Shown piece after piece: positions 1-49,572 of a stretch of DNA of 49,572 bases; the stretch's first letter is position 1, and every line of letters begins with the position of its first letter. The DNA lies in NCBI GenBank assembly GCA_028713535.1, contig JAQTOC010000001.1:1-49572 (forward strand), written 5' to 3'. A program made the position numbers and the translations under genes. The notes below the pieces were generated by a model that made no database searches, was not told the origin of the DNA, and worked only from the letters and a program-made list of their open reading frames with translations. This stretch comes from Candidatus Nanoarchaeia archaeon. GTDB taxonomy: Archaea; Nanobdellota; Nanobdellia; SCGC-AAA011-G17; JACPNG01.

Positions 1-759
1 TTTGGAGATTTTGTCAAGATTAAAACAAGATCTTATGTAAAGAGTGATTTGGTCAGAAGCAACAATTATAAAACAGGAAATGCTATTACATTTATAACCC
101 CGGACCAGGAAAGAACATTTGTGGTTTATTCTGGGGCATCAATTGACCTTAAGAGAAGAGACATCAATCTAGATGATGTCAAGGAAAGCAGGATTTTGCA
201 CACAGAAGGTTATCAGATTGAAAATAGCGTATTCAAGGATTCTATGATTTATGCAATGGATTTTGCAAAGAAAAACAATGTTCTTGTTTCAATGGATGTT
301 TCTGACACAGGAGTTATCTCAAGAAACAAAGAGGAAATGCTAAGAGTAATAAAAACTTATGTTAATGTTATTTTTGCAAACGAAGATGAAGCAAGAACCT
401 TGACTGGAAAAGAAAAAGAGGATGCATTAACTGAACTTGGAAACTGGTGCGAGGTTGCGGTTATTAAACTTGGAAAAGAAGGTTCATTGGTAAGATACAG
501 AGGAAAAAATTACAAAATAGAAGGATTTAAAGTCAATTCTATTGACTCGACAGGAGCAGGGGATATGTATGCTGCAGGATTTTTGTATGGGTTAAGCAGG
601 GGCTATGAGACTGAGATATGCGGTTATCTTGGAAGTTATTTTGCTGCGAAAGTTGTTGAAAAATTAGGAGCAAGGCTTGAATTCATTGACAGTGAGGATG
701 TTTACAAGGTTCTTAACAGGGAAGTTATTAATTCAGAAAAGATTATAAAATCATATTAA
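1..759 (+). CDS. PfkB-family carbohydrate/nucleoside kinase (5' truncated by window edge)
   Basis: Frame is open from base 1 (FGDFVKIKTRSYVKSDLVRS...), so the 49 start is artificial; C-terminal PfkB signature DSTGAGDMYAAGFLYGL. Confidence 0.85.
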   Translation, partial: FGDFVKIKTRSYVKSDLVRSNNYKTGNAITFITPDQERTFVVYSGASIDLKRRDINLDDVKESRILHTEGYQIENSVFKDSMIYAMDFAKKNNVLVSMDVSDTGVISRNKEEMLRVIKTYVNVIFANEDEARTLTGKEKEDALTELGNWCEVAVIKLGKEGSLVRYRGKNYKIEGFKVNSIDSTGAGDMYAAGFLYGLSRGYETEICGYLGSYFAAKVVEKLGARLEFIDSEDVYKVLNREVINSEKIIKSY

Positions 760-778
760 ACAGGAATAATGGTATAAA

Positions 779-2041
779 ATGAACAAAGGAATTAATTATG
801 AGGTTAGGGATTTAAGCTTGGCTGAGCAAGGACTAAAAAATATGGAACTTGCTGAAGCAAACATGGGTTCTTTGTTAAAAATAAGAAAAAGATTTGAAAA
901 AGAAAAACCTTTCAAAGGAATAAAAATCGGATTGGCCTTGCATGTTACTAAGGAAACTGCCATTCTTGTCAGGACTTTAAGAGCTGGAGGGGCAGATGTT
1001 GCAATTACTGGATGCAATCCTTTGTCGACACAGGATGATGTTGCTGCAGCACTTGCAAAAGAAGGAATTAAGGTCTGGGCATACAAGGGAGAAACAAAGG
1101 AAGATTATTACAGATACTTGAATTATGTAATTAATTTCAGGCCAAACATAACAATCGATGATGGATGTGATTTGGTTACTGAGATTCACACAAAAAAACC
1201 TGAGCTAATAAAGGAAATCATTGGCGGGTGTGAGGAAACAACAACAGGAATTTTAAGATTAAGAGCTATGCAAAGAGAAAAAATATTAAGATATCCTGTA
1301 ATAGCTGTGAATGACAACAAAACAAAACATTTATTGGATAATTATTATGGAACTGGGCAGAGCACGGTTGATGGGATTATAAGGGCAACAAACATCTTGT
1401 TTGCCGGAAAAACAATTGTTGTTGTTGGTTATGGAGACTGCGGGAAAGGATTTGCATTGAGATGCAAAGGACTAGGAGCAAACGTAATTGTCACAGAGGT
1501 GGATCATTTCTGCGGGTTACAGGCATCTTATGATGGATTTAAGGTTATGAAGATGGAAGATGCCTGCAAGCTCGGAGACATATTTTGCACTTTAACAGGA
1601 GACATTCATGTTATCAGGACTGAACATATGAAAAAAATGAAAGACGGAGCGATACTTGCAAATAGCGGTCATTTTGATGTTGAGATTGATGTTAAGGGTC
1701 TGAGAAAGATTGCTTCCAAAAAAAGAATGATAAGGCCTTTCTTAGAAGAATACATTGTCAATGGAAAAAGAATTTATTTATGCGCTGAAGGCCGTTTAGT
1801 AAATCTTTCTTCTGCTGAAGGTCATCCTAGTGAGGTTATGGCTACAAGTTTCTGCGGACAGGCATTGGCTTGCGAATACTTAGTGAGAAACAAAGGAAAA
1901 TTAAAGAATGAAGTTATATTGCTTCCTGAAGCAATTGACAATAGGATTGCAGAGCTGCAGCTTGAGGCAATGAACATTAAGATTGATGAATTGACTGCTG
2001 AACAAAAAAGATATTTAAGCGGATGGAAAGAAGGAACTTAG
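779..2041 (+). CDS. ahcY: S-adenosylhomocysteinase
   Basis: 420 aa; NAD-binding VVVGYGDCGKGFALRCKGLGANVIVTEVD, NSGHFDVEID, LSSAEGHPSEVMATSF motifs. Confidence 0.95.
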   Translation: MNKGINYEVRDLSLAEQGLKNMELAEANMGSLLKIRKRFEKEKPFKGIKIGLALHVTKETAILVRTLRAGGADVAITGCNPLSTQDDVAAALAKEGIKVWAYKGETKEDYYRYLNYVINFRPNITIDDGCDLVTEIHTKKPELIKEIIGGCEETTTGILRLRAMQREKILRYPVIAVNDNKTKHLLDNYYGTGQSTVDGIIRATNILFAGKTIVVVGYGDCGKGFALRCKGLGANVIVTEVDHFCGLQASYDGFKVMKMEDACKLGDIFCTLTGDIHVIRTEHMKKMKDGAILANSGHFDVEIDVKGLRKIASKKRMIRPFLEEYIVNGKRIYLCAEGRLVNLSSAEGHPSEVMATSFCGQALACEYLVRNKGKLKNEVILLPEAIDNRIAELQLEAMNIKIDELTAEQKRYLSGWKEGT

Positions 2042-2385
2042 AATCTTTTTATTTTTAATGCTTCTAATTGAATCTGATCATAGTTATCTTTTACAATTCC
2101 TTCCACTTCTATTGTTTCCTGCTTTAGGAATTTATATTTGGGCTGAAACGCAACCACCGTAATGTTTCCGGTTAAGTCTTCAAGGTTAATTATTGAGACT
2201 GTGTCTTTGTTTGTCACTCTTTTTATTACTCCTTTTACTTTTATCTTGTTTTCCAGTTTTGAAGAATTAATGGAGGAAATGTCTGAGTTTCTTAAGGAGA
2301 TACTCTCTGAGATTATCAATAACAAAAACAATCCAAGGATTGAGCAGACTAATGATAGTTTTATTATTTTTGATTCGTCAAGCAT
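2038..2385 (-). CDS. Membrane-anchored OB-fold nucleic-acid-binding-like protein
   Basis: 115 aa; N-terminal hydrophobic segment (LSLVCSILGLFLLLII) then OB-like KVKGVIKRVTNKDTVSIINLEDLTGNITVVAF. Confidence 0.6.
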   Translation of the reverse strand: MLDESKIIKLSLVCSILGLFLLLIISESISLRNSDISSINSSKLENKIKVKGVIKRVTNKDTVSIINLEDLTGNITVVAFQPKYKFLKQETIEVEGIVKDNYDQIQLEALKIKRF

Positions 2386-2511
2386 AATTATTTTTTGTTT
2401 TGGGGTTTTATATAAACAAATAAAAGTTTTACGGAAAATATTTATTGTTATTCGGAAATGGACATAAAAAAACCCCTGTAGATGGATATATATACTATAC
2501 TTATAAAAAGA

Positions 2512-2535
2512 GGAGTAATCTTAGGGAATTACTCC
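2512..2535 (-). terminator. Stem-loop followed by T-rich tract (Rho-independent-like) downstream of the 2581-3123 gene
   Basis: Perfect 8-bp stem GGAGTAAT/ATTACTCC with 8-nt loop; on the minus strand followed by TCTTTTTAT. Confidence 0.5.
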
Positions 2536-2580
2536 AAAGAGAGGATAGAAAAGCAGGTATATCTCTTTTGAGAATTATTG

Positions 2581-3123
2581 TCATTCTGTGGGCTGCTCAT
2601 CCTCCAACATTTTTTTACGTACAGCCCATTCGTCTTTTTTAAATTTCTCAAAGATTGGAACAGCAATTTTCATAAAATCTTTAAGAGGCATGGGGCTGAG
2701 ATTCCATTCCAGTATATTGCTGTGTCGGCTCCAGCCAATGGGTTTGATGGCGGTTGGACTGATTATTTCACAGTGATTCTGGAAAAGGGGGTTTTTTTGC
2801 AGATCTGTTGCTTTTTTATTGGTAAGATATACGTGTCCTTTTGAGGGGGTGATATGTATGGATATCATAGTTTTATCTGCGTTTTTGATTTTCGCTGCTT
2901 TTAGTCCTTCTTTAAGTTCTTGCCGCAATCTAAATCTAAGCGCATCTTTTCTGTGAAGCAGTCCTGATAGGTTATTGTTAATCAACTGGGATAGCAAATC
3001 CATGAAATCCTTAGCAAGCTTTTCACACACGAAACTGCAAAAAAAATACCTAAGCATCGTTTCAAGAGGCATCCTTTCTTCATAAAACGTTTGGACGATT
3101 CTATTGGCGTAATAATCTGTCAT
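2581..3123 (-). CDS. Hypothetical protein
   Basis: About 180 aa from ATG at 3123 (MTDYYANRIVQ...), preceded by GGAGGT; the longer ORF in the track starts at 3174; no family recognised. Confidence 0.6.
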   Translation of the reverse strand: MTDYYANRIVQTFYEERMPLETMLRYFFCSFVCEKLAKDFMDLLSQLINNNLSGLLHRKDALRFRLRQELKEGLKAAKIKNADKTMISIHITPSKGHVYLTNKKATDLQKNPLFQNHCEIISPTAIKPIGWSRHSNILEWNLSPMPLKDFMKIAVPIFEKFKKDEWAVRKKMLEDEQPTE

Positions 3124-3322
3124 ATTTACCTCCATTTTTTGTTTAAGATTGATTCTTCTAGTTTTTCCAGCCAAATCTCCCTAGAATTCATAGAAGCAAC
3201 TATTGCCTCTTTTTTGATATTGGCCAGAAAAAAAGCCTATGTGAAATTTACAGTTTTTTGATATTATCTTAATTTAAAAACCTTCCGATATATTTATATT
3301 ATTCTTTGTTTGATTTATTGGC

Positions 3323-4336
3323 ATGGACATTGATAAAAGGATGGAATTAGTCAAGAGAAACACACAGGAAATAATAACTGAGAGTGAACTTAAGGAGCTG
3401 TTAAAGAAGAAAAAGAATCCAAGTGTTTACTTAGGAACTGCTATTACTGGAAGACCACATGTCGGTTATTTTGTATGGGTCTTGAAACTTGCTGATTTTC
3501 TAAAGGCAGGATTCAAGGTTAAACTATTATTAGCGGATATGCATGGAGCATTAGATAACACTCCTTGGGATACATTAGAAAAAAGATATAATTATTATTC
3601 AAGATTAATCCCTTTGATGTTTGAGTCTATTGATGTTGATATCAAGAATTTTGAAATTGTAAAAGGATCTGATTTTCAGTTAAAAAAGGACTATATGTTT
3701 GATGTTTTAAAAGTTTCAACCTTTGCTTCAATCAATGACTGCAAGAGAGCTGCATCTGAAGTAGTCAAGTTTGGGGACAATCCAAAACTGTCTGGATTGA
3801 TTTACCCGATAATGCAGATGCTAGATGAACAGTATTTAGATGTTGATATACAGTATGGCGGGATTGACCAGAGAAAAATCCTGATGTTTGCAAGGGAAAA
3901 CCACATTAAGGTTGGTTATAAACCAAGAATCGAGATTATGACTCCTTTAATTCCCGGATTAGTTGGAAAAAAGATGAGCTCATCTGATCCAAAGTCAAAG
4001 ATTGATTTACTTGATGCAGAAGAAGAGGTACTGAATAAAATAAAAAATGCTGACTGCGTAAGCGGAGACATTGACAATGGACTGCTCGCTTTTCTAAAGC
4101 ATGTTGTTATGATAATCAAGAAAGACAGAAACGAGGAATTTATTGTTGAAAGAGACAAGAAATACGGTGGAGACTTAAGCTATAAAGAATACAAGGATAT
4201 TGAGAATGACTTCAAGAACAGAAAGTTACATCCTTTAGACCTGAAAAATGCTGTTGCAAGGGAAATAAGTTTACTTCTTAAGCCAATGAAAAAACACAGG
4301 GAAAGCCTTTTAAAGTTGGTTAAAGAGGCTTATTAG
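3323..4336 (+). CDS. tyrS: Tyrosyl-tRNA synthetase (archaeal type)
   Basis: 337 aa class I aaRS; YLGTAITGRPHVGYFV (HIGH-like), YPIMQMLDEQYLDVDIQYGGIDQRKILMFARE, KKMSSS. Confidence 0.85.
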   Translation: MDIDKRMELVKRNTQEIITESELKELLKKKKNPSVYLGTAITGRPHVGYFVWVLKLADFLKAGFKVKLLLADMHGALDNTPWDTLEKRYNYYSRLIPLMFESIDVDIKNFEIVKGSDFQLKKDYMFDVLKVSTFASINDCKRAASEVVKFGDNPKLSGLIYPIMQMLDEQYLDVDIQYGGIDQRKILMFARENHIKVGYKPRIEIMTPLIPGLVGKKMSSSDPKSKIDLLDAEEEVLNKIKNADCVSGDIDNGLLAFLKHVVMIIKKDRNEEFIVERDKKYGGDLSYKEYKDIENDFKNRKLHPLDLKNAVAREISLLLKPMKKHRESLLKLVKEAY

Positions 4337-4337
4337 C

Positions 4338-5471
4338 ATGAAATCTGCAAGCAAGGATGAAGACAAACTTGGAGAACTAAATCTTGGAGAGGGGTTTGAT
4401 ACAGAGAGTGAAAACCGGGTTTTAAGAGCCACTGTTTCTTATTTAAGGGAAGAAGTTAACAAGTTTAAGAGAAGGCCACTTGTTGTTTGCGATATCAAAA
4501 AGATGATTGATGATAAGGCAATAATAAGACTGCCAAACGGGAACTTTTTTTTGGTGGATGTTATTGGAACACTTAAGGGAAAATTAAGCTCTGGAGACAG
4601 TGTTGTTGTAGAGCAGAGAAGCTTGACTGTTATTGATAAATTAAATGAGAAAGACAAGAACTTTGGAGTTGAGGATTTTGTCATAATTGAAAAACCAAAA
4701 ATAAAATGGGATGAAATCGGGGGGCTTAAGGATCAGATAAGGGATTTGCATGAAGTAATAGAGCTTCCCTTGAAGAATCCTGAGCTTTTCAGGGAAGTTG
4801 GAATTATACCACCAAAAGGGGTTTTGCTTTATGGCCCTAGCGGCACTGGTAAGACATTACTTGCAAAGGCGATTGCTGCATCAACAAATGCTACGTTCAT
4901 TGAGTTTGTTGCTTCGGAATTAAACCAGAAGTTTATTGGTGATGGAGCAAAATTAGTCAAGGAAATATTTCAGTTAGCAAGAGAAAAAGCACCATCTATT
5001 ATTTTCATTGATGAGCTAGATGCAATTGCTGCACAGAGAATTGATATAGGAACATCTGGCGAGAGAGAGGTTCAAAGGACTTTTATGCAGCTGCTTGCTG
5101 AAATTGACGGATTTAATAATCTGGAAAATGTAAAAATTTTGGGGGCGACAAACAGGGTGGATATTTTAGATGAGGCTGTTTTAAGGCCTGGAAGGTTTGA
5201 CAGATTAATTGAGGTGGACATGCCCAATCTGGAAGAGCGAAGGGAAATATTCAAGGTTCATACAAAGAACATGAACAAGGAAAAGATTGATTTTGACTTA
5301 CTGGCTGAGAAAGCTGGAGAATTAAGCGGAGCGGAAATACATGCAATATGCACTGAAGCCGGCTATTTTGCAATAAGAGACAACAGAAAGAAAGTAAGCC
5401 AGGCGGACTTTATACTTGCAATCGAGAAGATAAGGAACTTTGAAGAAGAAGACCTTAAAATGTTTGGATGA
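4338..5471 (+). CDS. pan: Proteasome-activating nucleotidase-like AAA ATPase
   Basis: Coiled coil N-term, Walker [16 protein letters not shown], Walker [39 protein letters not shown]. Confidence 0.9.
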   Translation: MKSASKDEDKLGELNLGEGFDTESENRVLRATVSYLREEVNKFKRRPLVVCDIKKMIDDKAIIRLPNGNFFLVDVIGTLKGKLSSGDSVVVEQRSLTVIDKLNEKDKNFGVEDFVIIEKPKIKWDEIGGLKDQIRDLHEVIELPLKNPELFREVGIIPPKGVLLYGPSGTGKTLLAKAIAASTNATFIEFVASELNQKFIGDGAKLVKEIFQLAREKAPSIIFIDELDAIAAQRIDIGTSGEREVQRTFMQLLAEIDGFNNLENVKILGATNRVDILDEAVLRPGRFDRLIEVDMPNLEERREIFKVHTKNMNKEKIDFDLLAEKAGELSGAEIHAICTEAGYFAIRDNRKKVSQADFILAIEKIRNFEEEDLKMFG

Positions 5472-6205
5472 TGAAATTTTATAAAATAGATTCTAGTCAG
5501 GGAAGCCTTGGAAAAAACAACGGATGCGAGAAAGCACCAGACTTAATTTTAGACGGAGTTAATTTTGTTAAGATAAATGTTGTCAAGAATAATCTTGAAG
5601 AAACAAATGATAATATCTTTAATGAAGTTGATGAAGGATTTATTGTTGGGGGGGATCATTCTATTACGTATTCATGTTTCAGGAAGTTAGCAAGGAAATA
5701 CAAAAATCCAGGATTAGTTATTTTTGATGCACATCCTGACTGCGTCAACGATTTTAGGCCGCCTTGCCATGAAGACTTTGTGAATGTTTTAGTTAATGAT
5801 AAAATTGTTAAGAAGGAGAATGTTATTTTAATTGGCATCCGCGACATTGACCCAATTGAAATGAGGTTTTTGCAGGAGAATAAAATATTATTCTTTGATG
5901 ACAAGAAATTATTTAATGATATTGAAGAGGTCTGTGATGTTATAATGGAAAACTCAAGAAGGTTTGATGCTCTTTACTTAAGCATTGACATTGATGTTTT
6001 AGACCCCGCCTTTGCTCCTGGAACAGGTAATTTAAGCCCGGGAGGGTTGTCAAGCAAGGAATTATTTTATTTTTTAAGAAGACTAAGGTTATTAAAGAAT
6101 CTCAAGATGATTGATTTGGTTGAAGTCAATCCTGACAAGGACATAAATGGGATTACTGTTGGGGTTGCTAAACAGATTGTCAAAGAGTTAACTTTAAAAG
6201 TTTAG
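5468..6205 (+). CDS. Arginase/agmatinase/formiminoglutamase family protein
   Basis: GGDHSITYS, FDAHPDC, SIDIDVLDPAFAPGTGNLSPGG metal-binding motifs; ATGA overlap with the upstream gene. Confidence 0.88.
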   Translation: MMKFYKIDSSQGSLGKNNGCEKAPDLILDGVNFVKINVVKNNLEETNDNIFNEVDEGFIVGGDHSITYSCFRKLARKYKNPGLVIFDAHPDCVNDFRPPCHEDFVNVLVNDKIVKKENVILIGIRDIDPIEMRFLQENKILFFDDKKLFNDIEEVCDVIMENSRRFDALYLSIDIDVLDPAFAPGTGNLSPGGLSSKELFYFLRRLRLLKNLKMIDLVEVNPDKDINGITVGVAKQIVKELTLKV

Positions 6206-6221
6206 GTTTTATTTTATTCTT

Positions 6222-6755
6222 ATGAGAGTTTTTGTTGCTGTTGAAATCCCTGAAGAAATCAAAAAACAGATTTATGACTTGCAGGGAGAAGTTTCTTCTA
6301 GGGAAGCAAAGGTAAGATGGGTTGCAAAGAAAAACCTTCATTTAACTTTGGTATTCTTGGGGGAATTGCCTGAGAAAAAAGTTGAAGAGATTAAAGAATT
6401 ATTAAAAAGCATTAAACATAAATCGTTTAAGGTTTCTGTGAATGAGATTGGTTTTTTTCCTGACAAACAAAAACCTCGGGTTGTCTGGATTGGTTTAGAA
6501 CCTGAGAAAGATATATTAGACTTACAAAGCAAGGTTGACGGGGAATTGTTAAGCTATTCGATGGACAAGGACCAAAAATTCAAAGCCCATGTTACAATCG
6601 GCAGGATTAATGAAATCAAGGACAAGGATAAATTCTTTGATAAAATGAATGTTAAGATCAAAGGAGAGTTTATTGTTAATGAATTCTTGCTCATTTCAAG
6701 TGTTTTGAGCAAGGACGGACCAAAGTATAGGGTTTTGGAGAGATATTCACTTTAG
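6222..6755 (+). CDS. thpR: RNA 2',3'-cyclic phosphodiesterase (2H family)
   Basis: Two HxT motifs HLTLVFLGELPE and HVTIGRI; MRVFVAVEIPEEIK N-term. Confidence 0.9.
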   Translation: MRVFVAVEIPEEIKKQIYDLQGEVSSREAKVRWVAKKNLHLTLVFLGELPEKKVEEIKELLKSIKHKSFKVSVNEIGFFPDKQKPRVVWIGLEPEKDILDLQSKVDGELLSYSMDKDQKFKAHVTIGRINEIKDKDKFFDKMNVKIKGEFIVNEFLLISSVLSKDGPKYRVLERYSL

Positions 6756-8723
6756 TTTCTTCTGTAGCTCTTTTTCTTTTTTGTCTTTTCTTAAAGCTAT
6801 ATTCTTAATTAAAGAAGCTGTTTCTTTTGCGTCCTTGGTGTAGATTATTGGAATGTTAAAATCAACAGCGATAGAAGACAAAGCTCCTTGGATAGCATTC
6901 TTATGGACGTTTCTCACTTCATAGATATTTTCTGTTCCTTCTATAATCAAGATTGGCTTTTCAAAAGATTCTCTAAGCTTTATCATCTGTCCCATTAATC
7001 TCTGGTCTACCAATGAATCAACAAAATCCTTAACTGTTTTTCTCTCTATCCCTATTTTATCTGAGATGATATAATCCCCTGCTTTAAGTTCTTTTAACTG
7101 GACTTCTGCTTTTTCCTCTATGAGGTTTTTTAGAACTGGAGAGTTTTTTTCTCGATGGTCTGCGACTATAACAAACTCTTTTTTTACAAATGTAGTCAGA
7201 GGAATCTGGGATTTTAGTTTTATTTTATCTTTTAATTCATTTAAGGTCTTGTACATTCTTTTTTCCTTGTTAAAAGAGGACCAATGATAAGCTTCATCGC
7301 TTGTTCCTGTGGTTATTAGAATAATTACTTTTCCTGCTTCTAAACGTGCGGTTCTTCCACGCCTTTGAATAGAACGAATTGCAGAGGCAACAGGCTCGTA
7401 AAAAATAACTAGGTCAACTTGAGGAATATCAAGACCTTCTTCACCTATTGAAGTTGAAATTATAATATTGTATTTCAGGTTTGAAAAATCATCAAGCAAT
7501 TGAATTTGTTCTTTCTGGCTTAGACCGGTCCCTGATTTTTTTGTCTGGCCAACGAAAACTTTTGCAGAAACTCCATTTATTTTGTTTAATTCATTTTCCA
7601 ACAGCTTTGCAGAATTTCTGTAATGGTTAAATATTATTATCTTTGAATCTTTTTTTTCTTCTAATTGGGACAAAACAAGTTTTTTTATTTCATTTATTTT
7701 TGGGTGCTGAATTTCCTGTTCTAGCAACGATTTTGTTTTTATGTATGCAGACTTAAAGTTAACATCTTTTGCAAGATTCTTGTTTGCCTTTACTTTTGTA
7801 GACTTGTCCATCATGCTTTCAAAATAACTTTTAAGAGATTCAAGATTCTGGGTTTCTAATAACTCAAGAGCATGCTGAACTTTCATTAACTGGGCTGCAA
7901 GAGAAATTCCCTGCCATAACCTAAGCTCTTTTTCTCCTTGAGCTAGTTTTCCCTGGATTCTTCTTTGGATGTCCAACAACTGGGTTTTTGAAATATATTC
8001 CTGGTTCATTCCTATTAGACCAAGATTTTTTAATTTTTGGATTATGGATTTGTAGCAAAGTTCAATATATTCTTTTATTTTCTTGAATTCTTCTGGAAGA
8101 GCAACCTTAATCCAGGTTATGTTCATGTCCTGGACATAGGGTTTTACATCTGGATCTTCTCTATGTCTTAATTCAATTTCATCTATGAATAAGTTGTCGC
8201 AGATTTCTTTTATTTTTTTATTGTCTGAACCCGGAGATGCAGTCAAAGCCAAAATCCTTGGCATCTTTGCTTTTTTCATATACTGCTCTGCTACCCAAAC
8301 ATAATCGTAGTCCCCTGTTGCCCTGTGAGCTTCATCAAAAACAATCAAGGAGATATCTTCAAGAGTTATTTTTTCATTCATAATATCATTAGTCAAGCCC
8401 TGTGGAGTTGAAACAAGGATTGTTGAATCTTTCCAGAGTTCTTTTCTTTTTTCTGGAGGGATTAATCCGGTTAGAACTTCAACATGAACAATGTTTGTGG
8501 ATTCTTTTATTTCTTTTCCAATCTGCTCTGCCAAAGGTTTTGTCGGAGTTAATACTAATACTTTTGAATTTCTTATTAAATTTAATCGCTCAATTGCCAG
8601 CATAATTGCAATCTTGGTTTTACCTAAACCTGTTGGCAGTATAACTAAGGTGTTGCCTTTCTTGCAGGTTTCAATTATATTGTTCTGGTATTCCCTGGGC
8701 TCAAAGTTAGAAATAAGGTACAT
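6747..8723 (-). CDS. hef: Hef-like helicase-nuclease (SF2 helicase + ERCC4 nuclease)
   Basis: LPTGLGKTKIA, FDEAHRATGDY, QRRGRTAR; C-terminal GDYIISDKIGIERKTVKDF. ATG at 8723 (MYLISNF) preferred over TTG at 8741. Confidence 0.9.
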   Translation of the reverse strand: MYLISNFEPREYQNNIIETCKKGNTLVILPTGLGKTKIAIMLAIERLNLIRNSKVLVLTPTKPLAEQIGKEIKESTNIVHVEVLTGLIPPEKRKELWKDSTILVSTPQGLTNDIMNEKITLEDISLIVFDEAHRATGDYDYVWVAEQYMKKAKMPRILALTASPGSDNKKIKEICDNLFIDEIELRHREDPDVKPYVQDMNITWIKVALPEEFKKIKEYIELCYKSIIQKLKNLGLIGMNQEYISKTQLLDIQRRIQGKLAQGEKELRLWQGISLAAQLMKVQHALELLETQNLESLKSYFESMMDKSTKVKANKNLAKDVNFKSAYIKTKSLLEQEIQHPKINEIKKLVLSQLEEKKDSKIIIFNHYRNSAKLLENELNKINGVSAKVFVGQTKKSGTGLSQKEQIQLLDDFSNLKYNIIISTSIGEEGLDIPQVDLVIFYEPVASAIRSIQRRGRTARLEAGKVIILITTGTSDEAYHWSSFNKEKRMYKTLNELKDKIKLKSQIPLTTFVKKEFVIVADHREKNSPVLKNLIEEKAEVQLKELKAGDYIISDKIGIERKTVKDFVDSLVDQRLMGQMIKLRESFEKPILIIEGTENIYEVRNVHKNAIQGALSSIAVDFNIPIIYTKDAKETASLIKNIALRKDKKEKELQKKLK

Positions 8724-8774
8724 AGTATTGTTTATTTTCAAAAGGTTTATATAGGTTTTTATAGGGACAAGAGC

Positions 8775-9038
8775 ATGAAAAAGCTGCTTGGAATACTCGA
8801 TCTGGGTGCTGCGATAGTATTGTTCTTGGCTAAATCGGGCTCTGTGACAAGGATTGGATGGGCATTTGCCATATACTTAATATTAAAATCAATATTCTTT
8901 TTCCCTGATGTCGGAAGCATTATTGACGGATTGGCAGGACTGGTCCTTATTTTTGCTGCTTTTGGGATGTTTGGCTTCTTGTCTTATGTTGCGATAGTCT
9001 GGCTTATTCTTAAAGGAATCTGGAGCCTGTTTGGTTAG
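8775..9038 (+). CDS. Small multi-TM membrane protein
   Basis: 87 aa, mostly hydrophobic (MKKLLGILDLGAAIVLFLAKSG...). Confidence 0.6.
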   Translation: MKKLLGILDLGAAIVLFLAKSGSVTRIGWAFAIYLILKSIFFFPDVGSIIDGLAGLVLIFAAFGMFGFLSYVAIVWLILKGIWSLFG

Positions 9039-9763
9039 GCTAAAACACTAAACAAGATTATCAATGCAATTATCAATGCAATTGCGAGAGCTATGAATGC
9101 TGCAAGTACTGGGGATAAGAACTGGGCAAAGATTACACATGCCAATGTAAGAATTACAAGGAATATATAATATATTTTTCCTCCAAAGAAGATGTGTGTT
9201 CCATCAAGTTCAGATACAGGGATTAAATGATAGATTGCAAGAAGGTAGTTCATTGTGATTAATGTGGAAAATACCTCTGGATTAATAACCTGCAGCAACA
9301 ACCCAAGAATCAAAAGAGTCAATGGGCCAAATGAATGCGCCTTTGCCATTTCAGTTTCATAAATATTCTTAAATAATCTCCCTGATTTTGCAACTTTGTG
9401 GGATTCAATCACAGGGGCATGGATTGCAAGAAGGTAAACCTTACCGAATGAAAATAAAGTGACTAGCAAACCAATTACTACCCCAATTGGAATTGGAGGC
9501 TCGAATTTCATCTGCTGCCTTATGAAGTACTGCCTTATTGACCAGATATGGTAAGTTGCTTTTCCTCCGTAATGTTTTGCCCCCCACTTTATTGCAAAAG
9601 TGTAAAGGAATGTGCTTATCAATGCACCAAGAAAAACAAATCCAAAGTTAAGAAGCCAGTAAACAATATCAAAACTTTCACTTTTATCATTAAAGCCAAA
9701 AACTACAGCTATGATAAGCGATGCAACAAAGATTGACTTTACCTCTTTTTTTGTCAGTTCCAT
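9035..9763 (-). CDS. Multi-TM site-2-protease-like (M50 fold) protein, apparently lacking HExxH
   Basis: 242 aa; HLIPVSELDGTHIFFG resembles the NxxPxxxLDG motif of S2P proteins; no HExxH seen in the translation. Confidence 0.55.
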   Translation of the reverse strand: MELTKKEVKSIFVASLIIAVVFGFNDKSESFDIVYWLLNFGFVFLGALISTFLYTFAIKWGAKHYGGKATYHIWSIRQYFIRQQMKFEPPIPIGVVIGLLVTLFSFGKVYLLAIHAPVIESHKVAKSGRLFKNIYETEMAKAHSFGPLTLLILGLLLQVINPEVFSTLITMNYLLAIYHLIPVSELDGTHIFFGGKIYYIFLVILTLACVIFAQFLSPVLAAFIALAIALIIALIILFSVLA

Positions 9764-10416
9764 TTTTTGATTAAATCTATTATATCCTTTTCGTGTCCTG
9801 CGCCAACTATCGCCAACACCTTATTGTACCTAGGCATTAGCGTATATAAATTTTTTGCCATGTATAAATTTCTTTCTGCTATCAAAGTATTATAAACTGA
9901 AGGATACTTTTGCTTTACTTCTTCAAGAAGCTCTGCGATAATCTTTTCATCAGGAACCTTGTTCAAGTCAAACTTTATCTTTTGTTTCTTGAACATTGCC
10001 TTGAATATTTCCTTGATAAAAGTTATTTTTTCCTTGAATGTTATTGATTTTGACAATCTTTTGAGGGTTATGCTTATTGGCTGGTCTATCAATGCTATCT
10101 TGAGATTGTATTTCTTTGCCAAAGCGTATGCTTTTTTCATTTCAGATCCGGGTTTTACGTTTACAATCTCCCCGAGTTTTTTTTCTGCGTATGCACCAAT
10201 AAGATTGAACAAAATCCCCTTGAATCCAACCTTAAAAACGTCCGAGACTTTTAATTTTCTTTTTTTATTTGAAAGCAAAGCTGGAAGCCTTTGAGAGTCC
10301 AATTCCAAGCAGACCACCTCTGGAAACTCTGAATTGATGGTATCTTCAACTTCTTTTATTGATTCTTTAGAGATGTGCGATGTCCCGATGATTATCAAAT
10401 TTTTATATATTCTCAT
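9754..10416 (-). CDS. TraB/GumN-type domain protein
   Basis: 220 aa; GTSHISKESIKEVEDTI...VVCLELD and C-terminal IVGAGHEKDI. Confidence 0.8.
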   Translation of the reverse strand: MRIYKNLIIIGTSHISKESIKEVEDTINSEFPEVVCLELDSQRLPALLSNKKRKLKVSDVFKVGFKGILFNLIGAYAEKKLGEIVNVKPGSEMKKAYALAKKYNLKIALIDQPISITLKRLSKSITFKEKITFIKEIFKAMFKKQKIKFDLNKVPDEKIIAELLEEVKQKYPSVYNTLIAERNLYMAKNLYTLMPRYNKVLAIVGAGHEKDIIDLIKKWN

Positions 10417-10478
10417 CTAACACAGAAATCTTTAAATACTTAAAAAGGTTTTCCAAAAAAATAAAGGAGGTATAGCCC

Positions 10479-10763
10479 ATGTTAAAGCTAAGACAGATAA
10501 GCGATATGTATAATATTCCTGTTTATACCGACACTGGAGAATACTTTGGCGATGTTGAAGAGGGGATTATAACCATGACCAAGGTTTTTGGCTGGAGAGT
10601 AAAGGCCACTAAAAATTCTTTCTTGACAAAAGTTCTTGGGGGAGCTAAAGGAGTTATTGTTCCACACCAACTTGTTAAGGCTGTCGGTGACATCATGATT
10701 ATTTCAAAAGCTGCAGTGCCTTCTTATGAAGACAAAGAGGAAATGGCACAGGCAGAGGAATAA
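10479..10763 (+). CDS. PRC-barrel domain protein
   Basis: 94 aa; MLKLRQISDMYNIPVYTDTGEYFGDVEEGII; strong upstream aaggaggt. Confidence 0.75.
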   Translation: MLKLRQISDMYNIPVYTDTGEYFGDVEEGIITMTKVFGWRVKATKNSFLTKVLGGAKGVIVPHQLVKAVGDIMIISKAAVPSYEDKEEMAQAEE

Positions 10764-10798
10764 TAACCTTTTTATATTAGTATTTTTTTTATTCCTAT

Positions 10799-11341
10799 AT
10801 GGTATCTCCTTTGGCGAAGTCTATATACTTCTTAGAAGATTTAGGGTTTTTTGATATAATACTGCCATTTTTATTGACTTTTGTAATTGTTTATGCGGTA
10901 TTGGATAAAACAAAGATACTAGGAAAAACTGAAAAAGACAAACCAAAGACAAATGTCAATGCAATGCTTGCTTTTGTTGTTGCATTATTTGTAGTTGCAA
11001 CAAAACAGATAACTGACGCGTTCAAAATTTCATTGCCATGGGTTGTTCTGATACTATTGGCAATATTAATGTTCATGATGCTTGCAGGAGTTGCATTTGG
11101 AGACAAGGAATTCACATTTGAGGACAACAAAGGATGGAGAACCTTCCTAATAATAGTTGCTTTCATCGCAATCGTAGCAATATTCTTGCATGGATTTGGA
11201 TGGCTTGAGCCTTTCATTGGTTTTATTATTTACAAGTGGGCAGATACGCTTATAATGGGGATAGTATTATTGTTTATTATAATCGGAACAATTTTAATTG
11301 TTGTTGGCAAAAAACCAAAGGGGGAAAAAGGGGGTGAGTAG
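10799..11341 (+). CDS. Multi-TM membrane protein, tandem paralog 1 (secretion/pilus-like locus)
   Basis: 180 aa; IILPFLLTFVIVYAVLDKTKILGK...NAMLAFVVALFVV shared with the next two genes. Confidence 0.7.
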   Translation: MVSPLAKSIYFLEDLGFFDIILPFLLTFVIVYAVLDKTKILGKTEKDKPKTNVNAMLAFVVALFVVATKQITDAFKISLPWVVLILLAILMFMMLAGVAFGDKEFTFEDNKGWRTFLIIVAFIAIVAIFLHGFGWLEPFIGFIIYKWADTLIMGIVLLFIIIGTILIVVGKKPKGEKGGE

Positions 11342-11343
11342 TA

Positions 11344-11925
11344 ATCGCTGATATTGATTTTGTTTCATGGCTGACTACATGGGAGAACATAGGAGTTTAC
11401 AATGTGCTCTTGCCTTTCTTATTAGTGTTTACCTTGGTATTTGCAGTACTGCAAAAAATAAAATTATTCGGGAAAGATGAAAGGAACATAAAGGGGATTA
11501 ACGTTGTTGTCTCTTTGGTTATTGCATTATTGTTTGTAAGAAACCAGTACTTAGTAGAATTGGTAAACAGGTTCTTGCCTAATGTTTCAATGTTTCTGGT
11601 TGTAATACTGATGTTTCTCTTACTTATCGGCTTGTTTGGAGGGTCTTCAAAGTGGAAGGGATGGATGCTTGGGTTGGCTACAATAGTTTCATTAATATTT
11701 GTCATCTGGGCATTGACAGCAGAGAAATTATTTGGATCAAGCGGGCCAAGCTGGCTATCAAACATGGACTCCCAAACAAAAGCAACAATATTGTTTGTGG
11801 CTGTATTTGTAGTGGTAATCTGGCTGGTTGTCAGAGAACCAAAAAAAGAAGAGGATTCTAACTGGGCAACCAAATTATTGAAAGGAGTTGCAGAGGGAGT
11901 TAAGGAGGACGAATCAAAGAAATAA
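11344..11925 (+). CDS. Multi-TM membrane protein, tandem paralog 2; probable non-canonical ATC start
   Basis: The 11404 GTG start would truncate the conserved LPFLL block; in-frame upstream sequence reads (I/M)ADIDFVSWLTTWENIGVYNVLLPFLL with GGTGA 6 nt before ATC at 11344. Confidence 0.6.
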   Translation: MADIDFVSWLTTWENIGVYNVLLPFLLVFTLVFAVLQKIKLFGKDERNIKGINVVVSLVIALLFVRNQYLVELVNRFLPNVSMFLVVILMFLLLIGLFGGSSKWKGWMLGLATIVSLIFVIWALTAEKLFGSSGPSWLSNMDSQTKATILFVAVFVVVIWLVVREPKKEEDSNWATKLLKGVAEGVKEDESKK

Positions 11926-11927
11926 GA

Positions 11928-12451
11928 TGGCAACACTCCTTGATTTTACTTTTTTCAGCTTTTTGAAACCATTCTTGATATTTGTTCTTGTACTCATTAT
12001 TTTATACGCAATACTTGCCAAGACCAATCTTTTTGGAAGCGCTGCACTTAATGGAATAGCTGCGTTCGTAGTTGCGCTTTTGTTTATGCTAGTCCCTGGG
12101 GTAAGTGACTTGCTTAGCATAGCTGCACCATGGTATGTTGTTTTAATGGTGGTAATCGTCTTGATATTGCTTGTATTCATGTCTGTGGGTGTTGGAGGCG
12201 AGGCGATAGCGGGAGTCTTCCAGCAATCGTGGATGATCTGGCTTATCGTTATCATTGTTGTAGTTGGAGTATTTGGATATGCTGCATCGAAAACTCTGGG
12301 CGGAGAAGTTCAGGGCTTGACACAGGGAGAAGAAGGCCAGGATGTAACCACAGACATTGGAAAAGTCTTGTTCAGCCCAAAGCTATTAGGAGCCTTATTT
12401 ATTCTTGTTGTAGCTGCACAGGCCATACGATTGATTAGCGGAAGAAAATAA
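11928..12451 (+). CDS. Multi-TM membrane protein, tandem paralog 3
   Basis: ATG at 11928 (MATLLDFTFFSFLKPFLIFVLVLIILYAILAKTNLFG) two bases after the upstream stop. Confidence 0.7.
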
Positions 12452-13144
12452 TTATTTTTTGTAATTTTTCTTTAGTTCATCTGTGATTCTGTCAAGTTCT
12501 TTTATGTTTGTTGTTAATGGCTCGATTATCCTTTCCATTACTTTTTCCAGAGCTTTTATATCTGAGCTTACCTCTGACAAAGTTGAAGAATATTCGTTTA
12601 CTTTTGACAAAACTGCTGCCTGCAAACTATCAAATCTGTTTGTTATCCTTACAATCTCCTGCTTCACAGAAAGGAGATCATCTTTTACTCTTGCTTTCCA
12701 GACATCAATATCACCTATGCCTTGGATGACCTGCTGCCATTTTTCCTCTATCAATGATTCTATTAATTCTTCGTTTGAGGTGTCCATTGCAACAGGCTGC
12801 TGCTGGACCTGAGGATAGCTAAATGACTGGGGCTGGTTAGTATACTGAGGGATTTCTTGAGGTGGTTCTGGAGTTGGAACTGGAATGTCCTGGTCTAACA
12901 TTGAAGACTGCATTCCCGGCTGATTATTTGCATTTGTTTGATAGGATCTGTTTTGCTGGTTCATTTTTTCTGTTGGAGAAAAGTCCTGATATTCAACACC
13001 GGTTTTAATGTTCATCTGAGTTATTGCTTCTGCAATGTCCAGTGGTGAGAAACCTTCCTCTTTTAATATCCTCCTTGTTTTATCTTCATCGAACCCCTGC
13101 TTCTTCAAATCTAGGGCTCGTTCGAATGGGGGCTCGTTATTGAT
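12452..13144 (-). CDS. Protein with N-terminal UBA-like helical domain, Pro/Gln-rich linker and C-terminal coiled coil; probable ATC start
   Basis: ORF track start at 13108 (TTG) cuts into the repeated helical motif ERALDLKKQGFDEDKTRRILKEEGFSPLDIAEAI; frame continues to ATC 13144 with GGTGA 6 nt upstream. Confidence 0.6.
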   Translation of the reverse strand: MNNEPPFERALDLKKQGFDEDKTRRILKEEGFSPLDIAEAITQMNIKTGVEYQDFSPTEKMNQQNRSYQTNANNQPGMQSSMLDQDIPVPTPEPPQEIPQYTNQPQSFSYPQVQQQPVAMDTSNEELIESLIEEKWQQVIQGIGDIDVWKARVKDDLLSVKQEIVRITNRFDSLQAAVLSKVNEYSSTLSEVSSDIKALEKVMERIIEPLTTNIKELDRITDELKKNYKK

Positions 13145-13509
13145 TTTAATTCACCTCTCAGTATTTTCCTAACATCTTCTTCAGTTATAAACTTTACAGG
13201 GTTCCAGAGGTTAATATACTTTTCTAAAACTTTTACTGACTCTTTTTTTGCAAAAACATTCATTTCCTTAATTATTTTTTCTGTAACTTCCTTCATCTCA
13301 TACAGATTTCTTTTCAATTCAACAATTTCCTCGTTCATGTTTTTTATTTCCTTTGAAAGTTTCTGGTATTCTGTAATCATATTCTTGTTCATGATCAAAA
13401 CTTTCTCTCCGTAAGTATTATGTTTGGATTCGAGAACCCTGATTCTTGCGGTAATATCACTAAGCATGTATGAAAGATCTTGTTGTGGTGTTGGGTCAGT
13501 AGTAGCCAT
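13111..13509 (-). CDS. Coiled-coil protein, FlaC/D/E-like (tentative)
   Basis: 132 aa; heptad-rich middle, C-term VLEKYINLWNPVKFITEEDVRKIL; divergent from the pilus ATPase. Confidence 0.55.
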   Translation of the reverse strand: MATTDPTPQQDLSYMLSDITARIRVLESKHNTYGEKVLIMNKNMITEYQKLSKEIKNMNEEIVELKRNLYEMKEVTEKIIKEMNVFAKKESVKVLEKYINLWNPVKFITEEDVRKILRGELKSITSPHSNEP

Positions 13510-13586
13510 CTTAATCGAAAACTATTTAATATAAGTATAATTACTTATTTTTAAAAGTTTATTAAATATTATGTTGACCTTAAAAA

Positions 13587-15872
13587 GTGGTGATTATGGT
13601 TTCTGCTAAGGAAAGAGGTTATGAAGTTGTAAGAGAAGGACAGGAATCTATCCTTAAGATAGACGCTGAGAACTGGCCTTTTTCACCTTCATTGGAAGAT
13701 AATGCACTAACCATGTCCAGAACAATAGATTTCCTAGTGGAAGTTCCAAACGTTTCAAGACTGGTGTTCACACAGCGACGAAACTATATCTATGACTTTA
13801 ACCAAACCTTGATGCTTATTGAGATATCTAACTTATACAAAAGATGGGTAAAACAAAACAATGTTTTAACGCTTTCAAATCTTGAGAGATATTCAGGATT
13901 AATTCCTTTCTTAGGCGGGTGGAGACAGAGAATGCAGTATATCGTGCTTAACCTCATGAAAAGCGATCCAATCGGGGCGTATGTTGAGCTCAAGAGATTT
14001 ATCAGGGAGGAAAAAATAAACTCAAAGAATATCCCATTAAATGCGATAGATGGCCAGAATGTTTTCTTGTCCTTACTTGATGAAATGAGGACTATGCTGG
14101 AAAACACAAAATTAGTTGGAAATGTCAAAAATAACCTTGCAGGATACCATGTTGGCGAGAGAATGATTTACACATTGATATTCAGGCCGGCAATATCCCC
14201 TGATTTTATATTCACGCAGTTAATGGCAAGAGTACCACTTGATGCAGAGCAGATGGATGTTTATACTGTTGAAAATGCAGAGGTTAACATTTACAGGGTT
14301 GAAAGCGATATAAAATATCTGTATCATTTAACTCCGCCCGAATTCAAGTTAACAGAGGACAAATATGAATTACTGGATCTAGCAAGAACTGTGCTTGCTG
14401 AACATAAACCCCGAGAGGAAGAATTCTTGGATCCTGAAAAAATGAGAATGACTTTCTTTAATATTGGTAGAGATTTATTGCAGGAACTAGCGCAAACAAG
14501 AGGGATGGATGTAAGTTATAATGAACTGGTTGACTTGGCAAATATCCTTGTGAGATATACTGTTGGGTTTGGATTAATTGAAATTTTATTGGGAGATGAC
14601 AGAATACAGGACATTACAATTAACGGACCTATTGGCGAAACCCCTGTTTTTATTGTACATCAGGATTTTGATGAATGCTTTACAAATATAATTCCAAGCA
14701 GGCAGGATGCAGAGGGGTGGGCATCTAAGTTCAGGATCTTAAGCGGCAGGCCACTTGATGAGGCCAATCCGATATTGGATACTGAATTATCATTGCCTGG
14801 TTCAAGGTCAAGAGTTGCAATAATACAACAGCCATTAAACCCTTTTGGATTGGCGTATGCATTCAGGAGACACAGAGACAGACCATGGACGTTGCCTTTA
14901 TTTATTGAGAACAGAGCAATAAGTCCGCTAGCTGCAGGATTACTTTCATTTTTAATAGACGGAGCAAGAACATTGTTGTTTGCTGGAACAAGAAGCAGCG
15001 GAAAAACCTCATTGTTGGGAGCAGCTTTAGTAGAAATCATGAGGAAATACAGAATAATCACTGTTGAAGACACTTTAGAACTTCCAACCGAAGCACTCAG
15101 AAAAATGGGATATAACATACAGCCAATGAAAGTAAGAAGCGCTCTTACAAAGATGGGTTCTGAAATTGCTGCCGATGAGGGAATAAGGACAACATTAAGA
15201 CTTGGAGACTCAAGCTTAATAGTTGGAGAAATAAGATCGAGCGAGGCTTTTGCATTGTATGAGGCGATGAGGATTGGCGCATTAGCAAATGTTGTTGCAG
15301 GAACAATACACGGAGACAGTGCATATGGAGTATTTGACAGAGTAGTTAATGACCTAAAAGTTCCACCGACGAGCTTTAAAGCTACAGATATCATAATAAT
15401 CTCAAATCCAGTCAAGAGCCCAGATGGCCTGCACAAATGGAGAAGAGTAATGAGCATTACAGAAGTAAGGAAGCACTGGAATACAGACCCGATTGCTGAA
15501 AGAGGATTTGTTGAACTCATGAAATACGATCCTACAACAGATTCACTTGAGCCTACTGCAGATTTATTAAACGGAGACTCTGAAATTGTGAAAAACATCG
15601 CTGGAAATGTAAGGGAGTGGGTTGGGAACTGGGAAGCTGTATGGGAAAACATTTTATTGAGAGCGAAAATAAAAGAGGCACTGGTAAATTATGCAAAGGA
15701 AACTAAAGACCATGAGCTAATTGAGTCTGGGTTTGTTATTGAATCAAATGACATATTCCACAGGTTATGCGATAAAACACTGGATGAAACTGGAAAAATT
15801 GACAGCAAAAAAATATTTTTTGAATGGGATGAATGGATAAGAAGAAAGATCAGGGAGAAGAAAGAGTCATGA
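13587..15872 (+). CDS. Type II/IV secretion system ATPase (TadA/FlaI/PilT-VirB11 superfamily)
   Basis: 761 aa; LLFAGTRSSGKTSLL Walker A, RIITVEDTLELP, SSLIVGEIRSSEAFALYEAMRIGA, AGTIHGDSAYGVFDRV. Confidence 0.92.
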   Translation: MVIMVSAKERGYEVVREGQESILKIDAENWPFSPSLEDNALTMSRTIDFLVEVPNVSRLVFTQRRNYIYDFNQTLMLIEISNLYKRWVKQNNVLTLSNLERYSGLIPFLGGWRQRMQYIVLNLMKSDPIGAYVELKRFIREEKINSKNIPLNAIDGQNVFLSLLDEMRTMLENTKLVGNVKNNLAGYHVGERMIYTLIFRPAISPDFIFTQLMARVPLDAEQMDVYTVENAEVNIYRVESDIKYLYHLTPPEFKLTEDKYELLDLARTVLAEHKPREEEFLDPEKMRMTFFNIGRDLLQELAQTRGMDVSYNELVDLANILVRYTVGFGLIEILLGDDRIQDITINGPIGETPVFIVHQDFDECFTNIIPSRQDAEGWASKFRILSGRPLDEANPILDTELSLPGSRSRVAIIQQPLNPFGLAYAFRRHRDRPWTLPLFIENRAISPLAAGLLSFLIDGARTLLFAGTRSSGKTSLLGAALVEIMRKYRIITVEDTLELPTEALRKMGYNIQPMKVRSALTKMGSEIAADEGIRTTLRLGDSSLIVGEIRSSEAFALYEAMRIGALANVVAGTIHGDSAYGVFDRVVNDLKVPPTSFKATDIIIISNPVKSPDGLHKWRRVMSITEVRKHWNTDPIAERGFVELMKYDPTTDSLEPTADLLNGDSEIVKNIAGNVREWVGNWEAVWENILLRAKIKEALVNYAKETKDHELIESGFVIESNDIFHRLCDKTLDETGKIDSKKIFFEWDEWIRRKIREKKES

Positions 15873-18088
15873 TTGAAAAAGAAGAAGTAAGAAAAATCCT
15901 GGAGAAATATGACAAAAGATTGAGAAGCAGCATTGATCTTGAGGCCACTACACTTCCGGACAATCAGGCATTTTCAAAAGAGTATGAAATCTTCAAGGAA
16001 GAAGCATTGGATAAAACCAGCACTTTTTATGAGAGAGCATGCAAAAAAGCAGGCAAAATAATTAATGTTGCACCAAAGGAAGCAGAAAGAAAAAAATTAG
16101 AGGAGAGTATTGAGACTGCACACTTGGATGTTACCCCTGCTGAAGCTTATAGCTTTGGGGTCATAGCCGGGATGATCATAATTGTACTTGCATTAATTGT
16201 TGCTATATTCCCATTTATCTTTAATATGGTCATTGCAGGAGGAGCAGACACAGCAAAATTAAAAATATTCTTTCCATTTATCTTAATGATAGCTGGGGCT
16301 TTTATAATCAAGCCAGTTTCCAATCTTCCGCATTACCTTGCAAACAGATGGAGAACAGAAGCAGGAAACCAGATGGTTTTATGCATCTTGTATATTGTCA
16401 TGTACATGAGGCACACTTCCAATATTGAACATGCAATAAAATTTGCAGGCCAGCATGTTGGATATCCTTTATCATTGGACTTAAGAAAAGTATTCTGGAA
16501 TGTTGAATCTGGAAAATATTCCACGATGAAAGAAAGCCTGGAATCATATCTTAGCGGATGGAAGGATTATAACCTTGAATTTGTAGAAAGCTTTCATTTA
16601 ATTGAATCCAGTCTGTATGAGAGCAGTGAGCAGAGAAGACTTGAGTTATTGGATAAATCTTTAGAAGTAATGCTTGAGGGAAGCTACAACAGAATGCTGA
16701 ACTATGCACATAATCTACAATCCCCAATTACGATGCTGCATATGCTTGGAATAATTTTGCCATTACTTGGCTTAGTTGTTTTTCCATTAATTGCTGCATT
16801 TTTGCAGGGAGCATTGAAGTGGTACCACTTGATGATATTATACAATATTTTATTGCCTGTAATAGTATTCTTTGTAGGGACAAACTTATTGTCTAAAAGA
16901 CCGGTTGGGCAGGCAAACACAGACATATTAAAACAAAATCCAAGCCTGAAACAATTTCAAAAATTAAACATTGGAAGAGAGGACAAACCAATTTATGTCA
17001 ATCCAAAGCACATTGCAATTTTTATAATATCTATTTTTGTTTTACTCGGATTCTTGCCATTAATATTACATTATGCAAATCCATCGTTGGATACATTGAC
17101 TGTTGGAAGCGGAGCTTTTTCATTCAGTGTTTTGGATTACAAATGCACTACTGTTGGGAGCGTCAGAACATGTGTTGGACCATATGGACTTGGAGCATTA
17201 TTATTAAGCTTGCTGATTCCTTTAGGGATTGCAATAGGGCTTGCATTTTATTTCAGGACCATAACAAAGAGATTAATGATAATTAAGAAAGAAACTGAAA
17301 CACTGGAGCAGGAATTTTCAGGAAGTTTATTCCAGTTGGGAAATGCTGTTGAAGACGGGGTTCCTGCAGAACTTGCTTTTGAAAAAGTTGCTGGCAATCT
17401 TGCTGGCACAAGAACAGGAGATTTTTTCAAACTTGTCGGATTAAACATAAGAAAACTTGGGATGGGGATACAGGATGCAATCTTTGACAAGCAAAGGGGA
17501 GCAATATTGAGGTATCCATCTGGACTGATTGAGAGCAGCATGAAGGTCCTTATTGAAGGTTCGAGAAAAGGGCCAAAGATTGTTGCAAAAAGCTTGATTA
17601 GCATCAGTGATTATGTTGACAGAATAGAAAAAGTAAACAGGAGACTGAAAGATTTACTTGCGGATATTATCTCAAGCATGAAAAGCCAGATCACATTCTT
17701 GACTCCTGTAATTGCAGGAATAGTTGTAGGTGTTGCAACGATGGTCACAACAATCATAAATAAATTAAGCGGGACACTTGCTGGAAGCGGAGCTGATGCT
17801 TCTCAACAAATGGGGGGGCTTGCAGGGATGGCAGACATACTGGACATTACGAATGTGATCCCTGGATTTTATTTTCAATTGGTTGTTGGGTTGTTTGTAG
17901 TTGAGATGGTCTACATATTAACTGTACTTGGCAACTCAATTGAAAAAGGAGTTGATAAACTAAGCGAGCAAAATGCTATGGGAAGAAACATGCTTATCGG
18001 AGTTGGACTTTATGTTTTAATCTCATTGATAGGAATAATCGTGTTCACAATACTTGCTGGAGGAATCAATGTTGTTGCAACAACTTAG
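15833..18088 (+). CDS. Type II secretion system F-family membrane protein (TadC/FlaJ-like)
   Basis: 751 aa with two T2SSF-like cytoplasmic segments separated by multi-TM blocks; alternative start ATG 15869 (MIEKEEV). Confidence 0.85.
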   Translation: MDKKKDQGEERVMIEKEEVRKILEKYDKRLRSSIDLEATTLPDNQAFSKEYEIFKEEALDKTSTFYERACKKAGKIINVAPKEAERKKLEESIETAHLDVTPAEAYSFGVIAGMIIIVLALIVAIFPFIFNMVIAGGADTAKLKIFFPFILMIAGAFIIKPVSNLPHYLANRWRTEAGNQMVLCILYIVMYMRHTSNIEHAIKFAGQHVGYPLSLDLRKVFWNVESGKYSTMKESLESYLSGWKDYNLEFVESFHLIESSLYESSEQRRLELLDKSLEVMLEGSYNRMLNYAHNLQSPITMLHMLGIILPLLGLVVFPLIAAFLQGALKWYHLMILYNILLPVIVFFVGTNLLSKRPVGQANTDILKQNPSLKQFQKLNIGREDKPIYVNPKHIAIFIISIFVLLGFLPLILHYANPSLDTLTVGSGAFSFSVLDYKCTTVGSVRTCVGPYGLGALLLSLLIPLGIAIGLAFYFRTITKRLMIIKKETETLEQEFSGSLFQLGNAVEDGVPAELAFEKVAGNLAGTRTGDFFKLVGLNIRKLGMGIQDAIFDKQRGAILRYPSGLIESSMKVLIEGSRKGPKIVAKSLISISDYVDRIEKVNRRLKDLLADIISSMKSQITFLTPVIAGIVVGVATMVTTIINKLSGTLAGSGADASQQMGGLAGMADILDITNVIPGFYFQLVVGLFVVEMVYILTVLGNSIEKGVDKLSEQNAMGRNMLIGVGLYVLISLIGIIVFTILAGGINVVATT

Positions 18089-18090
18089 AA

Positions 18091-18807
18091 TTAACCGACA
18101 TAATCCAAATCTTCGTCTTTTTTAGCTTTAACATTAAGAGCAGCTTTTTTCATTTCATTATTTTTGGTAATCATTGTTTTTAGTTTCTTTTCAAATTCTT
18201 CTGCTGCTTTCAATAATGGCTTGTAGTCTACGTTTAAGTTAAGGTATTTATCAAGGACTTCTACCATCTTTGCAGCGCCTTTTGAGTCTGCCAATCCCAT
18301 CTGGGATTCAACGAAGATAGATGTTAAATCGTGGTGTTTTAATAACAAAGCACCAGTTACACCCATTACAACCCCTTCGTTTAAAGGCTTAAGACCGATT
18401 GATTCAAATTTTTTCTTTTTGGTTTTATCTTTTGAATAATAATAAGTGCTTAAGGTTGGCTGTGCTGCCCCGATCCCTTCCAACGAGATTATCTCTTTTG
18501 CGTTTAATACCTTTCCAAGTTCTTTTATTGCTTCTGCAATGTCCCATTCCTTGTTTTTTATGTTGCTTAACGCATGGATTAGTACAATGTTATTTTTTTT
18601 ATCGTAGAAGATTCCTACAGGATCCATTACCTCTGAGTTATGGATTGCAGCTATTGGCAGCATTTCCTCTGACCACATCTTTCCAATTGGCTTTGCATTG
18701 AGATGCTTGATTAAGAATTCTGTTGCAATTGTGCTTACAAGGCCAAAACCAGGAAATCCCTCTATTATTGTTGGATTTTTTGGTTTTTCTAACAAAGAAA
18801 CTTTCAT
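18091..18807 (-). CDS. PAC2-family proteasome assembly chaperone-like protein
   Basis: 238 aa; TIIEGFPGFGLVSTIATEFLIKHL and SLEGIGAAQP. Confidence 0.85.
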   Translation of the reverse strand: MKVSLLEKPKNPTIIEGFPGFGLVSTIATEFLIKHLNAKPIGKMWSEEMLPIAAIHNSEVMDPVGIFYDKKNNIVLIHALSNIKNKEWDIAEAIKELGKVLNAKEIISLEGIGAAQPTLSTYYYSKDKTKKKKFESIGLKPLNEGVVMGVTGALLLKHHDLTSIFVESQMGLADSKGAAKMVEVLDKYLNLNVDYKPLLKAAEEFEKKLKTMITKNNEMKKAALNVKAKKDEDLDYVG

Positions 18808-18829
18808 ATTTAGATTGATTAACTTTTAC

Positions 18830-20278
18830 TCATTTATATATTTTTCTAACTATACCTTTCTTTGCGTCTACTTCAACCAGATCTCCATCCTTAAATATCT
18901 TTGTTGCTATCTTTGTTGCAATTATACAGGGTTTGTTCATTTCTCTGGAGACTATTGCTGCATGGCATAATATGCCTCCTTCATCTGTAACAAATGCTGC
19001 TGCCTTTTCCATAGCGGGGATAAAATTAGGGAAGGTCATTACAGTTATTAAGATATCTTTTTGTTTTACCTTGGGCAGATCTTCTGGAATTAAGACAATT
19101 TTTGCTTGGCCTTGGGCATTACCTTTGTTTGCAACGTTTCCTTTGATTTCATTTATTTCACTGTTTACTTTTTCTCTTAGAAACTGCAATCTTTCCTGCC
19201 ATTTCCGCCCAGACAAAACATTATAACTATCTTTGAATGTAAACTGGGCAGAGTACTCTCTCCTTTTGTTTAATTCTTGTTCTGAGATTGGGGCTTTTTC
19301 TGTTTTTGCCATTCCAATTACTTCGGTGTAAGTTAGGTTCTGTAGGTCCTTTATTGGGAAACCTGCTTTTTTTGCTATTTCATAGAAAAGATCTTTAACT
19401 TTGTATCCTGCTCCATAGATTGTATCTGTCCTCCAAGTCCTTATATAAGCAAATTCTTTTGCAAGTTTGATTAATTTATACAACTCTGAGTCGTTTGCAA
19501 TTTTTAGTTCTTTTATTGTTTGTTTGAATAATTCTTTTTCTCTTTTTCTAGATTCAGCTAATTTTTTTAGTTCTGCATCTGGATTTTTATTTTGTGAAAT
19601 CAAGTTTTTTATTCTTTCTTCTATATCCTCTTTTGTCCAGGCCTTATCAAACTTATAACCTCTTGCTCCGATTATTGCAAATTTTTTTAGATGGTTATCC
19701 AACAATTTTTGATAGTTTTTATTCTTATAATTCTTGGTGAGGTTATACAATGATCTTTCTTCTAAGACGTGCTGATTTTCCTTGTCCGGAAATGTTAGAA
19801 TTCCCAGTATCTTTTGTTTATCTAAGTTTTCTGGAAGACTATCTGATATTCTATTTGAAATTGCTTTATCTGCAATAGGCATAGGAACCAAAAAACAGTG
19901 GCTGTGAAGTGCTGCATTAGTAAACTCCTCAATCTTTTTGATTATTTGCTGTTGGGTAAGCTCTGAACACTTTATTTTTTTTATTTCTTCTGCTTTTTTA
20001 TCTAATTTTTTTACATTAACCACCAGGGCATTTTTAAATTTATTTATTTCCGCTAGGTTTGTTTTTGAGAAAAAAACTTTCAGCCATTCAACCTCTTGTT
20101 TTTTATGAAAAACCTCCCCTTCCCCTAGACGAAGTATGCTTTCTGCATTCCAGGGGATTCCGGTTAGATTTTTAAAGTTCATATAAGCCCTGTCTGTTAT
20201 CGACCTAAAAAGCAGAGATTCAAGCCTATTTACTATACATATCCAATCTACTTCTTTGATATCATTGATTAAATCCAT
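18830..20278 (-). CDS. Standalone PEP-utilizing mobile (phosphohistidine) domain protein, paralog A
   Basis: 482 aa; C-term AAAFVTDEGGILCHAAIVSREMNKPCIIATKIATKIFKDGDLVEVDAKKGIVRKI; no ATP-grasp motifs. Confidence 0.85.
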   Translation of the reverse strand: MDLINDIKEVDWICIVNRLESLLFRSITDRAYMNFKNLTGIPWNAESILRLGEGEVFHKKQEVEWLKVFFSKTNLAEINKFKNALVVNVKKLDKKAEEIKKIKCSELTQQQIIKKIEEFTNAALHSHCFLVPMPIADKAISNRISDSLPENLDKQKILGILTFPDKENQHVLEERSLYNLTKNYKNKNYQKLLDNHLKKFAIIGARGYKFDKAWTKEDIEERIKNLISQNKNPDAELKKLAESRKREKELFKQTIKELKIANDSELYKLIKLAKEFAYIRTWRTDTIYGAGYKVKDLFYEIAKKAGFPIKDLQNLTYTEVIGMAKTEKAPISEQELNKRREYSAQFTFKDSYNVLSGRKWQERLQFLREKVNSEINEIKGNVANKGNAQGQAKIVLIPEDLPKVKQKDILITVMTFPNFIPAMEKAAAFVTDEGGILCHAAIVSREMNKPCIIATKIATKIFKDGDLVEVDAKKGIVRKIYK

Positions 20279-20279
20279 A

Positions 20280-20669
20280 TTAGAACGTAACCTTCTGGTT
20301 TTTCATGTCGTGAAGTTTGTTCAAATAGTTTGTTGCCACCTTTGTCCTTTCAAAGTCCTTTAGCTTTTCCTTAAACTTAGATAAAAAGAACGAGAGTTTT
20401 TCTGAAACAATATCTTCATTGACAATAGAAGTAATCGTAATCCCTGAAAGAACATCATCACCAAAGCCAAGGCCTTGTTCGCCTTCAATGTCCCTTAGTT
20501 TTTTAAGAATTATTTCACTGACTTCCTCAGGGTCTGTTAATTTAGCATTATGGGTTGTTGTTTTTTCTTTGTTGTCTACAGAGTACCTTATGAAGAGAGT
20601 CACTATCTTGTTTACCTTGTCAACTGCAACGACTTCAGCTTCCTTAAGGGAAATATTTACCTTCTTCAT
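20280..20669 (-). CDS. Hypothetical protein
   Basis: 129 aa, tight operon spacing with paralog A. Confidence 0.6.
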   Translation of the reverse strand: MKKVNISLKEAEVVAVDKVNKIVTLFIRYSVDNKEKTTTHNAKLTDPEEVSEIILKKLRDIEGEQGLGFGDDVLSGITITSIVNEDIVSEKLSFFLSKFKEKLKDFERTKVATNYLNKLHDMKNQKVTF

Positions 20670-20701
20670 GAAGCTATCTAGATATTTTTTTGTTTATAAG
20701 A

Positions 20702-20989
20702 TTATTTGTTGTCAAATTTCTCTTTTGCTTTTCCTTCTTTCCAGTAGATTTGATGCGATGCGGTTTTTCCGAACAAGGCAATAGCCATGTTTATTACATC
20801 TGACTGGTAAGGCTTAAGCTTTTTTTCAGTTAATATTGACTTTGCATCCTCAATACTCTGTTTCATTAAGTTAATGTTTTCTTTTCTAGATAATTTTTCC
20901 TGTTCAATTTCCTCTTCAAGAGTAAGGTAGACTTCTTCCCATTCAGGGTACCTAGTTCCTTTCTTTGGAAATGACTTGCTAAATGCCAT
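20702..20989 (-). CDS. Hypothetical protein
   Basis: 95 aa charged helical protein upstream in the same operon. Confidence 0.55.
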   Translation of the reverse strand: MAFSKSFPKKGTRYPEWEEVYLTLEEEIEQEKLSRKENINLMKQSIEDAKSILTEKKLKPYQSDVINMAIALFGKTASHQIYWKEGKAKEKFDNK

Positions 20990-21059
20990 AAAACAATCAA
21001 GGAGATGTTTTTTATAAAGTTATTTAATTAAAAACCGAAAAAGAAATAGGAAAGAGGAG

Positions 21060-21332
21060 TTATAAGAATCCTCTTATCTTTTCAATGTGCTCGGCTACCC
21101 GTGCACCATTCTCTGTAAGATTGATAACTTTAATCCTACCTTTCTTTTCAAACATAACAAGGTTTGCTTTCTGCATCTCCTGCAGAATCTTAACAGCATG
21201 AGAGTAGGTACAATCCACTTCTTTTGCTAGGACGCTTCCGTATCTGTTCTTAGTGCTCTTCATTAAAGCAACTAGAATCATAGCTGGTTTTTTTCTGAAA
21301 AACACTTCAAAAATGTCTTTTTTTCTTGCCAT
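21060..21332 (-). CDS. Winged-helix transcriptional regulator
   Basis: 90 aa; YGSVLAKEVDCTYSHAVKILQEMQKANLVMFEKKGRIKVINLTENG. Confidence 0.75.
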   Translation of the reverse strand: MARKKDIFEVFFRKKPAMILVALMKSTKNRYGSVLAKEVDCTYSHAVKILQEMQKANLVMFEKKGRIKVINLTENGARVAEHIEKIRGFL

Positions 21333-21530
21333 TATTTCCCCCTATCACGCCCTTTTTCTGTCCAATATTATGGTTTTGTCTTTTATTTTTAAAGATTATG
21401 TTTTGAAACTAAATATCATAACTTTATGGCTCATATATAAAGTTTTTGATGTTTTTTTTATTTTGATATTGAGTGAAAACACAGGTTGTTATGCGAAATA
21501 TTTTTAAAATGAGAACTCTAAGTTTAAAGG

Positions 21531-22247
21531 ATGAAACCTGTCAAAAGCAATGTTCCGAGGCACATTGGCATTATTCTTGATGGAAACAGAAGGTTTGCCA
21601 AGAGATTAATGATGAAGCCCTGGAAAGGCCATGAGTTTGGCGCTGAGAAGATTGAAAAGCTCATGAACTGGGCTGAGGAGCTTAAAATCAAGGAAATGAC
21701 GCTTTATGCTTTTTCTATTGAAAACTTTGACAGGCCAAAAGAAGAGTTTAACATGCTTATGAGAATCTTTAAGGAATCTTTTGACAAGGTTCTTAACAGA
21801 ATTGATGAGATCAATAAAAAAGGGCTGAGAATAAGGTTTATTGGAAGAATTGAGATGTTTCCTGAAAAGGTTTACAGCAGGATGAAGAAAATAATGGAAT
21901 TGACCAAGAACAACAAAAAATACTTTATTAATTTTGCAATGGCTTATGGCGGAAGGGCTGAGATAATTGATGCTACAAAAAAAATTGCCAATGAAATCAA
22001 AAAAGGAAAGCTAAAACCAGAGCAAATCAATGAGGAATTGTTTGGCAGGAATTTATATCTGAACTCAGATCCGGATTTAATCATAAGAACTTCTGGAGAG
22101 CAAAGGATTTCTGGGTTCTTGTTGTGGCAGGGCAGCTATGCTGAATTTTATTTCATAAAAAAACTGTGGCCTGAGTTTGAGAAAGAAGATTTGGTTAAGG
22201 CAATAAATGATTATTCAAGAAGAGACAGAAGATTTGGAAAGAATTAA
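21531..22247 (+). CDS. uppS: cis-prenyltransferase (undecaprenyl diphosphate synthase family)
   Basis: HIGIILDGNRRFAKRL, FSIENFDRPKEE, DLIIRTSGEQRISGFLLWQGSYAEFYF. Confidence 0.93.
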   Translation: MKPVKSNVPRHIGIILDGNRRFAKRLMMKPWKGHEFGAEKIEKLMNWAEELKIKEMTLYAFSIENFDRPKEEFNMLMRIFKESFDKVLNRIDEINKKGLRIRFIGRIEMFPEKVYSRMKKIMELTKNNKKYFINFAMAYGGRAEIIDATKKIANEIKKGKLKPEQINEELFGRNLYLNSDPDLIIRTSGEQRISGFLLWQGSYAEFYFIKKLWPEFEKEDLVKAINDYSRRDRRFGKN

Positions 22248-23266
22248 TACAAATTCTTGATGTAATCTGCCATTTCCAGCAAATAGGTTTTGCCTTCCTG
22301 CCTTAATTCAATATTTTTTATTGAGGATTTTCCTTTTTCTATTAATTCGTTTACTTTTTTCTGGCAATACTCAAATGCTCCTGAATTTTTTATTATTTTC
22401 TTTATTGTTTCTAAGTCCTTTGAAGAAATTTCCTTTGTGCCCCAGTTCTTAAAAATAAATTCTTTTTCTTCTTTTGAGCAAAGTTCAAGTGTTTTTGTTA
22501 TCAAAAGAGTTTTTTTGCCTTCTTTTGCGTCAGAATCATTTGGCTTGCCTGTTTCTTTTGTGTTTCCAAAAATACCATTAACATCGTCATGCAACTGGAA
22601 AGCGATTCCTATGTTATATGCATACTCCTGCAACTTTTTTATTTTTTCTTCTGGTGCGTTTGCCAGGATAGAGCCAATGTAGATTGGGCCCTGCATTGTG
22701 TAAGTTGCTGTTTTTAGTTCATAGAGTTTCCAGATGTCTTTTTCTGTCAGTTCTTTGAAGTTTGGGAGGACATCCATTGTTTGCCCTAAGATTTCCCTTT
22801 CAAGTATCCAGGAGATATATTTTATTGCTTCAATCTTTTCTTTTGGGCTGAATTTTGATTCAAGGATAATGTCATAAATATAGCTGGAGCAGAGATCTCC
22901 GGCAAGGATTGCTGCTGAAAGGCTTAGATGAGGATTAAACTCTTTTTCATACAGCTTGTGTATTGTTGGAAGGCCTCTTCTTAAATTTGATTTGTCCATA
23001 ATATCATCATGGATTAATAAGTAGGACTGCATCAACTCCAAGGAAAGTGAAACATCGATTATTTTATTATCATCCTTGAAGCATTTATATGCAAAGATTG
23101 TCGTTAAGGGCCTTATCCTTTTTCCTCCCCTTAATGTATATTCTGTTAGATTTTCAATTAAATTGTTGATGTATGGGGAAACACCCCTGTTTTTTTCAAG
23201 TTTTTTGTTTAGAAACGATTTAAGCAAGGAGTTTACTTTTTCCCTGTAAGTTTCTATGTTTTCCAT
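22244..23266 (-). CDS. Polyprenyl synthetase (GGPP synthase-like)
   Basis: LLIHDDIMDKSNLRRGLPTIH first Asp-rich motif; FQLHDDVNGIFG second motif. Confidence 0.9.
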   Translation of the reverse strand: MENIETYREKVNSLLKSFLNKKLEKNRGVSPYINNLIENLTEYTLRGGKRIRPLTTIFAYKCFKDDNKIIDVSLSLELMQSYLLIHDDIMDKSNLRRGLPTIHKLYEKEFNPHLSLSAAILAGDLCSSYIYDIILESKFSPKEKIEAIKYISWILEREILGQTMDVLPNFKELTEKDIWKLYELKTATYTMQGPIYIGSILANAPEEKIKKLQEYAYNIGIAFQLHDDVNGIFGNTKETGKPNDSDAKEGKKTLLITKTLELCSKEEKEFIFKNWGTKEISSKDLETIKKIIKNSGAFEYCQKKVNELIEKGKSSIKNIELRQEGKTYLLEMADYIKNLY

Positions 23267-23316
23267 GGTTATTTTAGGTGCAAAATCTTTAAAAACATTG
23301 TTACGTTAGTTATTAT

Positions 23317-23919
23317 ATGAAAATACTTGCTGCAGGAGACATACACGGAGATTCTAGACTAGCTAAAAAACTAGCTGACAGAGCAGAGAAAGAACATGTT
23401 GAATTAGTCATACTCTGCGGGGATTTGACTCAGGGAGAAAAGTCCACTGAGGGAATAGTTGGTCCATTTGTTAAAAAACATAAAAGAGTTTTATTAATCC
23501 CTGGGAATCATGAGAGTGTTGCAACAGTAGATTTCCTGGCAGAATGGTATGGAGTTAAAAATCTTCATGGATACAGCGTAAAATACAAGGACATTGGATT
23601 CTTTGGCGCGAGCGCCACAAACATAGGGATACATCAAGTTAGCGAGGATGAAACGTTTAAGTTGTTAAAGCAGGGCTTTGACCACATCAAGGACGTTAAA
23701 ACAAAGATAATGATCACGCACACACACCCAAGAGGATCTAAGATGGAAAAACTTTCCAGTTTTGTTTTTGGAAGCGATGCTGTGTCAAAGGCATTGAAGA
23801 AATTTAAGCCAGATGTCTTATTATGCAGCCACGTTCATGAAGCAGAAGGCCTGGAAGAAAAAGTTGGAAACACAATTGTAATAAATGTTGGCAGAGAGGG
23901 GAAAATTCTTAATATTTGA
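23317..23919 (+). CDS. Metallophosphoesterase
   Basis: AGDIHGD, ILCGDLTQG, IPGNHES, THTHPRGS, SHVHEAEG. Confidence 0.9.
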   Translation: MKILAAGDIHGDSRLAKKLADRAEKEHVELVILCGDLTQGEKSTEGIVGPFVKKHKRVLLIPGNHESVATVDFLAEWYGVKNLHGYSVKYKDIGFFGASATNIGIHQVSEDETFKLLKQGFDHIKDVKTKIMITHTHPRGSKMEKLSSFVFGSDAVSKALKKFKPDVLLCSHVHEAEGLEEKVGNTIVINVGREGKILNI

Positions 23920-23987
23920 CTAAGCTCTTTGAAAACATTTAAATATTTGCTTATCTACTGAAATATAGCTATTTGAGAGGTGATTTG

Positions 23988-24623
23988 ATGAAGAAAGGAT
24001 TTGATTCTAATTTTCTTTTAGTTATGGTTGTTGCTGTTGTGGCGATTGTTGGAATCGTAGTGATGTTCAGGGCAAACGCAGTTTCTTATGACGGCTCTTG
24101 GGATGAAATCTCTGGAGAGGTTGCAAGAGACTTTGGAATGTACAAGCTCAGTGTTGGAGATAAAATAATTGTTAACTCTGTTGAGATCTCCTTGGAGAAT
24201 GTTGGAAGCAACAAAGCAATTGTAGTTAATGTTGGAGGAACTCCAGAAACCATTCCTTATGGACGAGCAGAGCTTGTTGGCGGACTTGAGATTACAAACA
24301 AGAAAGCATATTACTCATCCAAAAAAACTGCAAGATATGCTATTCTCAGGGTGATTGACAGGAGTGAACCAAGCTGCATAGACACTGATGGAGGAAAAAG
24401 ATATTTCATTAAAGGAAGTGTTTCTGGTTCAGGTCCTGATGGATCAGTATTCAGATCTGATACTTGTTTAGAGGCCATGGGCGGGTATTATGAAGAAGGA
24501 TATGAAAATATGTTGTTAGAATATTGGTGCAATGCAGGAGAGATTAACACTGTCGAATATAAATGCCCTAAGGGCTGTTCTGATGGAATCTGCCTTGGAA
24601 AAAACAGCATTGAAAGAGTATAA
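23988..24623 (+). CDS. Membrane-anchored extracellular Cys-rich protein
   Basis: GAGGTG then ATG at 23988; N-terminal TM; CIDTDGGKRYFIKGS...CPKGCSDGICL. Confidence 0.7.
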   Translation: MKKGFDSNFLLVMVVAVVAIVGIVVMFRANAVSYDGSWDEISGEVARDFGMYKLSVGDKIIVNSVEISLENVGSNKAIVVNVGGTPETIPYGRAELVGGLEITNKKAYYSSKKTARYAILRVIDRSEPSCIDTDGGKRYFIKGSVSGSGPDGSVFRSDTCLEAMGGYYEEGYENMLLEYWCNAGEINTVEYKCPKGCSDGICLGKNSIERV

Positions 24624-24690
24624 AACTAATCTCTTTTTCTTTTCTTTTTTAAAACACAAGATTTAAAAGATTTTAGTATAGTTTAATTCT

Positions 24691-26751
24691 ATGACTACTC
24701 AGGCAATTATAGCTGAAAAGCCAAGTGCTGCACTAAAAATAGCAGGTGCTTTAGCAGAAGGAAAGGTAAAGAAGAATACTATTGGAAAAGTTTCTTACTA
24801 TGAAATAACCAGAAATAAAAACAAGATTTTAATTGGATCTGCGGTTGGCCATTTATATGTTATTGGAGAGGAAAAGAAAAACCTGTATAAATATCCAGTT
24901 TTTGACATTGAATGGAAGCCCAGTTTTGAGAATAAAAAAGCAAATTTTACAAAGAAATACGCTGATGTTCTTAAGAAACTATGCAAGGAAGCTGATGAAT
25001 TGATTGTTGCAACAGACTTTGACGTTGAAGGCGAGGTTATCGGATTGAACATTGTCAGATTCATTGCAAATAAAAAAGACGCTGAAAGAATGAAGTTCAG
25101 CACGTTAACAAAAGATGAATTAATTGATAGCTATGAAAACAGAATGAAAACTTTGTCTTGGGGCCAGGCACATGCTGGCGAGGCAAGGCATATGCTGGAC
25201 TGGATTTATGGGATGAACTTGTCAAGAGCATTAACAAGCTCAATAAAAGCAAGTTCTGGAATGTTTAAAATTTTAAGTTCTGGAAGAGTTCAGGGACCTG
25301 CATTGAAAATTTTAACTGATAGGGAAAAAGAAATAATGAAATTTAAACCTGTTCAGTACTGGGAATTATGGTTAAAAGCCAAGGAATTAGAGGCAATACA
25401 TGAAAAGGACAAGTTCTGGAATGAAAACGAAGTCAAAAAGATACATGAAAACGTAAAAGGAAAAGATGGAAAGGTAAAAGCGATTGAAGACAAGAAATTT
25501 GACCAGTTACCTCCTAACCCATTTGATTTAACCTCACTACAGATGGAGGCTTACAAGGTTTTTAGGATAAGCCCTAAAGACACCTTGGATGTTGCACAGG
25601 AGCTTTATACTAACTCATATATTTCTTATCCGAGAACATCTAGCAACCAATTGCCTCCTTCAATTGGATACAAAAAAATAATACAGTTACTTGGAAAACA
25701 AAAAGAATACTCAAAGATCTGTGAGGAATTACTAAAGAAAGGTAAATTATTCCCTAATAACGGAAAGAAAACTGATCCTGCACACCCAGCAATTTATCCT
25801 ACTGGGGAAATACCTGGGAGCCTGACTGAAAGACAACACAAATTATATGATTTAATTGTAAAAAGAACACTTTCTAGTTTTGGAGAAAAGGCTGTAAGGG
25901 AAACGATTACTTTGAAAATTGATGTTAACAATGAAATCTTTGTCACAAGCGGGACAAGAACAATCGAGAAAGGATGGCATGAGATTTACGGAAAGTATAC
26001 GATGCTTAAAGATGTTGAGTTGCCTCACCTTAAGAAAGGAGATCTAATTGAGGTCAAGAAATTTGAGATCTTGAATAAAGAAACACAGCCACCAAAAAGA
26101 TATACTCCTGCTTCTATAATAAAAGAACTGGAGAAAAAAGGTTTGGGGACTAAATCAACAAGAGCAGGAATTGTTGATAACCTGTATGAAAGAGGATATC
26201 TAAAAGAAAAATCAATAATGGTTACTACTTTGGGTTTAAGAGTTGTTGATGCTTTAGAAGAATATGCTCCTTCTATCTTAGATGAGAACCTGACAAGACA
26301 TTTTGAAGAGGAGATGGAGGAGATAAGGAATAACAAGAAAGATGTTAAAAGTGTTTTTGATGAAGCCAAGAAAGTTTTAACTGAAATACTCGAAGATTTT
26401 AAGAAGAAAGAAAAAGACATTGGAAAAAAATTAAGCGAGGCGCATATTGAAACAAGGGATGAAAGCTCAATAATTGGCAAATGCAATTTATGCGACGGTG
26501 ATTTGAGAATAATGTATTCTAGGAAGAATAAAAGTTACTTTGTTGCATGCTCAAATTATCCTAAATGCACGAATACGTTTTCACTGCCAAAGTACTGCTT
26601 GGTTAAGCCTGCCGGCAAAACATGCGAAAGCTGCAAGTTTCCAATGGTTAAACTAATCAGGAAAGGCAAAAGGCCCTGGGAATTTTGCATCAACCAGAAA
26701 TGTCCTAAGAAAGATGAAGACAAAGTTACTGGAAGCGGGTTTGAAATTTAA
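24691..26751 (+). CDS. topA: DNA topoisomerase I (type IA) with C-terminal zinc fingers
   Basis: IAEKPSAALKIAGAL Toprim, SYPRTSSNQLP active-site Tyr region, C-terminal Cys4 fingers. Confidence 0.93.
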   Translation: MTTQAIIAEKPSAALKIAGALAEGKVKKNTIGKVSYYEITRNKNKILIGSAVGHLYVIGEEKKNLYKYPVFDIEWKPSFENKKANFTKKYADVLKKLCKEADELIVATDFDVEGEVIGLNIVRFIANKKDAERMKFSTLTKDELIDSYENRMKTLSWGQAHAGEARHMLDWIYGMNLSRALTSSIKASSGMFKILSSGRVQGPALKILTDREKEIMKFKPVQYWELWLKAKELEAIHEKDKFWNENEVKKIHENVKGKDGKVKAIEDKKFDQLPPNPFDLTSLQMEAYKVFRISPKDTLDVAQELYTNSYISYPRTSSNQLPPSIGYKKIIQLLGKQKEYSKICEELLKKGKLFPNNGKKTDPAHPAIYPTGEIPGSLTERQHKLYDLIVKRTLSSFGEKAVRETITLKIDVNNEIFVTSGTRTIEKGWHEIYGKYTMLKDVELPHLKKGDLIEVKKFEILNKETQPPKRYTPASIIKELEKKGLGTKSTRAGIVDNLYERGYLKEKSIMVTTLGLRVVDALEEYAPSILDENLTRHFEEEMEEIRNNKKDVKSVFDEAKKVLTEILEDFKKKEKDIGKKLSEAHIETRDESSIIGKCNLCDGDLRIMYSRKNKSYFVACSNYPKCTNTFSLPKYCLVKPAGKTCESCKFPMVKLIRKGKRPWEFCINQKCPKKDEDKVTGSGFEI

Positions 26752-27764
26752 AGAAAGCCTCTTATTCCCTGTTTTTTAAAATAGTTTATTCTTGTTAATA
26801 AACTTCCCAGTTCGAACCAGATTATTTTAAATGGACCTGATTTATTTAATAAAGAAAGAATCTTATTATGTATTTTATTTCTGAGTAAAATTCTTTCAAG
26901 TCTTTCTGGTTTATGGTTTTTATTGAGAATGATTTTTGCTATCTCCTCTCCTGAGATTAATGCTGCATAAATTCCTTCCCCGCTTAGACCAGAAACAAGG
27001 CCTGCTGCGTCTCCAATTAAAAAGATATTATTAAATTTAAATCCCTGATAGTTTGTATTTAGTGGAAATGCTTCAAATTTTGCCTTTGAAACATTAATTT
27101 TATTCTTTTTTAACCAAGAGTCAAGGTTTTCCTTAAGTTTTTTTACTGAAAAGTATTTTGGATCGCAGCCTGTTCCGATTGAAGTATAGTCTTTGTGGGG
27201 AAATATCCAGGCATACCATGATTTGAACAGTTTTGGATTAACAAATACCTCGAGATTATCGTATTTTTTTGGGAGGAGATACTGTATTGCTATTTTGTTT
27301 TTATTTTTCAGTCCAAGATGTTTTCTTACCACTGAGCAAGAGCCGTCTGCACCTACTAAATATTTGAATCTTATCTTCTCTTTATTGTTTATTATCACAA
27401 AGTTTTTTTCTATTTTTGTTATTTTTGCGTTTGTTTTTATTTTAATATTTTTAACCCTTTTAACAAGAAAATCCCCTAATTTTTTTCTGTCTATTGTGGC
27501 AATACATTCTTGATTAAATTTAATGGTTTGAGTTCTTAAGGAGGTGTGAAACAATACTTGGTTGAATTCTCTGTCTAAGTAGCTCTTTGGTATTTTAAGA
27601 TAGTTTATGTCATGCAGAGTTAATCCACCAGCACAGACTTTTGGGCCTATAGTCTTGTTTTTTTCAAGAATCAAAACTTTTTTATTGGACTTTGAGAGAT
27701 GATACGCACAGTTTAAACCTGCAGGGCCTGCACCAACAATAACTATATCATATACATACATCAT
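26748..27764 (-). CDS. Geranylgeranyl reductase-family FAD-dependent oxidoreductase
   Basis: DIVIVGAGPAGLNCAYHLSKSNKKVLILEKN, IFLIGDAAGLVSGLSGEGIYAALISG. Confidence 0.88.
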   Translation of the reverse strand: MMYVYDIVIVGAGPAGLNCAYHLSKSNKKVLILEKNKTIGPKVCAGGLTLHDINYLKIPKSYLDREFNQVLFHTSLRTQTIKFNQECIATIDRKKLGDFLVKRVKNIKIKTNAKITKIEKNFVIINNKEKIRFKYLVGADGSCSVVRKHLGLKNKNKIAIQYLLPKKYDNLEVFVNPKLFKSWYAWIFPHKDYTSIGTGCDPKYFSVKKLKENLDSWLKKNKINVSKAKFEAFPLNTNYQGFKFNNIFLIGDAAGLVSGLSGEGIYAALISGEEIAKIILNKNHKPERLERILLRNKIHNKILSLLNKSGPFKIIWFELGSLLTRINYFKKQGIRGFL

Positions 27765-27913
27765 TCCTTAATTTAATTTAAGATTTAATAAATATTACGC
27801 TTCAAATTTTGGATTAACCCTAAACGCCCTAGAGAGAGAAGAATAATATTGCCTGAAGTGAATGGAGGTTTAATTCTCAGTAAAATTTAAATATTATAAC
27901 TAATTTAAATTGT

Positions 27914-29107
27914 ATGAAAAAGCGGATGAAAAAAAATAAAAAATCAATGATTTTAGTTTTTCTTATTTTAGCTTCAGTGATTGCTGTTGGTTCTTTGGGA
28001 TTTTTTATCGGGATGGAAGTTTCGAATCTTACTGAGAATACATCCAATGAAACATCAAATGTAACAACCCCAATAGTTTTAGATCCTGGATGCATAGGCA
28101 TGAAGAAATGTGCTGCAATTGCTACTCCAAAAGCTTGCAAGGCTACAACTGGATGCCAGGTTAATATGATTTCTGCCTGTTCAGGAGAATTAGCAGGAGA
28201 TATTTTTATTAAAGAAAATATTACAGTTAGAAATAAATTTGGCAATTTTACTGTTTATGACAGCTGTTATAATAAGACTTTTGCAAAACAGATTTATTGT
28301 GGTGAGAATAACACCATAAATTATACTATTGAGGCATGTCCTGCTAAATGTGGAAGTGGCGCATGCCTTGTACCTGGAACATATCCTGAAGATTTATTCT
28401 TATTAATGGGACAATCAAACATGGTTGGCATTGGCCCTGGTCCACTTGAAGAAATAGATATGCCTGATGAAAAAATCTCTCAATGGGGGAGGGTTGGAAA
28501 CGATAGCAATAAATGGATAATTGCTTCACATCCCCTACAAAATTGGAATCCAAGAGTTACAGAACCAATCGGATTGGGATTGAACTTTGCTAAAACCTGG
28601 AGAGCTTTAAACAATGATGTTTGGGTTGGATTAATTCCATCTGCTAAATCTTCTACGGCAATAGGTTCGTGGATACCAGGTACTGTGTTATATAAAGATG
28701 CAATTGCAAGAGCAAAAGCTGCAGAAGACACCGGAGGAACTGTGAAGGCAGTATTATGGTTACAGGGTGAATCTAATGTTCTTAATACAAAACCAGCTGT
28801 TTATCGTACTAATTTGGATAAGATAATTGCTTCTGTCAGAAAAGATTTAGGAAATCCAAACCTCCCATTTATTGTTGGAGAATTTACACCACAATGGATG
28901 AATGGATCTAGCCAGAAAACAGGTATTGAAACTGTATTAAATAATCTTCCAAACAGAACCAATTATACTTTCTGTGTCCAGTCTGATGGTTTGTATGCAA
29001 AATCAAATGAAATAATTCATTTTGACAGCCCTTCACTAAGGATACTTGGAGAAAGATATGCATATGCAGTTTATGGAATTTATAACCCATTAAATGAAAC
29101 TTCTTAA
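27914..29107 (+). CDS. Membrane-anchored SASA (sialate O-acetylesterase-like) carbohydrate esterase
   Basis: N-terminal TM; LLMGQSNMVGIGPGP, VLWLQGESNV, HFDSPSLRILGERYA. Confidence 0.82.
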   Translation: MKKRMKKNKKSMILVFLILASVIAVGSLGFFIGMEVSNLTENTSNETSNVTTPIVLDPGCIGMKKCAAIATPKACKATTGCQVNMISACSGELAGDIFIKENITVRNKFGNFTVYDSCYNKTFAKQIYCGENNTINYTIEACPAKCGSGACLVPGTYPEDLFLLMGQSNMVGIGPGPLEEIDMPDEKISQWGRVGNDSNKWIIASHPLQNWNPRVTEPIGLGLNFAKTWRALNNDVWVGLIPSAKSSTAIGSWIPGTVLYKDAIARAKAAEDTGGTVKAVLWLQGESNVLNTKPAVYRTNLDKIIASVRKDLGNPNLPFIVGEFTPQWMNGSSQKTGIETVLNNLPNRTNYTFCVQSDGLYAKSNEIIHFDSPSLRILGERYAYAVYGIYNPLNETS

Positions 29108-29118
29108 TTTTTGAATAA

Positions 29119-29610
29119 TTACTTTTTTGTTGGTTTTTTGAAGTAATATTTCTTAAAATAAAATATAATAAAACAAATTAGCAGGACTATAACAAAATAA
29201 ATAGGGATTTTGTTAGTATCTAAGACTTCTTCATTAGGGGATGAGAAAGCAGGCTCTTCTGTTTCGTTTTCTAATCCTCTATTTTCTTTAATTTCTGGAG
29301 CAGCATAATCACAACTTCGTTCTATCCCTGGGAACTTGTATGTATCAGAGCAGGTGCCAACATTTGTGCAATTTCGGGTTTGGTTTCCAGATGAAAGACA
29401 TTCACTCCAGTATGTGCAGTTCCATTTATATGTACAACCCCCCCCGCCACCTGTTCCAGTTGCCCCTCCAGTTATCCCGCTTGCTGTAGAACTGCTCATG
29501 ATAAAAACATCATCAGGATCATCAAAGAAACTTGTTTCTGCAGAAACATTAACTGTAAGCAGTGATAATATAATTAAGATAGCATTAAATTTATTAGTTT
29601 TAGATATCAT
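29119..29610 (-). CDS. Secreted TSP1-like Cys-rich protein with C-terminal TM
   Basis: Signal peptide-like N-term; YKWNCTYWSECLSSGNQTRNCTNVGTC; IYFVIVLLICFIIFYFKKYYFKK. Confidence 0.7.
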   Translation of the reverse strand: MISKTNKFNAILIILSLLTVNVSAETSFFDDPDDVFIMSSSTASGITGGATGTGGGGGCTYKWNCTYWSECLSSGNQTRNCTNVGTCSDTYKFPGIERSCDYAAPEIKENRGLENETEEPAFSSPNEEVLDTNKIPIYFVIVLLICFIIFYFKKYYFKKPTKK

Positions 29611-29615
29611 TTTTA

Positions 29616-30767
29616 TTAATTGACAGCATTTGTATAATATGCGCCTGCGTGTGTTGTGACAGTATCTTCGGTCTCTGACGTGAACTGAATAATTAAATTT
29701 GTTTGATCAGCATCTGCAAGTATTGCGCAAGTTGCGAAATTGATGAACGGGATGTTAAGTATATCCAGCCCAGCAGGCAAGGTAGTAACTCCAGTATCTT
29801 CGGAGTTTGTGCCAACTTGGATGTTCTGAATCGAACGGGTGGTTGCACCATTCAAGGTTTCAAGGCTACAGAATCCAGCAGGCCCTGTTGCATTTATGAT
29901 TACCCTATTCCTGATTGCCACTCCGTCTGCAGATGAGCTCTGTGCAAGATAGGCACGAATAACATTCATCTTGTTTGGGGTCAATGCAATAGTAAATATG
30001 GTTGTGTATGTTTCATTTGTAGCAGTCAGGTTATTTTCCAAATAGACTGGGGTAAGTGAGGGAAGATTTGTCAATAAAGAACCATCTCCTTTGAAGTATT
30101 CAGCTGAAACATTCTGGCTTGTTTCTATGTTTCCTGTTGCATTAATATCAATAACCCATAAGTTAATTATCCTGTCAACTAAACTTCCAAGATTACTAAA
30201 AAAGCCTGTTTCTGTTGTTGTTACGTTTGTGGTGATAATATGTGAAGCATTAATTGTTGGAGCTATAATTTCTGTATCTGCTTGAATTGTTGGAGCTATA
30301 ACCTGTGAAGAAGTTTCTAATTTTCCTGTAGTTATTTCATCAACATCCTTTCTTAAAGAATCCCAAACTATTAATCTTCTTCTTGGAGTTTGATCTACCC
30401 CGTCTATATTTATGTTTAAATAATAATCTTTTGAAGCATTATTGCAGGCAGAACCTACTTCACCCTGCTCTGTTTCCCAATCCCCCCAATTACCGGTTGT
30501 TAATGTTGTTGTGTTAGAATAACAAGTATCTCCTCCTGTTAATGCATCATAAACAGTAAAATTAAATTCATAAGTTCCTATATTAAAGACTGTTCCAGTG
30601 TAATACTGTCCTTGCCACACTGAAACATCTGATGCAGAAATGAGATTAATTGTTAACATTAAAATAAACACACTTAGCAAAAAGGCTTTATTCATTTTCC
30701 CAAGCCCAATGGTGTTTTTTTTCAATAATATATTTATTTTTTCTTCTATTTCATGCAGATTTTTCAT
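29616..30767 (-). CDS. Secreted surface protein with tail-fibre-like motif
   Basis: Signal-like AFLLSVFILMLTINLISA; AEYFKGDGSLLTNLP; short repeats IIAPTIQADT/IIAPTINASH; alternative start MNKAFLL. Confidence 0.7.
   Translation of the reverse strand: MKNLHEIEEKINILLKKNTIGLGKMNKAFLLSVFILMLTINLISASDVSVWQGQYYTGTVFNIGTYEFNFTVYDALTGGDTCYSNTTTLTTGNWGDWETEQGEVGSACNNASKDYYLNINIDGVDQTPRRRLIVWDSLRKDVDEITTGKLETSSQVIAPTIQADTEIIAPTINASHIITTNVTTTETGFFSNLGSLVDRIINLWVIDINATGNIETSQNVSAEYFKGDGSLLTNLPSLTPVYLENNLTATNETYTTIFTIALTPNKMNVIRAYLAQSSSADGVAIRNRVIINATGPAGFCSLETLNGATTRSIQNIQVGTNSEDTGVTTLPAGLDILNIPFINFATCAILADADQTNLIIQFTSETEDTVTTHAGAYYTNAVN
30252..30301. repeat. 17-nt direct repeat (aattgttggagctataa), two copies 33 nt apart inside the surface protein gene
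   Basis: Identical at 30252-30268 and 30285-30301; in-frame 11-residue repeat. Confidence 0.8.
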
Positions 30768-30893
30768 CCTACAAAAATCAATCTCCTTTTGAGTTTTGTA
30801 AATACTAAGTAGTTTAAACTAAAATAATATATAACTAAAATATTTAAATATTTCGATAATTCGTTATTCCTCGGTGGTTAATAACCCCATAAC

Positions 30894-31508
30894 TTAATCC
30901 TCAAAAATACCTTCGTTCTCAATTTTAAAGTAAACATGATTTCTTTCGGGCTTTAACAACAAAGCTTTTCTTGGTTTTTTTATTAATTTAATTAAATTAT
31001 CAACTTCTTTAACTAACAGATCACTGCCAACTGGTTTTTGGATATTATTATTTATATCTTGGTAGACCTGAGATGTAATTAACACTGGAACTTTTTCTGA
31101 AATCTTTTTAAGCATTCTTAACTGGGAAAGTAACATTGTTCTGGCTAATTCTGGTTTTTTTCTCATTAAATTCCTGTAGTGAGATGAGATTGTATCTACA
31201 ATAACCAAGGATATTTTAGAGCCGAAAGAAGAAATCATTTTGATTGTATCCTGCAGTTCTTTAATATTCTTGATATTCACCATCAGCACATTATCCAGAT
31301 ATTTTTCCCCACCTAGTTGTTTTATCCTTTCAATTGAAAATGAGTTTTCTGTGTCTAAAAATAAAACCTTATGACCTTTTTTTGCTTCTGATATAGCTGA
31401 AATAAAGCAAAAGGTAGATTTTCCTGTTCCAGACTCGCCGAAAATACAGGTTATTCCAGAGTATTCCTTAATAATTTTTTTTAGCACTTCTGAGCCGGTT
31501 TCTACCAT
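30894..31508 (-). CDS. radB: RecA-superfamily ATPase, RadB-like
   Basis: ITCIFGESGTGKSTFCF Walker A, ISLVIVDTISSHYRNL Walker B; ATG at 31508 (MVETGSEVLKK) preferred over 31625, which overlaps the divergent CDC48. Confidence 0.75.
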   Translation of the reverse strand: MVETGSEVLKKIIKEYSGITCIFGESGTGKSTFCFISAISEAKKGHKVLFLDTENSFSIERIKQLGGEKYLDNVLMVNIKNIKELQDTIKMISSFGSKISLVIVDTISSHYRNLMRKKPELARTMLLSQLRMLKKISEKVPVLITSQVYQDINNNIQKPVGSDLLVKEVDNLIKLIKKPRKALLLKPERNHVYFKIENEGIFED

Positions 31509-31570
31509 TTTTTTACCATAAACTTTATTAATTGTTAAAGTAAGGAGGTTATTATATAACTTGTGGTAAA

Positions 31571-33865
31571 ATGGCTGAAAAAGAAGTACAGTTAAAGGTA
31601 ATGGAAGCCCTTCAGGAAGAGGCATACAAAGGAATAGTTAGGATAGACTCTGAGACCATGAGAGACCTGGGAATAAGGCCTGGGGACATTGTTGAGATAG
31701 AGGGGCAGAGAGTCACTGTTGGAATTGTTGACAGGGCATATCCTACAGATGTTGGCTTGGCTGTAATAAGAATGGATGGGATTATGAGGAAAAATGCCAA
31801 AACAGGAATTGGTGAAGTTGTCAAGGTAAGAAAGGCTAATGTCAAAGAGGCAAAGGAAGTTGTGATTGCTCCAGCCCAAAAAAATGTTTCAATACAGGGA
31901 GATCCTTTAATATTCAAGAGAGGATTATTGGGAAGAGCGCTTGTTAAAGGTGACTTGGTTGTTTTAGGCGGTGCAAGAAGAAGACAGAGAACTTTTTCTG
32001 GAAGTCCATTTGAGGAGATATTCGAGGATTTTTTTGAGAAAGGATTTACCGGGTTTACTTTAGCTGACTTAAAATTTGTTGTTGCAAGCACCAATCCAAA
32101 AGAGGCTGTAATTGTTTCTGAGAATACTAATGTTACTTTAAGTTCCAAGGCTATGGATATGAATGAGGAAAAAATACCTGAGGTTACTTATGAGGACATT
32201 GGCGGATTGGAAGAAGAAATTAGAAAAATAAGAGAGATGGTAGAGATTCCGATTAAACACCCCGAGATATTTGCTAGGTTAGGAATAGATCCACCAAGGG
32301 GAGTTTTACTGCATGGACCGCCTGGAACTGGAAAGACCTTACTTGCTAAAGCTGTAGCAAATGAAAGCGATGCTCACTTCATGTTATTAAACGGGCCTGA
32401 AATAATGAACAAGTATTATGGAGAGAGTGAGAAAAAAGTAAGAGAGATATTTGAAGAGGCAGAAGCTAAAGCACCTTCAATAATATTTATTGATGAGATT
32501 GATGCAATTGCACCACAAAGAGAGGAGGTTCATGGCGAAGTAGAAAGAAGAGTTGTATCACAATTACTTACTATGATGGACGGGCTGAAAGGAAGAGGAA
32601 AGGTCATTGTTATTGGTGCAACTAACAGACCAAATGCTTTGGATCCTGCATTGAGAAGACCTGGAAGATTTGACAGAGAATTAATTATTGGTGTTCCTGA
32701 CAAAAAAGGAAGAGAGCAGGTATTAAAAATACATACAAGGAATATGCCTTTGGCAAAAGATGTTGATTTAACTAGGATTGCTGAAGTGACTCATGGATTT
32801 GTCGGCGCTGACTTAAACGCTTTAAGCAAGGAAGCTGCTATGAATGTTCTTAGAAGAATATTGCCTGATTTAAGCATGAGAGAGAAAGACAAGAACGGCA
32901 AAAAAGAAATTCCTGACGAAATCTTAAAAAAACTTGTTGTTGATGCAGATGATTTCAGAGAGGCTATGAAAGTTGTAAGGCCTTCTGGATTAAGAGAGGT
33001 TTTCATTGAAAGGCCTGATGTCAAGTATGATGACATAGGTGGTTTGGATGAAATCAAACAGGAACTAAGGGAAAGCATTGATTGGCCATTAAAACATCCT
33101 AAGGCGTTTGTTAGATTGGGAATAAGACCACCAAAAGGAGTTTTGATGTATGGTCCTCCTGGAACAGGAAAAACCTTACTTGCAAAGGCAGTTGCTTCTG
33201 AATCTGAAGCTAACTTTATTTTAGTCAAGGGACCTGGTTTGCTGAATAAATTCGTTGGTGAGTCTGAAAAAGGAGTAAGAAAAGTATTTGAAAAAGCAAG
33301 ACAGGCTGCTCCAACCATAATATTTTTTGATGAAATTGATGCATTAGCTCCAAGAAGGGGGCTAGACAATTCTGGATCAAGAGTCAGCGAGACAGTTGTA
33401 AACACAATTTTAGCTGAGATGGATGGCCTTGAAGAGTTAACTGACATTGTTGTTATTGCTGCAACAAATAGACCTGACATAATTGATCCTGCTTTGTTAA
33501 GGCCTGGAAGATTTGACAGGATTGTTTTTGTAAAACCTCCTGAAACAGATGGAAGAGAAAAAATATTTGGGGTTCATACTAAAAAAATGCCTTTGGCAAA
33601 AGACGTTAATATTAAAAAACTAGCTGAAGAAACTGAGGGATATACTGGAGCTGATATCGAGGCTGTTTGTCGTGAGGCTGCTATGCTTGCATTAAGAGAA
33701 GACATTAATGTAAAAGAAATCAAGAAGAAACATTTTGACAAGGCTATGAAAAAGATAACTGGATCATTGACTAAGGATACGATTGAAAAATATGAAAGCA
33801 TTGAGCAGGATTATTTGAGAAGCGCAAAGGCTGCACTAAATGAGAAACCAAGTTATATGGGTTAA
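31571..33865 (+). CDS. CDC48/VCP-type double AAA ATPase
   Basis: Two AAA modules ([36 protein letters not shown]) and CDC48 N domain. Confidence 0.96.
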
Positions 33866-35268
33866 TTCTTAAGAATTTTTACTATTCCTTTGTTTGCATC
33901 CACTTCGATCAAGTCTCCATCCTTTATTGTTCTTGTGGAATCATGAGTTCCTACAATGCAAGGAATCTTTAATTCTCTAGAGATAATTGCTGCATGGGAA
34001 AGCATACCGCCTTCATCTGTGACTAATGCTGCGGCCTTACTTGCTATATCCATTATGTTTGGCTGGGTCATTTGAGTTATTAGTATTTCCCCTTTCTTGA
34101 AACTTTCTCTTAGTTTCCTTGTCTGAGCGACATTATTTGCTTCAAGAATCCTTGCAACCCCTACTACTGCTCCGGGGTTGGCAACAGCCCCCATTAGTTC
34201 AGTTTTTTCTTTTACTGAATAAATTTCTCTTAGTTCTTTTTTAGCAATCTCCTCTGCCTGATTTCCAGAAACAAATATTGCTTTGTTGTTTTTCCAGAGT
34301 CCTACAAAACAAAAATCCCTGTTTGATTTTTCTTCTTTTGTTAGTTTTATGTTTTTCAGCAGGAGGTTTTCCAAATTCTTGGAGAGATAGTATTTCCAAA
34401 GTTCATGAATATCTTCTCCTGTTCTTTTTGATACTTCTTTAAAAAAATTAATCAAATAAAAATCTGTACCTGCCCAGCAGGATTTTACTTCCATTCTGGA
34501 TAGGGACAGTCTTTGGAGTAATTCTACTGTTAATTTTAATTCTGGAGCTTTTTTTATTAGTTGTTCCTGTTCTTTTTTTAATTTCTTTTTTTCTTCTATA
34601 ATATTGGTTTTAAAATTTCTTTCTTTATCTATTCTATATCTTTGTTTTAGTGTTTCTAGGACTTCATCTAAAGTGATATGGCACATGACCGCCCATGGAT
34701 ATTTTCCTGCGTGTTTTATAAGAATCTTGTCTGAAACAGGAGAATATATTACTTTTTCCCAGTCTATCTGCTCTTTATTAGCTATATCAAGTTTGGATGG
34801 AAGCAGAAGTTTTGATATTTCTTCTTTTGAAAATTTTTCCCCTAACTCTTTTATGAGAAATCTGGTTCCTTCTTCTTGGGTTGCTCTAAAAAAGCAGAGA
34901 GTCTTTTCCCATTCTTCTGCACTTTTGTTGAAGATTGAGACTAATTCTTTATTGGTTAATCTGGAAAAGTCAGTTTTTTTGATTTTTTTGAAAAGTTGCC
35001 AGTGGGTGTTGTACTGTGTTTCTAAATCACTTAGAAATTTTTCCCCATAAGCTTTATTTAAGAAATTTTTCCCTCTTTCTACATCATTTTCTAAATCTTT
35101 GATTGAATGATAACAATAAATCTTGTTTTTTCTTGAGACCTGGATAATATTATCTACTTGGTTCCAAATATTATTTCTGAAGTTTTTAAAAGACAGGATG
35201 TTACCTTCGATAGTTAAATGAGGCTGAATATCCCCCCATACAAGCCTATACCGAGACTTTTCTGCCAT
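33862..35268 (-). CDS. Standalone PEP-utilizing mobile domain protein, paralog B
   Basis: 468 aa; AAALVTDEGGMLSHAAIISRELKIPCIVGTHDSTRTIKDGDLIEVDANKGIVK. Confidence 0.85.
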   Translation of the reverse strand: MAEKSRYRLVWGDIQPHLTIEGNILSFKNFRNNIWNQVDNIIQVSRKNKIYCYHSIKDLENDVERGKNFLNKAYGEKFLSDLETQYNTHWQLFKKIKKTDFSRLTNKELVSIFNKSAEEWEKTLCFFRATQEEGTRFLIKELGEKFSKEEISKLLLPSKLDIANKEQIDWEKVIYSPVSDKILIKHAGKYPWAVMCHITLDEVLETLKQRYRIDKERNFKTNIIEEKKKLKKEQEQLIKKAPELKLTVELLQRLSLSRMEVKSCWAGTDFYLINFFKEVSKRTGEDIHELWKYYLSKNLENLLLKNIKLTKEEKSNRDFCFVGLWKNNKAIFVSGNQAEEIAKKELREIYSVKEKTELMGAVANPGAVVGVARILEANNVAQTRKLRESFKKGEILITQMTQPNIMDIASKAAALVTDEGGMLSHAAIISRELKIPCIVGTHDSTRTIKDGDLIEVDANKGIVKILKN

Positions 35269-35290
35269 CTTATAAGCATAGAAAACGTGT

Positions 35291-35989
35291 TTAAATACTT
35301 AAGGATTCGTAGTGATTTATTACTTTATCTATAGCTGGAGAAATACACATTTCAAGAACCTGAATTGTTTCGAAGTATTCTTCTTTTGTACCTCCAAATG
35401 TGCTTTTTATAGTTAGATTTGGATTTCCTGTAACATATTCTCCTAAAGGAGCAATAATTGGGCCTAATGAGATTACTGCAGGAGGGAATGGATTACCGTC
35501 CCTGTATATTTCCTTGATTGCTTTTGCGTGCCAGGGTTCCATTCCAAATGAAGCAATTACGTTTGGATCTGCTATTGTTTGTTCTGATTCTTTCTTTATT
35601 TTACCTTCCAACTCAAGTCGTCTTAATGCAATTGTCCTATAAGCATGCTCTTCTCTTGAAAATTTATTCATCGTTTTATTAAACACTTCATCAATTATTT
35701 CTTTTCTGTTAGGCACATTAATGTCCCTTATAGCATCATAAAATTTATAGATTTCTTCTCTTGTGAGGAATTTATCATGTAGAGCATAAGATAATACTGT
35801 ATCGACTGTTTTTCTTTTATCTGATTCAGAAATTACTCCATTTCTTATGGCATCTCTGTAAACTCCGCTGGATTTTGCATTATACATATCCAATGCATTT
35901 TGTTTACGTAGGTGTTCTCTGGCTATGGCTTCTGCTACAGGAGATCTACCTGCATTGGCAGTACAGCAAAATTCTATTGATTGTACCAT
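35291..35989 (-). CDS. LMW protein-tyrosine-phosphatase-like protein with large insertion
   Basis: IEFCCTANAGRSPVAEAIA (CX5R P-loop) at N-term; STFGGTKEEYFETIQVLEMCI at C-term. Confidence 0.65.
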   Translation of the reverse strand: MVQSIEFCCTANAGRSPVAEAIAREHLRKQNALDMYNAKSSGVYRDAIRNGVISESDKRKTVDTVLSYALHDKFLTREEIYKFYDAIRDINVPNRKEIIDEVFNKTMNKFSREEHAYRTIALRRLELEGKIKKESEQTIADPNVIASFGMEPWHAKAIKEIYRDGNPFPPAVISLGPIIAPLGEYVTGNPNLTIKSTFGGTKEEYFETIQVLEMCISPAIDKVINHYESLSI

Positions 35990-36056
35990 CTTTTGTCAAT
36001 ATTTAATAGAATTAGGCGTTTATAAGCCTTTCGTTTTTGTTGTCTCTTCCGAGTGG

Positions 36057-36935
36057 TTATTTTAAGCTTTCATTGACAAGAATCTTGTCTCCGACCAAAA
36101 AAGTAGTTTCATGCTGAGAAACCAATCCTTTGGCTTTTTCAACCAGATTATGGTAGTTTACGAGGATTTCCTCCTTTTCAAGAATATTAAAGTAGAAGTT
36201 TGAATTTGGGAATTTTTCCTGTATCCAGCGCTTTGCAAACGGCAAAGTCTTATATTCTTCTTTTATGAACTCAAAGATTTCCTTTGCTTTTGGGTTTCTT
36301 ACTGGCTTTTGTTTTAGTATTGTGTAGACATCTGATTTCTTGCCTTCTTCGATTAGGCCAATCCCGTTTGTGGCAAATGGCTCCACTGCCAATATCTGGC
36401 CTTTTTTTAATTGAGTGGAATCATTGTTGTTATAATTTGGAACTTTTAAGCCACCATGAATATTATAAGGCTCAATGCTATGTCCAAACAAGTTTCTTAC
36501 AGGTTTTAAGTTGTAACTTTCGATTACAGACTGGATTCTTTTTCCTATTTCTCTTAGTTCAGTTCCTGGCTCTACCAAAGGAATGATTTCTTTCAATGCG
36601 TTTTTGGATGCCAAGATTAAATCTTTGTTATTTCCTAGGTCTATTGTGATTGCGCAATCAACAATATTGCCGTTAATGTGAACTCCTAGATCAAGTTTAA
36701 CTACGTCGTTTTTTTTAAGGATTGTTTTATCATCAAAACTCAGAGCTTCATGTGCTGCAACCTCATTAATTGAGATATTTGTTGGAAATGCTAATTTTGC
36801 ATTGTTTTTTTGCACCAATGATTCTATTTTTCTTAATATACTAAGTGCATTTGCATTAACTTGTATTTCTTCTCTTCCTAACTTTAAGCATTTATCTGCT
36901 ATTTTTCCTGCTTGAATTAATTCTTCTTTGTTCAT
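36057..36935 (-). CDS. map: Methionine aminopeptidase type II
   Basis: FPTNISINEVAAHE, VKLDLGVHINGNIVDCAITIDLG, GHSIEPYNIHGG, FATNGIGLIEEG. Confidence 0.93.
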   Translation of the reverse strand: MNKEELIQAGKIADKCLKLGREEIQVNANALSILRKIESLVQKNNAKLAFPTNISINEVAAHEALSFDDKTILKKNDVVKLDLGVHINGNIVDCAITIDLGNNKDLILASKNALKEIIPLVEPGTELREIGKRIQSVIESYNLKPVRNLFGHSIEPYNIHGGLKVPNYNNNDSTQLKKGQILAVEPFATNGIGLIEEGKKSDVYTILKQKPVRNPKAKEIFEFIKEEYKTLPFAKRWIQEKFPNSNFYFNILEKEEILVNYHNLVEKAKGLVSQHETTFLVGDKILVNESLK

Positions 36936-38215
36936 TTTATTTTTTTAATTATACCTGTATGAGTGTTTACTTCTACTAAGTCTCCGTCTTTAAATACTTT
37001 CGTAGCAATCTTGGTTCCAATTATGCACGGAATCTTTAATTCTCTTGAAACAATTGATGCATGGCTTGTGACCCCTCCCTGGTTTATCACAATGGCTCCG
37101 GCAATTTTCATTCCAATCAAATAGTCTGGGGTTGTTTCATTGGCAATTAAAATATCCCCTTTTTTTAGTTTATATATCTTTGTTGCTTCTTCAATAACCC
37201 TTGCGGTGCCTAAAACTGTTTTACCTTGACAGGCAACCATCCCTTTTAGTTCATTAATGTTTTTATTTATCGCTCCTTTGCATTTTTTTATTTCTATTTC
37301 CAGTTCTTTGCCTGTGATCACTGTTATTTGATTGTTTTTTCTTATTACTCCATATTTTTTCTTTCTTTCTTTAAATGAAGCAGGCAAATTACCATTTGTA
37401 TTTAGTTCGATGATTTCTCTGTGAGTTAGAAGTCTCATCTCGTCCCATGATAGATTATATTTTTTTCCTAATCTTTTTATTGTTGGCCAGTATCCATAGG
37501 CTATGATATTGGATACGTCAATGAGATAGGAACGATAGTATGCGAGTTTTGAGCCAAGCGCCATTATAAATTCGTAGCCTTTTGGGATTTTGAAATCTTC
37601 ATGGGCTTTCTTGTCCTTTGGCAGATTGGATCTTTCTTCAATAACCTTTTTTTCTGTTAAACCCGTGTTCATAAAAATGTGGGTTCCAACCCATTTGTAT
37701 TTTTTTACAAAATCTTTAATGTTCCCTTTCTTTAAGGTTTTTAGTTCTTCCTGATAAATCATCAGGGGATATTTTCTGTAGGGGTTTATCCTTGAGATTA
37801 TACCTGAGGGAGGTATTCTGGTTTTTTTGTACATTTCCTCAAGGTACCTTATTAAGCTGAAATCAATATATTGCACGCCCATGACGCAGTCAAGAGTGCT
37901 GACCATGGTTTTTAGGAAATTGTTCAAATCTTTTTTGTCTTTAGAATTGAGGAGTTTGTTGACCCTCCTGTCAACTACTGAGAAAAATTTGTCGAACCAG
38001 CCCCTGTCATTTTCTATCTTATTTTTAACAAATTCATAGCATTTTTCCAGGTTGCTTTTTTTAATGTAATATGAACAATCCAGGGATTTGATATCTTTCA
38101 TGAAACCCATGCCAAACTCTTCATAATCCAACTCCAGGAATATTGAAGCTGAGATAACAGGCTCAATCCACTTTCCAAATTCGTACCATCCCGACTCAGA
38201 ATTGTTTTTATCCAT
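36932..38215 (-). CDS. Standalone PEP-utilizing mobile domain protein, paralog C
   Basis: 427 aa; AIVINQGGVTSHASIVSRELKIPCIIGTKIATKVFKDGDLVEVNTHTGIIKKI. Confidence 0.85.
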   Translation of the reverse strand: MDKNNSESGWYEFGKWIEPVISASIFLELDYEEFGMGFMKDIKSLDCSYYIKKSNLEKCYEFVKNKIENDRGWFDKFFSVVDRRVNKLLNSKDKKDLNNFLKTMVSTLDCVMGVQYIDFSLIRYLEEMYKKTRIPPSGIISRINPYRKYPLMIYQEELKTLKKGNIKDFVKKYKWVGTHIFMNTGLTEKKVIEERSNLPKDKKAHEDFKIPKGYEFIMALGSKLAYYRSYLIDVSNIIAYGYWPTIKRLGKKYNLSWDEMRLLTHREIIELNTNGNLPASFKERKKKYGVIRKNNQITVITGKELEIEIKKCKGAINKNINELKGMVACQGKTVLGTARVIEEATKIYKLKKGDILIANETTPDYLIGMKIAGAIVINQGGVTSHASIVSRELKIPCIIGTKIATKVFKDGDLVEVNTHTGIIKKIK

Positions 38216-40621
38216 CTAAAAATCCCCTAGTGTTTTCTGTGATTTTGACTTAGTTAAAACATTTTTGTCTTTTTTAAGCGCTTCGAAAAGCATTTCCACA
38301 GCAGGGATTATCTGGTTATTAATGTAATATTCAGAATCATAGTTTCCTTCTTCTACTTCTTCAGGAAGTTTTGCCCTGTTGCTTATCAAGCCAGAGCCTT
38401 CTGCAACAATAAATCTTATTGTTGTTCCTGTCGTTGCATTAATTCCAAGCTGTTTCATCCTTTTAGCTACCACGACGTGAGCTTCAACATTCTTGTATGA
38501 CTCGATTGGTTTTTTCAATACAGTCCTTATGACCATTTTTTCATTTGGTATTTGTTTTTTTCTTATTTTTTCAATTATATCCTGGATGTACCTAATGGCT
38601 TTGTCTGAGGAGCCTTCCCTGAGAATTATCTCAAGAATTTTTCTTTGAGCTTCTTTTGCAAGATAACTCCAGTCACGCCTTACTGTTTCAAAACCCTTTA
38701 CAGATATTTTGTTGTTCTCGTCTATTAATGCATACTTTTTCTTTGCTCCTGTTTCTTCTGTTTTTTTAGAGACAAATATACCCCTTTTTGAAACCCCCTC
38801 CAAATCAAGCTCCATTAATTTTGGAAGTTTCTTGTTTATTTTTTCTATCAAGGCTTCTGCTTCTGAAAGTTTTTTGTTGCCCAACAAGAGAAATAAGGAG
38901 TCAGTATCTCCATAAAGAACCTTAAATCCTGCTTTTTCTACTTCATTTGCTACCTTCATTATGTGCTCTCTCGCAAATGCGGTAATTGACGACGCTGCTT
39001 CCTTGCAGTACCATCTTGCGCCAAAGAAACCTTCATAGCCGTACATTGAGTTTGCTAAAGTCTTTAATGCATAATATTCTCCCCTTAAAGCGTTATTTGT
39101 TTTGTCTTTTTTCATAATTTCCTTTGTTTTATTTCTCATATGAACAATTTCTTCCAAGACTTCTGGGATAAATCCTTTAGGGGATTTTTTAAAATAATAA
39201 TGCTTTCCGTTAATTTCTGGAGATTCAAAAGAATTTTTCTTGTCTTTTGTCAATGAAGTTATGTCTGTATTGTATGTTACAATAATGCTTGGATAGAATC
39301 CTTTAAAATCTGCTATTAAAATATTTTCATACAAACCTGGGACTGGCTTAATTACTATTGCTCCTTCATAAGTTGATTGTATTCTGGAAGTGACTTCTTC
39401 GTTTGAGGGCTTGTTTGGGATAATTTCATTTAAATCCCTTGTTTTTTTCATTAAATGATTCTCTACCATTGAGCCGTACATCATTCTAGTTACATCGTAT
39501 GGAGGCAAGCTAACTAGTTTAGTTAGAGCATTGATGTTTGGAAGGATTTTTTCTGCTACTTTGTAAGTAAGCTTTGCGTCCTGAAGATTGTATTCAAGTA
39601 TTGTTGCTATCTCTTTTGAATTTTTGTCCCAGACTAAATGAAGCTTATTAAAGTCCATCTCGTCTTTTTGCTCTCCGATTAAGCTTTTTGAAACTTCATT
39701 TAAAGTATAAGAATCCAGCATCAAGGTTCCTGCCATCAACCTGCTTATGAAAATATAAATATCGATATGTTGGATGCCTGTTAGTTTGCATGAACCTCTG
39801 TTTGTTCTTGTTAATTTTATCCCTTTTTCAAGAAAATTTAGTTTTACGTTTAGCCTTTCAGCCCTACTTTTAATATAAGGCAGGTCAAAATTATCTGAGT
39901 TGTATCCAATTAAGTAATCTGGTTTGTAATCCATGATTAGTTTTTCTGTTTCTCTTAGGAATTCTTCTTCATTCTTGGCGAAAATGACGTCTATATCTGT
40001 TGGTACTTTTTTCCAGGTTATTACTTTCTTGAAGTTTTTACCGTAGAATGCTATGCTTATTATGGGGTCTTTTTCAGGGTTAGAGTAAGTTATGCCTTTA
40101 GTGTAGGTTTCTATGTCAAAAGCAAGTATTTTTGGCTCTGCGAATTCATCTGTTGATTTTATTGAATTTAACTTTAGAATTATATCGGCTTTTATTTCTT
40201 CGTAATGGATTGGAGTGGCTTCTATCTTTAGGATGTTTAATGGAGTTATTTTCTTGTCAATAAGGTATTTTTTTATTATAGAAATGTCTTTTTCCTCTAT
40301 TTTTATTTCCTTATCAAAAGATCTTAGCCTTTCTTTTATTTCATCAAGGTTTTTTTGGGATATGAAATTAATTTTAATTGCATCTACTTTTTGCCTGAGA
40401 AAAAACTTGGTTTCTTCTTTATAATTAGTTATTAATTTTTCCTTTTTTAGTTTTTCAAGGTAGGAATTTATTTCCTTGCTTGGGATAATGTAAACATAAT
40501 CTTCAAAGTTATCTATTAAGCATGCGTATTTGTCATTAATTTTTCCAAATAGTAAAATATCAATTTTATCTTCTGTTGTTTTATGGTCTATGTCTAAGAG
40601 GTAAAAGTCGTAGTTTTGCAT
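38216..40621 (-). CDS. polB: Family B DNA polymerase
   Basis: 801 aa; LAFDIETY exonuclease, ADFKGFYPSIIVTYN, LYGDTDSLFLL, SMYGYEGFFGARWYC. Confidence 0.95.
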   Translation of the reverse strand: MQNYDFYLLDIDHKTTEDKIDILLFGKINDKYACLIDNFEDYVYIIPSKEINSYLEKLKKEKLITNYKEETKFFLRQKVDAIKINFISQKNLDEIKERLRSFDKEIKIEEKDISIIKKYLIDKKITPLNILKIEATPIHYEEIKADIILKLNSIKSTDEFAEPKILAFDIETYTKGITYSNPEKDPIISIAFYGKNFKKVITWKKVPTDIDVIFAKNEEEFLRETEKLIMDYKPDYLIGYNSDNFDLPYIKSRAERLNVKLNFLEKGIKLTRTNRGSCKLTGIQHIDIYIFISRLMAGTLMLDSYTLNEVSKSLIGEQKDEMDFNKLHLVWDKNSKEIATILEYNLQDAKLTYKVAEKILPNINALTKLVSLPPYDVTRMMYGSMVENHLMKKTRDLNEIIPNKPSNEEVTSRIQSTYEGAIVIKPVPGLYENILIADFKGFYPSIIVTYNTDITSLTKDKKNSFESPEINGKHYYFKKSPKGFIPEVLEEIVHMRNKTKEIMKKDKTNNALRGEYYALKTLANSMYGYEGFFGARWYCKEAASSITAFAREHIMKVANEVEKAGFKVLYGDTDSLFLLLGNKKLSEAEALIEKINKKLPKLMELDLEGVSKRGIFVSKKTEETGAKKKYALIDENNKISVKGFETVRRDWSYLAKEAQRKILEIILREGSSDKAIRYIQDIIEKIRKKQIPNEKMVIRTVLKKPIESYKNVEAHVVVAKRMKQLGINATTGTTIRFIVAEGSGLISNRAKLPEEVEEGNYDSEYYINNQIIPAVEMLFEALKKDKNVLTKSKSQKTLGDF

Positions 40622-40667
40622 AATTTAAGAATGGGCGGGGAATATAAAAAGGTTTTTGGTATATATT

Positions 40668-41792
40668 TTAAATAAAAACCTCTTTTGGGAGATCTTTTCC
40701 TGGAAATCCTGAGGCCATTGCTCGTCCATAAGCCCCTGTTTTTTTAATTACTAGAATATCTCCTTCTTTTGCTGAAGGAAGTTTTCGATTTAGGCCCAAA
40801 AAGTCCGAGGTAAAAGCCGTATTTGACCTTATATCATATGTTTCTTTTCTCCCTTTCTTCTCTAAGAGGGTTATTTCATGATAGGCTCCATAGATTCTTG
40901 GTCTTGGGAATTCGGCGAATCCTGCATCTATAGCTATTTGTTTTTTGTTTCCTACTTTTTTTACATTTGTGATTGTTGTGTATAAATCTCCTGCATCTGC
41001 TACCAAAGACCTTCCAGGCTCGATTTTTAATATTATTTTTTTAGAATGATAAACTGAAAGTTTTTTTGTTAACAATGAATAATAGTTGCCGATTGTTTTG
41101 AAGTCAAATGGCTTATTTTTTTCATTAGGAACCCCAAAACCTCCTCCAAAATTAATATATTCAATATCTTGGAATTTTTTTGCCTGTTCAAATAAATAAT
41201 CTGAGAATTTAACTAATGGTTTTGTAGTTAGGATATTTGAGGCAAGATGCCCATGAATCCCATTTATTTTACATTTGTATTTTTTACAAAGCGTCTTGAT
41301 TTTGTCAAAATCTTTTGAGTCTATTCCGATTCCTGTGTCTTTTGAAAAATTTGTATGCCCTTCTGGAAGGATAAAATTTCCATGTGGGCGAACCCTTATT
41401 CCAAATTTGCCTTTTGGATTAATTTTGCAGAATTTTTCGATTTCTTCTATAGAGTCTAGGTTTAACTGAATCTTATTTTTTATTAGAATTTTTAAACTTT
41501 TTTTATCTAATCCGACGGAAGTAAACGAAACATCATTATCTTTAAAACCAATCTTTTTGACTAAATATAATTCTTTTAATGTATTGATATGTGCATATCC
41601 TCCTGCTCTTTTAATAGTCTTCAATATTTCTTCATTGGGATTGCATTTTACTGCATAAAGAATCTTTTTATGTGGATATGTGAATGCTTTTTTTATGTTT
41701 TTATAATTTTGAATAATCTTTTCTTTTTGATATATATAGATGGGCGTGCCTTGTTTTTTAATTATTGCCCTAGCTATTTCTGGTTTGATCAT
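40668..41792 (-). CDS. lysA: PLP-dependent decarboxylase, diaminopimelate decarboxylase-like
   Basis: 374 aa fold-type III; ILYAVKCNPNEEIL, INFGGGFGVP, EPGRSLVADAG, TGAYGRAMASGFPGKDLPKEVFI. Confidence 0.75.
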   Translation of the reverse strand: MIKPEIARAIIKKQGTPIYIYQKEKIIQNYKNIKKAFTYPHKKILYAVKCNPNEEILKTIKRAGGYAHINTLKELYLVKKIGFKDNDVSFTSVGLDKKSLKILIKNKIQLNLDSIEEIEKFCKINPKGKFGIRVRPHGNFILPEGHTNFSKDTGIGIDSKDFDKIKTLCKKYKCKINGIHGHLASNILTTKPLVKFSDYLFEQAKKFQDIEYINFGGGFGVPNEKNKPFDFKTIGNYYSLLTKKLSVYHSKKIILKIEPGRSLVADAGDLYTTITNVKKVGNKKQIAIDAGFAEFPRPRIYGAYHEITLLEKKGRKETYDIRSNTAFTSDFLGLNRKLPSAKEGDILVIKKTGAYGRAMASGFPGKDLPKEVFI

Positions 41793-42562
41793 TTTTTAAT
41801 ATTTTTCATTCTTGAAGAAAGTTTGTCTACTAATTCTTTAATTGGGAATTTTTCTTCAATGAATTTTACCCCCTCTTGGCTTATTCCTTTTCCTGTGCAT
41901 ACTTCCTTTATGATTTTAAAATTATACTTTTTGAGTAACTCCCCAGTATCGCAAACAGTGTCTAAGATTATATCTCTTCCTTTTTTTGAATCTATTCCGT
42001 TCTTGATTTCATATTCAAGATACTCTCTGATAAATTCAGATAGAATGGCAGGAAAACAGCTTGAGAGATGGGTATAGTTATCTAGTTCATTTTCTTTAAC
42101 TTCGTAAATCTTAGCGATTTTTGAAAGAATTGATTTTACTTCTTTTTGTTCTTCTTTCTTTAGATTATCCCCGAAACTTAAGAGGATGATGCCTCTAATC
42201 CTATTTGTTATACTTGGGATAATCCTTACTAATCTTATTTTTCCTAATTCTTTGTAATATCTTTTACTTTCTACTGCGGCTACGCAACTTATAACTATTT
42301 TCCCTTTTAGGTTTCCTCTTAATTGAGGATAAACTTGAGTGAGGTCTTGAGGTTTAACACAAAGAAATAGTATGTCTGAATGTGAGATTGTTTCTTTATT
42401 TGTTTTAGGACTAGTTCCTGTTTTCTTTGCAACTTTTTTTAATTTTTTTTGATCCTTATCTGATATAATTATTTGGGTTGGTTTTGTGATTCTTTCTTTT
42501 ATGAGTCCTTGAATAAGCATCTCGCCGATAGTTCCAGTGCCTATAACGCCGTAGGTTTTCAT
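41789..42562 (-). CDS. proC: Pyrroline-5-carboxylate reductase family
   Basis: 257 aa; YGVIGTGTIGEMLIQGL, ILFLCVKPQDL, VISCVAAVES. Confidence 0.85.
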   Translation of the reverse strand: MKTYGVIGTGTIGEMLIQGLIKERITKPTQIIISDKDQKKLKKVAKKTGTSPKTNKETISHSDILFLCVKPQDLTQVYPQLRGNLKGKIVISCVAAVESKRYYKELGKIRLVRIIPSITNRIRGIILLSFGDNLKKEEQKEVKSILSKIAKIYEVKENELDNYTHLSSCFPAILSEFIREYLEYEIKNGIDSKKGRDIILDTVCDTGELLKKYNFKIIKEVCTGKGISQEGVKFIEEKFPIKELVDKLSSRMKNIKK

Positions 42563-42605
42563 ATTTAAGAGAGAGGGAAGAAGATATATAAAGGTTTTCG
42601 GTTCT

Positions 42606-43523
42606 TTAGAAGAACTTCTTTCTCCAGAATATAAATACTGCTGCCAAAACGCCGAGCATTGAGATCATCATCACGATTAAAAATGCCTGTGGGCTACCCT
42701 GGAAGGGCAAACCTATGTTCATTCCATAAATGCTTGCGATTAAAGTCGGAATGGCTATAATAATTGTGACTGCTGCAAGGAATTTCATTACTATGTTTAG
42801 GTTGTTTGAGATGATTGAGGCGAATGCATCTAACGTATTAACTAAAATACTCGAGTAGGTTTTTGTCATCTCAATTGCCTGCTTGTTCTCATCTATTACT
42901 TTTTCTATTAATTTTTTGTCTTCTTTTGTTTTAATAAGAATCCTTTCCTTTTCTATTCTCTCAGCAAGGATTCCATTTGATTTAAGAGAGGTGCTAAAAT
43001 AAACCAAAGATTTTTCTATGTCCAATAATTTCATGATTGCTTCATTTTTCTGTGATTTTTCCAGTGCTTTTTCTATTGCATAAATTTTCTTGTTTATCTC
43101 GCTTAAGTATGTTAAATATAACCTTGCGGATGTCAAAAGCAACTTGAATATAAGCTGGGTTTTTCTGAATGGAAATCTTTGCTTTTTCAGCTTTGGGATG
43201 ACGTCGTTTTCATGATAGTACAAAGTTAAAACTAAATTCTCTGTGATAAATATGCCGACTGGAACTGTGTAGTATTCATAGTCATCATTCAGGTTATTGT
43301 AAGGAGTCCTTATTATCATGAATATAAACTTTTCATACTCTTCTATCGTTGGGATTTCTTCTATATCTTTTAAAGAAGTCAGCAGTTCTTCTGGAATGTT
43401 GATTATTTTCTTTAATTTATGGATTTCCTCTTCTGTGGGGTTAAACACGTTTATCCAGCAGTTTTTCTTTGGTTTTGTCAAGGTTACCAGTTCTTTTTCT
43501 GATACTTGGAGTATTTCTATCAT
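42606..43523 (-). CDS. corA: CorA-family Mg2+/Co2+ transporter
   Basis: 305 aa; C-terminal two TM with YGMN motif (IYGMNIGLPF). Confidence 0.9.
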   Translation of the reverse strand: MIEILQVSEKELVTLTKPKKNCWINVFNPTEEEIHKLKKIINIPEELLTSLKDIEEIPTIEEYEKFIFMIIRTPYNNLNDDYEYYTVPVGIFITENLVLTLYYHENDVIPKLKKQRFPFRKTQLIFKLLLTSARLYLTYLSEINKKIYAIEKALEKSQKNEAIMKLLDIEKSLVYFSTSLKSNGILAERIEKERILIKTKEDKKLIEKVIDENKQAIEMTKTYSSILVNTLDAFASIISNNLNIVMKFLAAVTIIIAIPTLIASIYGMNIGLPFQGSPQAFLIVMMISMLGVLAAVFIFWRKKFF

Positions 43524-43559
43524 TTTAGGTTTTGAAAAGCTTATAGTATTTAAAGTTAA

Positions 43560-44111
43560 TTATATCTCTGGCAGAATGTCAAGTAGATTCCTATAAACAA
43601 TTCCAAATTGTTTAATGAGTTCGGTTTTGTCTTCCAGACAGGGCTTTCCTTTTAATTTATCTAGATGGTAATCTAAGACTAGCTCTGAGCTTGGGAGATG
43701 ATGAATTAAGAGTCTTTCTTCTAGCAAACCATCTAAATTTTTCTTTTTGAATCCGTTTGCATCATTGAGGAAATAAGAAAAGTCTGCATCTTGATCGCAC
43801 CAATGCTCTCCAAGGTTTAATGTAATGACATTTCCTGTGCCTTTGTCAGCAGAACAAGAGAAACACATAAATTTTTCAGCTGAGCGATTGTTTCCAACAG
43901 GAATTGGAGAAACCATTAAAATATGAGGGTATTCATTATTAATTTCTTCTTTTAATTCTTCTTTAAGTATTATCTTTTTAAATTCTTCTTCAGTTTTTGT
44001 AAGCTTGTTAGCTTGGGAGGTAAATTTGTAAATGGTGGCGAATTCTTTTTCTCCCACAATAACCACTGGAGGATAAGTTTTTACTTCTTCGATAACTGGG
44101 CTGCTTACCAT
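43560..44111 (-). CDS. Hypothetical protein
   Basis: 183 aa, no recognised family. Confidence 0.55.
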   Translation of the reverse strand: MVSSPVIEEVKTYPPVVIVGEKEFATIYKFTSQANKLTKTEEEFKKIILKEELKEEINNEYPHILMVSPIPVGNNRSAEKFMCFSCSADKGTGNVITLNLGEHWCDQDADFSYFLNDANGFKKKNLDGLLEERLLIHHLPSSELVLDYHLDKLKGKPCLEDKTELIKQFGIVYRNLLDILPEI

Positions 44112-44223
44112 ATTTCTTTCTAAAATACCCAGTTTATAATGTTTTTGAGGCTGTAAAGCAACGATTGCAAAATTAATTCTTAAGGGAAGGTTTTTATATC
44201 ATTAATACGTTCCTTTTTTATTA

Positions 44224-45702
44224 ATGAACATTCTTATGGTTTATCCTTGGTATCCAGACACGTTCTGGAGTTTTAGATATGCATTAAAATTTGTCTCTAA
44301 AAAGGCTGTTTTTCCTCCTCTAGGATTGTTAACTGTTGCTTCTTTACTGCCTAAGAGATGGAACAAGAAAGTTGTTGATCTGAATGTAAGAAGTTTGAAA
44401 GACGAGGATATTTTGTGGGCAGATTATGTTTTCATTAGCGCAATGATGGTCCAGGAAAAAAGTGCAAAGGAAGTTATTGACAGAGTTAAGTCATTCAACA
44501 AGAAAATTGTTGCTGGAGGGCCTGCCTTTACAACAAGCCCTGAAATCTTTAAAGATGTTGATCATTTTGTCTTGAATGAGGCAGAGATTACCCTGCCTTT
44601 GTTTTTGAAAGATCTGGAGAATGGCACTTTGAAAAAGAATTATAGCTCTGAAGAAAGGCCAGACATAACTAAAACTCCGATACCTTCCTGGAACTTGATT
44701 AATTTCAAGGATTATTTGACCATGCCTATCCAGTATTCAAGAGGATGCCCATATAACTGCGAGTTTTGTGATATCATAATCCTGAATGGAAGGATTCCAA
44801 GAACTAAAACTGCAGAACAGATTATAAATGAATTCCAAATTCTTTATGATTTGGGATGGAGAGATTCTGTTTTTGTTGTTGATGATAATTTTATTGGCAA
44901 CAAGGAAAATGTAAAAAAATTACTGCCTTATCTTGCCAGATGGCAGAGAAAACACAACTATCCTTTTAAATTATTTACTGAGGCAAGTGTTAATTTAGCT
45001 GATGATCCAGAATTAATGAGACTAATGAGCCTTGCTAATTTTAACAAGGTTTTTCTTGGAATTGAAACTCCAAACGTTGAAAGCTTAAGAGAATGCGACA
45101 AGATGTTAAATGTGAATAAAGACCTGGGAGAATCTGTGAGGAAAATCCAGAGGAACGGAATGCAGGTCATGGGAGGATTTATTGTTGGCTTTGACAATGA
45201 TAATGAAAGCATTTTTGATACCCAGATTAAGTTCATACAACAAATTGGAGTTGCTACTGCAATGGTTGGATTGTTGACTGCAATGCCGCAGACAAGATTA
45301 TGGCACAGATTAAAAAAAGAAGGAAGATTAACTAAAATGACGACTGGAGAAAATACTGATGGTAGCTTGAATTTTATTCCTAAGATGGGAAAGGAAAAAT
45401 TAATTAAAGGTTACAAGGAAATTATAAAAACAATTTACAGCAACAAGAATTATTACAAAAGAGTCTGGACTTTTATCAAGAATTACAAACCCACTGTTAA
45501 AAGCAAGGTTAGGATTTGTGATATACGTTCTTTTTTGAAAAGCATATGGTTTATAGGAATTTTTTCTAAGGCTAGATTTTATTACTGGAAATTATTGATT
45601 AAGACCGGAATTAGAAAACCAAGAGCTTTTTCCATTGCAGTTGAGTTGGCTATTGAAGGCTCTCATTATGAGAAAGTTGCCAGAAGAGTTTTAGCAGTTT
45701 AA
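44224..45702 (+). CDS. B12-binding domain radical SAM protein (HpnP/DUF4070-like)
   Basis: N-terminal B12-binding-like Rossmann; YSRGCPYNCEFCDII CX3CX2C; C-terminal helical extension. Confidence 0.85.
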   Translation: MNILMVYPWYPDTFWSFRYALKFVSKKAVFPPLGLLTVASLLPKRWNKKVVDLNVRSLKDEDILWADYVFISAMMVQEKSAKEVIDRVKSFNKKIVAGGPAFTTSPEIFKDVDHFVLNEAEITLPLFLKDLENGTLKKNYSSEERPDITKTPIPSWNLINFKDYLTMPIQYSRGCPYNCEFCDIIILNGRIPRTKTAEQIINEFQILYDLGWRDSVFVVDDNFIGNKENVKKLLPYLARWQRKHNYPFKLFTEASVNLADDPELMRLMSLANFNKVFLGIETPNVESLRECDKMLNVNKDLGESVRKIQRNGMQVMGGFIVGFDNDNESIFDTQIKFIQQIGVATAMVGLLTAMPQTRLWHRLKKEGRLTKMTTGENTDGSLNFIPKMGKEKLIKGYKEIIKTIYSNKNYYKRVWTFIKNYKPTVKSKVRICDIRSFLKSIWFIGIFSKARFYYWKLLIKTGIRKPRAFSIAVELAIEGSHYEKVARRVLAV

Positions 45703-46073
45703 TCAAACTGTACTTCACAATTATCTGTACATTCACAAAGTTTAGTTCCGTCTTCGTGTGCTTCACCAAAGTCATTACACTTATACCTTACTCCGGGGAA
45801 TCTGTTTTTACATACATTTTCTGTTAAACAAGACTTCTTGATTTTGAAAACATCGTCTTGGAGAAGGTTTAAAGATTCTTGTAACCCCTTTGTTTCGAGT
45901 CTACAATCATCTCTTTCTTTTAACAACTGTTCCCTTTCTGAGAGAAATCTTTGATTGCTTTCTGACAAGGTAGAAATTTCATTGTTTAGTTGTTTGTATT
46001 TACAGACTCCAAATATTATTGCAATAAGTAAAATTACTACAAGAACAATAATCAGGATTTTCTCCAATTTCAT
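45699..46073 (-). CDS. Membrane-anchored coiled-coil protein with Cys-rich C-terminus
   Basis: N-term TM IVLVVILLIAIIFGV, coiled coil, CKNRFPGVRYKCNDFGEAHEDGTKLCECTDNC. Confidence 0.6.
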   Translation of the reverse strand: MKLEKILIIVLVVILLIAIIFGVCKYKQLNNEISTLSESNQRFLSEREQLLKERDDCRLETKGLQESLNLLQDDVFKIKKSCLTENVCKNRFPGVRYKCNDFGEAHEDGTKLCECTDNCEVQFD

Positions 46074-46151
46074 AAATTTAAGAAGAAGATTTAATTTAAA
46101 TAGGTTGCGGGGATTAATAAACTATTTAAACAATCCATCTATTATTTAATT

Positions 46152-47165
46152 ATGGGCCTTAAGATAACTGACTTGGTTCATAGAAAAGAACTAAAATGGG
46201 AAGATCTGAAAAATAAAAAAATCGCTGTAGATTCTTCTCAGATGTTATATCAGTTTGCAACAACAATAAGGCAGTCAGATGGAACTCCATTGATGGATAA
46301 TAAAGGAAGAATAACAAGCCATTTAATGGGTTTGATGAATAGAATACCTAATCTAATGGAGAAACAGATAAAATTAGTTTTTGTTTTTGATGGAAAACCT
46401 CCAATATTAAAACTGACTGAAACAGAAGACAGAGAACACAAGAAAAGACTGGCTGAAGAAAAACTACAACAGGCAAAGCAGGAAGAAGACATAGAAGGAA
46501 TGTACAAGTATTCAAGACAGACTGTAAGAATTACAAAGGAAATGAGCGAAGATGCAAAAGAATTGATAAAAGCATTTGGATTACCTGTAATACAAGCACC
46601 TTCTGAAGCTGAGGCTCAGGCAAGCTTTATGGCTGAAAAAGGCGATGTTTACGGAGTTTCAAGCTCTGATTATGATTGCTTGGTTTATGGTACTCCCAGA
46701 TTAATTTATAATTTAACCTCTGCTACAAAGAAAAAACTGAAAGGAGGAGGTTATGTCAATGTTTATCCTGAAATGATTGAACTTAGTGAAGTTTTAAATG
46801 ACTTGGGAATTAGCCAGGATCAATTGCTTGTTTTAGCTATTTTGACTGGAACTGATTATAATAAAGGGGGAGTTAAAGGAATTGGGCCTAAAACTGCCTT
46901 GAAATTAGTTAAGCAACACAAAAACTTTGATGAAATTTTTAAAGAAGTTAAGGCTGAATTTAACTGGAAAGAGATTTATGCTGTTTTCAAGTCAATGCCT
47001 ATCATGAAAAACTACCAGATAAAATGGAATGAGCCTGATTCTGAGAAGATCAAGAAAATATTGGTTGATGAACATGAGTTTAATGAAGAAAGAGTTGACA
47101 GTGTTTTGGAGAAACTGGAAAAAAGAGAAAAAGGGCAGAAAGGACTGTTTGATTTTGGAAGATGA
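46152..47165 (+). CDS. fen: Flap endonuclease 1 (FEN1/XPG)
   Basis: 337 aa; VFVFDGKPP, APSEAEAQASFMAEKGDVYGVSSSDYDCLVYG, LTGTDYNKGGVKGIGPKTAL; PIP-like QKGLFDFG C-term. Confidence 0.95.
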   Translation: MGLKITDLVHRKELKWEDLKNKKIAVDSSQMLYQFATTIRQSDGTPLMDNKGRITSHLMGLMNRIPNLMEKQIKLVFVFDGKPPILKLTETEDREHKKRLAEEKLQQAKQEEDIEGMYKYSRQTVRITKEMSEDAKELIKAFGLPVIQAPSEAEAQASFMAEKGDVYGVSSSDYDCLVYGTPRLIYNLTSATKKKLKGGGYVNVYPEMIELSEVLNDLGISQDQLLVLAILTGTDYNKGGVKGIGPKTALKLVKQHKNFDEIFKEVKAEFNWKEIYAVFKSMPIMKNYQIKWNEPDSEKIKKILVDEHEFNEERVDSVLEKLEKREKGQKGLFDFGR

Positions 47166-47223
47166 ATAAATCTTATATTCTGATGTGAGATAGTTTTATT
47201 AATTTTTCTTACCTTAATTTTTT

Positions 47224-48621
47224 ATGGATTTGAACAAGATTGGCAGGGTTAAATGGTATCATGATGTTTCTAACCAGAGAAGCCCTGTATATGTAGGATG
47301 GGCTTTAATGAATTGCTTTGCAGAACATAATGAGTATTATGGCAGAACGATAAAAGACTGCATGTTTGCCTTTGAAAATGTTTGTGTTACAAGAATATGT
47401 TATTCTGAGAGAGATATCAAAGAAGGAGCTGAAGCATTATTGAGGAACTATTCTGGAGATCATTTGTTTTTAGAGAAAACTGAAAAAATTGTTTTGGACA
47501 GAGGCAAGAAATTCATTGAAACTTCAAGGCAGGGATGGCTGAACAGCAAGGATAAAGACTTAAAAGATTTGTTGAAGAGTCTAAAAATTATCCAAGATTA
47601 CAGGACCAAGTTTTTTGCTTATTCAATGATACCTGAATTATCTGCTGAAATACTTGGGGAAAGATTTGATGAAGAATTAATAAAACAATTTGGAAATAAG
47701 TCTTCAGAATATGGGGCTATTTTGTCTATTCCAAGAGAATCTGAATTAAGAAGAGCAGAAAGAGAGCTTGTTGATATTTCCAAAAAAAAGAATTTTAATT
47801 CTTTGTTAAAAGATTATGTTAAAAAATATTTTTGGATCAGCAACAACTATATTGACACAGTCTATCTTGATGAAAAGTATTTTAGGAATAAACTCGAGGG
47901 AATTGATATGAATGCATCCTTGGATTTATCAAAGAAAAAGAAGTTAATGGATTCTTTGAAGGATAAAAAATACGATACTCTTAGGGCCATAACCGACATC
48001 ATCGAATCTTTGGCGTTTATTCAGGACTACAGGAAAAAAGTTTTCATGGAGACTAGTTATTATACGAATGAGATCCTGAGAATCATTGGGAAGGAAAAAG
48101 GCTATGAATTAATGGATATGTTCTTGTTTAATCCAGACGAAATGTATGACCTGAAAAGAACGGTTGTTTCTGATGAAGAATTAAGCAGAAGACGAAAAAA
48201 GATTGTTTTTTATTATCACGAGGGGGATTTTGGATTTTACAGCGGAGAGGAAGCTGTTAAAGTTGAAAATATGATTGCACCACTGAAAATCCCTGAAGGG
48301 AGAGTATTTAACGGGCGAGGGACTTATCCTGGAAAAATTAAGGGAGAGGCGAGAGTTATTAAGAGTTTTACAGAATTAAATACCTTGAAACAAGGAGAAA
48401 TTCTTGTTACAGGAAATACTACTCCAGATTATCTTCCTTTTTTAAAAAGAGCAAGAGCGATTATTACTGAAAAAGGCGGGTTGACTTGCCATGCTGCGAT
48501 TATTTCAAGAGAGCTAAAAGTTCCTTGTATAGTGGGTGTAAGTAATATTACTTTGGCTTTAAAGACAGGGGATATGATTGAGGTAGATTCAGAGAAAGGA
48601 GTTGTGAAAAAGATAAAATGA
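47224..48621 (+). CDS. Standalone PEP-utilizing mobile domain protein, paralog D
   Basis: 465 aa; AIITEKGGLTCHAAIISRELKVPCIVGVSNITLALKTGDMIEVDSEKGVVKKI. Confidence 0.85.
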   Translation: MDLNKIGRVKWYHDVSNQRSPVYVGWALMNCFAEHNEYYGRTIKDCMFAFENVCVTRICYSERDIKEGAEALLRNYSGDHLFLEKTEKIVLDRGKKFIETSRQGWLNSKDKDLKDLLKSLKIIQDYRTKFFAYSMIPELSAEILGERFDEELIKQFGNKSSEYGAILSIPRESELRRAERELVDISKKKNFNSLLKDYVKKYFWISNNYIDTVYLDEKYFRNKLEGIDMNASLDLSKKKKLMDSLKDKKYDTLRAITDIIESLAFIQDYRKKVFMETSYYTNEILRIIGKEKGYELMDMFLFNPDEMYDLKRTVVSDEELSRRRKKIVFYYHEGDFGFYSGEEAVKVENMIAPLKIPEGRVFNGRGTYPGKIKGEARVIKSFTELNTLKQGEILVTGNTTPDYLPFLKRARAIITEKGGLTCHAAIISRELKVPCIVGVSNITLALKTGDMIEVDSEKGVVKKIK

Positions 48622-49572
48622 AATCTGAAGTTAATCCTGAAAAATATGTACGTGTTTTTGGTGGTCCAGGAATGCCCTTTATAACTTCTTATATGTTTGC
48701 AAAGCATTACAGAACCATAGATTTTTTAATAACATGGAAAGATAACTTGTGGACTGCATTTCTTGAAAAGAAAATGCTTGAGAAAACTTTGAAAGATGGA
48801 ATTAAATTTTATTCTAACAAGGAGAATATCAGAAGGTTTAGAAAAGATTATGAAAATCACTTTAAAAGATCCATCCCTTTTTTTGAAGATTTAGTTAGGA
48901 GAAAAAGAATAACTAAAGCAGAGTCAATCGAGTTCTTCAAACATGCAGGTAAAACATTGTCACTTTATGTTAAATGCGAGTTCTTTTATTTGGATAGGGC
49001 ATTCAGAGAATCCAAGCATAATAAAAAATTAAAAGAAAATCTTTTGGATTTTGATAAATTCAAGAATCCGGGCAAGGAGCAGATAATAAGGGTTTATTTT
49101 GATTCAAATTCGTACATTTATAGGTTTTTGAAAGTACTAAGCAAGCAATTTAAAATTTCTTTTGAGGATTTAATTGCGTATAGGTCTGAAGAGATTTTGG
49201 ATTTATTCAACAAAAAGAGAGTATTAAATTGGGAACTTGCCAAACGAAAGAAATTTTACATATTAATGGACAGAAATATGCGAGTAAATATTTTATATGA
49301 CAATTCTTATAAAAAAATAATAGACTTTATGGTTCCAAAGATTGAACCTAAAACTGTATTGAGAGGAACAATTGCAAGTAGAGGAAGATGTGTTGGAAAG
49401 GTGAAACTATTTAATCATGGTTATGAGTTTTATAAGGTAGATAGACTAGTCCAGGAAATGGATAAAGGAGATGTTTTGGTAACAGAAACTACATCTCCGG
49501 AGCTGGTTGTTGCATGCAAGAAGGCAGGGGCAATAGTTACTAATGAAGGAGGTTTGTTATCTCATGCTGCAA
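48618..49572 (+). CDS. Standalone PEP-utilizing mobile domain protein, paralog E (3' truncated by window edge; not in ORF track)
   Basis: ATGA overlap with paralog D; hand translation MKSEVNPEKYVRVFGGPGMPFITSYMF...KAGAIVTNEGGLLSHAA, open to the window end. Confidence 0.85.
   Translation, partial: MKSEVNPEKYVRVFGGPGMPFITSYMFAKHYRTIDFLITWKDNLWTAFLEKKMLEKTLKDGIKFYSNKENIRRFRKDYENHFKRSIPFFEDLVRRKRITKAESIEFFKHAGKTLSLYVKCEFFYLDRAFRESKHNKKLKENLLDFDKFKNPGKEQIIRVYFDSNSYIYRFLKVLSKQFKISFEDLIAYRSEEILDLFNKKRVLNWELAKRKKFYILMDRNMRVNILYDNSYKKIIDFMVPKIEPKTVLRGTIASRGRCVGKVKLFNHGYEFYKVDRLVQEMDKGDVLVTETTSPELVVACKKAGAIVTNEGGLLSHAA

Follow-up and report, generated by a model that had tools for sequence, protein, structure and literature searches.

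A near-universal, probable DPANN pilus motor locus with accessory membrane and coiled-coil proteins

Gene content of the locus and its motor proteins

The window (the whole stretch of 49,572 nucleotides analysed here) lies at the beginning of contig C1 in an archaeal genome of 873 kb and 28 contigs, and carries a seven-gene cassette in the order TM1-TM2-TM3 (+ strand), CC218-CC132 (− strand) and ATPase-TadC (+ strand). All seven open reading frames of a preliminary description of this DNA were recovered at the same positions and on the same strands and, as stated there, neither a prepilin nor a prepilin peptidase gene lies between 10799 and 18088. TM1 (10799 to 11341, +) encodes a 180-aa membrane protein and is the first of three tandem genes, followed by TM2 (11344 to 11925, +) and TM3 (11927 to 12451, +; start ATG 11927). 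On the opposite strand, CC218 (12452 to 13108, −) encodes a protein with a short N-terminal helical region that is UBA-like by eye, a P/Q-rich linker and a coiled coil, and CC132 (13111 to 13509, −), divergent from the ATPase gene, encodes a coiled-coil protein with a conserved C-terminal motif (LEKYI-x2-WNP-x2-F-[VI]-T among 38 members). The ATPase gene (13587 to 15872, +) encodes a 761-aa type IV pilus (T4P)/secretion ATPase of a DPANN clade within the VirB11/GspE superfamily, and its end is overlapped by 40 bases by the start of the gene for a 751-aa TadC/FlaJ-like platform membrane protein (15833 to 18088, +).

Near-cognate starts are apparent for TM2 and CC218 (window 11344-11404 and 13108-13144), where homology extends upstream of the first ATG, GTG or TTG. 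The first canonical start of TM2 is GTG 11404 and its profile match begins at 11356; the true start is probably a near-cognate codon, ATC 11344, which fits here and may be replaced by CTG in one genus mate. For CC218, homology continues upstream of TTG 13108, and translation probably begins at about 13138-13144.

The ATPase matched T2SSE in Pfam (E = 2.9e-13) and, in NCBIfam, FlaI (1e-34, the best family) and TadA (3e-30); the best solved relatives of its profile in the PDB were afGspE (2oap, 1.4e-38) and CpaF (about 9e-32). A conserved N-terminal region precedes the CpaF/GspE-like core. Across 40 homologues the residues of the Walker A motif (GTRSSGKTS), Asp box, Walker B motif and His box were invariant or nearly so, leaving intact the boxes that characterize the secretion ATPase of an archaeal T4P machine. 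The platform protein was recognizable as TadC/FlaJ (T2SSF) weakly by sequence (weak T2SSF matches in 3 of 36 TadC members, and nothing relevant matched by the TadC profile among PDB sequences) and by its predicted fold: the AlphaFold2 model (pLDDT 80, pTM 0.76) comprises two six-helix domains, predicted to be T2SSF domains, and Foldseek matched it to the cytoplasmic domains of EpsF/OutF with a probability of 1.00 (E-values of 0.4-1.2 over the long chain).

Several genomes carry a large in-frame insert in the cassette ATPase, near residue 495-550 of the window protein. In a Micrarchaeota sequence (L266:4660-8421) the insert is a LAGLIDADG-domain intein; the others (G024:C21, G059:C23, G144:C3, G122:C7, G048:C2, G084:C29, G013:C16, G076:C9, G095:C71 and G011:C1) were recognized solely by split matches and by the length of the frame.

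Conservation and phylogeny of the cassette

Of the 148 genomes drawn from the phylum, 142 encode a cassette-type ATPase (E below 1e-100), and the cassette is near-universal there. In a sample of forty ATPase neighbourhoods (window included), a synteny check that the preliminary description had suggested, cassette order and strands were constant, with TM genes beside the ATPase in 31 neighbourhoods, CC132 in 38, CC218 in 35 and TadC in 36; the TM genes were almost always three in tandem. The same arrangement is met again and again in the phylum, and full-length ATPase orthologues share 42-82% identity, so the locus is judged to be more than a product of chance. Synteny of the upstream TraB-M50-PRC genes was found mainly inside the window's order.

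Nine tested genomes lacked TM genes beside the ATPase and all nine kept them elsewhere, usually as an intact tandem triplet; CC218 followed the TM genes in some of these genomes and the ATPase in others. No cassette-type ATPase was found in six genomes, and CC218 was missing from five of these. Three of the six had no TM gene (G033, G069 and G131), one had a single TM gene of partial length (G020) and one a single TM gene plus a weak match (G100). The sixth (G102) kept TM genes and CC218 without a detected ATPase, perhaps owing to an assembly gap. Since their presence and absence are coupled to the ATPase, the accessory genes are taken to belong to the machine and not to be bystanders. The cassette ATPase was the sole pilus-type ATPase found (E of 1e-5 or better) in 21 of 28 tested genomes, 20 of which kept an A24 prepilin peptidase; in those 21 genomes no better candidate than the cassette is available as the motor that processed pilins would need.

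In a tree of 39 ATPase sequences the cassette group received 100/99 support and formed one 100/100 clade together with ATPases of Micrarchaeota and of Methanosarcina, Methanomassiliicoccus and Haloferax; deeper joins were uncertain, with long branches. This clade lay apart from most other archaeal ATPases sampled, including a second ATPase of the window's genome, on contig C2. Makarova et al. 2016 (PMC4858521) described a subclade 4F that also occurs in nanoarchaea, where its cognate pilins were not identified, and the cassette ATPase clade is probably that subclade, an assignment that we infer and that does not derive from the paper's own sequences. Archaeal T4P with 4F-like ATPases would thus share an ATPase clade with the DPANN cassette, which differs in adding the TM triplet, CC218 and CC132. 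Orthologues of the cassette ATPase also occur in Micrarchaeota, with no TM or CC genes adjacent in the readable neighbourhoods, and the TM triplet, CC218 and CC132 were likewise not beside the Methanosarcina or Haloferax ATPases examined. In one Micrarchaeota locus an FtsZ-like gene (by eye; L266:8500-9576) lies between ATPase and TadC; ftsZ-like genes have been described in T4P loci of Thermococci and Halobacteria (PMC4858521). In a Nanohaloarchaeota record (L267, genome G159) the cassette ATPase has a TadC paralog on either side, and behind the second paralog come class III-like proteins that include a pilin match (3e-9).

Pilins and the prepilin peptidase

The preliminary description had proposed either a split pilus locus or a secretion machine with its pseudopilins elsewhere, and had suggested searching the genome for a prepilin peptidase and class III signal peptides; class III genes were sought in selected genome stretches and by profile. 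In relatives of the same order, TadC is followed by a same-strand operon of proteins with class III-like N-termini, among them a Cys-rich pilin (N-terminal pattern K[KR][GA]-Q-x-[LI]-S/P-x-N-x-I-V/I...). Comparison of ATPase-match and pilin-match coordinates placed the gene for the Cys-rich class III pilin up to about 12 kb downstream of the ATPase and in the same orientation in 16 genomes (G074, G044, G133, G093, G057, G146, G142, G031, G021, G107, G032, G114, G117, G109, G011 and G035). Outside the window's taxonomic order, the pilin match was mostly to the N-terminal helix only, and pilins rarely adjoin the cassette.

In the window's genome the Cys-rich pilin was found unlinked to the motor, on contig C12 (E = 9.1e-47), with seven genes behind it, most of which have class III-like or N-anchored starts. 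An A24 prepilin peptidase, a family present in 144 of 148 phylum genomes, was found on contig C11 (E = 3e-12). Both searches were therefore positive and, because the pilins are on C12, the peptidase on C11 and the pilins directly after TadC in relatives, the split-locus alternative is supported. The idea that the pilins had been lost was rejected on finding the Cys-rich pilin. The pairing of motor and pilins in the window's genome is carried over from relatives, because the two lie on different contigs here. A second, conventional archaeal T4P locus is present on contig C2 (L036, G000:C2:86000-98978), encoding a 539-aa ATPase, a split TadC and further proteins that bear class III-like signals; since this locus has class III proteins of its own, pilins could be shared between it and the cassette.

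Accessory proteins and possible function

Profile iteration merged all 92 TM proteins into a single family, and TM1, TM2 and TM3 are on this basis considered tandem paralogs of one 5-TM family. The AlphaFold2 model of TM1 (pLDDT 90.8) has about five TM helices and no significant fold match in the PDB or BFVD. Against Pfam and NCBIfam, both the TM and the coiled-coil proteins gave weak, scattered matches only, the coiled coils matching unspecifically. On these family and profile searches the preliminary description was correct in setting the TM and coiled-coil proteins apart from the standard components of an archaellum, and none of the findings that it held would overturn its reading came true: the ATPase motifs are intact, no transport family or solved fold matched the TM proteins, and ArlD/E (PF04659) was absent from the three genus genomes searched (G000, G082 and G098). 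The profile comparison of the coiled-coil proteins with archaellum components that it had recommended was negative for ArlD/E, with hhalign probabilities under 1%, and homology of CC132 or CC218 to ArlD/E was rejected; for ArlC the comparison was limited to Pfam scans. CC132 and CC218 resembled each other weakly (47% probability, with coiled-coil bias likely). CC218 has neither a signal peptide nor a TM segment, and a hydrophobic segment able to serve as a signal was present in 0 of 35 CC218 and 1 of 38 CC132 sequences; because of this, both proteins are probably cytoplasmic.

The locus is real, near-universal in the phylum and in part already published; it probably represents the motor and base of a DPANN T4P whose filament genes have moved elsewhere in the genus, with accessory proteins that are absent from standard pili and archaella. 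By analogy with the known families, ATP hydrolysis by an ATPase hexamer would drive movement of the TadC platform. The platform would in turn extract class III pilins from the membrane after cleavage by the A24 peptidase and pass them into a filament, for which the C12 genes would supply the Cys-rich pilin and the minor pilins as subunits. Their topology and localisation and the pairing of their genes suggest that the three paralogous 5-TM proteins might form a membrane collar around TadC, with CC218 and CC132 as cytoplasmic struts joining the collar to the ATPase. The case for the core pilus motor is strong, and the collar and strut roles are guesses. Members of the phylum are tiny, probably host-dependent archaea, and almost all genomes of this reduced phylum retain the cassette as one of their envelope machines, often as the only pilus motor; it bears on the means by which DPANN archaea attach to, and perhaps break into, their hosts. 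Knowing all of its parts (motor, TM triplet, coiled-coil pair, Cys-rich pilin operon and peptidase) turns this into a testable question, for which the cultivated cluster-2 DPANN "Ca. Nanohaloarchaeum antarcticus" and "Ca. Nanoclepta minutus" would be suited.

The main text of Hamm et al. 2024 (PMC11291902) describes, for cluster-2 DPANN, a pair of conserved T4P loci that include DPANN coiled-coil proteins; of these, "locus 2" comprises CpaF, TadC and two coiled-coil proteins and occurs in Nanohaloarchaeota, Woesearchaeota, Pacearchaeota, Nanoarchaeota and Aenigmarchaeota. The cassette described here has the same CpaF-type ATPase, TadC and two coiled-coil genes in cluster-2 DPANN and very probably is locus 2, as matched by gene content and not by protein sequence. 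The TM triplet and the pilin operon are unmentioned in that main text, and relative to it these two features, the ATPase phylogeny and the cytoplasmic placement of the coiled coils are new. Hamm et al. likened the coiled-coil proteins, via structure predictions, to sigma-1 viral attachment proteins, whereas those of the cassette look cytoplasmic. On a model after theirs, the pilus-like machine would export the coiled-coil proteins as sigma-1-like host attachment fibres outside the cell, which the predictions and the proteomic detection of such proteins in "Ca. Nha. antarcticus" (PMC11291902) support. We consider this unlikely here: the near-complete lack of signal-like hydrophobic segments noted above argues against the published suggestion and favours an intracellular role, and coiled coils yield unspecific matches. 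T4P machines, moreover, handle membrane-inserted class III substrates.

A pilus-less secretion device, in which ATPase, TadC and TM triplet form a protein or DNA export channel with pseudopilins that are short or missing, would account for three conserved polytopic paralogs (unusual for a pilus), for a cassette without its own pilins in the window's genome and for the resemblance of the ATPase to GspE/VirB11 relatives. It is nonetheless quite improbable, given the pilin operons directly after TadC in relatives, the nearly universal peptidase (also where the cassette is the only motor) and a channel without fold support. The archaellum motor (ArlI/ArlJ) likewise combines a homologous ATPase and platform with cytosolic coiled-coil partners, and CC132 and CC218, as cytosolic coiled-coil scaffolds beside a FlaI-like ATPase with NCBIfam FlaI as its best family match, might act like ArlC/D/E in rotating a filament. 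The cassette coiled-coil proteins are, however, not homologous to ArlD/E; together with the absence of ArlD/E genes from the three genus genomes searched and the separate position of the ATPase clade, this makes a rotary motor highly improbable. With the Tad pilus motor CpaF/TadC the cassette shares the ATPase-TadC pairing, and the best PDB matches of its ATPase are afGspE and CpaF; it differs in having a single two-domain platform protein and the additional TM triplet and coiled coils, and no outer-membrane parts are expected.

Within the pilus-motor reading, the TM triplet and CC218/CC132 may constitute a new subcomplex that makes the ATPase/TadC pair a dedicated cell-cell contact machine, a gain marking one large DPANN branch, although this is a tentative and on balance doubtful proposal. 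The TM/CC set was present in Nanobdellota, Aenigmatarchaeota and Nanohaloarchaeota and was not found in Micrarchaeota. Among named archaea reached through an archaeal 16S motif, 5 of 5 "Woesearchaeota" had the TM family, as did records of Pacearchaeota, Parvarchaeota, Aenigmatarchaeota and Nanohaloarchaeota and one further archaeon; it was not found in three Micrarchaeota, and the remaining archaea tested gave no convincing match and two weak partial ones. The window's genome also encodes a fourth TM-family paralog standing alone on contig C5 (G000:C5:40924-41406; L224:8919-9425), next to a 758-aa gene resembling PEP synthase/PPDK by eye, and single extra TM paralogs occur in two further genomes (G148 and G150).
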